Below are positions 1-64,000 of a DNA stretch of 64,000 nt, piece after piece (position 1 is the first letter of the stretch; each line of letters opens with the position of its first letter). Made by a program: the position numbers and the translations under genes. Source of the stretch: Carallia brachiata (lineage: Eukaryota; Streptophyta; Magnoliopsida; Malpighiales; Rhizophoraceae); assembly GCA_021464245.1 (NCBI GenBank), contig JADCRB010000071.1, forward strand, positions 2,976,001 through 3,040,000. The letters are read 5' to 3'. The notes below the pieces were generated by a model that was not told where the DNA came from, ran no database searches, and saw only the letters and a program-made list of their open reading frames with translations.

Positions 1-1397
1 AAAAAAAAAAAGCAGCAACAAAAGATATGAACCACTCACATCTTATTTGATCCTACAAATATATAAAGTTAGAAATAAAAAAATTACTTTACTACTCTTG
101 CATTACTACCGTGTTGCTCCTTAACTATTGCTACTTACTAGAGCTCTAAAATAGTAATATTGGCCGGATATACAACTTCACCAATGGGTGATCCAAGAAT
201 TATACGTATTGGAGCATTCTTCTAGCAGACAGGTCTTGGGAACCTTACATCTAGAAGTCTGCTGTGGAGACATATTGAAACAGTGCATTAATTAGTACTT
301 GGGCAACATTCATGTATACAATCCTAGACCCATATATGTCTGTTGTCACTCCGATTCTTCTGGTGTGTTCTGGGGTCAAAATAGTTGTGCTGTGTGCTAA
401 TGGGATCGTTCACTGTAGAGGTACTACTTTCCAACACTCCATGTCAGTGAAAAGGAGGAAACAAAAATTTCCTGGCAATTGCAATTGTCTGTTTCCATAT
501 TGCATGTTTAGTCTAGTCAAAATTACTTACCTTGTTAATTGTCCAATACTTATATAGGCAAGTTGAATTCTGATCAAATGCTGATCAAGCCAACCTGTGT
601 CTAAATTGAATTATGGTGGAATTTTCTCTTTCAACTTTGAAAGTTCTCTTTGTGAGCACATTGGGAGGAATAACATATGGAAATTTTTCGAGGACCGACA
701 AGGGATTGTATTGCTGCCATTAACCAAGGCGACACCCCTTCGATTCCCCACTCATCTTTGCAGCTACATGTCCCTCTCTCTCACACAATCAAAATACATT
801 ATACACAGAATGATAGAAACGGTGCTTTACATATATGGCTACTTTTTCTTGATTATAATACAAATGATTTTCGATTATAAAAAATTTATTTTATCATTTT
901 TTATGTCAAATAAATCAACTTAATTTTTTTTATTTCCCTTCACATATTGAGTTTAGTTTATCGAACTGAAAAGTAGACAAATTAAATACAAAAATCCATA
1001 AATGATGCATCAATAGATCGAATAATATTTCTAATTTGACTATTCCTCTTTTATGGAATATTACTCATTTATAATCTTATAATATATAATAATTAGAGTT
1101 TACTTTAAATAAAAAAATAAAAAAATAAATTTATATAGTATAAATTATAAATAAATTGTACTTATCAACATAATAAATAAAAATAATAAGCACTAGCCTT
1201 CTTCTACTTCTTTATATCTACTACGATCTTCTCGTTTTATTGGCAATAGCCTAATTTAGTTTTGCCAGCAAAACCTCTCTCTCTCTCTCTCTCTATCTCT
1301 CTCATCCACTCACTTTGTTGTATCAAGCCATCTCTTCTTGATCAAAACACCCAAACTTCTTATATTTTTGAGCATCGGCCATTTCATTTTTGGGGCC
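1..1397. other. Intergenic DNA and 5' flank of the ZFP2-like gene
   Basis: No gene is recognised. The stretch is AT-rich, most strongly at 830-1200, where A/T runs dominate. Short open frames at 312-557 and 597-923 show no family motif and end in A/T-rich sequence. The last 130 bases are the probable promoter and 5' leader of the zinc-finger gene. Confidence 0.6.
1274..1303. repeat. CT microsatellite in the leader of the ZFP2-like gene
   Basis: A CT dinucleotide run with one interruption lies about 100 bases before the ATG at 1398. Pyrimidine-rich CT tracts are common in plant 5' leaders near transcription starts, so it may belong to the 5' UTR; that placement is inferred. Confidence 0.8.
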
Positions 1398-1892
1398 ATG
1401 GATTCCCGACCCAATACTTTTCTACATCTGAGCCCACCAAACAATCAACCAAATTTGGAACTTGTTCTTGAGGCATCTTCGTCTTCTTCCTCGTCACCCC
1501 ATTGTCCGATGACAGAGCCTCGGACGTTCTCATGCAACTATTGTCAGAGAAAGTTTTATAGCTCCCAAGCTCTTGGAGGCCACCAAAATGCCCACAAGCT
1601 TGAAAGAACGTTAGCCAAGAAAAGCCGGGAGCTAACTTCAGCTGTGCTACCCCATGGAGGGACAAACACCCGGACAGGACCCAGCGCCGTTGGTTCCAGC
1701 CGCAATCAGCCAGGCCTATCTGGGTTGGACCACCATCCACATGCCAGTAGGTTTGTTAGGGACACGAGCTATGGTAGGAGGGAAATGGATTATGGATCCA
1801 TAGAAGATAGAGTGGGTTCTTGGTCCATCGGTTATAGTCATGAAAGTGTTCAGGAAGAGTTGAGCCAGCTTGACCTATCTTTAAGGCTTTGA
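1398..1892 (+). CDS. ZFP2: C2H2 zinc-finger transcriptional repressor, ZFP2-like
   Basis: Single-exon gene for a 164-residue nuclear protein. It has one C2H2 finger at about residues 46-66 (Cys46, Cys49, His62, His66) with the plant hallmark QALGGH at 57-62, which contacts DNA. The C-terminus ends in LDLSLRL, an EAR repression motif that recruits TOPLESS-type co-repressors; a second leucine-rich LELVL motif lies near residue 20. The start at 1398 was chosen because MDSRPNT resembles the ZFP2 N-terminus. The open frame runs 20 codons further upstream (to 1338), but those residues look like untranslated leader. Arabidopsis ZFP2 (about 150 residues) acts with related one-finger proteins in floral organ shedding; that role is known of the family and not shown here. 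Its position beside XTH, CBP60 and BIO3-BIO1 genes supports orthology. Confidence 0.93.
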
Positions 1893-4800
1893 ATGAGAGT
1901 TATTGGGAGCTTTTTTTTTTTTGTTGCCTTTCTTTAACTACGTTCTCTCTTAGACATTGTTTGAAAAGCAATATATTTTCAATTCAAACAGTGTTTTTGT
2001 TTTTTCCTTTCCCAGTCAAAAGGAAGTGAGTCACAAAATCGTACGGCATGCATTCGGCAAAGAACTTCATCACTGAGTTGTATTATATTGCTTTTGAAAT
2101 AATTGAATGTAGCTATAGCTACAGCCTGCTTTACAAATTTTTATCTTCCTTTTTAACTATGCTAAGTTCTGTTTGTCATATTAAACAAAGGCATAAATGA
2201 AAGAATCAAATAAAAATAGAAACAGAATTGCTATACTGTTTAAAACTGTATGACACTATTTTTAGGATCTCATTTTGAAGACCAAGAGGTGGTGGCATTA
2301 AAAGAAAAATAACTACAAATCCACAATTTATATATCTCTTACATAGCCAATAGGCAAAAAAGGGAGAAAAAAAAGAATTTAATTTTGTGCATCGACCTTT
2401 ACTTTTCATATACTGTATGGACACATTACAAATTCACCAATATGAGATTGAAACATGATTACTGAAAAATTGAATGATTTCAATGCAGTATGTAGATAGT
2501 TTTCTAGGACCAAAAAGGGTTCTAAACTTAAGTAGTCTTAATAGCTCTTTCTCATATTAAATTACTGCACAACTTAAATATGGATATAGACATATATTAT
2601 GTGCTTACAAGACACAACTGTCATACACTCTATCCATATGTTTATTACGTATTTAACATATATAATTAATGAAAAATAAAAAAAGGGTATAATATGAAAC
2701 GTGTTTTCACTTAGGAACACATCAAATTCAAGCCAACAATATGTAAGACAATGCACAAAATCAAAATGTAAGATTAATTGGGTCTTGTCCCCGAATCTCC
2801 CACGTAATATATTTAATTACATTCCCATGTTCCTGCTTTATGATACACTTATTGAGACTGGATGTCAAGTACATCTTTTCCTTGTATACTTGTGCGCCAA
2901 AAAGATTACTTCAAAGGCTTGACGTTATGGCACGAATCCAAGGGGAAAGCTTTCCAAAATTGTCAATGAACAAAACTATGTAGCAACACATAAAGAACAA
3001 AATTATAGCAACAAAAAAAGTGAATTAATCACATTTACTTTGTCCTACAAATAAATGAAATTGGGTATGAGAAAATTATTTTACTGTCATCTTATTATTC
3101 CCATGTACTCCCTATATCAATTATGATTTTAAGGCAAACATGCAGGATTCTGCTGCACTAAAGCTTATCATGTTGGGTACACAGGTGTACCATCAGCAAA
3201 GTTGATTTACGATCCATGAGTTGGACAGTAGATTCATCAACGATAGAGAATGGCAATGGGGAATAAAAATGACAATGATAAAAATGACGAAGTAAATTTA
3301 CTTTGCATGCATAACCATTGGATATACCTAATCTTTTCTTGTTGAAATTTTTTTTTTTTCTACTTGTTATCTTATCCAAATGGTCATGAAAAGTTTTTGT
3401 CAAAAAGACAAAGTACTACTTAACGCAAAAAAAAAAAAAGGGTAAAACGAGACGCAAAATTAAAAGAGGTTCATTGAATGTAAATGATTGAGACCACTTG
3501 TACCCTGAAGGGGCTACATATCCATAAAACTTTGTGCTTTATTATGGGGAATGTGAATTGGATACTTTTTGCCGTGTGCAAAATTTCCCCCCTATATGAT
3601 ATAATGCAATTTGAACTGTAAATTTTCTTTTTCTAGTTTTGAATTTCTAAATTTAAAAGACTTCTCATATTCAAATTCATTTACAAATGTTTGGAGGAAC
3701 AAATGTAGAAGATAAAAGACTGGCCTTTATTACGTGTTTCAAAGCCTACAATGGGCATGCCTTCAATTCAATGGTAAAATGAATTCCAGGTCTATTAAAT
3801 GAAACAATCACCCCCTCCTTTTCATTTTTTTTATCAAAAAAGATGTAACAATCACCATCAACAGGTACATATTTAAGGACTTAAATATTGAAGTTGTTTG
3901 ATTTACAGACGTTATATGTAAAGAATCTGAAAAGACTTACAAATTTTTTTTTTTTTTTGTGAACCCTTCCTCGATTATATATAGCACAGCTGACCGTTCC
4001 ATCTGGTAGCGTGCATGAAAGAATACCCACTACATAACTTCTAATTGGAAGAAACAGAGTAAATATCAAAGATGTATCTTAAAGTGAATATGCTATGGAA
4101 GCCATACTAGTTTTATCCGTGCTAGTTTAAACGGGTCTCTATTTCGTCTGCACGAGTCTATTAATCAGCTGTTTGTTTTGGCAAGCCATTATGAACAGTC
4201 CTTTATAATGTTTCACTCCAGCAAACTAAATTATGGTACTTTGCAACTGATTTGACGCGTAAAGGTGATAGACTATTCTTCCGTGAATGATGGGTGGTCC
4301 AGTTAATGTCCTTTCAACTTGGTACTTGGTGTTCAAGACAATTGATAGGAATAATACCGAAGCTCAAAATTATTGAATTAAGGTCCAGACCACTGAAAGG
4401 ACATCGTAACTAGATGCCCTGAACATTATTCGAGATACACAGAACTTACCAACTAGACAAGGTATATCCCTCCAAACACACCTTCCTCCAGCCAATAGAA
4501 ACCTCTTAAATCACCAATAAGTACTTTAAGGAGCACCTGCTCTTATAAGTAATAATTTATTATTCTCTAAATACCTTAACCCTCCTCCTTTGACATTTTA
4601 TTGACTTTGGTATTAAAATATTAATGTCGAGTCCCAACCTAACATTCCATCATCGTGTTTTGTCTTGCAGGTTATGAGAACTAGTCCAATTTCTTTACTA
4701 CTCAGTGGTCCAGCTGATTCCCCCTCCCAAGATTAGCCCCGAACAACAATAATTAATTAATTTGCAGTTGATAATTAATGGTCATTAGAGCTTATAGTAC

Positions 4801-5828
4801 TTTAATTGCAAGATGTTACGATCCAGTTCCACGGTTTAAGTGGTGGAGTCTAGCTAGCTAGGAAGTAGGATATTCTTTGCTTAAAGAGTCTTGTTAGTTA
4901 TATACAGGATCCATGTGAAACCTCTAGCTTTTGATCAGGATAAATGTTTCGAGACAAAAGTTCTGATCAAATGGTAAGACAAAACATAAATTGTAGAGAC
5001 TAATACATTAACTATTAAAGGGCTATAATGATCGATTGTACACGTTTTTTATGACTAAATGAAAGATGCATCTTTTTGGTGTTTTCTAGTTTTATTTACT
5101 TTTTCTATTAGTGTAATTTACTCATAATTTTATACCATGCAATTCTATTTTTTTTTAATTAAAAAAAACTCACTTAATGTGTCATATAAAATTATGAATG
5201 AGTTATATTCACAAAAAAATTAAGTCAAATTAAAAATCTCCTTTAAATCTAATTTCAACCTTACTTATCAAAAAATTATGATAAAATGGGAAAATGCTTC
5301 AATGTTATTCTTGGGGAGAGAATTATTAGCGTCTAGGCCGAGGAAATAAAAAACATCATTTTGAACTATTTTCTCTATCGTTGGTCTTTTAGACTAATTG
5401 CTATCAGTTTCATCGGCCAATAATAATATTTGCAAATTTATTTAATCATACATTTGTGCGGATTAATGGTTCTGAAAATTAAAGATTTATGTATTTCCAT
5501 CTACATCATTTATTTTAAACCACTGATCATAAAATCTTTCCTCATAAGAATCGAATTAATGCACGTGTAATAATAACAACCCCAACGAGAATAACAACAG
5601 TTCAAAGGAACCACCAAGAAGGCAAGAGCCAAGATCATCGGCTAAAGATAGAAAATGGGCCATGCCAGACCAAGTAAGCTCATTTTTCTCAAATCTCCAA
5701 GGCCGACATGAGCAATAGGCCCATAAAATGCATATGGGCCCAAGGGCGACATTGGGTAGCGATACGGCCTACATTATTGCTCTGTTCTCCTTTCCACTGT
5801 TTTAATAAAACAATGAGAAAACCAACGT

Positions 5829-5998
5829 TTGTTAGTTCACGTGGCGAGGAGCTTGATTCTCTTTAAATAAGATCTCGAGTTTGAGTCTTATATATGGAGA
5901 AAATAGGCGCTAAGAGAGTTTTACCCCTTTTAATAGATCCACTCGACTCGAACTGGATTAGTCAGAGTTTAATGGACTTCTGGATACCAAGGTTTTCA
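5829..5998 (+). repeat. tRNA-derived SINE relic
   Basis: The segment has a degraded Pol III box A-like stretch near 5832 (TTAGTTCACGTGGCGAGG) and a box B-like GAGTTTGAGTCT near 5878. After these comes a body with TATGGAGAAAATAGGCGC, then a part rich in ACTCGACTCGAACTGG, and GGATACCAAGG at the end. This arrangement is typical of plant tRNA-related SINEs. A diverged partner of the body follows at about 6165. Boundaries and target duplications are not clear. Confidence 0.5.
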
Positions 5999-6127
5999 AA
6001 CAAAAAAAATAAAATAATGAGAGCCCGTAGACAAAAAGAAATAAAAAATAAAAAAAATAAAACAATAAGAACCAGGATAAAAAATAATAATAATAAAACA
6101 ATGAAAATCATAACAGTGTAAGTGACT

Positions 6128-6262
6128 AGAGTTTGATTTTTTGTAAGTAAAATTTTAAATTAGAATATTATGTATGGAAAAAATAAGTATTAGAAGAATT
6201 TTATCCCTTATTGGGTCCTTTCCAATTCAAATCAAAATTAACCAAAATTTAATATAATTTTT
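6128..6262 (+). repeat. Second, truncated SINE-like relic
   Basis: The part at about 6170-6222 (TATGGAAAAAATAAGTATTA and the following TTTTATCCCTTATTGGGTCC) aligns with 5890-5940 of the neighbouring SINE relic at roughly three quarters identity by eye. A box B-like GAGTTTGAT lies at about 6129. It looks like an older copy of the same family in the same orientation. Confidence 0.4.
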
Positions 6263-6894
6263 AAATGTTAAAATTTTTTAAAAAAAATGGGACCAGTGCA
6301 CTGCCAGTCATGCCCAATTGGTCTTATAGTTCGGGGCCCAAAACTTCCAAAATTGAGAATTTTAACCCCATTTTAGGCCCTCTTTTTCACAAATATAATA
6401 TTGGCCTTTGACACCAAAAGCTTGTTCTCTCGTTACTTTGGGTCCCATTTTAGGCTTTAAGCCTTCCTTTTACGACAAAAAAAAAAAAAAAAAAGAAAAA
6501 GAAAAAAAGAAGAAGACAGACAGAATTTCCTGTTTGTTCTTTTCAACCAAAAAAAAAAAAACAAAACAAAAGCATCAAAGAAAAGTCTTTATTCGAATGA
6601 GCTTTTTATACAAATATTTGATGCTGCTTGACAGAGAGCGTGCGCTTTATTCGTAATAATAATTCAATACAAAAGCTTTATTATTTTTTTAAAGCATATA
6701 CAGCCATTTAGCTTGGTTTTCATGATCACGCCATTTTCTGCTTTACAGTTTACGGCTATTGTATTTCACAATTGTGTTGGGGTGGAGCAAACGGATCAGT
6801 TTTGATCATCAGCTCACTCGTACGTTCAAGCTTGCTGGGGTTCTGCACTTTCCCAGTTAGTAAAATTACAAGTAAATAAAAATAAAGGGGTCCA

Positions 6895-9027
6895 TCAGGT
6901 GGCCTTCATCCGCAGAAATTGCTTCGGTGAATAGAGCCGAAAAACATTGAAGGCTGAGATGAAGGAAAGCAAGACCATGAATCCAAATGCCAGATAGCCA
7001 GAAAGCAAGGCGCCGCCAATCTGGAAGCAGAATCTGGTGAACTTGTTGCACCACTTCATCCACTGGAATATCTCTACTCCTGTTAGGACCAGTATTGAAT
7101 GCTCCATTGCTGCTGTCGTCGCCGCAAATGTAATGTACACTCCTAACTGTTTATTTAATTCCCAAAAACAAACAAATGAATTAACTCATTGAGACTGCCT
7201 GTCAATTAAGCGCACCAAAAAAGAAAAAAGAAAAAAGAAAAAAAAATGATCTATCTCATGATTTTCCATCCCAATTATTTTTTTGGTCCGTCCCAATTAA
7301 ATGTTCACCAAGCACAATATATATTGTTTAAGTATATATATATATATAGGTTCAACTACATATATAGAGAGGATTTGCACCGATAATTGATACTCTGTGA
7401 CGTGGCTCTAATATTTTATTATTTTTTCGTTTTCTTTTCTTTCTTATTTTACAAAACTAAAACTTATATTTAAATGTATGTTATCTTAAAATACAAAGAA
7501 TAGATAATAGATAACATGCACTAATAAAAAAAAATTTCAAAAATTTTTTTGAATTTTTTTAAAAAGAGCAACTAAAAAATAATATTTTATTTTTTTGTGT
7601 GTAAATTCGGTGCATTACTCTCTAACCATCTATCTTTTCCATACATATGTGTTTATGTGTGTACATATACAGACTGTTGGTCTGCACTTGTCATAGTAGG
7701 CGTGGCTTTGAATGGGATTTAGGTGGACTCCCAAATGTTTCACGTGTGATAGCGAAGGCAGGAGCAGAGTATAATACACACGAAAGAAGAAACATCAATG
7801 GGACCAAGTTTTTATGATGTGCATACCCACAATTAATCTTTCTGCAATTAGCTCCCAAAGAAATGGCAAGTGGCAGGCTGGCCGTCTAACCGACGGTGCA
7901 ATAACTATAACTGTTATCGACTCCCATTATTCTTGACTTGACTGATACAGGTAAGTGTAAATATCAGTGCAGCTAGCACTGTTTATAACTGTGCTACATA
8001 AGCGTATATGCCATGGATTTCGAACCAAAGCAAGAGCGAGGACCGATTGATTATTAGATGTCAACTTTAATTATTAAGCTAATTGAAATATTAGTCCTGA
8101 TAACAAAAGGGAAACATATGTCGGCATGTGTGTGAAAGATCATTGAATAATTGTCAAGAACTTGATTTTTCTTTTCATCACAGGACCATAACAAGCGTGG
8201 CAAGCATGAATGGAAAAAGCTGAGCAGAGGTCTCTAATAATCAGATCTTACTATGTAGCAATCTCGCATAACAAGTGCGATATATATGGCCTAATTCACC
8301 AAACAATGAATTTTTTTTTCCCGGTGAAAAACCAAAGGAAAAAGAATAAATAGTTTTAGCATTTAGTTAAAATCTATTTAGAATAATGTAAATATGATAT
8401 TTTTTAATTTTAAGTGAATAAAAAATGACACAACAATTAGGACTCAAACCGATATCAGCATGACATCATTATATCATTCTAAAGTAATTCTGGCTAGATC
8501 TTTCAACTATACAACAAGCTCAATACCATATTAGATTGCAAAATTAAGAGAGATATATGGGCTAATCCGTTGCCACATCAATAGGGCCAATAAAGTCAAC
8601 ATGAAGGTAATTCAACTGGAGATACCTGATCCAGTAAGTAGCAACTCCAAGCCAGGTACATATAGGACCCCTTGCAGTTTACTTTAGAGAAAGCTGACAA
8701 AGAAAATCTGCTCAGCTGAAGCAGATTATAAGCAGCAGCCGCGGAATCGACATACACCAGAACTCTGCATGCAGGAATTGGAAAGAAACATTATATGTTG
8801 AGCAGCAGGAAACCAAAGAAACTTTAATTTGAACTTATGTAAAACACTGGAGAGGTTAAGAGGTCTTACAAAAGAGCTTTCAAGTACTTGTAAGTAACTC
8901 GTCGTTCAAGGTACATCATGTATTTGGCTTGCGAATCTAAGCCCACCAAGCAAGCTGTCAATATTAAGAGCACGATTGCACAAAGCCTTAGAAAGGCCTC
9001 TACTCTGTCTAACTTTGCAAGCTCCAT
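6895..9027 (-). CDS. CASPL2C1: CASP-like protein, CASPL2C1 type
   Basis: Three exons on the minus strand: 9027-8870, 8764-8626 and 7146-6895, with GT-AG introns and a continuous frame giving about 182 residues. The product is a four-pass plasma-membrane protein of the CASP-like (DUF588) family, relatives of the scaffolds that order the Casparian strip. Family signs are the segment around [17 protein letters not shown] at the exon 1/2 joint, the Arg/Asp-bearing hydrophobic helices, and [15 protein letters not shown] in exon 3. An in-frame ATG lies 33 codons upstream at 9126, but the residues it adds are basic and unlike the family N-terminus, so [12 protein letters not shown] at 9027 is preferred. 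Intron 2 is long (about 1.5 kb) and A/T-rich. In Arabidopsis CASPL2C1 adjoins XTH genes and CBP60D, as here. Confidence 0.88.
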
Positions 9028-10879
9028 GTCTTGAATCGGATGATCAGCCTTGACAATTTTTTGATCCCCCTTTTTTGCAACTCTCTTGTCTTCCACTACT
9101 ACGAACAAACCCTTTTTATAGGACATAGCGGCACGGTTGGCTTAGCGGTAAGAAATAAACTTTGTGACATTATAAGAATTAGCTTCAAAATAACAGTAAG
9201 ATAATTTATTAGATTGTTTAATTAATATTTTTTATTTTATATTTTATTTAATTACATAAAATATGCTAATTATTACGATAAATATTATTTAAATAATTTT
9301 TTGTATGATTATAAATGCTTTTACAAAATAAAAATAAACTGTTAAATGATAAGCCAACTTTTTTATTTATTTCTATATAAATGTAGCATGTAAGCTTGCT
9401 CTACAACCTAATTATTGTTGCCGGGATGGCCACGGCTCAGGTCACGCTTGCAGCATTTATTGCTGCGAAACCCCATCGCACATGACTTTGCGTGTCTTCG
9501 GACTTAATTTAATTAATGAATAAAAGTTGATGTCTCGTAATTTTTTTTTTTAAAATTTATCTTAATTAAAATGGTAATTAATATTTTTAAAATAAATATT
9601 AATATTTTTAAAATATTTATTATTTTTGTATTTTAAAAATATCAGTCTGTCATTTTAAAAATAACAGTTACGATTTTTTCTGAAATATTTTTTTAAAAAA
9701 AATCCGGAATATATGGACACTCTCTTAATTAATGTAAGACAGTCCCACTACGACTCTATCCTTACTCTATCGGACACTACTTAACTATCGGTTAATTTTT
9801 TTTTTTAAATTCTTTTTTTTCGTTATTGCCCGAGTTAGTCACTAAGTTCTTTTTTAGGTGGTTAAATTGGTCTAATTAAAGTACCACAAAAAATGGTTAA
9901 TAGAAGGAGACGGACTAATGTGGTTGGCGCGGGGCTTGTACAAATAAATAAAAATTCTTTTAATGATCGTATATATTTTTTTATCATTTTTTTCACACAT
10001 TTTTATCTTTCATAAGCTTTAAAAAAAACAGAAAAAATTTTAAAAACAAGTAAAACTCATATGCCACCTCACTCGATCCTCCTTTGCTAACTTCTAACTT
10101 TAGCTCTCTAATTTCTTCTAAATTTTATAGAATTATTCCATCAAATTAACTTAATCAGTGGTGGTGGATTCAGAAAAATTTTAGGGGGCAAATTTTATAT
10201 GTATAAAATACAATGACAAAAATTAATATATATGATAAATACAAAAAAATTAAATTAATTATTATGAATAATAAATATCACAATTATATCATTTGAATTA
10301 TAATGTTTTAACAATTTCTTTTTATTTTTTTATACAATCAAATAAATTTTTTATATAAGTAATTATTTAAATATTTAATCATTTATTTCCTATATGATTG
10401 TGTAATAGATTTTTTTATGATATTCATTGTTAAAATATTTACTGCAACTTTTATAACTAGTAAAATTGAAGTTTATTTATAAATAAATATATGTTTGGAT
10501 ATACAATGTGTTTTTAAATATTTTTTCTTGTTAATAACAAGTATCACTAATACTTTATTTCATTAAAAGATTAAATATTTTTAAAAAGAGTGATAATATG
10601 AATATAAAAAATTTACTGAAATAATTTAAAAGTAAATGAAAATAATTTGGGTAAATATATTATAAATGGATTGTCAAAGAAGTTAAAAATAAACGAAAGA
10701 AACTGATTTCTTTTTAAAAAAGAAAGGAGGCAAGAAGCCAAAAGAAGGAAACCTGTTTCTTTGACAAAAAAAAAAAAAAGAAGCCAAAAGAAAAAACAAA
10801 AAGGAAAGTGAGAAGAAAAAAATTTTAATAAAATAAATAAATAAAGCAAGGAGGGTAAATTAAAAAAGGACTAGAAAAA

Positions 10880-11045
10880 CGAGAGGAGGCAGAGTCGAAC
10901 TCGGAACTCAAGGGGCAGGCAAGAATCTCGGGAGGGCATGAGTGGTTCTCACCACCAGGTTGAATCCCAGTACTCGTTTCACCTACTAAAAATACATAAG
11001 TTAAATTTCGGGGAGGGCAATTGTCCACCCTCCCTACCACGCAGA
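10880..11045 (-). repeat. Possible tRNA-derived SINE relic
   Basis: Read on the minus strand, the segment has GAGTTCGACTCTGCC at about 10885-10900, resembling a Pol III box B, inside a GC-rich island that contrasts with the AT-rich flanks. A second GGGATTCAACCTGG-like word lies near 10960. No box A, tail or target duplication could be fixed, so the class is uncertain. Confidence 0.3.
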
Positions 11046-12302
11046 TCTGCGAATGAACTTAATAACACGGAAAGTGCAGTCCCACCTAATAAGTACTGGA
11101 ACTTGACATATAACAAGAATGTAGTGTGCTATTGATACATGCACTTCACTTATAACAGTGACAACAAATGAACTCAAATAATTAGTTAATTTTTTTTCCT
11201 AATCAATTAGCCAATTTGAGTTGCATGGTCTAGAGCATATCCATCATTTTTGCATTTATACAATTCCATTTCTGGCCTTTCCAACTAGCGAAGTTGGCGC
11301 ACATCTCTATCGTCGAACATAGATAAGGATAATGCAAAAAGGTCTCTGCCCCGTCATAGCTAGATGTCCATCTTTGTTCACTTTAATATATTATTTGCTC
11401 CCACAATTTTATTGTCATTTTGCGTGCCCTTAGGCCCGAGTATTGTTATTTCAAATATATTTCGAATATATTATAGACGAGTAATTATTTCAAATATATT
11501 TATTTATAATATCTTGCGAAATCTGAGAAATCATGGGAAATCTTGAAAATCTTGCGAATTATGTTTAAAAGAGCAAGATATAATTACTAAGATAAAAGAA
11601 AAGTTATGTCGATACGCAATAGTAAATTTAGAATTCTATCATGTATTTTCAAGAAAATTCTCAAGCAAAATTTTAAGTTAATGAATAAAGCGCAAAAATA
11701 GTTGAGTATTAATTTTTAACACATCCCTTGTGTGCATTCTTGTCGAGCTAAAACATGGATATAACACAGTTTAACATAATTTTTTTCTGAAATATTTCTT
11801 TTTTGGTTGATTTTTCCAAAATATTAAAGGAACGAAAAAATTAAGCAACATAAATTTAACTCAAGGCCACTTAAGTAACTTGTGACCACCATATGATAAA
11901 GGCATTCAATCTATAGATCATACATTAACATCAATTTGTTTCATTGATTGGTTGTTTCAAGGTGTTGGCTTACACGGATTAAACTTAGCAGATCAAACTG
12001 CTTGTTGCGAATACAAAACCAAAAAAGTCTGTTCAGCGTCCTTTTATTTGTTGCTGCATTTGGGCCAAATATCAAAAGCAGATATCCGAAGCCAAGACGG
12101 ACCGTCTCAACGTGAAGTGGAGATCTTAAAGTCAGGTGTCCACACTCAACCAACGGAGTTAATACAGTAGTTGTAAAAGATCGTTAATTATGTCAATGTC
12201 CAAGTTGTCTTCGCAATTTCAACATCATTTGCAGCCGACTCTTCTTTTAATGAGTGGAGGTTGGCGGGCAAGGCATAGTAGTAGAGACCAAACACATACA
12301 CC

Positions 12303-12320
12303 AGAGAGAGAGAGAGAGAG
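12303..12320. repeat. AG microsatellite
   Basis: Nine AG units. A TC run lies 150 bases downstream (12471-12495), so the two could pair as an inverted repeat in single-stranded form. Confidence 0.9.
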
Positions 12321-12470
12321 CAGGTGGGTGCAAATCTGTAACCTAATTTCTATTTAATTAATTTTAAAATTTTCAAGGCATATACACGTAAAACAGGCGA
12401 TGCCCACAACAAAGTGGGGCTGAATTTTCATTGCCATTAAAAATTATGGTTGTTGTCACATGCTACATGC

Positions 12471-12495
12471 TCTCTCTCTCTCTCTCTCTCTCTCT
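12471..12495. repeat. TC microsatellite
   Basis: About twelve TC units in intergenic DNA, complementary in sense to the AG run at 12303-12320. Confidence 0.9.
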
Positions 12496-13002
12496 TTAAA
12501 TATTTGGTGTTTATTATGGATTCCATTTCCAGAGTTAAACTCAGATCGACGGCATTAAAATAAAAAAATTGTTGCAGCACAACAGAACTTGAACTTGAAT
12601 CCAACAGCATTAATAGACATCCCTATATGTTTCCTTTATCACGAGGATCCAAGTTCATCGATATACTTTTTATTCTTCTTCACCACAATCATCTTTTAAC
12701 CATTTTAAAACCCTAGTGACGTTACCTTTGACATCACATAGTACAATCGACTAAGTGCCTAGAAAGCAAAGATCAAGCAATAACAAAAACCATGCTTCGC
12801 TAACATAATTAGAACAATCTAAAAGAAAAAATATGCCCAGGAAGCACCATTTGATTTCTTTTTACCCATCAATCACAAGGGCTTTAAGAGTTTGAATCAA
12901 GAATCAAGTGAATAAGTCCAAATTGAGAATACCCTGTGAGCTAAAATATAAAAGATAAACATGATTTGTTAAGCAACAAAAGAAAAGAGCGAGAATTCTC
13001 AC

Positions 13003-14433
13003 CTAGGATAGCAGCATCCACCCTGCTCTTTTTGCCAGGCCAAAGCTCACAAATATTGCCTGACGGATGGTAATAAAACAAGTAGCAAGGGTAAGTGACA
13101 TGCCTTAAAACTTATTTGTGGTCATTTTCGTAGCAAATATGAGCATAATTGAAATATGAAATATATTAGCATGACCAATAAGTCAATATCCATTTGGCTC
13201 AACGGGAAAGCAAGTGAATTAATACTTCCCCCAGTAGGTTTCAAAAGGTTTATCAAGCATTTATTTTCTGTCACAACATCTCAGAATAGAGTAATTGCCG
13301 AATAAAATCTAAGTATGGGCCTAACAGTTCACAAGCAGGTTGTATAGCTGCAAATGACAGGACAAAGGACCAAGGGTTGTAGATCTACTAAGAAATGTTT
13401 GTAGAGAATATGGCTAAAACATTAATAAGCACGTCTAATGTTCAATTTCAAATTGAAATCTTTTAAGAAACTGAATATGAGAATTTTGATGTACGTCTTT
13501 GAGGCCTCAGTAAGCAATAATTAGAAAATTAGACTAGTAAGAAAAATGGACCACTCAATCACAAGAGTAAGACTTCTTTCACTCAGATATGTAGCATCAC
13601 CCATTGTCACTAGTCAGTATGACTTGTTCAAAGGAAGTTAAAGGGAATTTTTCAACGAGTCCCGTACAACCATGACACCTTAATAGTGTACCAGTAAGCC
13701 CAGAGTGGCAATCATACAGCCATTTTTTGTTTCTAAATTGACTTCTGATTATCTAGAATTTGTCAACAACCAAACTCTAGGAAAGTGAACAAAGCCACAA
13801 GGGTGCCATAGATCAAAAGAAATGAATTGACTTTGTGGGTCACCAAAATCAGGCAATAAAATACCTTGAAGTTCTCCTCAGGATTGGGAAATATCAAAGA
13901 AGGTTAAGGTCCTCTTCGGATGGCTTCACTGGCTAATCATCAAAATTTTTATACCATACAAGCCCAATATGGACGAAAAAAATGGGCAGGAAAAATATAG
14001 GACCATACTAAGGTGAAGGTGAAATATGGAAACCATGTAAATGTTCTCCTCTAAATGTTTCCTTTGTTATGGAGCCACAAAGCATAATGTGCCCATTCCT
14101 CACCTAAACTATAGCACCTATTAATTGAAAATTTTACATGATCAATTAGAAGAAGTGAAAAAAAAAAAAAAAGCACAAACTGATGACAAGTTGTTTAGAC
14201 AATGACAGTAACTCAGCCCCTTGGCTAAAAAAATTCCTACATTACTAACAATGACGAAACACATATTAAGCTAAGGCATTTATGCACAAACATGAAGCAA
14301 CTAATGCAGCTTAATGCTTCAGTTAAAGAATATAAGCTTACCAATGCCACAAGCTCTTGAAATTTGTGAAGACCCTCAGAAGCAATGCCGCATAAAGCAA
14401 GAACTCAGCTTCCAGCTGGGCTGGAGTTTTAAT
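13003..14433 (-). pseudogene. Exon-like segments of an unrecognised gene
   Basis: Three short pieces on the minus strand look like plant exons. 14433-14342 (92 bases) lies between CATTACAG and GTAAGC and reads IKTPAQLEAEFLLYAALLL and on to SLWHW. 13347-about 13278 follows TTTGCAG and reads IQPACELLGPYLDFIRQLL. 13059-13003 lies between CGTCAG and GTGAGA and reads NICELWPGKKSRVDAAIL. The translations have the composition of real protein, but phases do not join directly and no start or end was found. I do not recognise the family. It may be a decayed gene, a gene with exons I missed, or chance. Confidence 0.33.
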
Positions 14434-14879
14434 CTGTAATGCTTTGACTAGGTCAGAATCCACCCAATTGAACCCCGAAGCCAAATATTATAACAAAAGT
14501 TATATTTTTTTAAACATAATATGAAGCACACATTGAAATAATTTATTAGCCTAGCAAAATCATTTCACAAATCAATGTAGATGCATTTAAGAAGGCACCC
14601 CCAATATAAACAATGAATATTAAAAAATATAGCAATTCAGACCTTTGACGAGACAATGTATCAAAGCAAAGGGGTTGATGCACAAGTGCATTTTCTGGGC
14701 ACTTCATGGCAACCGGCGAAACATGCGGCAGGACACAATACTCAGTTACGCAAAATTGTAGCAAAAAGCTCGTCTTGCATGGCAGCAAGACAAACGCAAA
14801 CAAACAACAATCTTAATCCTAGACTGCGGGAAGAGAGGCGGATAAACAGAAGCGCTGGATAGCCGTTGAGTGGCTTTTG

Positions 14880-15045
14880 GCTTTAAGGTTGAAATGTGGA
14901 AGTCATTACTCTCGTAATTTCAGACCCGAGTGTGGTGAAGGCTAAAGATCTCTCCAAGAGTGCGACTCTAAGAATCGAACTTTTGAATTTAAAATTTAAA
15001 CAGCCACTTTTAACTACTGCGACCGACACATTGAGTGCAGCCAGT
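14880..15045 (-). repeat. SINE-like relic
   Basis: On the minus strand the piece starts near TGTCGGTCGCAGTAGTTAAA (box A-like). It has AAGTTCGATTCTTAGAG (box B-like) at about 14970-14985, followed by a body with GTCGCACTCTTGGAGAGATC. Only the Pol III-like boxes support the call; ends are not defined. Confidence 0.35.
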
Positions 15046-15389
15046 CAGAGCTAGGAATCGATTGGCAGCTGGAAATAGAAAACCTTTTGGGTTGTTTGTG
15101 ATTTTAACGTGGGCCTCAAAATCTTCAAAATATGTGGTTAAAGGCCCAGCGATATTTGGTTGCCTTACCGAAATCTTCAACATATTGGGTCTTCATAAAT
15201 TTGGCCCACTAAGCTGGCTGCTTACTACGTATGTGGACCTTAGCATGTAGGGCTTACTTGATTACGTCGGCTTGGTCCTTGCAAGAAGCTTCACCATTAC
15301 CGAACCAAGTGCTGGAACGTAACGCTGCCTCCTGAATAAGCCGAAAGCTGCAGTCCAATTGTCTAACCATATACCCATTATGAGAGTTT

Positions 15390-15940
15390 ACAATTTAGTT
15401 AATTTAACTGAATTAAATTATTATAATTATTTTTATAATTATTTTTTAATTAAAATTTTTGATTATATAAAATTAAAAATTATTTTCGAATTGAAATTTT
15501 GATTAACTGAAAAATTCGATTTGATTTTAGTTAATTGTTCTGTTAATTGAACTTAATAATAAAAAAAATTTCAAACTATAATTCAAATGTAAATAATATT
15601 TTTGATATATATATATATATTTTTAAAGAGTATAACTATGATTATATATAAAAATAAATAAGTGATTATTTGAGATGTAATAATATTTTATTAATATTTA
15701 TTTATTTATTATTATTAAAAAAAACTATATACATATATGTGGGTATGTGTGTATATATATGTGTGTGTATAATAATATTTTAATTCAGTTTAGTTAATTA
15801 TAATTTTTTAATATTAGAAATTGAAATTAAATTAAAAATTTTAATTTTTATATAATTCAGCTAACTGATTATAAAATTAATTTAGTTAACTAAAAATTTA
15901 ATTCGATTATTTTTTTTATTAACTGAAATTTTTAATTTTT
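15390..15940. repeat. AT-rich repeat block with GTTAATT words
   Basis: Words such as TTAGTTAATT, AACTGAATTAA and GATTAACTGAAA recur in both orientations through about 550 bases, with a short TA run near 15608 and TG/TA runs near 15740. This is the pattern of a degenerate non-autonomous DNA element, but no clean terminal repeats or target duplication were found. Confidence 0.4.
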
Positions 15941-16145
15941 TTTTACGCGGCTAGTACCCACAAGAGAAGGGTGGACTGCAGAAAACCCCTGATGCAAGAA
16001 TAAAAGGCTGAGTCCACGTGCCAACAGGGGATTGGTTTGGAAGAAACCATAGGAGAATAGAGCAGCAGAGCAGCGATTGCGCTACCTGTACAGTTCAGAC
16101 TAGTTCTAGAAGCACATGTAATAGTTAGTATAAACATGTATCTCT

Positions 16146-16190
16146 TCTTGTGAAATTATCCCACGTCTTCTTGTGAAATTATCCCACGTT
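16146..16190. repeat. Direct duplication of a 24-base unit
   Basis: The unit beginning TCTTGTGAAATTATCCCACG occurs twice in a row. It is a small local duplication in the 3' flank of the minus-strand XTH gene, with no evident function. Confidence 0.8.
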
Positions 16191-16888
16191 TCAGGGAAAA
16201 TTTTACAAGTTTTTCTCTTTTTTTTTTGGGTAATGAATATTCTACAAATCTTAAAGTACGAACAAGGTAAACAAATGGGTTGCCAATTAATTTATCAAAA
16301 CATAATTATTAGAAATTAAGTTTTTAAGATGGAGATTAATAAATAACACAACAAATGATAATTTTTTTAAAAAATATCTTGCATTAACAGGTTAATGGCA
16401 AATAAATCTCATGAAAAAGAACGTTTTATTGGTCATGCATGAGTGCCATAACTCATAAGGCAACACAAATATCAACGTAGTACTCCTTGTAAACTTTCAC
16501 AGTACAATGAGGCGTGGCGTGTGTGGGCTTGTTACAGTGTTACTGAAATGTGCGGAGCTTGATTTCTGCTCGTTTTTTATGCATCTTCTCCCTTGTGACT
16601 ACTCCTTTTAAGATAAAAATAAAAAGTATTAACACATTTATTCATTTTTAGTGTGCTGATTGATGATTTTAATGCAACAATACTAATATTTGTTACAACA
16701 AAAATTAAATATTATTATTTTTTATTACAAATATTATTAATTTTATTATATTTCATAAACAAATCAGCACACCAACTTTATCCTAAAAAACTATAGAATC
16801 TATAATTCAAGCTAAGCGCATTGAACATAAATCTCTTGATTGACCATTTCTTCTTTTTTTTTTCTCTCTCTCTATGTAGGAAACATAA

Positions 16889-18274
16889 TTATTTTATCAA
16901 ACATTCAGGAGGAAGGCCTTGGGGGAATCGCTTGGTGTCTGTACAATAATTGTAAATCATGAAATTTTTCTGCACCCACCTCAGCCTCTGTCGGCTCGGC
17001 GCATCCAGTTCTTCGTATAGCCATGTGCTATTTGAGGGGCAAGATGATTTTCCAGAAGACCAAACGCAAGCATCAGCATTATAATTCATATATGATGCAG
17101 TAAAAGGGGCCTGGGTCCAATTAGTCTTTACAAGGCCACCTCTCGTGGCCCAGTCATTCGCGTTCCACAGGCTTGAATGCACCCTCATTGGCTTGCTCTT
17201 CGGAAAGGCCACACCATTTGATTCCATGTTTCTGTATTCCCTTATGGGTGTACCATTAACAAAGAACCTGATGAAAGTATATAAATTAAAGCAAATTCAA
17301 CAAGTTAAATCAATGTTAGTAAAGATGGAGAAAAAATTTTAATTATCGAAACCCCAGATTTTTATTGTTACCCACACAATGGTTTTGTTGTTCCAGAGAA
17401 TGGAGTAGGTGTGGAAATTTGCAGCCGGGTCAAACCATAGGCGAAATTGTTGCTCCCTATCGCCCTTGCCGCCCGTAAAGACATTTGTATGAACTGTGTA
17501 AGGATCACCGCTCAAGTTCCCCAAGAATTCAAAGTCTATCTCATCCCATGCCGACCCAGCCGGCGATTTCAACTGTAACATTGTACATATGTTGTGCACA
17601 GTGAGCATAATCCAAGTGGAGACAACTAATTAAAGAGTAATGCCAAGGATATTTATGTCTAGGAAAAAAAAAAGTAGGGCACCAGAAATTTTTTGTTCAA
17701 AATTTTGCCTGATTTCCAAGAGATCTCAAATTTTTATAATTACCGTGATATTTTTTGCAATAAAAAAATTGTGATCTTGTTGCAATCGGATAAAATTTTG
17801 AAATTTTTTTTTCTAAAATTGTAATGAAACTCGTCTGCCTAAGCAATTTCATTGGTGTTCTAACCGGCATGACAGTGGCCATGATCACCAATGTATACAT
17901 ACACACAGGCAATTAGAATTGGTAAAATTGGTCAGGTTTAATAAAAGTGTTGGTAGCCCCATCATTGCAAATTGAAATAATATGCTTACAAAGTAGGCAG
18001 CGACGGTGCCGGCAGAGTCGCCAGGGACAAGCTTGATCTGCATGTCAATCTTTCCGAACAAATACTCATTCTTGGACTCAAAGCCTGAGCCTGTAGTATT
18101 GTCAAGGGAAAGAGTTAGAAGCTTGCCGTGGTTGAGTATCTTGCCGCGACCGTGACCCCAGCTAATCCTTACTTCTTCGGTGAAATTTCCAGCATATGCA
18201 ACACCAGAAGCGCCAGCCAGAACGTAGATTACCACTAGCGCCAATTTACATGAGATATATGAATATGTAGCCAT
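16889..18274 (-). CDS. Xyloglucan endotransglucosylase/hydrolase (XTH), group II type
   Basis: Three exons, 18274-17990, 17572-17376 and 17267-16889, give a continuous 286-residue protein, the normal XTH length. It is a secreted GH16 enzyme that cuts xyloglucan and rejoins it to another chain (or water) in the cell wall. An N-terminal signal peptide ends near residue 28 (about GVAYA). The catalytic motif [10 protein letters not shown] is at 105-114, with nucleophile Glu106 and acid/base Glu110. It is followed at once by the NLS glycosylation site typical of XTHs. The C-terminal XET_C region has its paired cysteines, including the [17 protein letters not shown] end. The motif begins with Asp where most XTHs have His, as in the TCH4/XTH22-XTH25 group. 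A paralogue of about the same length lies at 32.4-33.4 kb in the opposite orientation. Confidence 0.95.
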
Positions 18275-21200
18275 TTGTTTATATTTTCAGCAATGAAATG
18301 ATTAAGAGAAGGGGATGTTATGCTTGAAGCCAATGGCTAATTAATCCCATTTGTATAGTATGTGTACAAGGCTTGCGCAGACAGGACAAAATCCTGGAAA
18401 GAAATGTTAATTTTCAAGTTGGTGGGAAGAGGGATGTGGATAAGGTCACGTAAATGGCACCATTGATGCTTCTTTTTGGAAGGGAAAAGAGAAGTAAAAA
18501 GCATTGCGAAGTCTCTTTCTTTGGTTGAGATTTTCCTCTGTTTTTAATGTCGGTTGCAAATAGAGTGATACTTTTTTGAACAAATTAAAACAAGACAGAG
18601 TCAAATAAATCCACTGCTTGCGGCCTCGAATATGCGGTGAATGTGAATTCCAACGCACGCAGGGTTCGGGTTTAATATATACTGTTTGAAGGTCAAATTT
18701 AAAAATAAATAAATAAATAAATTGTTGGAGCTACTTAAGTGCATTCACGAAGTCTTATTCAAAGAAATTTTAATATGGGAGTTCGGTTCTTCGGAGACTT
18801 CATCACAATTTCTGGATCTTAGGGCTCTAGCCAAAAATATCTGTAGCTAGCGTATCCATTTGAAAGTGTTCTGCCTTGTTTTTTGGGTTTTGATGCCTCC
18901 TTTTGTTCTCATGTAATTAAGGGACCAGTAACACAAATATGATCCGACCCACGAATCTCTAGGAAAGTCTTAAGCTAAACATAAGAAAGCACGGACATCG
19001 GCTCAAATTTGTGAAATGTTGTATAGAATACGTATTAATATTGATATGCAGTTGACACAGACACTCAGTTGATATCGACACAGGTATGATATACAATTTA
19101 TATATGTTTTATATAGTAAAATGTGTCCCACCAAAATATTTTTCTTAAAAAAAATCGAATACAATTCAAACAAGTCAATGACATGTCCCGATGATATACC
19201 TAAGTTACAAAAATTTTCTCTAACAATGACAAACAAATTTAATTAATATATTATTTCTGATTATCCATAAAGCAGTTAGAATTCAATTATAAATTCATTC
19301 ACATACTAAGAAATATAAAAGTTTACAAGAAATACAATTGAATACATCTCTTTAAATTGTAAATGATTATCTAAAGGTAATACACTACCTTACAGGCCGA
19401 CGTGATTCGGATTTGAGTTTATGTACTCACGTTCTCTCTTGACAAATAATCAAGGGCCTATTACAGTGGAAAAAGATTGTAGAGAGATGTTAAGTTTCAG
19501 ACTCGATAATAATCATAATTTTCAGTGGCAGAAATACGGTCAGTTCTATTGACACTCTGATAGTAGGTCTGTCCATTCGGGGTGGTTAAATGAATCGTTA
19601 CAAATGGGATGACTCAAGTCTCGACCAATAAATTTGATGACTAATACACATATAACAAATTTTTTTCTGTTAAAAAAAAAATCTAAGCTAATACAACATA
19701 AAATCTAACGGTTGGCAACTTGAAGGGGGACAGTGTGCGCGCACGACTGGTTTATGCTAACAACGCTGGTCCTGTGGAGGAGTTGTTTCACGATTGGATG
19801 ACACATCTCCCAAAATGATTTTTTTTTTGGGTACATAAATTATGGTCTTTTAATATAAATAATGTATATTAATATAAATAATATATATTTTAAAGTTATA
19901 ATTAAAATATTTAATATAAATGCTAAAATAAAATATGGTCTTTTTCTGTTATTTTTATAGAAAAAAATAGTATGCACATTGTCTTTAAATTTTAAAATCA
20001 AAATTTATAAGTGTTTAAAAGCATGTGACGTGCATGCTTGGTCCATTTGGCTTTATTTTTGTTTTTCATTTGATACAATTTAATGTGCTCGATGCATGTC
20101 TGCAGCGTAGCAAAATTAGTATCTCTAGCATAGATAGACATGATTGCAAAAACATATGAAGCATATTTATTGATATACGAATTCAACTTTGACGTTTTCA
20201 TTGGAACACACCTTCCTTCTTTCACTAGACATGCAATTTTAATCCCTTTCTTTTTTGAGAAGTCATGCAATTTTTATCCCTACTTAAACACAAATCATCT
20301 GACTCTATCTCATACAGTTAATATGCTTCTGAAATATTAATTGAGACTCACACAATATGCTCTCGGTTGTGTTCTTCGTTCATATGTGTCATGATATATA
20401 AACATATAACCAATTTTGGCTTTTCATTTAAATATACAATATTGTGGGGGATTTTTACAATAATCAAAAAAGTTATACACAAGTATATATATTGAAGTAA
20501 TACTGAATTTTCCCTATCTTAAATCATTGGAGAGAACCAAAATTGGTAACATTATTAACACTTCTTGAAATACAAATAAAGGAGACTCGATTAACAAAAG
20601 CCATTAACTTCATAATGCCAGAAAGGATGGGAGACATGTCCGCCGGCCAAAATTCTTAGTGCCTTGAATTGCTGAATGAAGAATCTTAGACATAATTTAT
20701 ATAAGCCTATACTTAGTTAGTACAGACATACAGTAAAGTTTTATAAACTTTCCCTAAATATAAGGTGGACAATTCTACCGAAAGCATTATAGGAAGATAC
20801 AATCACATCCCGTTTTAACACAAATACTAATAATACTAGTTAGATGAATTAGTAGAACCAGTTATTGTTATGGGCGAAGAAAGTTAGGAATTTGCCAGCT
20901 TCTGTTGTGTCCCCAGTTACAGTAATTAGAAGAGAAAAGATATTATTACAGTCGTCGGGGCTGAAGGAAATCATAGGTGGAAGGCCAAAGGGGACACAAG
21001 GACGGCGGGCCGTGGTTGCTGACAGGAAAGCATATCTAGTAGGTGAATCGATGGGCTAAGTGGGCGGCGACACCACAACGGCACTTGCAGCGGAGGATTG
21101 GAGGGAATTTCTTGTGTTTCGTTTGAGTTCAGCGACCACATGCCTAAATTTAAACGGAATGGATCTTGAGTAGGTATGTTCCGGTAATTATGTAGTTGAC

Positions 21201-24200
21201 AATAAACGGGATATGGGAGATGATTAAAACAACTGAAGTAATTTGAAAGATAACGAGTAATATGTGAGATCGGAAAGTAAAATTTTGCAAAAGAAGTCAA
21301 TATTTAAAAGTGGAACAGAGGTAAGATACAACGATGTGGAGGATGTAATTTTCAGGTGAAAGTAAGCGGAGATATTGTCTCCAATTGACCTATCTCTATT
21401 AGGCGTCACTTACAGTTGCAGTACAGTAGCCATAGAAGGGAGAGAAATAATGCCTATTGTGTTATGTAAGGTGTACTTGGTATGGTAATAGACGAAAAAC
21501 ATAGGTTTGAATAAGGATAAAAGTTGAAGTATTTTAGAGAAGGGCCCTAGATGTAGCTGTTTTACAACTATTAATTTGTAGAGATATGGGGAGATGGTTT
21601 GAAGCATGTAAAGAAAATAACTAAATCCATTTAGCTTAATTATATAATAACAGTTCACAAGATACTGTGATGTTCAACATCTCCTAATTCGTTTAAGTAT
21701 GGTGCATTGAATATATTTGCTTCAATGCCAAGGGATGGACAGCGTGTGAAGAGTTGGGATCAGCTTGCCCGTCCATCGAGTACTCCACAGTGCTGACAAA
21801 TGTGACAAAATTAACAAGTAAGGAGAAAGGGAGACTACAGACCTCAAAGTGGAAGCAACAACTTTTTTAGCTCACAAAACATTACCTGACCGCTTTGCCA
21901 CATTGGATGGTAGGACGTATGGTTATGATTTGTTGAGGTCATTTCAGTTCTTTCGGAAGCAGTGCTGTAAGGGTTAAAGCGCCAGTTGTTAAACTACATT
22001 GCGTAATAGACATGCTCTGTCGCTGTCTGTTGCTATTAACATTAGAATGCAGCAAGTTATAAATAATTGCTATTCGAAATGGTCATACACACACCTAGCG
22101 ACAAAAAGATGCACATGATGCTAAACCAGATGGTTTATTTGTTGGCTAATAAGTTAACTGTTGTGTAGTTGCTTCAAACTCTGGGCCTTTATGATGCTAC
22201 AGTTATAACTAGATGCAATTTTCAGTCTTGAAAATTGTTTAATTTTAATTCATTTATGCCAACTCAGTTAGATAACATTTATTTTTGTTAGTGAAGCTAA
22301 CCTGTGAGGCATGCACTTGGCCACCTGCGACTCCAACGGCAAAATTGACTAAACCACAATTTTTGGGGTTGCACATTCTATAATGCTTATTGGTTTCACC
22401 AACAATTCTTTTGCTAAAAGGTGCATTCTTTTCTTTTCCTAAATTCCCCTAGACAATATGTCTTTGTATTACTTTCTTGCCTATCTTTTCTTGCGCATAA
22501 ATTGCAGACCCCTGACTTTCCTACGTTGTTAGTTTGCTTATAAAAAAGCCGTTAATCCTGCTCAGCCTCTCCCATGACAAATTATGCTACAACTGAAAGC
22601 CCAACCCACCTCCTAAGATAAACTACATTTTGTATAATATCAGTCTTAAAAAATAACTGATACTTGAACATCTATTTTGCTTGTTTGGTAACTAAGTTTA
22701 TCATACTGATTTATACTATATGTAACCTATTACTGCAATTTCTCATACCTGATAGAGCAAATTTATGAACTCACAATTTCTAACATGTCAATCTTACCCT
22801 ACTGTTATATATTATTGTCTCACAAAAATACCAACTATTTTCAAGTCTACCTTTTCAATGACCACCAAAACATTATTATTGCCTGCTGAACAAGGACGCA
22901 GGCCTCTGAAACTGAAAAACCAAATGCAAATTAATCTGTATAACCAAAACTAAAACACACGGCCATTCTTTTAAAGTTTATGCGCCTTACTCTGTTTCTC
23001 TACATCGAGAGCAAGTTCTTAAGAGGTCCATCCGGAAGAGTCATGTGTATTCTCCTCACCTGCTTTCAGATTCCAAAACAAGCTCTGACAAATTCTATCT
23101 AATCACCAGGAGACAACTTTGAGTCCCTTTGAGATTAACGAGCCAACTTCAATTCCCCTGTAAATTAATAACAAATTTCAAGGAAAATAGTTATCCATAA
23201 TGCTCTCAGCTCTTACATCCAGGAACACAATAATAAACTCTCCATCATCAATAAATAAAAATTACAAAAATAAACAAATTCGGCCTTTCTTTTTCAAACG
23301 TCACAACAAATATACCTGCAAGGGGTGGAGTTACTATTATGTTCTGTTCAGTCGAAAGCATAACTTAAAGATTTCTTACTATCATCAACACCCATATAAA
23401 GAAGTATCAAATTATTCTACAAAAATCTATAAAAAATTAATTAAAAAGTATACCCGACAGACTCTACATATTATACACAATCATATCAATGAAAATTAAA
23501 TTGCAAAAACGCATAACACCAATACAGAACATGTTTTTCAAATTAATCACTTACGATTTCCGCTTTCTCCCTAAGTCGATGATTTTTGCCGGGCATCTCT
23601 TCAATGCAAAATCACATCTGGGGATAGATCAGTATTTTTCCGGCGCCCGTTGTTCTGCTCAACCACTTCTGCGAGCCCCTCCTTACTCTTCCCAATTTTC
23701 GCTAAGGTCAAGAGCACGCAACCTTGAACAATGCCGTTTTCCAAATCAATTTGACGTTCTTCGGTGCTTTTCAATGAGCTTCTTTCGACGCGAGAATGAA
23801 AATCACATTTCTTTTAATCGAGGTTTTCGGGGGCGAGCTTCGGGAAATTAAAAAAAGGTTTCATTTGCCACGTTTCTTCCTCTGTTCCACGTAGATATGC
23901 TTTTTTATTTGCTCCACGTCATATGCGTGCATGCCTCGGTGCATATCCTGCGTTTCTTAAACTTTTCCGTTTAGTTGCATTTGCATATATTTACCAGCTG
24001 AAGGACTCCTTAAACCAACACGGCATTTGTGACTCCTAGTCCTACCCGGATCAGGAATGGCGACAACTTAAACTATAAAACACTTTCCTTGTTATGATAC
24101 GAAGGAAACCCAAAACTGGAAAGCAATCGGTCCCAACGGGTCTATAAAACAACCAACGATCTAACCTCAACCTGCAAAGAATTCACCGATTTTCTGCGCG

Positions 24201-24219
24201 TTGAAGATTGCGTTGAAGG
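18275..24219. other. Intergenic DNA between XTH and RING-H2 genes
   Basis: About 5.9 kb. The first 100 bases are the leader and promoter of the minus-strand XTH. The rest is AT-rich, with short open frames that show no domain. 20860-21660 is purine-rich on the plus strand, and 23620-23850 is richer in GC, with an open frame (23489-23851) that I do not recognise. No RNA gene, clear transposon end or splice-consistent gene was found. Confidence 0.5.
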
Positions 24220-24600
24220 ATGCCAGGTACGGCTTCGTTGGCCAAAATATGGAAGAAATTGACACGACGAACTCTCGAAGGATTCAGAGCTTACTTTGAT
24301 GACGAGCCATTGGGTGCCCGAGCATCGATTGAAAGAGCAACAAGGGTATCATCAATGCAACAGGAAGGCCCCTGCCACCCCAAGCTAATTCCAGCAGCCA
24401 AGTCGGTGATTGAGGCATTAGAAGACAGAACCCTTGATGGCCTTGGCTCGGCAGAATCGTGCGCAATCTGTATGGAAGGGCTCGGATCTCAAGTCACTCC
24501 CTTGGCTTGTTCTCACAGCTTCCACAGGACCTGCATTGTTAGCTGGCTGCGCACCAGTCATACGTGCCCCTTGTGCCGCTTCAAGTTGCCAACTTCGTAG
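24220..24600 (+). CDS. RING-H2 finger protein, putative E3 ubiquitin ligase
   Basis: Intronless gene for 126 residues. A complete C-terminal RING-H2 finger spans 81-119: Cys81, Cys84, Cys97, His99, His102, Cys105, Cys116 and Cys119, with Trp109 at the usual E2-contact position (CIVSWL) and Pro117 before the last cysteine. Proteins of this kind pass ubiquitin from an E2 to a target. There is no transmembrane segment; the N-terminal half is basic at first (KKLTRRTLEGF) and otherwise featureless. The ATG is the first in the frame and sits about 40 bases after a probable leader. Substrate and pathway cannot be told from sequence. It has no counterpart in the Arabidopsis block that I can recall. 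Confidence 0.87.
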   Translation: MPGTASLAKIWKKLTRRTLEGFRAYFDDEPLGARASIERATRVSSMQQEGPCHPKLIPAAKSVIEALEDRTLDGLGSAESCAICMEGLGSQVTPLACSHSFHRTCIVSWLRTSHTCPLCRFKLPTS

Positions 24601-25069
24601 AAGATTTTATTTTTTGTGATTGCTTTGATAACTAATTAGAATCCATAGAGTTCTATTCTTCTATTCTATTCAATTTCTTGTAAACTTTAATAATTTTTTT
24701 GTAATTCAATGAATTTAAAAACAATTTTAACATATTCAGGGTAATAAGACGATACTATATATTTTAATATTTTAATTAATAGCTTCAAATTTGGTAACGT
24801 TATAGTCTTCAACATCGAAGTCTTATTTGGTCTTACTAGTATCCTAACGGTAGGTTTATCCTTATATGATAGATTAAATGAAGTGTTCAAATAAAATTAT
24901 TTTAATACGATTATCGATATACTCATATTTTACACGTTTTCATTAGTAAAAACATAAAAAAAATCCTAAACTCCACTAATAAAATACAGGGAAATACATT
25001 TATTACTCTTGCATTCTTTTAAACCCTGGGCCTTGAAATCCTTGAGGATCAAATAATTCACCTAATAGA
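24601..25069. other. Short intergenic spacer between convergent genes
   Basis: 469 bases holding the 3' flanks of the RING-H2 gene (+) and the S-protein homologue (-). AT-rich; nothing else seen. Confidence 0.7.
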
Positions 25070-25525
25070 CTAATCAAACGTATTTTTGCTAGGCCATGGG
25101 ATTTCATAGTCCCATCTTCCATCAATCTCATCATATGCATAAAGCCCATAAACCCCAACACCCCACCTACAGTGCTTGTAGCAATCTCGTCTCCTGACTT
25201 CCTGGCTGGTGTCATAGATCACAAAATGCCCTCTCCTGGGCCGCCCTTCATATTTGAACTCCAAGTTGCAATCATATCTCGTTTTCTTGAACGGAGAATC
25301 AAAAAATTCCCATTTAAATTCTGTTTTGTACTCTAGGATGAGTACGCCGAAGGACTTGTCCTTGGACCAGCACTGAATCATTAATTTCTCACGATTTTCC
25401 AACCAGTTTACCACGTGCAGGTGCCTTTTGCCGAGGTACAATCCAGGACACGGTCTAAATGTTGACAACATTACTAGGATTGCCAGGATAACTTTACACA
25501 GAGAACTCAGCTTGTAAATTTGCAT
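25070..25525 (-). CDS. S-protein homologue (plant self-incompatibility S1 family)
   Basis: Intronless gene for 151 residues, the usual size for the family. A hydrophobic N-terminus (about residues 8-29, ending near CPGLY) is a signal peptide, so the product is predicted to be secreted. The mature part has the family pattern: HLHVVNWL start, IQCWSKDK with Cys52, the aromatic WEFFDSPF, Cys86 in YDCNLEF, and the paired Cys115 and Cys119 in DCYKHCRWGVGVYG. The poppy founder controls pollen rejection, but most homologues in other plants are of unknown function, and no self-incompatibility role should be assumed here. Start at 25525 is the only ATG ahead of the signal peptide. Confidence 0.88.
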   Translation of the reverse strand: MQIYKLSSLCKVILAILVMLSTFRPCPGLYLGKRHLHVVNWLENREKLMIQCWSKDKSFGVLILEYKTEFKWEFFDSPFKKTRYDCNLEFKYEGRPRRGHFVIYDTSQEVRRRDCYKHCRWGVGVYGLYAYDEIDGRWDYEIPWPSKNTFD

Positions 25526-27107
25526 CTTGCAAACTGATCAATTTTATGAATATGATCGCTTTATTCAATCTGCAGGATTCAAAAGGAAAACAAAATTCAT
25601 CGTCATAAGTCATTGATCTTTTTCCTGTGTTTTCAATTGACACCAAATTATTCATATATTAATCAAATTCAAAATTGGTGCGTTGAAACGTCTTTTTTTT
25701 TTTATTAGATTTTGAATTCTACACATGCTAAATATCATTACAAATTAGGCATATATCAATCATCAAATCCTCAATTCCATAATCTAATTGCAAGATCTTG
25801 AAAAAAACAAAATCTACAGAAAATAGTAATCACCGAAAAAGAATAACAGAACCCTACCAGGCAGAGAATGAAAAATTCCTGTGAGGATGACCCCACCAGG
25901 ATTGCTGATTTCAAAATTACGGCAGACAGAATTGTATTACCAATGGGTAACCCCAGAAAATTTGTGAAATTTCTCTTGCAAGACCTGTCTCTTAACCGAA
26001 ACTATTTTCCGTGCCAAAAAGCAAAGAATTCAAGAGATCAGGTCAGCCCCTTTATTTAAGGAGAGTCATTCGTTGGATCTATCATCTCCCTTCTGTCATT
26101 CCGTTCCACGTCTTTGGACTTGAAGAGGCGGTTCTAATTTCCGTTAAAGTCCTGAGAATTAATTAGCTTTTCTCTAAATCGTGAAAATTAAATTCGAAAA
26201 TTCTTATAAAAAAAAAAACTTAAGAACTCCACGATAAGAAATTTCAAAAAATTTCAAAATAATGTCGACAATAGTTAAATTTACAAAAAATTAAAAAATA
26301 AATAAATTATGAAATATCGTTAAATGATTGAAATTATATTATTGTTTCGGTAATGTGAAGCTAAATAGTGATACTCAATTTTTAAAAGAGTCTGATTTTA
26401 TGGACAAACAAATTAAATAAATAATTTTTAAATTTATAAAAATTATTTTTAAATCATAAAGAGACAAAAAAAAATTGGGTTGAAAATATAAATATAAAAA
26501 CTTTGTCATGTCATGTCAGATTTTCAAATCACGTGAGCAAAAAGTTTGTTTACGTTCCTTTTTTGTTTGAATAAAGGTAGTTCTTTTACTAAACTTCACA
26601 AAATCTGTTCAATTTTAAGATAATATTAAATTTATATAAGATTTAATTTTAAAAAATAAAAAAGTTATAAAAAATTTCTTAACACATTGACAAATAAAAA
26701 AAATTGTAAATAATCGATTAAAAAAGATATCTTGCTATATATCACTGTTATTTTCGTTTTAAGAATACTTTGATTAAGAGTTCGGCAACCTGTCTTTTTC
26801 CTTTTTTTTTTTTTTTTTTTTCTAGTTTCTTTACGAAACAAATGCATATATGTGATGTATCGTCGGTTCTTAACCGTTAACTTGACTAGAATTTCAAATA
26901 TTGTTGGCTGAAAGCAGAATCATGACAATTGTCTGTCAGTTTTTTTCAGTAATATATTTAAAAAGTTATGTGTGAATAATGCTAAGCTTATTGATACAAT
27001 TTACTGTCAAAATCTTGTAAGGTATTCGGTTCAAAAATGTTCCGCATTCAGAACAGCTTCCGTCCAAAATTGTAGGAAAAATGTGACAATGCAAGAGCAC
27101 TTGTTTC

Positions 27108-27118
27108 AAGTTCGTTTA
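27108..27118. repeat. Left target-site duplication of the retroposon
   Basis: AAGTTCGTTTA, identical to 27802-27812 on the other side of the insertion. Confidence 0.85.
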
Positions 27119-27801
27119 CCGGTTGTTGGCACCGCCGCCCCCGACAGAGCTTCAAAAGCCGAAGCCGCCGTACCGGCTTTCGGCAAGGCCATCGGAGGCT
27201 AACCTGCTGCAAAGTCCGGCGACGCCTCCCTCTCAGCTGCCTTTGCCGCCGCCTACACTTATCCCGCCGGCGATTACTTTTCAGTTGCTGCTGGACGTGC
27301 CTCTGCTGGCGTTAAAGTCTCAGTTACTGCTGCTCGCGCCTGTGCCGGCGCCGGCGCCGCCCACCACCGCTACTGCTGTAGCTGCCTGGATTATCTTTTG
27401 GTTGTTTATTTTGAATTGGGTGATTTGTCTTACTAATGTGTTTATTATCATTAGTTCAGTTTATTCGGAAATCGTTGCTGGAGGTTTTTGGTCGATTTCC
27501 GTTATTAGTCCGTCGAATGGCGGTATTTGCTGCTTGGTGCAGCTTTCTCCGGTGAATCTGTGCTTATCTGAAATTTTAATTTTAGATAGGTTTAGTTTTA
27601 ATCGGGTAATTTCCCTCATGTGTAGGGTTTGTCAAAATGGACGTTGTGTTCCATTAGCGGTCTTTATGACCATTTTAGTATGCCTTTGTTGCCGTGTCTT
27701 TTTCCTGCTCTGGTGCAGGTGTTTTCGATGTCTTCGCATCGAACTTATGTACGGAATCGTATGATTTAATGTAATGATTTCTTTATCTGTCAAAAAAAAA
27801 A
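27119..27801 (+). mobile_element. Poly(A) retroposon with target-site duplication
   Basis: A 683-base insertion flanked by the perfect 11-base direct repeat AAGTTCGTTTA (27108-27118 and 27802-27812), with a run of A immediately before the right repeat. This is the mark of L1-type target-primed reverse transcription. The 3' part, with TGATTTAATGTAATGATTTC and then TTTATCTGTC before the A run, looks like a plant LINE tail. The 5' 250 bases are strikingly GC-rich (GCCGCCGCC words) in an AT-rich region. An open frame (27123-27764, 213 codons) runs through it: proline/leucine-rich, then hydrophobic; I see no reverse-transcriptase motif. It is either a 5'-truncated LINE or a separately mobilised transcript. 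Confidence 0.8.
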
Positions 27802-29542
27802 AAGTTCGTTTATCGTCACATCTGATCAAATTTATTTAAGACTCGTATAATTCAGGGACTAGTTTTGACTATTATGTTTATAATAGGATCCTTTAATTTT
27901 GTTTTTTTTTTTTTTTTTTGAACAGTTTAATTTTGTTCGAAGATCAAGGAAAATGTTATATATATAAAATTTGTTACAAATACTTATTTTTTATTTTTTC
28001 TCTTACAATCATTAATTAAAAATCAACACATTAAAATTTTTTAGCGATAAATTTGTAATATATTTGACTTTTAATTTTTTAATAATAAATTAATACAAGC
28101 CACATAGGAACAATTATAAAAAAAAATAAAATAAAAGTATATATATATAGATCGAGTATTTTGACCTGCATTCATAATCTAAGCTTGGCCCAGTTTGAAT
28201 AGTGTGTATGTAGCCACTGTTGCATGAACCATTATTGCATAGTAAGACAACCCACTGGGATTTAAAATGTTAAAAATTATTCGTATATAATTATAAAGGC
28301 TAATTATAATAGTAAATTATGTCCGGTTATATAAGAAAAAGGAAAAAAATTAAAGAGACTTAGAAGATAAACAGAGGTGGAGACATAATATGAGAGAAAA
28401 AATGGTTGAATCCTACATAAAATTCATGCATTGTTTTGTAAAATATGATGTACATATTATTAAATAAAATATATAATCAGTTAAAATAAAGTTTATATAC
28501 AACCATAAAAAATATTGTCACTCCTCTTACTGTATTATATATTACTTTGGTCAGGTGCTCCTACTTTGAATTGGTGACGATGGTGGACCTAGTCGGTAGC
28601 AGTACAGTAGGGAACAGCTGGTGATGGGAAGTGTCAGGAAGCGGCTTAGCATCTTTCCTCTCCCATGCCAGAAATTTTTATGGAGCAAATTCAAAACCAT
28701 GGTAATCTTGTAGCGTACTTAACTTATAACTTACAGGCTTACGCTATCACAGTCACAAATATGTCATAAGTATTAGATGAATATTTATCGATTTAATTAT
28801 TAATTGTGATCTTACATTCAAAAATTAAAAGTATGGATTTTGTAAATTTTGATCTTACATTAAAAGATTAAAAAAACATAATCTTTAATCAAGATAATAC
28901 AGTATAAAAGTTTAAAATAAATTAATTGCATAGTAGTCTATACAAGTTTCTCAATGATATATTAAAATCAAAAACTATATATTAAAGTAAAAAACGCGAC
29001 TGCTAACTACAATGTCTAATAATAAATCATCTGACATATTTAGTAGAATTTTTTTTTATTAAACAAAAAATCATCGTCCTTTGAAAAAAAAAAAAACTGT
29101 TGAAAACGCGTAATTGGAAAGGACAGTGTGTACGGACAGAAGAAATTGATCAGAAGAAGTATCAATAATGCAACGGTATTATTAATTTCTGCAATAAGAT
29201 TGATAAAATATGAAACAAAAATCATCGCGTTATTTTTTGTTGCAGAAAAAATCAACATTATTACAAAAATAATCTTTGTTATTATATTATTGACACTTTT
29301 TCTGTTTTTCTCTTTTTGGCCGCCAATCTTTTTCCAATTGAAAATTACTATAGACCCAGGCAACTTTTTGGTTCCTATTTACTGGCTGATGAGATCCGTA
29401 CAGCTGTTTTACAACGCGTCTCCAAAAAGCGGGGCCCCGGCCTCTTTAACATCTGTCCACAGCCAGCCTAGAGCACTGCACCTTCGAACGCATTTCCTTC
29501 ACTACAGCCTCTTCATTATTCGCAACACTTAATTTGCCAAAG

Positions 29543-29550
29543 TATATAAA
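29543..29550 (+). promoter_or_regulatory. TATA box of the original plus-strand XTH promoter
   Basis: TATATAAA lies about 125 bases upstream of the original XTH start codon at 29667, followed by a CT-rich leader (CTTCTTCTTCTTCTG near 29610). Spacing and context fit a plant core promoter. Since the transposon insertion, this promoter is about 2.8 kb from the coding exon. Confidence 0.6.
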
Positions 29551-29666
29551 TAACCATGGAAGCCACTTAACCCCATAACAAGAAGTCCAACACTTGATCT
29601 TCATTTCTACAATTCTTCTTCTTCTTCTGCCTTTCTTGATTTTGATCTCTCCAACTTAAAGGCCCA

Positions 29667-29698
29667 ATGGCTTCTACAAGAATCACATTTATGCTACT
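29667..29698 (+). pseudogene. Displaced original 5' end of the XTH coding sequence
   Basis: ATG followed by eight codons (MASTRITFM), then CTACT, the left copy of the target duplication. If the 2,697 bases of transposon plus one target copy are ignored, this reads straight into the codons after 32390 ([10 protein letters not shown]), a typical XTH signal peptide. So this was the native start; it is now cut off. Translation from it enters the LTR after two codons. Confidence 0.88.
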
Positions 29699-30136
29699 TG
29701 AAGGAATATAAGACTAAATGATAGGAATTAAAACTGAAAATTTCAGTAAGGAAAGAAAGTTGCAGCAGCAGAAATAATGCTGCAGAAATTTCAGCAGAGA
29801 AGGAAAGTGCAGAAGTGGGATATTGCAGCAAGAAATTGAAGCTAAAAGGCTTAGATTTCATTCACATAAGTACTCCATTATATAGGAGTTAGGTACATTG
29901 ATTGGTACAAAAGAGATGATGACCTTAAACTTGCTTACACAACAAACTTCTACCTACTCCCACTAAAAGTAAGATCAATGCAGAAAATTCAGCTTTACAA
30001 AAAAATTACTGCACTTGTCATTTCATATTGATCACAAGTTACATACTAACTAAAACACACCATGATCAAAAAGAGTTGTTGATGAAGTTTGTTGTCTTCC
30101 TTTTGAGTTGGAACAGAAATGAAACTAATTCCAACA
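29699..30136 (-). repeat. Left LTR (3' LTR of the element)
   Basis: 438 bases, about 99% identical by eye to 31953-32390. Its outer edge abuts CTACT; its inner edge abuts the polypurine tract. Confidence 0.93.
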
Positions 30137-30202
30137 CTCCTCCTTAGTTTCATTGTTGTTCACATCCATTTCAGCTTTAAGGTTCTCAAACCTTGACTTG
30201 AC

Positions 30203-31909
30203 TTAATTTGTTGAACAATTTGAAAGTTGATTTTCTGGTTCAATACCAGAATTGAAGGCTTCTATGAATTGAAATTTCTTCTGAACAATAGGAAGAGTGA
30301 CTTGCTGAAAACCAATAAGTAACTTCCCATCATGAACATTGGCATTTGAATCCTCAAAAATTTTACTACTCTTGAAATTGATAGAGGAGATATGAGAGGT
30401 CATTTGCTGATCTGGTTTTGATGAGAATTCATCCATTTGTTGCTGGTTTTGATCCCTTGAACATGACAAATCAGAATTTGCTGCAATGAACTGATCTGAA
30501 CCTTCATCCAAACTCAGAGGAAACTTGTTCTCCACCATTAAAACTTTTAGAACTTCAGTGTTATTCAAATCATGAACTAAACACACATTTTCCTTAAAGG
30601 TTATTGAATAACCTTTCCTTATAATTTGAGCAACACTTAAAAGATTTTGTTCCAAACTAGGAATGAACAAAACTTCAGAGATGAGCTTGTTACCTCTGTT
30701 GGTTTTGAGAGAAATTGTCCCTTTGCCTTCAGATTCAACTATGGCTCCATTCCCAAGCTTTATAGGGACTTTATAGTTTGAATCTAACTCTTTAAAGAGT
30801 CTTGAATCATTGCACATGTGGCTGGTACATCCACTATCAATATACCAAGTTTGATCTTTGTGTGCAGCTCCAATTTCAGTGGCAACAAAAAGATATTCTT
30901 CTTCATTTTGCTGGGTAGTTGCAACCTGAACTTGTTGAATTTGCTGAGGTTGTTGAGGTTGCTGAGATTGATTTGTCTTGTTTTTACAAACCTTTTCAAC
31001 ATGTCCAAGCTGATTGCAAATATTGCATATTGCATCTGGTTTATACCAGCAGAACTTAGGAAGATGAGTTACCTTTTTACAATAAGGACAAGGATCAAAC
31101 TTGTTCCTTCCTCTTGCACTGCTTTCAGCTTGATTTTCATTTGAAACTTTAGTCTTTTTCATGAGATTTGGTAGAGAAGAGACTTGATGCTTTGCTGGAA
31201 ATGCACCTTCAACAGATTCCTCTTTCCTAAAGTTTCTTCTAAGCTCAAGAGCTTGAAGAGCATTCACTAACTCAGTGACAGTTAGTGTGGAGATGTCTTT
31301 GGAGTTTTCAAGTGAAGATATTAAGGAATCAAAGCTCTCTGGCAAACTTACAAGAATTTTCTCAACAATTCTTTCATCTTTGAGGTCTTCACCAAGTAAT
31401 CTAACTTGATTTACAACCTTCATGAGCCTATCAACATAGTCTTTTACATTTTCAGCTTCTTTCATCCTTAAAACTGCAAATTCTCTCTTAAGATTGAGAA
31501 CTTGCATCTTCTTTGTTCTTTGATTGCCTTGAAACTCATCTTGGAGCTTATCCCAAGCTTCTTTGGCTGATCCACAAGTCATGATTCTTGCAAATATGAC
31601 ATCTGAAAGTGAGGAGTGAATGCAAGTAAGAGCCTTGAAGCCTTTAGTCTTTTGCTCACTATGGTTTCTGACTTGGGCAACAGTGGGATTTTCTGGGAGT
31701 GGTGGAGGTTGAGCACCTGTTTCTACAACCTCCCACAAGTCAAATGCATTTAAATAGGCTTTCATTTTGACAGCCCATATGGCATAATTTTCTCCATTGA
31801 AAACAGAGGGTGAAGGAAGAGAAAAGTTGTTGGAAGCCATGAGAAATGTTCTGATTTTTTCTGAAGAGAAGTTGCTGAATATAAGTTGGTTGTTAAAGGA
31901 AGAAATCAA
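30203..31909 (-). CDS. gag: Copia-type Gag with protease motif, transposon-encoded
   Basis: Open frame of 568 codons, intact, with no integrase or polymerase following. The likelier start is Met24 at 31840 (MASNNFSLPSPSVFNGENYA), since copia Gag proteins often begin this way with the FNGENYAIW segment; that gives 545 residues. The N-terminal half is the DUF4219/UBN2-type gag domain. Two zinc knuckles of the CX2CX4HX4C form follow at about residues 275-310 (CPYCKKVTHLPKFC and CNICNQLGHVEKVC). Near residue 355 is WYIDSGCTSHM, the aspartic-protease active-site motif of copia polyproteins. The frame then ends with low-similarity sequence. Preservation of the frame fits the near-identical LTRs: the copy is young and may still make particle protein. 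Confidence 0.92.
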   Translation of the reverse strand: MISSFNNQLIFSNFSSEKIRTFLMASNNFSLPSPSVFNGENYAIWAVKMKAYLNAFDLWEVVETGAQPPPLPENPTVAQVRNHSEQKTKGFKALTCIHSSLSDVIFARIMTCGSAKEAWDKLQDEFQGNQRTKKMQVLNLKREFAVLRMKEAENVKDYVDRLMKVVNQVRLLGEDLKDERIVEKILVSLPESFDSLISSLENSKDISTLTVTELVNALQALELRRNFRKEESVEGAFPAKHQVSSLPNLMKKTKVSNENQAESSARGRNKFDPCPYCKKVTHLPKFCWYKPDAICNICNQLGHVEKVCKNKTNQSQQPQQPQQIQQVQVATTQQNEEEYLFVATEIGAAHKDQTWYIDSGCTSHMCNDSRLFKELDSNYKVPIKLGNGAIVESEGKGTISLKTNRGNKLISEVLFIPSLEQNLLSVAQIIRKGYSITFKENVCLVHDLNNTEVLKVLMVENKFPLSLDEGSDQFIAANSDLSCSRDQNQQQMDEFSSKPDQQMTSHISSINFKSSKIFEDSNANVHDGKLLIGFQQVTLPIVQKKFQFIEAFNSGIEPENQLSNCSTN

Positions 31910-31938
31910 GTGATCACAGGCCCCTCAAGAACAAGGAA

Positions 31939-31950
31939 GCTCTGATACCA
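31939..31950 (-). other. Primer-binding site of the Copia-type element
   Basis: Minus-strand TGGTATCAGAGC, complementary to the 3' end region of plant initiator-Met tRNA, two bases inside the 5' LTR at 31953. Confidence 0.9.
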
Positions 31951-31952
31951 TT

Positions 31953-32390
31953 TGAAGGAAAATAAGACTAAATGATAGGATTAAAACTGAAAATTTCAGT
32001 AAGGAAAAGAAAGTTGCAGCAGCAGAAATAATGCTGCAGAAATTTCAGCAGAGAAGGAAAGTGCAGAAGTGGGATATTGCAGCAAGAAATTGAAGCTAAA
32101 AGGCTTAGATTTCATTCACATAAGTACTCCATTATATAGGAGTTAGGTACATTGATTGGTACAAAAGAGATGATGACCTTAAACTTGCTTACACAACAAA
32201 CTTCCACCTACTCCCACTAAAAATAAGATCAATGCAGAAAATTCAGCTTTACAAAAAAATTACTGCACTTGTCATTTCATATTGATCACAAGTTACATAC
32301 TAACTAAAACACACCATGATCAAAAAGAGTTGTTGATGAAGTTTGTTGTCTTCCTTTTGAGTTGGAACAGAAATGAAACTAATTCCAACA
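31953..32390 (-). repeat. Right LTR (5' LTR of the element), joined in frame to XTH
   Basis: 438 bases. Its outer end (minus-strand TGTTGGAATT, plus-strand AATTCCAACA) meets the right CTACT and the XTH exon. On the plus strand its last 18 bases read ATG plus five codons (MKLIPT) in frame with the XTH signal peptide. A symmetric TATATA word near 32131-32140, the LTR's own TATA candidate, could in principle serve either strand. Confidence 0.93.
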
Positions 32391-33442
32391 CTACTTCTTC
32401 TGCCACTCCTTTTGGGCTTCTCGTTGGTTGCTTCGGCCAGAAATTTCTATCAAGATTTTGACATCACATGGGGAGATGGTCGCGCTAAGATACTAAACAA
32501 TGGGGAGCTTCTCACACTTAACCTTGACAAAGCCTCTGGCTCAGGATTTCAATCCAAGAACGAGTACCTATTCGGGAAGATTGATATGCAGCTCAAACTT
32601 GTTCCTGGCAACTCTGCCGGCACTGTCACTGCTTATTATGTGAGTGTGTGTGTGTGTCTATATATATATATGTACTTTTTTGTTGTTCTGGATTCCCACT
32701 CCTCAATGTCACTAACTAAAATTTGTTGCATTTGGATGTTGAATTTTCAGTTATCCTCAAAAGGGTCTACTTGGGATGAGATAGACTTTGAATTCTTAGG
32801 GAACCTGAGTGGTGATCCTTACATTCTGCACACCAATGTCTTTAGCCAAGGCAAAGGCAATAGAGAGCAGCAATTCTACCTTTGGTTCGACCCAACAGCC
32901 GATTTCCACACTTATTCTATTCTCTGGAATCCCCAAAGAATTATGTAAGCATCCCCTTAGTCCAATTGCCTTGTTACAGCTTTTTTTGTCATAACATTGT
33001 AATTCTTGCTTGATTTACGTTTTACTTTCTCTGTTTCAGCTTTTCTGTAGATGGCACTCCAATTAGGGAATTCAAGAACATGGAATCGATCGGTGTTCCG
33101 TTCCCAAAGAACCAGCCAATGAGAATATATTCTAGTCTCTGGAACGCTGATGATTGGGCCACAAGAGGGGGTCTTGTAAAGACGGATTGGAGCCAAGCTC
33201 CTTTCACTGCTTCCTACAGGAACTTCAATGCCAATGCTTGTGTTCTGTCAAATGGGGTCTCATCTTGTGGCACCAATTCTTCACCAGCTAACTCCAACGG
33301 CAATGCTTGGCTCTCGGAAGAGCTTGATTCAACGAGTCGAGGTAGGCTCCAGTGGGTGCAAAAGAACTACATGATCTACAATTACTGCACGGATGCCAAG
33401 AGATTTCCACAGGGCCTACCTCCAGAATGCCGCATGTCCTAG
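32373..33442 (+). CDS. XTH gene with transposon-derived start codon
   Basis: Three exons, 32373-32639, 32751-32944 and 33040-33442, give 287 residues of a GH16 xyloglucan endotransglucosylase/hydrolase. The motif [10 protein letters not shown] is at 98-107 (Glu99 nucleophile, Glu103 acid/base), followed by the NLS glycosylation site. The C-terminal region ends [17 protein letters not shown]. Residues 1-6 come from the LTR, and [16 protein letters not shown] onward is the original signal peptide, so secretion is probably still possible. No stop or frameshift was seen in any exon. Whether it is expressed is unknown: the old promoter lies beyond the transposon. It is a paralogue of the 16.9-18.3 kb XTH and may be a functional gene with a new N-terminus or a recently silenced one. 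Confidence 0.9.
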
Positions 33443-34860
33443 GATTTTCCTTGAGACTCAATTCAATTGATTTTTTAATCCAATGTAATTTACCCGATAT
33501 AATTCTTTGATTCTTTGAGATCCTCTTCTTTTGAAGTATATCTTCTGTACACATAAAATGAAAAAAAAAAAAAAATGTCTTGTTGCATCTTATATTTTGA
33601 GGCTTAACTCTTTGCGTCAATCTCTATATTATGAGTCTTAAACCCAGAATTATGCAGTAGCTAATTACTGAATTGCACAGACCTTACGCTGCAGTTATAA
33701 AATTGTCTAGAAAAACACCTGCAGTCTTGTTCTCCACACCCCCCCCCCTCCCCTCCCCGAAAAAAAAGGCCTACAGATACTTCATGTTTAGGCCCAACTT
33801 CTTGTACCAATTTGACCCACACAAGTCACAGTCACGATCCCTTCCAGTCTGGCAGACTTTTGGGGCCAATTTGGCACCCCGGGCAGCGACTTGGTTCAAT
33901 TAAATTTCCGAAGAAAAAAAAGAAATTTGATATGCAATTCTCGATTCAGGCTCACCGATCTCATTTTGATTTTAGATTCATAATTCTGAAATGTCCAAGG
34001 GACCCATTGATCGTTGGTTGGTCTAGCGAAAAAGAGATTATTTATAATTTGAATATCTGTCAAAATATTTAACAAGACTAAATATATATTCACAAAATTT
34101 ATATTCACAAAATTTATTCTCTCAATGAGCACAATACTTACAAAATTTATTCTTCAAATAAGCACAATACTTACTAATAAGATATACTTACTAATAAGAT
34201 TGTAAAACAATATCTTTGTTTTTTTATTTTATCTACCAACAAACACAAAGACGAATGCTCAAGGGCTTTTATGACTTCGGCACCCTCCGGAAGACTACAC
34301 TATTCATGACTTTAGCAATTGCGTAACAAGAATGAAAGCTTCGATCAAGAGGATAGGAAATTTATCCCTTCAAAGGCCAGAAACTAAAGATTGTGCACAA
34401 TCCCTAGTGTTATCAGAAAATCATCGATGTCTATCGAGAAGATAATCCCACACTACAAGGAAAAAAAATAGGAAAACAGGTTCCACCATTCTAATACAAT
34501 TCTCTGATCAGTCAATAAAAAATTAAATGGAAAAATGGAGGTCATTAACAAAAAGACACATTCACCCTGCAAGAATCTGAACCCATCTATCATAGACAAG
34601 CCAATGATGCCATTGATCATTCGTAGAAGTATCTCTAATATATAAACGGAGTACCAAAGAAGAAGAAGTAACTTACTGTACAGGTAACTGTACAAGAAGC
34701 GATTCTGATGTCTAAAATAAACTTGGAAGCACCAAAGGTATTCACAAGTTCTAAAACCAACAATCTTGTGCTGTCGACAGACCACAAGATCTACAGCTGG
34801 TCCGGGTGAAGAAATGAATCTTCTTTCAGGATAATGATACATTGGACCAAGATGTGTGAA
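33443..34860. other. Spacer between convergent XTH and CBP60 genes
   Basis: Contains the XTH 3' flank, a C-rich run near 33738-33757, imperfect short repeats at 34080-34195 and the probable 3' UTR of the CBP60 gene. An open frame at 34453-34842 (-) lies just past the CBP60 stop codon and is not part of that protein. Confidence 0.6.
34083..34195. repeat. Imperfect tandem repeats
   Basis: ATATTCACAAAATTTAT occurs twice in a row. It is followed by two partial copies of an approximately 34-base unit with AGCACAATACTTAC, then a duplicated TACTTACTAATAAGAT. Local slippage product with no evident role. Confidence 0.65.
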
Positions 34861-37800
34861 CTACTCGTCATCATCCAGCTCAACAAGTTGTGCCCGCCTC
34901 TCAGCTGCCTTCTTCCTGACAAAGAATCCCCACCTCATTGCTGCTTTGATCTTCAGCCACCCCACAACAGCTTTGGGAGGTCGTGTGCGATACTCTTCAA
35001 AATTTGGCATCGGAGATGCCATGTAAGGTGGGAATCCGTACCCATCTTCATGTATAGGGGCATGGCCTCCCATGCTGAAGAGACGGAGCAAGTGCTGCAT
35101 ATCATCATTTTCAAGCATCTCATGACTGCGGGTGCGAATCTCCTCCTCTGACAAGAATTCATCAACTTCCTTGTCCCGGCTATTGCCCCAGTCACCGAAA
35201 GGATTAAGATTAGATGGTGGAATGGAAGAGCCTAGAGCTTGGAAGCTTGAAACAGATGACTGAGGAGAAACAGATGACTGTGGAGGGGCCAGGGCAAGAC
35301 CAGCGGTATCACCATTGTTTCTAATGTTTTGGGACTGGTGAGAATTGCCAATCATATGTGCATGTGGTGTGAATGAGGTGCTATCAAACTGAGTCGGTGA
35401 ATTTGGATTAACAAGCTGTGATCGACCAGAATATTTGCTTCCAGCATTATCATTGTACCCTGTTATTAGAATTGACACCCAAAGAAGGAAGACAATGGTA
35501 AGCAAGGCTGTCCTCAAACACCGTTTCTTATCTGACAAAATGTAGCCAGTAATACTTACCTGCAACTTGTAGACCTGAATTCACAGAAGTCTGTTCGGTA
35601 GAAATTGAAGCTGGCAGCCGTGGTAACAATGCTTGCTGGTCTATAGAATTAGAGTATCCTAATTGGCCCACCTGAAGTCCATCTTTCGAGGCACTTGACC
35701 TCTTACTTTGGTTGAAGTTCAGCAATGACTTGCCATCATATTCTATGACTTGATTCCAATTGTCATATGCCTTCTTGACCAATGTGTCTACAAAGACCTG
35801 CATAAACAAATTTGAAAGAGAAACTATTCTCATCTTGACGACTCAAGCAATGAAGTCAAGCAAAATGTTACCACCAAAACAAGGTCAACAAAAACAAGGC
35901 AAAACAACAGAAAAAGCCAACTGTTGCAGATTCCTCCATACACAATAAATTCAAAGAAGACAACACCGAGTTGGAAATGGACTCTTTAGCAGCTGTAAAC
36001 CGGCTTATAAATTCCCATAAACAAGAAGCTTATCAGTTTCAGCTTAAGTTGATACAATCACAAGAAAAGGTTAGTTTAGAACACTATCCAAGTAGCAAAG
36101 CATTGGGTATGAAGTTATATCTGTAACTGCTAACGAAAATTCGATCCCACTAATTTACAAATTAAGCTGGGAAAAACTTTAACTATCTTCAATGGGCTAT
36201 TTAAAAGGAATAAATAAAAATTAAAGTAAATTGTAGCTATTGGTTTGAAGATATTTAAGGCAGTGAAGTAGTGCTGTGCATGTCAAAGTATCCAGAAGGT
36301 CAAATTGCTGTAGCTCAACAAAACAAGCACAACATTCACAAAAATTAAAAAAAAATAAAAATCCATTTAAAAGTTAATCATAAAACATGAATGAGGCAAA
36401 CCTTCTGCTCTTCAGAAAGAGAATCAGCTGAATAATACTGCTCCCCTGAGATAAGGCCAGTCAGCTCATATATGTTGTTAAAAACAACGCCAACGTTTCT
36501 TGAATCTTCGGGATGGTAAACATAAAGTTTTCCATTCAGGACACAAGTTTTTGCATGCTCTAGTAGAGCCTCCCACATCTTATTTGACATACCACTCCCC
36601 AGAATCTACAGTAACAGATTGACATAATAAGATCAGTACAGAACATGAAGCTCTTTAACTAAAGAACCAACCAATGAACCAGGTAATACGCTTACATTCC
36701 GCAATTTTTGGGGATCCTTGACCGCAAAACCCAGAAAATGTTCAACCGTGAATATTCCACTATTATTCAGCCTCTTGTGAAAAGAACCATCCTTGCCAAT
36801 TTTCTCCAATCTCCAGACGTCATCATGCAATGCAGGTGGATAGTGTTTCTTGTACACTTGTAAAACAAATTTATAAGCAAATTTTCAGGACAAGAATCAT
36901 AAGAAAAGAAAATAACACAGAGAAGACGAACTTACATTCCCCTCTGTGATCTTTCACAGTAAAAGCTTCTGTCTTTGCCTCAAGGATACGAATACCCTCA
37001 CAATATCCAGATGCCACTTTCAAGCCAAGCCTGAACTTCCTGCTCCTTATCCAACTTGAGTTATCGGTAAAAGTTAGCTCCCCCAGTGTCCCAACCCCTT
37101 CCTTAAGTGTGACTTGCAGGTCCCCAGTCAGCAACGGTCTCTTTCCTTCACGCTCCTTTACAACATGGCTTTCAAATTCTTCCTGTGTCCAGCCTTCATC
37201 ATCTTCATTGTTAAAATCGCCTTCAAGCACAATAACATCTAGTTTCACAGAGGCTTCAGGCCCAGAAGTGACCACATGGCCAGTATTTGCATCAAGAAGA
37301 ACAACATGGATTGCAGCACCCTGCTCTCCCTCTACTTTTCCTCCTGTGAAAAGAGGAAGAGACAACCTGGACCTAAACTGCAATTGCAAGTTTCTTCCAT
37401 CTGGGCCTTCAATTTGTTTGGGAGAAGACCTGCAAAGCTAAGAATTAGAACACTATACTGCCTCTAAAGCGGAAAACCATGGCAATGCAGAGAAGATTAT
37501 TAAGTTGAAATTAAAACATTGAGGCTTACAAAAAGTTGACTGTTATTGAGAAATGCAAAGGTATGGACCTTATATTAGATAAAACGTTATTGAAGCACAA
37601 AATAATATGGAAAAATTGGAAACCCTCAAACACACAATGAATTGCTACAAATGTACTTCCTAAATAGCACAGACTGGTAATCAGACTGCTAGAACATGAA
37701 AGAACCTTGTAAAGAACATACGTGAGCCACAAGACAGGTTTTATAAGAAGCAAATGACATACCTTCCATTTAGTCTGGCAGGGCCTATTTTTGCCAAAGC

Positions 37801-40004
37801 ACGCTCCACTTCCTCACTTACCTGTTGAGCATAAGTTGCAAAGATGCAATAAGAAGCCAGATGCAATAAAATGCTTTCAATGTAGCAAACAGTCAAGTCG
37901 AAATAATATTAAGGGTTTAACCATTTAGATTCCTAAACCAACATCATCAGCAATATTACATGATTATGTTGTTATTTTTATCGAACAATTACTTAACAAT
38001 TGTGCTAATGTGTGTTTGCTTGATATGTTCTTAATATTTGCCTTCACAAGAAATTCTCTTAAGTGCAAGTATATGACACAGATTTCTTTTGGATATTTAC
38101 AGGGGTTCAAAGCGTTCCATGTGGAGCACAGATGCATAAGAGAAGTGATATGATGAGAAATTAAGCAACAATGTAAAAGTTCCAACAACATAAAGCAGGG
38201 CTTGATGCTCTAGCAAACCAAACTGAATAATACAAGCACCAAAAGACCATCAAAAGTTGTGTGGTATAGCAAATTCAACATCAATGGAGACAAACAAATG
38301 GCATCATTTGAGAATTATTGGAAGCTTTGATTAATCCAGGATTAAATGTCTTCCTACAATTACTTTCAGGCTTTAAGTGCGATGTTGTTATACATCCTTT
38401 AACTGTTTGGGAGAAGTTATCACCAAGCTTCTTGTTTGACAGCCTGTTTGACGAGTAAAGAGCTAGTTTCTCAACTGTATTCATTCTCAGAGGAATTGAC
38501 CTTGCCTACACATCTTAAGACATTCAAGTGCACTTCTAAATGTAATGCATCCCAATAATTCTATAAAGGCCTTGTTCTCTCTTTTGAAGAAAGCGAATTG
38601 GCAGAAATTGCGGCCTTTTTGTCTTTGTGAACAAAACATAATGTGCGATGCCATGGGTGAATGATGTATTAATGTGATATGGAATCCACGTAAAGGACTC
38701 CTAGGAACTTAGTATGATCCTATTTGTAGTCTCCTTTTGACTTTGCAGTAGGACCTCCCAGCCTAGTTCCTCTTTGATGACAGATTCATTTTTCAAAAAG
38801 AAATAAATGAATTTTAATTGCTCATGATAAAGTAATGGACAGAAGTAAATTGTGAAAAAAAAAAAAAAAAAAAGAGAGAAAGAAAAAGCCTTACAACTCT
38901 ACGGAGAATAGGTTCCATGGAGGAGAAGAGCTTCTGCAGGCTGTCAACCTTCAGAGCTTCCACAATTACACTGCATGATGTATACATCTTTGTGTTAAAA
39001 TGAAGGTTATTGTCTATATATTGCACTGCAGCAATTTACCCTGAATCAGTTGTGATTAAATACAAAAATCACAGCATCCAGAGGCATATGAAGGATTCAA
39101 ATTTCAATCATTATAAATGTAATCAAAAGTAGAGGACCGTAAGGCAAGCAAGGATAGTATAAGACATCTAAAGTAGTTGTAAGTATCAGTGTGTCTTCAT
39201 AAGGGACATGCAGACAGAATAGTATTATGTTATTCAGTCAATTTCTTAAAACCTAACGATTCCCAATTACTATTTTGATTCAACTCTCTCCTCCTACCTC
39301 ATAATAATCTCTTTTAACATGCCTCTTACCAGTGCTTGTTGCAACTATTAGGTGAAAATTAGCACCTCACTTTCAACTTACAGGAGATAAGTTTTTGCTA
39401 TGCTCAATACAATCCAATTTTACAAGGCACACACATGATATCGTTGTTTCTCAAGGATTTTCATTGTTCCACCAAGTATCATTGACATAAATAAATATAT
39501 TACTTCCAGAAATTACACAAAAGCAAAAATTACAAGTTGACTAAAAAATTAAGCATTTATCCAACAAGCACCCAGGGAGAACAAAGAGGGCGAGCCTTAG
39601 CACAACAGTTGTTTGGTGACCTCGAGGTCACGGGTTCGAGGCATGGAACCAGCCTCTTTGCAAAAATGCAAGGGGTAGCCTGTGTACATATGCGCCCACC
39701 CTCCCGTCACCACCCACTAAGTCGGGGGAGCACTTTGTGCACCGGGTGAGTCCTTTACCCAGTGGGAACAAAACCAACAGTTGCAAGGTTAATTAAATCA
39801 GTTAAGTTACGCTGTAGTAAAACCACTCAACCTAACAAAACAAAAGAAGTTGAACAACCAAGAAAATATCTTTTCTTTTTAATCTTTTTATTACCGAGCT
39901 AAAGCAGGCCGTTTTGGCTCAGGTTGCTTGTCTTCGTCTCCTGCTTCAAGGCTCCGCTTCCCTCTAGCCATACTATTGGTCCTCTCCATATACCTCGTTT
40001 GCAT
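34861..40004 (-). CDS. CBP60B: Calmodulin-binding protein 60, CBP60B/C/D type
   Basis: Eight coding exons (40004-39895, 38970-38895, 37821-37763, 37429-36936, 36856-36696, 36605-36402, 35797-35560, 35459-34861) join in frame to 646 residues, very near the length I recall for Arabidopsis CBP60B. The family are plant DNA-binding regulators of immunity and growth controlled by calmodulin. The N-terminus has [14 protein letters not shown] and a basic KRPALA segment. The conserved core includes [35 protein letters not shown] and [20 protein letters not shown]. The basic amphipathic helix near the C-terminus ([19 protein letters not shown]) is the likely calmodulin site, which in CBP60g lies at the N-terminus instead. 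The start at 40004 ([12 protein letters not shown]) was preferred to the ATG at 39989 because an in-frame stop precedes it and close relatives begin this way. Confidence 0.94.
39588..39762 (+). mobile_element. Au-like SINE in CBP60 intron 1
   Basis: Starts GGGCGAGCCTTAGCACAAC (box A) and has GGTCACGGGTTCGAGGC (box B, about 39626-39642). It continues with AACCAGCCTCTTTGCAAAAA, GGGTAGCCTGTGTACATA and GGGGGAGCACTTTGTGCACC, the order of words that defines the plant Au SINE family. It is antisense to the CBP60 gene. Possible imperfect target copies are GAGAACAAAG on the left and GGGAACAAAA on the right. Confidence 0.85.
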
Positions 40005-40039
40005 CTTCACTCACCTTTTCGAAACCCAACTTCCCAGAT

Positions 40040-40352
40040 CTGCAAAAGGGGGACAAACCAACAACGTAAACATCAAACACCAAACTTGCTCGCATCAGAT
40101 CCAAACTGAAACACAAATTAACATAAATTCAAGATTTCAGACACTAATTTTCACCTTGTACGAGAAACTTAAGAAAAGTAGAAAAGAAAGAAACGAAGAT
40201 CATACTCTAATTTAAGTACAAATAACTAAAACTTCCCCGTTGTCTTAAAAAAAAAAAGAAAGACAAAAGAAAAAAAGGAAAAACTAAAACTTTGCCGGCA
40301 TCCAAACGGATTATGAAGACAAAAGCGGGGAACTGAAAGACAAAAAGATAAC
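40040..40352 (-). other. Probable 5' UTR intron of the CBP60 gene
   Basis: On the minus strand the coding exon can extend upstream to 40039, preceded by CCCCTTTTGCAG, a strong acceptor. CTCCCAG followed by GTTATC at 40353 is a fitting donor. The outer exon would run from 40353 upward through the GA/CT-rich leader at 40380-40450. No ATG in the coding frame lies between the acceptor and 40004. Confidence 0.5.
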
Positions 40353-42533
40353 CTGGGAGAGAAATATCCTTCGTGACGATATCCAAGACTGTGTCGGAGA
40401 GAGAAAGAAGAGGGAGAGAAAGAAAAGAAACAGTGCATAAAAAGAGAGAGTGTCCTTCTTTGTTTGGCTTTCTGAATGGATCAAATTCAATTTCCAATTA
40501 AATTATTGCTCTTTTTAACTTTTACAAATTGTTTTGTTTTTTTTTTTATTATAAAGGAGGCGCAAAACCATACAAAAATCAAAATTATGCAGATTTGAAT
40601 ATTCATGACTCCGATACAGAATTATTAGAGTGTTTGAAATCAAAGAAAATGTGTAAAAAATAAAGAAATAAAAAAGAAAGTTATAATAAAAATAAATTAT
40701 TTAGATAAGTAAAAAAAAATATAGAGAAAGAAAAATAAAAAATAATTTATAAGAAAAAAAATAGTAAGAAAAATATATTATTTACATAAATAAAAAAAAT
40801 TAAAAGAAATAAATAATAATAAAATAATTATTATAATAATGATTATAATTTTTTTCTTTTCCCACCTTTTCATAACAAAACAAACAAATCCTAAAGATAG
40901 GAGACTTCTTTTAGCTTTAATAATATTTTTTATGATAGATCTACTTTATAAAAAAATTGAATGGCAATATCAACAGTTTAAAAATTGATATCAATTTATG
41001 GATTTGATAATTTATCAATAATAAATTTTTTTATATTAAAAATAAAATTAAAAAATTTAAAAAATATCTCTCAATTAATTGTTTATGAGATTACCAATTT
41101 TTATATTTCTTGCTATTTAATGTTGGGTCTGAGTCGGTCTACTCTGGCCGGCGACTAAGTGGGAAGGGTCGCGTACTTTTTTCGTCCACTGATTTGGTGC
41201 GTTTGGGTGAAGTAAACGTGTTTGACTCTGCCGATTTCTGTTCTGGGGCCCGGAAGTTTGGTCTTGATCCAGAGCATCTGGGCCGTCCAAGGGTGTGAGT
41301 TCGATCCGATCCGTCCTTTATTTGGCAGCTAATTTGATTGCGTAGATTGTCAACGTCAGCTAAATGAATATTCTATTATTGCCGAATACCTTTTCGTCAC
41401 CCGTCTATTTTGTTAACACGTGTTGCTTTTTTGTTTGGTAGCATTTGTAAGAGATGAATCAGTGTCTTTTTCAGTTTATTACAATCAGTTATTTTTTTTA
41501 TAATTATTAATCAAAAATTAATATTTAAATATTTTTTAATAATAAATTTATAATGTATCTGATTTTTAATTTTTTGATAGCCAATCAATTAAAACATATT
41601 ATATATAAATAACGGTAAAAAAAATAAAAAATAAAAACAACAACCACTACAAAAATCCTTTACTCTTTGCAAATAACATTTTCCATTTTATTAAAAGGAA
41701 TATCTAATTTTTATAACTTCCTAATAATCTTAAGTATACCATATAATAATTGAGATCAACTCATTAATAATCTTACATAACACAATATTTAAGATCAATT
41801 CATTAATTATTTTATACTAACACAATAATTGACATCTATTTGCAATAAAAAATAATAAATAAATTTGTATAATATAAAATTATAAATAAATTATATTTGC
41901 AAAAAAATAATAAAAACAACAAACACTTCATTAAAAAAAATTTTCATGCACCTGAGTCTCACCAACATGTGCATATAATACTAACATATATAAATTGTTA
42001 GAAAAATAATTTTATAGCAAATAAGAATAAATTATAATCCTTAATTTCTGATTGCAGCACAAATCTGTTAATCCATCTAACTTTACTTGGTATTTTTTCA
42101 TATAGATAAAAATTAACAGTACATAAAAATAATTATCGAATAATCAAAAGCACTAGAACATTTTTTTAGCAAAAAAAATTGAAAATATTTTTTAAATTAA
42201 TGCTTGAGATAATACTTAGAATATGTTTAGAATTTAATTTAAAAAAACAAATTTTTTTTTAAAAAAAACTAAATTCACTATTATGACTGTGTAATGACTA
42301 TTTCTTATATCCTCTTAGCGAGACTCTTTAATATAATCATTTATATTTAGTACGTTTGTATTATAGTGAATTAATATTTGCTACGAAAATTTTACACGTT
42401 TGTTTTTATGCTTTTGAAATGACTTCAAATTTGCATTATTATTTATTAGACCTGATGGCTGATCTCAGAATACATCTCCATCCCGATAACCTGTCAGGAA
42501 CATCTACCAAATAGATATTCTAAATGTTCATAG
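40353..42533. other. Intergenic DNA between CBP60 and BIO3-BIO1
   Basis: The first 100 bases are probably the CBP60 leader, followed by its promoter. 40610-41100 and 41480-42430 are very AT-rich. A GC-richer island at 41120-41340 has GTGAGTTCGATCCGATCC, resembling a Pol III box B, and may be a repeat relic. No gene recognised. Confidence 0.5.
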
Positions 42534-45500
42534 CTAGCAGGATACCTGCTGCTCCTTAACTACACGGAACTCTTCAAGTCCTGCATGAAGCTTGATGAGC
42601 AGTTGCCTGCAGATTTCAGGAGATGAGCATGGCCCGCACATGAGGTAGATGACATTACCCAACGGCCTCAGGTAAACCCCATCCTCACGGAGCTTCTGGA
42701 GAAGAGAGCGTGCATATAATGATGCATACCTGTACAAAGCAGTCAGGCAAGGCATTCAAATAGAAGCTCGTATATGGAAAGATTGTGTGGGAGAACTTTC
42801 AGTTCAGAGAATCAACACTAAGGATCAATAATGCAGACAAGGTCCCTAGAAAGGGACCAAAAGGGCACAGAACATTGTGAGCCGCATGCCACATTTGTGA
42901 CTTCTAGGGTACAGAATGCACAATGCCTCAAACTGTTAATGCTTCTCCATAGAGAACTCAAGCATCGATCTTCATGTTATTAGCAAAGTTTCCCGATTAT
43001 AGCATAAAATTTGTGCTGGTGGAAATCAAATAATGGTCATATGTCATGAACTTTTTTCTGGCAATGAAACAGCAGGCTTTATATAAAACCTCGTGCATGA
43101 AAAGTTGTTTCAGAGCAGCCAGAAAAGTGCACGTCAAATACATAAATAGAAGTAACCACCCAACGCTGTGGCAAAGCATGGAAGTAATACTTGACCAGAA
43201 AATAGCACTAAGTAATTTAACAGAACAATACCCAGCATTGGGCCCTTCTGCTCGTAATTCCAGAGCGAAGAGAGTTCCTAATGCGACCACTCTTTGTACA
43301 GAAGGATGTGATGAGATCAGTTGGATCAGTTCGCCGTCCCATAACTGCGGACATAAAATGCAATTTAAACAAAGTATAGACGACAAGGACAATATGCTTA
43401 AACTAACCATCCGTTGCCAAGAAGGATACTCCAACCCTCCCTGCCTAAACTTCTAGGTGAATAAAGGGACTAGATAAAAGGATTAACAAAACCACTAAGT
43501 CAGCCTAGTGGCCACCAAATATAAACCTTGTGGTGAGATCTGGGGTTTGAACCCGAGACCTCACATATAGTTAAATTGCCCTCCTCCAATCCAACTAGAC
43601 CAAAAAAAAACAAAGTTTTAATTAAGCGGGAGACCAAATGATACAATCTCCGTTATCATTCTACATTTGCACACAGGTAACAGATTGCATATTTCTAATC
43701 ATACTTCAAGCTAGAACCAATCTTGACTTCTTTGGCATGGTAACATTGGACGAGTTGACATTATAGGAAATTGTTCTGCCAATAATTGTCTTTCGTAATT
43801 TTTGTGCTACAGTTTACTTGATAAGTGAATTTTTATTAAAATCACACCACTCCACCCAAACTCCTTTAACAGCTAGGGGTGGCTATAAGGCCAAGTTTCC
43901 ATATTAAACTCTGGTCTGATTGTTGCCTCAGCACTTACATGGACAAGCAAAGGCATATCTCAAAATAAGGTATGTTATCATACTTTCCAAGCAACGAATG
44001 GTGATTTTCAGCCATCATTAAGCAAGTAAACATATTAGTATATTTCGCTTACCTCCTGAAGCAACCTTTGTCCATGAACCATATTAAGGTTTGTTTGAGG
44101 ATCTTTAAACCCTTTTATGGCCTTAACAGCTGCTGTGCAGCCCATAGCATGAGCAGTGTACGAGTGTCCGTGAAGAAGGGCTTTGAGCTAAAAACAAACT
44201 CAGAAAAAAATGTAACTGCGTATTAATAAGCTCAACATAATGGAGAAAAACGTGTTTAGGCATGCACACACACACACACACACAGAGGAAAATAATTCAG
44301 AACAGAAATTTGCAGAGGAGGGTGGAGGTGGGACAGCAAAGAGAAAAAATAGAGGAATTAGTGGGGACAACCTATAGAAAAAATCATCATAACATGAGGA
44401 GGAAGGGAAGAAAGGGAACAGGGAGAGTTCAAGAGGCATATCCAACTATCCCACCCCATTATAATCAAGTGCTTAAATTGGCCCAAGAAACTTTAGCAGA
44501 GAATAGATGTCTCAATCAAATTTCCCAAAAATATTTCCTTTGTACAACTAGAAAAAAAACGCAATAAAACCCAAGATTGTTTATTTCTATATCAGCTGTA
44601 GCATTTGTTCATCATCAATAATGGAAACCATCATACGCTTTACCACATACTGTATTTGTAACTTGTGCCAAGCCCACAAGAGAGCTCAAGATTCCTTGAA
44701 AACTAGATTACTAAAACTTCAGAAAGATTTAACTACCATAAAAGCTATGTTCAGTTCAGAATGAATTTGTTAAGTAAGTGAAACTAGGGTACTAAAACTT
44801 CAGAGAGATTTAACTAAAAAGATCCATCTTCTTTTCAGAATATGAATATGCTTAGTGTAACAATTTCAGCCACACAAGATAATGCCATAATTTTGAGAAA
44901 GTAGATGCACTTTGGCTACCGAATTCATGATAGCCAGAATACAACTATTTAAGGGTGCATAATGCACACAGGCCAACTACTCCTCCTCCATACGCTAAAC
45001 ATAAATATTGAGCAGCTCTGTTGACCTCTTTGTTTTCCCTTGTGGGTTATCCAGTCAAGAGCGTCACCGGCTAACAATGTTAAAAGGAATGTGTATAATC
45101 TCACAAAAGGATGAAGTTGATGCATTCAGTATTAAGGAAGCCTGCCCTAGTGTGTTACCTTAGAATCGTCAAAGAATGAATTAAATATGGCATCTGTGGC
45201 CAATGTGACAGCCAACGGTATAACCCCACCGGTCATCAACTTCGCAAAACAGGCTATATCTGGTACACAGTCAAGTAGTTCCATAGCAGCCTGTAAAAAT
45301 AAAAATTAAATTTCAACAGCTTAGATGAAAAAGGAATTAATGAGAGTGAGAAAGAACAGATAAAGAGCAAGAAAAGGAATCAACAAGAATAAGATATAGT
45401 GGAGGGAAACTGACCTCTGCTCCAAGACGCCAGAAACCTGTAAACACCTCGTCAAATATAACTGGAATATTTCTACTTCGACACTCCTTAACAAGCACAC

Positions 45501-48500
45501 GTTGGAAAAGTGGATCAATCATTAGCATTCCTCCTGCACCTTGTATAACTGCAACAAAAGTGCAGAATTTAAGAAAACTAAAAAAATTGGGCGCTCGAAA
45601 GCATGCTAAGAGAGACGAGAACATGAAAGTGATGCGGAGGCCAAAGTTCTGGCGAGCTATTATTGGGTCCAGACAAAGAAGAAAACTGCAAGGATAATCC
45701 AGATTAGGCCATATACGAGAAGCCATAAAGGGTTTGCGTGTGTGAAACTCAAGAGGAGGAGGGAGAGAGAGAGAGGAAAGGAGACCGTTTTCCTTTTCCA
45801 ATCTACATTTCTTCAAATGATACACACAACATTAACCTGCTTTTGGCCAATTATCCAATAGAACAAAGAAAATGAAGGGCCAACATTTACTAGAATATGA
45901 CAATAATGATTGCCAAATCAGTTATAAAATAATTCCACCAAGAAAGAGAGCAAACAATTTCTTGGAACTTTTTCTTTGGAAAGTCCACAATCAAATAATA
46001 AATTATTTTAGGGAATTATAAGACAGAGTGCTTAAAAATATCAGGCTTACAAATGACATGCACAAATTCATACTTGAGGGAGTGAAGGGAAGGGACCCCC
46101 GGGGGGGGGGGGGGGGCCGCGGCGTGGGTGATAAAACCACCCAAAATCAGCATTTTGTACACCATATACAAAATGTAGGTGCACAAGATTAGTGATATCA
46201 CAATCCCCCGTCTCATGTATGAAATTGAATGACATATCCTAATTAGCCTAACATCCAACATGCAACCTGATTCCAAATGTACAAACAAATAAACATACAG
46301 TGAAACATTATGGCAAGAAAAAGTTTGATTCAGTCAACATAAAACAAAACGCAAGGAAAAAAAAAAAAACTACATAGTCTTGCCTGGTTCTATGATCAAT
46401 GCTCCAATGTGGACAGATCCTTTTGATCCAGAATATTTCAAAAGCTGCTCCGAGATATATGATGTATAAATTGTAGCAAGATCTGATTCATCCCTGCTCT
46501 TGTCAAAAATTTGATCACGACAACTGAAGGCTGTTAAAGCCAATGAATGTTAGGAAAATTTTCTCAATGGCAATGGAAACTGAGTCACCAAGCTCAAATT
46601 TAATTGAAAAATAAAACACCAAGTTTGCTTACTCATATCTCCATCAAACACATTTTCAGAAAGCATCCATTCAGGTAGTGAAAGAGTCCACATGCTGTTG
46701 CACATAAAGGCTGTTGGAGGATCCAAAAAAATGCCTCTTCCAGTGTACCTGTGAAAATAAATGAAAGCAAACATCGATGAGCTAAAAAATAGATACTTTC
46801 TCTCTCCAACTTTAAAGACTAATATTAATATTCAGCAATATATATATATAGTCCCATATATTGTCCCTCTGGTGCCTCAACTCCTCTGTATATAAACAAC
46901 CTTACCAAGTAACAAATGAGATCATGTTAACAGCACGCAACTAGAACAATCTATTTCAAGTCAATTATCCATTTACTTTAAGCCACCAAATGAACTAAGT
47001 GCCAGAAAAGGGGTATCATGATTGTTTCTATACCAAAGAGCATATGTCAAATAAAAAATATGAAATTGAAGCATTAAGCAAAAGAACAATGTTGCTTCAG
47101 ACTATTTCATTCCATTTCATCATGTCATGACATGAACGGTTAAACAATATTAGAAAACCAAGCATATAGAGACACAAGGCTAAAATATTAGCGCGGATCT
47201 AAGAAGCATCCAGCCAAAACCAAACTGTTAAAACGTAAAACATGGATCTTTTGTAAACTGCATTCTTGACTACATGAATGATTCACATTCCACCTCATTT
47301 ATTTCATGGCAACAAGCATAGCCAAATATACCTGGCATAAACAGTACTTCTAAAATAATAGGAACGCAAATTTCTTTCTTGGATATTAAATTGTGAAATA
47401 TATATATATATGTTCAATTATGCTTCCACAAAAACATGCAACATAAAATTTCATCACTTCTTTTTGAGAGATTCTGAGATTTGATAAGAACTTAAAGCAG
47501 AATAAGCAATATGTCGCACCATAATATCCTCATTGTTGGTCAATCAATTGCTATCAGCCACCCACTAGTTACTGTTAAAGTATAAAATATAGAAGTCCCA
47601 TATTGGAAAGAAAGGAAGAAGTATATCAATATATAAGTGTGGTTAGAAGACCCATAACCTAAACCTTAAGGTTTTAGGTAAGATGTGGTGTCCAAAAAAA
47701 AGCCCATTTAATATTGCTTGCTTCTTCCTTGTTGTTATCCGTTTAAGTTGTTGGGTCTATACTTCTACAAATCTTTACATGGTATCAGAGCCCAAATGTT
47801 GTTACCCCTCATATTTAACAGTGAACTAGAGTCAGCTCAGGTGAGCTGGGTCCAACTCAGGTGAGTTGGACTTCCGTTGTTTGTTGTTGTTTGTTCACGC
47901 TTCCAGCCCAAGTGAGCTGGGCCCATCCAGGTGAGTTGGGCTTTCGCGTGAGGGGGCGTGTTAAAGTATAAAATATAGAAGTCCCATATTGGAAAGAAAG
48001 GAAGAAGTATATCAATATATAAGTGTGGTTAGAAGACCCATAACCTAAACTTTAAGGTTTTAGGTAAGATGTGGTGTCCAAAAAAAAGCCCATTTAATAT
48101 TGCTTGCTTCTTCCTTATTGTTATCTGTTTAAGTTGTTGGGCCTATACTTCTACAAATCTTTACATGGTATCAGAGCCCAAATGTTGTTACCCCTCATAT
48201 TTAACAGTGAACTAGAATCAGCTCAGGTGAGCTGGATCCAACTCAGGTGAGTTGGACTTCCGTTGTTTGTTGTTGTTTGTTCACGCTTCCAGCCTAAGTG
48301 AGCTGGGCCCATCCAGGTGAGTTGGGCTTTCGCGTGAGGGGACGTGTTAAAGTATAAAATATAGAAGTCCCATATTGGAAAGAAAGGAAGAAGTATATCA
48401 ATATATAAGTGTGGTTAGAAGACCCATAACCTAAGCCTTAAGGTTTTAGGTAAGATGTGGTGTCCAAAAAAAAGCCCATTTAATATTGCTTGCTTCTTCC

Positions 48501-51500
48501 TTGTTGTTATCCGTTTAAGTTGTTGGGCCTATACTTCTACAAATCTTTACAGTTACGTTGAACACTAACATTGCCTTCTCTAAGAAAATGAAGGCTAAAA
48601 CCAGCCAGGATATAACTCCAATCAGACTGAAAGGCCCCAAGGAAAATAACACCACAAAGCAACTTTATCCACAATACAATAATGTAGGACACAAAGACAA
48701 CAACTCTAAGCTTTAATACAACATCACCCTCAAATTCTCAATCCTAGATGAATACAATTGGAACAGAAATACACAAAGGTAGGATGCAAGAAATGAATGG
48801 GGCTGACACAACAAAGTAAGTTTTTAAATTAGTTGTTTTGGAAAATTTTCGAAACACAATTCTAAGGAAACAAAATGTTCATACCATGGCTGCTGGAGGA
48901 AGCTCGTAAACGGTGATGGTGCTTGTGCTTCCATTGCACCCAAGGTGTCGCCATGATAAGATCCCCTAAGAGCTAGTACCTGAAATGAAACCACCCATAG
49001 GTTACCAGCAACATTACAGAAGAAATTGCATCCTAATTCCTAAATATAGTAAGCACATAATTTGCATGATTTAATAATAGAAATTGAACCAAGATGAGAA
49101 AAAAAAAAAAAAAAAAAAAATCCAAACAGCCTAGTGCTACTGCAGCCTAAGCAGTATCTAGACAGGTCAGTGTATATACAGGTCAAAACTTAAGCATTGG
49201 TTGACAGATTATGGCCTATTGTGATTAGCAGCAGGTACTTTTGATCCCAACTAAAAACTAAATGACAATAAGGCATGAAAGTAGAGAACATGGACCAAAT
49301 AAAAAGTCCAAAAGGAGACATGCAGTGTGATCATCATGCTAGAATAATTTGGTCCAAAAGTCCTCATGCAAGAAATTAACATAATGAAAAGCTATGATGT
49401 CATACACAGCATCAAATATCAATCTTTCTACAGCTACATTAATAAATAATTTATAATAGGAAAATAGGAAAGCATGGTCGAATATTACATGGTCAAATAC
49501 CAACATCACTTGCAAAACTATAATTGGGCTAAACAGTTTCATCATTAATAAGACATTGCTTGGAGGTGCATATCAATCTACATGTAGATTACTTTGTAGG
49601 TGAGTGCATCACCTACCAAGTGCTTAGAAGTTTGGTGCCACCTATGAGACAAAATGCATTGCAGTAGCACCATTTATCAAATTGCAAAATAGAAGAAACG
49701 AGAGAATGTGCTACTTCGCAGTTAACACATTAACATCAAAACAACTTTTCCCAATTCCCTGATCAAAGCAAAATCTCAAGCATCATGCATAGAGAACAAA
49801 CAAGAACTACATGTTTTCAAAGGAGAATTGTAATGGCCCACCTTTAGCTCGATATATCTTTCACCTGGGTAATCTAAAAGAATTCCATTATCAGAACAAA
49901 ATTTACGGAATGCCATTTTAAGGGCAATTTCAATTGCTGTTGATCCATTGTCTGAAAAGTACACCCTGGAAGCCCATCCTGCAAAAGCAATAAGTCCAAA
50001 TAATTCACATTTGTCAAATATATCTAGGAAATTATAATTTCAAAATCCCAAGAACATTTAACACAGTTTACAAATCAAATCTATTAGAAAATTATAAATG
50101 CTATTTTTAAAGATATAAATAACCAAGCAAATAAAAGTACTTAACGCAATGTTCTATTGGTTTGTATCATTACTTGGCAAAAAGAAAGTTTTAAAGAGAA
50201 GGAAAGTCCAATAACATTTTCACTTTCAAACTGAATGAGAAAATGTCAAGATAAGTGGCAGAACAAGAATTAGTAGCTTTCTCTTTACCAAAAGAGGAAC
50301 AAATTACAGGCATGTGGAGAATGTGTATGTCTATAGATCCCAACCTTTGCCCACACCCTCAAGCAAAAGCTCTGCACATTCCAAGGCAGGCTCATAAACA
50401 TTCTCAGGAAACATGACATGACCAAATCTTGCAGCAGCATAACCCATCTCTCTTGCAAGCTCAGTCTGAAACCACCTAATGAAATCAGACATCAAATCAC
50501 CATGCTGAGGTAAGAGTGAACACTGAGCAAACAACGATGATGAAAATAGAAAGAAAGTAAAACAAAACTGGAGGGTGCGATTATGCTCCTAGCATATCTA
50601 GCATGTAAATAAAATTTGTGGGGCATTATTTGTTTTTGGCAATGGATTTTGTTTTAAACATACCAACTTTCTAAATGTAAGGTCTATATAGGCAATTTCT
50701 CATGCCGATCAACATGAAAATCTTTCTTTATGATTAATTGTCATCAAATAGTTGCAGGAACCAAAGATATGTACAGAAATAAGGAGTTCTAGAGTCAAAA
50801 ATTAACAAAAGGTCCATATTGCAGCTTCCTAGTATTGTTGTTACAGAAAGGGGGAGTGGGATGACTCATAGGGCCAGGTGCCAGACAAAATTTGCAGCAG
50901 CCGCAGAAAAAGTCAAACATTAAAACATAAAAAGCAAAATTCATTTACAAAATCTTTTGATGTATGTACAACCTATAAAATTTTCCCCCACACAAGTATC
51001 TCATTCAGTTTTTTATCCATTTTATTTACCCTTTCTGTAAAGCAAAAGTATAGAGATCCATTGACCTATCAACGACCATCTCCAAGTTCAAACATCGCCT
51101 ACTCTGTATAACTTGGAATCAACAAAAACAAAAGTCATCTGGAAAGACTGAAAACCGCGGTTCATGCCAAGTTAACACTAGAACCATCTTTAGGTGCTGT
51201 CCTTCTTCATCTGCCCATGCAAGATTCATGCAGGCAAGTTATGCCTTCTCCATACAACGTAAAGCAATCATCTTGTCCCACATCAATAATGTAACAAAAA
51301 GTGAAGATTACCATTTTTGTTAATTACTTTCCTGCATCTATAGAAAAGGATGCTAACTGGATTGGGCCATCAATGGAAATTTCGACTCATCAAAAACATT
51401 TGAGCAATATGCCACTTAGTTTATAGCATCCAAAGTCATGAAGCACAGCTTCAGCTGTTCAGCACTAGAGCTGCAAATGAGCTAATAGGTTCATTAAGAG

Positions 51501-54500
51501 CTCGGTGGTTCGGCTCGGTAAAAACTCGGCTCGGACTTGTTCATCTAACTAAATGAGCAATACACAAGCCTAAAACCAAAGCTCGTTTGATAAACGAGCC
51601 GATGCTGAACAGCAGTAGGCTCAGCTCAGTTCAAACTCGTGAATCGCTCGTTTAGAGCTCGTTTAAAAGCTCGGACAATGTATCATAAAGAGCTCATTTA
51701 ATATGTATTGTTATAAGCTTATTTAATATATTAATAACACTTAATTGTATCACTTAACTATTAACATAAAAGATTATGAATTTAGGGTTGCATATTTTAT
51801 GAAAATTGCTCTCCTAACCTCTGTCCCCAAACCCGTTGCCCCCAAGTCAAACTCTCCCTCATCTCAATCTGATTCTTGATGCAGCAGTTGGCTCCAAGGC
51901 AGTTAACACATAAAAGTTTCATTTTTGCTGAAGCCACTTCTGCTATTGATGATTTTGGTGATTTTTCCTCTACCACATAGATGCTGCAGCTTGCTTCAAA
52001 AGCAGAGTCTTCCGTCGACACCTCTTCATATCCACTTTAGGTGTTACAGGTAATTTAACAGTATATGTTTTTCTAACAAAATGAAACCATGAAATTGAAA
52101 AGAAATTAGTGAGCATGCTTTGTGTTTTTTTGATGTTAACGGTGATTTTTTTTTTTTTTTGAGCCGAGCCCTAGACTCAATAAAATTGTGACGAGCCGAA
52201 CTTAAGCCTCCAAAGCTCGAACCGAGCTCGAGCCTGAGGAATTCCTTAACGAGCCGAGCTCAAGCCTAGTCAAACTCGGCTCAGCTCAGCTCATTTGCAC
52301 CCCCTATTTAGCACAGGCTCTACAAGGGACATCAATAATTATGATCAAGTATAACACAACAAAGGCATGTACAGTAAACTCTCGCAAGGTATATTCTGCC
52401 TAAATCCTGGGCCATCCCAGGAAGAAGAATTTGTTAGCTAACAAGACGCTCATGTTGGAATGTCTAAATTGCATTGCCTTTAGCAAATATTTAATAGGAA
52501 TGCCTGCCCTTGAGATTAGAACACAGTGAGCAATTGTTCAGAAAAAGTGAGCAATCAAATTGGTACCCTGTTAAACAGTGTGGCTGCAAAAAATTTGTAG
52601 AGTGATGCTCTATCAATTGATACTAGAAACAAGATTGTTTAAGAACTAACAATTGAAACTAGAAACAAGATTGTTTAAGAACATCAATTAAAACTAGAAA
52701 CAACATTGTATAATTTTAAAAAAAAAAACACCATAGAAAAGCAAGAAAAATACATGTAAAATTCCAGCATGATGTTACTTCAATTTGTTTACAACTGAAA
52801 ACCAACAGATAAATCCTATCTGCAGCTTCAGCATCAAGTTACCATAAAAAATCAAACACAGAAAAGTTTAACAAGCATAAAGAAATCTCAGTGCCACATA
52901 AAGCTGACCTGCAGAGAAGCGTCAGGTCCCTGAGTCCACCAACTAGCACACGCATCAAATTGTTGAGTTATAAACTCACTTTTGTGGGCCTATAATTGAA
53001 AACAAATCAAAAAACAGACAAAAAAGAGGTAAATTTTGGTTGGCATTTTAGATTTGCTTTCAACTTAGCAGGAACAAATGAGCATTTGGCATATAATATA
53101 GAGAAAATGCTGAGGGGGGAAAAAGAACAAATTTCACTTTATGTCTAACACCCATAACTAATACATTTGAGGAAAAATTAAAAGAAAAGACATAAAGCTC
53201 AAGCAACTGTTCTCCTAGATGGTAGGTGACCGAAAATTGGGGAAGAAAAGCACTTCTGAAATAAAATTTTTAATAAAATTGTGTCACATATTCACTGATC
53301 ATTGCAACACTGACCTTGTACACTGCCAAATTCTCACCACATCGAGAATCAATTACAGTAACAGTTCCTTCTGGTAAATTTTGGTTGGCATTTTAGATTT
53401 GCTTTCAACTTAGCAGGAACAAATGAGCATTTGGCATATAATATAGAGAAAATGCTGACGGGGGAAAAAGAACAACAAATTTCACTTTATGTCTAACACC
53501 CATAACTAATACATTTGAGGAAAAATTAAAAGAAAAGACATAAAGCTCAAGCAACTGTTCTCCTAGATGGTAGGTGACCGAAAATTGGGGAAGAAAAGCA
53601 CTTCTGAAATAAAATTTTTAATAAAATTGTGTCACATATTCACTGATCATTGCAACACTGACCTTGTACACTGCAAAATTCTCACCACATCGAGAATCAA
53701 TTACAGTAACAGTTCCTTCTGGTAAATGTTTGTGCTGAGTAAATGGCCACCACAAAATTTTCCCTGCCTTGTTTGACATCCCATTAAATCTTTGTATCCT
53801 TTTGGAAAAAGCTGATTGCAATGTTTCTTTCAGAGAGTTGAATGCTTCACTAGAATCAACAAACCATTCCAACAGGTCATTAGACCTATCCTGTGGAATA
53901 GGTGGAAGCACGATCACAGGCACCCTGGAGATAGATAAAAAGAGAAATGAAACAATAAAATTCTGCTTTCATAAACTAAATAATCTGCTGAACATTTAAG
54001 TAAACAGAAATAGTAATGCAGAACAAAGAACCACATCAACAAAAGTGTGAGAACAAATGCATACAAAAATTGCAGTTAGCATATTGTTGGAGCAAATGAT
54101 GAAGTCAATAAAAGAAACAAAATTAAAATTACCCATTTCGCAAATATGATTGCAGTGGCACCTCATTAACAAGGCCATGATCTTCGAAAACAACAGCAAC
54201 TATGTCATAACCTCGAACTTTTAGACTCTCATAAGCTGAGATGGTTCCAGATATGCCACCTAGCCGCCCATCTCCCACAAGAACACCAGGTAGCCGGAAA
54301 GGCCTGCCAACATAGTTGGGAAAAAAATGAATCAGGGATGATAAAAGCACTATAATTCTTCCCAATATCCCCTTCCAACCTTGTTGTTTCTATAGAGTAA
54401 TTACTGAGACATTTTTGTCTCCATGGTGAAATCAGTTATCTGATTTGGCAATAATCCTTAGTCCAAAATTGGTTGTATTTGGCTACTACATCAATCCCTT

Positions 54501-56012
54501 CACCTCCATCCCGCCTTTTTCAGGGGCCTTTTTTCTTTGTAACCAACAATATGTATGTGTCTAAATTATATGTGCTCATTTCCACATAAAAGTAGCCAAA
54601 AACAGCACCACGGCTACAACATAAGTTCAGAAAGAAGATAAAAAAAAAGTGAATCCTGTAAATTTTCAGAGCCTAATATTAGTATTTTCATAAATATGAC
54701 CAATTAAACAACTAAAATCCCTCAATCAAGAACAAAACCTACTATGAAAACTAGCAATCAGATTAGCTATTAAGGTCCCTAGGCCCAAAGAAGGACTACC
54801 ATGAGGAAACTTTTCAAAACTGAATAAACTAGTAAGCTGGGCACTCTGTTTCCCTGTTAATCATTCTCCACCTCTTATCTGGTCACAGTACCAGTATACC
54901 ATCAAACGAAACTTTTCTGAAACATCCCCTTCAGTCTTTTTATAAACACATTCAGCAGTTCGCAAATAACAATTGTTAGTAAAAATCGTATATAACAAAA
55001 GAAGTTCATCAAAATTAAACAAACTAATGACAAAACATCAAAGATAGCATATGCCATGATCATCAAACAGAAACTTTTGAATTGATTGTCTAGACTTAGG
55101 CATTCGCATTGCGACAAAATTTGTTTGAATTGGGGGTCTCTGGAGGAAAAATAGCTTTGCCTTTAAGGGTCTTTGGGTGTGTGTGTGTGAGCCGGAAGAG
55201 AGAACAAGGAGGAGAAGGACCCAAAAGAAAAAAGTGCAAGTGAGAATGGAAAATAGTTCAGAGCAAGAAAGAAGGATCAAGCACCTGTACAAATCACATT
55301 GTAAGGAACCAGAAGGACCAGGACTTGCAACACCTCCAGCAGTCTCTACAACACACATAGCGTTCATTGTCTCCAATTCACCCTCACCTTCTAAGCCGCT
55401 TCTCAAACATTTCTCCAGCGCCTCCACCACGGCAGAGTCCTTCACCGAGCCGCCTTCTCTTTCTGCCGCCAAATGCGGCGAAACCGCATCCCTCCATGCA
55501 TACAACGTCTCACAAGTCAACTCCGAAATCGCACCCTCATCTCCCAATACCCTCTTCTCCTCATAAAAGTTCAAATCATCAATCCCGCGGCTCTTGAAAT
55601 CGACGCCGGAGGCGGCGAATGAGGATTTAAGGACCCGATTGGAAGCAAGAAGAGAGATGGAGGGATTTCGGCGGGAAGCGAGAGAAAACACTTTTGTGAA
55701 GACAAAATGCGAATCGGAATCAGACGGGAAACCGGTTTGGACGGGCTTCAGATAAAGAAATTTTCGTTTTACGGCGGCGGTGGAATGGGGTGGCGGAGAG
55801 TGGAGGAAGGAAGAAGCGAGGCCGGTGGAGACTAGGGTCTTCCCCAGGGAGGTGTTGGAGCCCCAAATCATGTAGGCCGGATGAGACAGTGGGAGGCGTA
55901 ACGGTTCCGAGGAGGTCGCAGTGAATGTGGAGAAGAGTTTATGGTGGAGAAGACGGCGGAGAGAGTGGTTGCGACGGTGGCGGCAGCAGACGCAGAGGCC
56001 GAGGGGAAGCAT
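42534..56012 (-). CDS. BIO3-BIO1: Bifunctional dethiobiotin synthetase / diaminopelargonate aminotransferase
   Basis: Fourteen exons: 56012-55285, 54303-54133, 53924-53663, 52989-52909, 50465-50345, 49978-49842, 48979-48885, 46748-46633, 46530-46384, 45548-45415, 45290-45159, 44187-44053, 43344-43232, 42729-42534. They join in frame to 855 residues (about 833 in Arabidopsis). The fused protein makes 7,8-diaminopelargonate (PLP-dependent BIO1 half) and closes the ureido ring to dethiobiotin (ATP-dependent BIO3 half), two consecutive biotin steps, in mitochondria. The basic N-terminus (CRHRRNHSLRRLLHHKLFSTF) suits a mitochondrial presequence. The P-loop is GSNTSLGKT near residue 52. The aminotransferase half has VYFSDNGSTAIEIALKMA, SYHGDTLGAM, VIFDEVFTGFWR, and CFAKLMTGG with the PLP lysine. 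Exon 9 ends at a GC donor. All other introns are GT-AG. No stop separates the halves. Confidence 0.95.
43490..43605 (-). repeat. tRNA-derived SINE relic in BIO3-BIO1 intron 12
   Basis: Minus strand: TGGTCTAGTTGGATTGGAGG (box A-like) near 43600, then GGTCTCGGGTTCAAACCCC (box B) near 43545-43563, then a short unique part with GGTGGCCACTAGGCTGACTT. Spacing of the boxes fits a tRNA-type Pol III promoter. The ends were not resolved. Confidence 0.5.
44265..44284. repeat. CA microsatellite in BIO3-BIO1 intron 11
   Basis: About ten CA units, 80 bases upstream of exon 12 (on the minus strand) in intron sequence. Confidence 0.9.
46091..46125. other. C5-G16 homopolymer island in intron 9
   Basis: Five C followed by sixteen G and then CCGCGGCG in otherwise AT-rich intron. 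Such runs are rare in plant DNA and are often sequencing or assembly artefacts; it has no link to a recognised element. Confidence 0.7.
47573..47779 (+). repeat. TRIM LTR copy 1
   Basis: 207 bases, followed directly by the primer-binding site. Confidence 0.9.
47959..48165 (+). repeat. TRIM LTR copy 2 (central, shared)
   Basis: 207 bases, a few differences from copy 1 (for example AAACTTTAAGG for AAACCTTAAGG). It serves as right LTR of the first unit and left LTR of the second. Confidence 0.9.
48345..48551 (+). repeat. TRIM LTR copy 3
   Basis: 207 bases, ending at the right GTTAC target duplication. Confidence 0.9.
51466..52306. mobile_element. hAT-like non-autonomous DNA element in BIO3-BIO1 intron 4
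   Basis: An 841-base segment bounded by imperfect inverted ends: TAGAGCTGCAAATGAGCT on the left and the reverse of TAGGGGGTGCAAATGAGCTG on the right. Flanking 8-base copies are TTCAGCAC and TTTAGCAC (one mismatch), the size expected for hAT transposition. The subterminal parts are packed with GAGCTCG/GGCTCGG words (51500-51680 and 52160-52280), the pattern of transposase-binding repeats in hAT elements. The middle has a 74-codon open frame (51797-52021, minus) of unknown origin; no transposase was seen. Confidence 0.75.
52612..52712. repeat. Three-copy minisatellite in BIO3-BIO1 intron 4
   Basis: Units of about 35 bases, each with CAATT followed by ACTAGAAACAA and ATTGT, repeated three times with increasing divergence. 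Confidence 0.8.
53028..53720. repeat. Tandem duplication that copies part of BIO3-BIO1 exon 3
   Basis: Two direct copies, 53028-53372 (345 bases) and 53373-53720 (348 bases), nearly identical: a 3-base indel and a few substitutions. Each joint carries GGTAAAT, also present at the intron and exon breakpoints, so 7-base microhomology probably guided the event. The intact exon 3 ends at 53663. The first copy adds a 5'-truncated exon relic at 53315-53372 that keeps the donor site but loses the real acceptor. Confidence 0.93.
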
Positions 56013-58114
56013 GGTGAGGAGAGGAAACCCTAGTGAGAGAGAACGAGAGGGGACCGATGTCAGAGTGATGTGAGTGTTAACGGTTAAAAACTGGATTTAA
56101 GAATTGAATTTGAAAAAGAGACGTTGTGTGGAGGCGGCTTTCTTTCTTTTCTCCTGTTCGACGGAGAAGTCCATAAAAACGTGCCGTTCTTGTTTGGTGC
56201 TCAGCTACCTTAATAACATTGTTAGGTCGGTCGGTCACCTACCCCAGTAATATTGGTAGGACTTATGGACCGTCTAGAGGCAAAACAAAACAGGAAAATT
56301 CTTCTATCCAAATGAATATAGGATTCTGACACTTTTTTTTTTCTTTGAAAAAATTGTTTTTTTTTATATAAAGAAATTGTTGTATTAAATCAATCGAAGA
56401 CCATATATAGATCCGACACGAAAAACGTCCGGAGACCCTGCGTACCGCAGGAATGAAAACGGTACTAATGACCTACATTGAACATGATCACAAAGACCAA
56501 GCACTAATAAAAAAATTGTTTTTATTTATCTTTAGTAGAAATTTTATTTTTGGTAACAAATAAAAAAATTCTTTTCCAATAAATTAAATTTTTATGTCAA
56601 TTGGAGGCTTTACTTTATTAGGGTGAAATTTTTTCCCAACAAATTAAAAATATGTTTCAATGGATACAAAATCTTTTTGATTTTCAAAGCCATCATTTCG
56701 TATAATCCTACCCATTTATCAAGCCCCTTTTTAGCCATTTGTGATATTTTTGTTTTTTCGAACGAAATTAAATCAAGAAAATATGATTCTAAAGATTTGG
56801 CAGCAGAAGCGGGACCCAACACAACACCACTGTTGGGCCAAGAGTCCAAGCCCAACTCATTTCTAACCGCACTTCGTTCATTTTCATAGCTTGTACTGTT
56901 GTTACTGTCTTCCTTATCTGAATGGTGGGCGAGTGTTCGAACTTCGACCTTGTCACTCGGTGGAAACAGACCGTCTCCACCAACATACTTAAGCCGCATT
57001 TTCGCATTTTCTTCTAAAAAAACCACAGACAAGTAATATCGTAGGACAAATAAAAGTGTTGCATATAGTTTTCAAAGCAACTTTATTTGTAAATCTTTTA
57101 ATTTTTTTTTCAATAAAAAAAAAAAATTGTCAATGTGAGTGTGTAGTCATTACACCTGCCGAAATCGAAGTTATCTATTAACGTCTATATTCAATTTTTT
57201 TTATAAATTTTGATTTTCTTATCTTCTCTTGTTTCTGAAAATAAAAAATCATTTATTTCACCAAAAATCATACTCTCGACACTCAATAACAATTATCAAA
57301 TCACTCTTACAATTGTACGAGTGACAGAAACACTCTAACCTGTTGCCAGAAATTCGAACCCGTTAGTTCATATTATGAACGAATCCCCTAATCTCTTGAC
57401 CACAACATCTGTGGTTTCCTATCTTCTCTTGATGGCTCGCTTTTCGTTTATTTGTTTCTTTTTTTTCTTTTTTTAAATTTTTGGTCTTTTAAGTTTCTAT
57501 TGAAAAAAGTTATCTGGAATTGAGACGAGAAGCTTGGAATCTAGCAACTGATAGGCACTTCCTAAAATTGAGATGAATTTTATGTACTCTGTGCTTCCTA
57601 TGTGCGTCTACTATGTGATTATTTGGCAAGTGGGATTGGTTTAGATCAGTTTGGGATTCGAGAATCATGCTGTGTGGTCAGGGATGGGCTAGGCAAAACT
57701 ACTACAGTGAGCCTGAAAATGAACATAGTATTTGTATGACAATCTTAACACTTAAAGTTTCTGTTGTCAAAATTTTGGGAATCAAATTGCATTTTTCTTT
57801 CATTGTTTAAACTATCATTCTCTTGATGGGTGCTGAGATAATTACTTAGTATTCGAAGGCCTAAAGCTCTGTAGGATTGTTGAAAATTCATGGCTGTTGT
57901 AAGCTTCATGATGGATTGATGGTTAACAGGAAGAATAATCAAAGTAGACTCACTTGTCGTGTTTTTTATCTTGGTTTTGAATAGTTGGTTGAATTTTTGT
58001 TGCATAGGTGTTTAGCGTTTACTATGTTTTTGTTGTTCGATTATTTCCTGGTTTATCTATTTCTTGCAGGAATTACAAGTCAGCTTTCTTCTTGCTTTTT
58101 CTTCCCTTTTTGGA
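56013..58114. other. Intergenic DNA upstream of BIO3-BIO1
   Basis: The first 150 bases hold the BIO3-BIO1 leader and promoter. An open frame at 56610-57032 (-) of 140 codons (with KYVGGDGLFPPSDKVEVRTL) is not recognised; it is only about as long as chance frames allow. A SINE-like relic lies near 57320-57420. The rest is AT-rich. Confidence 0.5.
57318..57425 (-). repeat. Possible SINE relic
   Basis: Minus strand: GTTGTGGTCAAGAGATTAGG (box A-like) near 57400, then TAACGGGTTCGAATTTCTGG (box B) near 57350-57370. Only these boxes support it. Confidence 0.4.
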
Positions 58115-59301
58115 GCAGCCTTCAGACATGTGTTTATTTTTCGAGTGACTGTGTCTGTGGGATTGTATATGCTGCATGGAGGTTTCAAGGACCCCTTCCT
58201 GAGAATCCACTGTGGTGGAAGGCATTTGATATGGAGAAATCTGGGATTGATGAAATTTGCAGGGTTCTGGCTCTCCTGTGCAGCCTTCCCAAGGCATAAC
58301 ACATGTCCGCGTGCAAGGGTAGAGATTTTTCATTTTCTATCAAGGTTGCCGATTCCCAATTACAACCTGTTACAAAGATTTTTCTATCTTCATTTTTTAA
58401 AAATTTTTACTGGCACCTTTTAAATTGTCTCTGCATTTCTTTCACGTATTCGCCTCCATTGGATTTTACATATTCATTATGTCATCAAAGGACATCACGT
58501 TGCAGCATGATCATGTAAGGCCACATTAAATATAATGATATGACCTAGAGACTTGTCGCCTAATCTTTGTAGGAAGTTCCACAGTGTAGCTGACTAGCAA
58601 ATAATGACTCTAGTTTGATTCCCGGGCGTGCCCCTGGGGGGTAACCAAGGCTGCATTAATTAAAGCAGCCATAGAGAAGCTGTGTTACCAAGGAAAATGA
58701 TGATGAATCAAAGCCTGACAGTGCGGGGGCCAGGCAAGGAAAGTGCCTATTCCACGATTTTTGTGTGAGCGCAGGACAGAGGCAAATGGGGGCTGGAGAG
58801 TGAAAGAGTGACGGTGAGGAATAGGGACAGGGAGAGGGAGATGGAGAGGGATAGCACAAAGGGCCAGGACCATAATGGGGGCAGAGATTCTGAGAGGAAA
58901 AAAGAGCGGAGTGGGACACAAAAGGATAGAGATAAAACCAAGGATGGAGGACACCAATCAAGAGATGGAGGAAAAGATTTTAGCAAGTTTCTGATGTTCC
59001 TTTTTCTGGTTGTATACTGCGGATGTCTTATCGAATTTTAGATTAGGAAACACGTGTAGACGTTCCGCAACTGATTTGTACGGCATGCATTTTCTTTGAA
59101 TGCAAGCCGTTGGAGAAATCAAGGCATCAAGCATCACATGGTAAATTCTCCCCCATTGTCTTTAACTTAATCATGACATGTAGTATTTGTGAATGTGAGT
59201 AATGATTTAACCTTCTTTGCATTTTAAAGATTGTGACCAGTACGGTTCCTCCTATGGTTTGAAGGAGAAGGATCTTCATAGAGATCACGCACAGGCTTAA
59301 A
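58115..59301 (+). pseudogene. Cyclin-L pseudogene, 3' half, introns retained
   Basis: Pieces match plant cyclin L (an Arg/Ser-rich cyclin of splicing kinases) in order. 58150-58297 reads [20 protein letters not shown] and on through [19 protein letters not shown], then a TAA stop at 58298 where the family continues. About 58648-58720 resembles the KAALIKAAIEKL segment, with frame breaks. 58786-58990 gives the charged tail (RNRDREREMERDS and following). 59226-59301 gives DQYGSSYGLKEKDLHRDH and the end. Intron-like sequence separates these parts, including a typical acceptor before 58070, so this is a DNA-level duplicate and not a processed copy. The first part of the gene is missing. Intact cyclin L is not in this window. 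Confidence 0.8.
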
Positions 59302-62300
59302 TGGTAAACCAATTGCTTGAGTGTGCATTCCTGTTGCTAGTTGAAGAGAGAACATTTCGGTTCCCCAATGGCAATGGTGCCTGGAATTCCTTCTTCTTGC
59401 CAGTTCCCTTGTCCCACTAATTACTTTGTTTCTCGGGAGTGATCAAGTAGTTTTTATGTTGTTTCTCTTAGATTAACAATGGCTTTGCAATTTTAAAGTT
59501 TGAGACCCTTATTTTATCTCATTCTAAATCTCAAAACGAGCCTGGTTTGCTCCATTGACTTACTTGAGCCTTGCTGCTGATCACTTTTGATGGCAAATTA
59601 TCTTTCTTGGGCGTCCCTTTGACAAGTATCACAATTCCGTGGAAGGCAATAACCATTGGATATAACAGATCGAAATTGAATGACAATAACAAGTGAAAGA
59701 ATTGATCAAAACTCGACAACTAATTATTCGGCCAATTTTTTAATATAGGAATTAATTGCCCAAGTTACAGTTTTTTTTTCATTATAGGAATAAAAACTGA
59801 CGCGTTCTTAAAAGGAGGTAATATATAGTTGTAAAAGACAAGATAGTTTTGGATGGAAGAAGAAAGTGTGAGGGAAAAAATTAGAATGGCGTAAATGAGA
59901 TTTAGCATGGAGTTTTTACTATATTTATTGTTAAGTGCATCTACAAATAGAACGAAATGGTCATTCTGATTCTAATTTTACGATGTGCAAAACAGGCATT
60001 CGATAGCTTAAACATTCTCAATTTTGTGTTGTTTCTAAGAAAATCGAAACCCTTGTTAGTTTAAACTTGAAGTAACAACGCAAATAAGTAACACTAGTTT
60101 GACAATTCTTGTCAAATATAGAGAACTCCTGGTTTTAGAGAAGGAGAAACAATGGTGTGTCTACTCCACTAACCTCTTTTTTTTTTTTTTTCAGCAGAGG
60201 ATCACAGACACTTTTGAAAATTATTGCTCGACCTTGACTCGTGCATATAACACTGCATATAAAATTTGTCAACATATCCCTTAAATAACATTTTTATTCG
60301 TTAAGAATTTGAGTTTTTGAATAAGAGATCCCAAATTTTTATGGGATGGAAGATTAGAGAACCTACGAGACAAGAGATAATCAATGATCTCCAAAATTAT
60401 AAGCCTAAAGAAGATATCTTTCAACATAATATCAATGATCTCCACCAACTCCCTATTTGGTATTGGCAAACCAAAAGGGTCATATTCCGTGACACCATCA
60501 ACCCCACCTGAAAAATTTAGTCTTCTATAGTCTTTTACCTGGAAACTATACCATACCTAACACACGGGTTTTCGAGCAGACTTCTTTGTGGGAGGTCAAA
60601 GTTATCAGGGCCCTCTAAGCTGAACCCATTCCCATCTTCAAATCCGTATGTTTTGTGAATGGGTCTCACTTTGACGAGAATTAATTCAAGATTCATAATT
60701 GACGGGCAGTTATGCAATCTACGGAATGGTACTTACATGACAATGAGTCGTATTTTTCCTGTCTTTTGGTTGAAATTATGCTTGCCATTGGCCCCATTGC
60801 TAATAACACATGTCAAGTTGATAAGGGCTAAAGTCAATTTCTTGGATCCTTAATTGCAGTGATTATAGGTGGGTTTGTTACCACAATAAAATAAAAACAC
60901 AAATATAGACAAGGGGGTTGACAATTGTTGGTGCCTTGTGGAAAGGGTCGTAGAGACATATTTTGAGCAGCTCAGCAACTGCGTCTGTTTGTAGCGTCCT
61001 TTGCACGATTCTACGTTAAAGTGCATGGAGACAATGACTTCCTGATTAATATAACCCAGACACTTATCGTTAAGGTTAATCAAGTCATTAATGTGTCATT
61101 CAAAGAATGCTGTGAGTTATACATGGTACATTATTTAAGGCTACTTTGGGGTCTTCGTCAACGTCTGTGACGATATTAATATACTTTAATATTTTACTCT
61201 CTCTTTCCTTTTCTTTTTGATAAACCAGGGAATTTCAATCTTGCCTGAAGATGGGTTTAATTAAGTAGACAATAATTGAAGCAGTGAAAGTCAATGAGAA
61301 GTACCAGATGTCATGATAGATAAGGGACATGATGACGATAATTTGTGCAAATAAATAATCTTTAACGTTGCTCGAATTGCTATTACTTACAATAACAATT
61401 AAAGTGATAATAAATCCTATATAGCATTGTAGCTAGCAAAAATAACAGTTATATATAAGGTGTTGAAAAGCCCTTTTTTCTTCTGCTACATGAGAAAAAA
61501 GGGCTCTTTTTGGGATGTTTTCTTTATGATATTGATCTTCACAATAGGCGTTAGAGTTAATGTATACAAACATCCGTGTGAACTCTGTAGACATGCAACG
61601 GAAACAAGATTCACATGTGTGTCTATATGTGTGTATAAAATATATCGGCATTTCTAACTAAAATAGTATAGATGATTTGGTTGAAGTGTGAATGTTAAAT
61701 TTTAAATTTAATAATTGTTACGATCAATTGTGAAAGAGTTTCATTTAATCTCATTGATTATAAATAATGGGTAATCCTTATAAAAAAAATTTAATTATGA
61801 CATCCTTAGATGCGATGATTAATATTTTTGTAATCTATTATTTTAATGTCAAAAAAAAAAGATGTCAATAATTCAAGTGAATTGAAAGGTGATTGTATGT
61901 ATATGTCTGCATGTATATGGTAACATGGATGCGAAGCCTCGAGGCCTCCACCGTGTGTTGGTCTAAACTGGCTAGTGTAGTACTCTACTATAAACGGTGG
62001 AAAAAAAGAATTAATTGATAGCGTATAGCTCCTTTGTGTAATAATAATAATAATAATAAATTAATAACAACGAAATAGCATATTGCTCCTGTAGTAATCC
62101 AGCATTAATTAGAACTGAGGCTCTCATTAAGCATATTTCCAAGTCAGCGGATGCCGACAAAGAAATTTGTTTGTTTATGGTATAAGGATTGACGATTTTC
62201 CCACCAATTCCAAATGATTAAAAGACATGGAAAAGACATTGTTCTGTTTTTGTCTGTTGAATTATATCGTCTCTTATTAGAGGTCTTGTTTTCGTGCATT

Positions 62301-62993
62301 CAAAATAGTGCTGCGTATGCCGCCACTTAGTAGACGTAATCACTTGAAATTTCAAAAAGTGGTGTTGCATGGTCTTATAATTTAGCATTATTTCTGGCGA
62401 AAAAAAAAATAATAATTTAGCATTATTTTAATAATTTTATTTTTTTTAAAACAAAATCTAAGTATACTTAATTTTATCTTAAAACTTGATTTTTAAAAAA
62501 GAATATTTTTTTTCATTTTTTTAACGAATGCCGTAATAGTGGAGTAGTGTTGTTTTCTTTTTTTTTTTAGTCGTGAGTAGTGTTGTTTTGTAGGCAACTG
62601 ACATTTACTCATTTTGAAATTGATGAAATTAGATAAGCTTTTTCAATCCTATCATATCTCTATCAACGGAAGAATGACAAAGGCCACCATTAATATTGAA
62701 TGACGAGAGCAGCCCTTGACCCCTAATATCAACATTCAGTTCTTGTATACGATGCTAAAAGTAATTGAAAAACGAATATAAATTCTAAAAACAGAAAACA
62801 ATGTTTTTTTTTTTTAAAGCTTATATGTGCCTGATGTGTTTATTATTTTTTCAGTTGATGCTTAGGAGGAGTATATGTTTCGAAAAATCAATAGTAAAAC
62901 CTTCTTTTAATTTCAAGATGTGTTATAATAATGTCACTTTATAAGAAAATTTATCTTAATTAGCATACTTAACCAAAACTTTGATTTTTTTTA

Positions 62994-63015
62994 TATTATA
63001 TATTATATATTATAT

Positions 63016-63062
<47 letters not shown>
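62994..63062. repeat. TA microsatellite
   Basis: TATTATAT-type repeats merging into a pure TA run of about 40 bases. Confidence 0.9.
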
Positions 63063-63065
<3 letters not shown>

Positions 63066-63478
63066 CCTTAAAGCTTTAGTGGACAATAATTCTAATACTA
63101 AAGCTTTTGCCTTTCCACTCTTTCAACACACCTGGTGTGTGCGGATTTGATAACAAATACATTTTTTTATAGGACACAACATGAAGAGAGACTATCAACT
63201 AATTGCAAACATGCTTACTTTTCTTCCATAAGATACAAGCATTTACCAGGAATAGCATGTATACACGCACCATCAATTGATCATCACCATTCATAAGTAT
63301 GATGACTGTGCTAGTAGCCTGGTACCACTATTCTAGAAACTATACGTTATAATCCTTAAAACAATAAAGCTTCTGAGAAACGATTTTTTTAGGAGAGATT
63401 GGGGATAATCTGTTAAGGGACTATGGCCACCAAGCTAAAATTTGATGGTTAATCCCTTAAAACAAATGGGTTTCATTA

Positions 63479-63658
63479 GGTAGCCATATGCCTTTTGTCA
63501 TATGGGGAGTCATATTGTAACAACATATGGATTTTTTTTAATAACACATACACTTTTTGTAATAAAAAAATAAATTGTAAATTTTTGTTGTAAAAAATAT
63601 GCATGTAGTTACAAAAAATTTGTGTGTTGTTACAGTATGACCTCCGAGTATGACTACC
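63479..63658. mobile_element. Hairpin MITE-like element
   Basis: A 180-base segment whose two halves are reverse complements along most of their length. GGTAGCCATA at the left pairs with TATGACTACC at the right. AGTCATATTGTAACAACA pairs with TGTTGTTACAGTATGACC. The inner parts are A/T-rich and also pair. This is the shape of a foldback miniature transposon. No target duplication was identified, so the superfamily is open. Confidence 0.65.
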
Positions 63659-64000
63659 AAATATAACTACTAACTTTTTTCAAAAACAAATTACCATAGG
63701 TAAAAGTGAATTTAAAACATCTAGCTCGCAATAACAAGTACAAAAGAACTTCAATGAAATTCACAATTGATTTTTTAAACAGAAAAGGTAATTACAGACA
63801 GGATAACTGCCCAGCAAAAGGTCAACTACATGATTAACTTCAAAGTGCGAGGTGAGGGCTAAATGACTTTAGATATCTTCATTAAAGCAATGAACTTTGC
63901 ACCAATCATTTCATATTATTATCCAATGGTGTTCCAAGCTTATCCTCTAAACCGCAGGGCCACCCCTTACCAGCTCTCACTAAGACAAGGGGTCTTAAGA

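What the first reader, a model, noticed from the sequence alone, without database searches (positions are those of the whole stretch)
29667..32639. A young Copia-type insertion split an XTH signal peptide, and its LTR supplies a replacement in-frame start codon
Target duplication CTACT (29694-29698, 32391-32395) places the insertion after codon 9 of the original reading frame (ATG at 29667). The outer 18 bases of the right LTR read ATG and five codons (MKLIPT) in frame with the rest of the signal peptide ([10 protein letters not shown]). The three XTH exons remain open and all catalytic residues are present. The gene has thus either been rescued with a transposon-derived N-terminus or is newly disconnected from its promoter (TATA at 29543). 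The LTR end is conserved sequence of the family, so any copy inserted antisense in the right phase could act as a ready-made N-terminus.
Basis: partly seen in the sequence, partly recalled or inferred. Interest (0 to 1): 0.9.

Follow-up and report, generated by a model that had tools for sequence, protein, structure and literature searches.

The report
Young gag-only retrotransposon splits XTH gene
A young gag-only Copia retrotransposon has landed inside the secretion signal of a plant cell-wall enzyme gene, most likely cutting it off from its promoter, although the transposon's end happens to read as a usable replacement start in the right frame.

Summary
A 2,692-bp antisense Copia element (29699-32390; 438-bp LTRs differing by 3 substitutions and 2 one-base indels; target duplication CTACT) sits in the signal-peptide codons of an otherwise open three-exon XTH gene. 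The last 18 bp of the right LTR read MKLIPT in frame with [16 protein letters not shown]. The element encodes only Gag, so it is non-autonomous, of TR-GAG type. Of 20 sibling LTR ends, 17 read MKLIPT; none was seen reading into a recognisable gene.

Rescue is unproven. An in-frame start is not improbable: 2 of 6 orientation-phase combinations, and 0.11-0.22 per phase for random LTRs. A native-promoter message meets 43 ATGs first, and the native ATG cannot be spliced in. Rescue routes exist: cryptic splicing into the right LTR keeps the frame, and a weak antisense TATA is present. Most likely this is a recent loss-of-function or strongly reduced allele with an accidental spare N-terminus; a tomato XTH allele with an exonic COPIA insertion nearly loses expression (PMC7426864, passages). 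No expression data were available.

The parts
29543..29552 (+). native XTH TATA box (TATATAAATA)
29667..29698 (+). severed first codons of the XTH signal peptide (MASTRITFM + part of LL), now running into the LTR and stopping at 29711
29694..29698 (.). left target-site duplication CTACT
29699..30136 (-). left LTR (3' LTR of the element), 438 bp
30137..30149 (-). polypurine tract (AACTAAGGAGGAG on minus)
   Evidence: internal end read on minus
30203..31840 (-). intact gag-only ORF, 545 aa from its ATG (a longer frame from TTG at 31909 is also open): DUF4219, Retrotran_gag_2, Pol_BBD; no integrase or reverse transcriptase match
31939..31950 (-). primer binding site TGGTATCAGAGC (tRNA-Met type, recalled)
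31953..32390 (-). right LTR (5' LTR of the element), 438 bp
32342..32370 (+). pyrimidine-rich tract with two candidate 3' splice sites (AG ending at 32361 and 32370), reading towards XTH
   Evidence: inference, judged by eye
32373..32390 (+). LTR-derived ATG and five codons MKLIPT in frame with XTH
32391..32395 (.). right target-site duplication CTACT
32373..32639 (+). XTH exon 1 as it would be read from the LTR start
32751..32944 (+). XTH exon 2 ([10 protein letters not shown])
33040..33442 (+). XTH exon 3 (end of GH16 domain and XET_C)

Best explanation
A non-autonomous, gag-only Copia element (TR-GAG type) inserted recently, in antisense, into the signal-peptide codons of an XTH22/23/25-like gene. 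The insertion puts 2.7 kb with stop codons and many ATGs between the native promoter, 5'UTR and ATG and the rest of the coding sequence, so the most likely result is a null or strongly reduced allele. The still-open reading frame reflects youth, not selection. The LTR end happens to carry ATG + MKLIPT in frame. The locus therefore keeps a complete ORF with a plausible secretion signal that could be used if any transcript starts in, or splices into, the right LTR. Shown: insertion, structure, frame, family conservation of the LTR end. Inferred: loss or reduction of expression.
For: Structure, TSD and LTR pair. Gag-only ORF (top ten protein hits 46-53% identical, several listed hits named Tnt1-94-type). 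Of the 15 LTR pairs that I count, 12 are 2,198-2,255 bp apart start to start, this one included. The native ATG now gives a 14-codon peptide, and no GT lies between 29667 and its stop, so splicing cannot restore it. There are 43 plus-strand ATGs from 29575 to the new ATG. Five of them lie between 32100 and the new ATG (32170, 32173, 32232, 32316, 32336), the last opening a 41-codon frame that overlaps the new ATG out of frame. An in-frame ATG is expected by chance at roughly 0.1-0.3. In print, an exonic COPIA insertion in tomato slXTH9 goes with near-complete loss of expression (PMC7426864, passages seen).
Against: No expression data were available. The ORF from the LTR ATG is fully open. Its N-terminal features (n-region charge +1, KD10 maximum 2.74, a 20-residue run without K, R, D, E, N, Q or H) lie inside the range of the 90 of 120 listed XTH homologues that could be measured (a crude measure). 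The four splice scenarios tried all give an open frame into XTH. A TATATA lies on the + strand of the right LTR at 32133.
Confidence: 0.7

Rival explanations
1. Rescue: the gene is still expressed with a transposon-derived N-terminus. A transcript from the native promoter is spliced from a donor in the left LTR (29746, TCA|GTAAGG) or the 5'UTR (29585, GAA|GTCCAA) into an acceptor just before the LTR ATG (AG ending at 32361 or 32370), or a transcript starts in the right LTR. Translation then yields [22 protein letters not shown] or a slightly longer form.
For: Both acceptors combined with the 29746 donor leave a frame from ATG 29718 open into XTH (300 or 297 aa); with the 29585 donor the first ATG is MKLIPT (287 aa). 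The tract before the acceptor is pyrimidine-rich, and the gene's own donors TAT|GTGAGT and TAT|GTAAGC are no better on the exon side. Crude signal-peptide features are in the normal range.
Against: No transcript evidence. The 29585 donor is weak. With the 29746 donor the native ATG opens a 14-codon upstream frame first. Splice quality was judged by eye, not by a trained model. The LTR's own promoter points away from XTH (orientation).
Confidence: 0.22
2. Assembly artefact: the element belongs elsewhere and was joined here.
For: None found.
Against: Perfect TSD, exact LTR termini, a slightly diverged LTR pair, and flanks that join to an open XTH frame when read without the element. The 20 sibling ends fetched have other flanks.
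Confidence: 0.02
3. The insertion is one allele of a heterozygous site, with an intact XTH allele on the other haplotype that this contig does not show. This can be true together with the best explanation.
For: The insertion is young (K2P 0.0069).
Against: Not tested: no reads, and the genome-wide XTH searches did not complete.
Confidence: 0.4

Closest known systems
TR-GAG (terminal repeat with GAG) Copia elements, e.g. Arabidopsis AT5TE33540 of ATCOPIA63 (PMC8704663, passages seen)
   Same: Two LTRs around a single Gag ORF of similar size (562 aa there, 545 aa here); no integrase or reverse transcriptase; recent mobility
   Different: Different sequence family by name; the autonomous partner known there (AT3TE48480) was not looked for here; this copy lies in a coding exon
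Exonic COPIA insertion in tomato slXTH9 (PMC7426864, passages seen)
   Same: Copia element in an exon of an XTH gene
   Different: There expression is almost lost; an LTR-supplied in-frame start is not mentioned in the passages seen; here expression is unknown
LTR-driven N-terminally altered isoforms in human cancer: LTR-IL-33 (PMC5513427) and HERVH-CALB1 (PMC10348765), passages seen
   Same: A host protein expressed from an LTR or provirus with a changed N-terminus
   Different: There a host internal ATG is used or proposed and the N-terminus is truncated; here the ATG and six codons would come from the LTR

Membership tests
Copia LTR retrotransposon | TG...CA LTRs, PBS, PPT, 5-bp TSD | tested here: met
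Copia LTR retrotransposon | Copia-type gag | tested here: met
   Pfam Retrotran_gag_2 2e-40, Pol_BBD 2.1e-25, DUF4219 1.5e-11
Autonomous Copia element | integrase, reverse transcriptase and RNase H encoded | tested here: not met
   internal region 1,816 bp, of which 1,638 bp is the gag ORF; no such Pfam match in it
TR-GAG | two LTRs and one Gag ORF only | tested here: met
   for the window copy
TR-GAG | a family of copies of the same short build | tested here: inconclusive
   12 of 15 LTR pairs have the same spacing (2,198-2,255 bp); the interiors of the siblings were not read for Gag
TR-GAG | mobilised in trans by an autonomous partner | not tested
   no partner search was made
XTH (GH16 XET) | Glyco_hydro_16 and XET_C domains, [10 protein letters not shown] motif | tested here: met
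TE-derived N-terminus in use | transcript and protein starting in the LTR | not testable with these tools
   no RNA or proteome data

The most novel reading that the evidence does not exclude
The antisense end of this Copia family's LTR is a portable, conserved 'ATG + n-region' (MKLIPT, with candidate splice acceptors a few bases upstream). In this XTH gene it already acts as the working start of a chimeric signal peptide, so one insertion kept a secreted enzyme alive while replacing its promoter-proximal end.
Probability: 0.18. Interest if true: 0.65.

Novelty: new member of a known kind. Interest (0 to 1): 0.36.

Why it matters
If the gene is dead, it is an ordinary but cleanly datable case of a gag-only element knocking out a cell-wall gene. 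If it is expressed, an LTR would supply both the start codon and the n-region of a secretion signal in antisense. That would show how an insertion in a signal peptide can be tolerated, since signal peptides accept many hydrophobic sequences (established knowledge). One RT-PCR would decide.

Tried and rejected
Bacterial-style promoter and terminator scan: not meaningful for a plant; counts close to shuffles; not used.

Rejected: that the native ATG could be spliced to the XTH body. No GT lies between 29667 and the stop at 29711.

Not found: other copies fused to genes. Of 20 sibling ends fetched, I count 16 independent outer ends. L026 and L028 are inner LTR ends followed by the PPT; L024 and L027 share their flank with L023 and L025, and for L025/L027 I cannot exclude that the shared flank is itself repeat or element interior. 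In-frame reading past the LTR end gave total peptides of 6-42 codons, except 64 (L018) and 68 (L022). Only those two were searched: a HEAT match at E 0.17, below its cut-off, and nothing. This test ignores introns, so a fusion with a short first exon would be missed. Not fetched: the partner LTRs, C39:74063 and the short partial matches; itself scored 40 of 75 candidates.

First splice check: I used exon borders off by one, and the translation broke in exon 3; corrected. I first took the gag ORF as 546 aa; one search shows that its ATG is one codon further in (545 aa).

Signal-peptide comparison: 30 of 120 homologues were dropped because length or anchor did not fit, and the anchor is crude. 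No SignalP-type predictor was available.

Literature: ten searches. No listed title or start of abstract shows a plant LTR supplying a start codon and signal peptide. Most listed papers were not opened; two searches returned no papers. In a limited library this is no proof of absence. Six papers were looked into, by passages only.

Full report
What is there. The window is a stretch of contig C136 of an unnamed 337.5-Mb genome. Its XTH protein is closest by identity, among the 120 hits listed, to Euphorbiaceae sequences (Ricinus 93% over 92% of the query, Hevea 91% over 98%), so the host is probably a member or relative of that family (inference). No listed hit is the host's own protein.

The element. 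It lies on the minus strand, with PBS TGGTATCAGAGC next to the right LTR and PPT AACTAAGGAGGAG next to the left LTR. The 1,816-bp interior holds one intact ORF of 545 aa from its ATG (30203-31840), with DUF4219, Retrotran_gag_2 and Pol_BBD matches and no other Pfam match, so there is no room for integrase or reverse transcriptase. Its ten best protein hits are 46-53% identical Copia-type Gag or Gag-Pol pieces, and several listed hits bear the name Tnt1-94. One search lists 40 scored matches to the LTR end out of 75 candidates. I count 15 pairs, 12 of them 2,198-2,255 bp apart and 3 closer, plus 10 unpaired. This is the anatomy of a TR-GAG element; the Gag content of the siblings was not read. 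TR-GAG elements can move in Arabidopsis (PMC8704663, passages seen).

Age. The two LTRs differ by 3 substitutions and 2 one-base indels, K2P 0.0069. At recalled rates of 1.3e-8 and 6.5e-9 per site per year this is about 0.27-0.53 million years. Polarised against 12 sibling LTRs, two differences arose on the left and three on the right; the last 75 bases are identical in both.

The gene. Exons 32373-32639, 32751-32944 and 33040-33442 encode a 287-aa XTH from the LTR start, or 290 aa if the flanks are read without the insert. Both have one terminal stop; [10 protein letters not shown] is present, as are Glyco_hydro_16 and XET_C domains. The best solved relative is 1umz. A second XTH gene lies at about 16901-18286 on the minus strand of the window (62-65% identity). 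No other XTH was found by tblastn in 264 kb around.

The start codon. The right LTR ends ATGAAACTAATTCCAACA = MKLIPT, in frame with [16 protein letters not shown]. Of 20 sibling LTR ends fetched, 18 keep the ATG and 17 read exactly MKLIPT. Of the 16 that I count as independent outer ends, it is 15 and 14. It is not evidence of design: the LTR terminus is constrained for integration (established knowledge of LTR elements). Two of six orientation-phase combinations of this LTR supply an open ATG. Random sequences of the same composition do so at 0.11 (last 21 nt) to 0.22 (anywhere) per phase. No sibling was seen reading into a recognisable protein, within the limits told under Tried and rejected, although several lie within 2 kb of gene-like ORFs (names by eye).

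Could it work as a signal peptide? By crude measures (length before the NF anchor, hydropathy, n-region charge) it sits inside the range of 90 measured XTH homologues. This is a necessary condition only.

Could it be transcribed and translated? Unspliced mRNA from the native promoter (TATA 29543; start taken as 29575, my estimate) would meet 43 ATGs before the new one. The native ATG now runs to a stop at 29711 with no GT on the way, so it cannot be spliced in. Two candidate 3' splice sites (AG ending at 32361 and 32370) leave 11 and 2 bases before the LTR ATG. Joined to the donor at 29746 they leave an open frame from ATG 29718 into XTH (300 or 297 aa), after a 14-codon upstream frame. Joined to the weak donor at 29585 they make MKLIPT the first ATG. 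The right LTR also has a TATATA on the plus strand at 32133, followed by five ATGs before the new one, the last opening a frame that overlaps the new start out of frame. Rescue is therefore possible but needs an extra step for which there is no evidence.

Weighing. A COPIA insertion in an exon of tomato slXTH9 goes with near-complete loss of expression (PMC7426864, passages seen). With a young insertion, an open frame says nothing about use. I put loss or strong reduction at about 0.7 and use of the LTR start at about 0.2. Whether the site is heterozygous, and whether close paralogues exist elsewhere in the genome, is unknown: those searches did not complete.

Noticed in passing
31953-32390: The 438-bp LTR contains no CpG at 33% GC, although the insertion is young; possible avoidance of, or decay by, DNA methylation (inference).
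   Followed up: no
30111-30161: The PPT/LTR border is an inverted repeat: GAACAGAAATGAAACTAA in the LTR end and TTAGTTTCATTGTTGTTC just inside it, 18 nt, 89% complementary, so the strand could fold at the PPT.
   Followed up: no
32336-32390: A second antisense frame of the LTR end also opens with a hydrophobic start, [18 protein letters not shown], so another insertion phase could also supply an N-terminus.
   Followed up: partly
16901-18286: A second, apparently intact XTH gene in three pieces on the minus strand, 62-65% identical; its splice borders were not checked.
   Followed up: partly
L009, L011, L019, L021: Sibling ends lie within 2 kb of gene-like ORFs (GH17-like, PPR-like, NBS-LRR-like, lectin-like; named by eye), suggesting insertion near genes.
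   Followed up: partly
L025 and L027; L023 and L024: Pairs of sibling ends share the same flank, suggesting duplicated segments carrying the element or insertion into another repeat.
   Followed up: no
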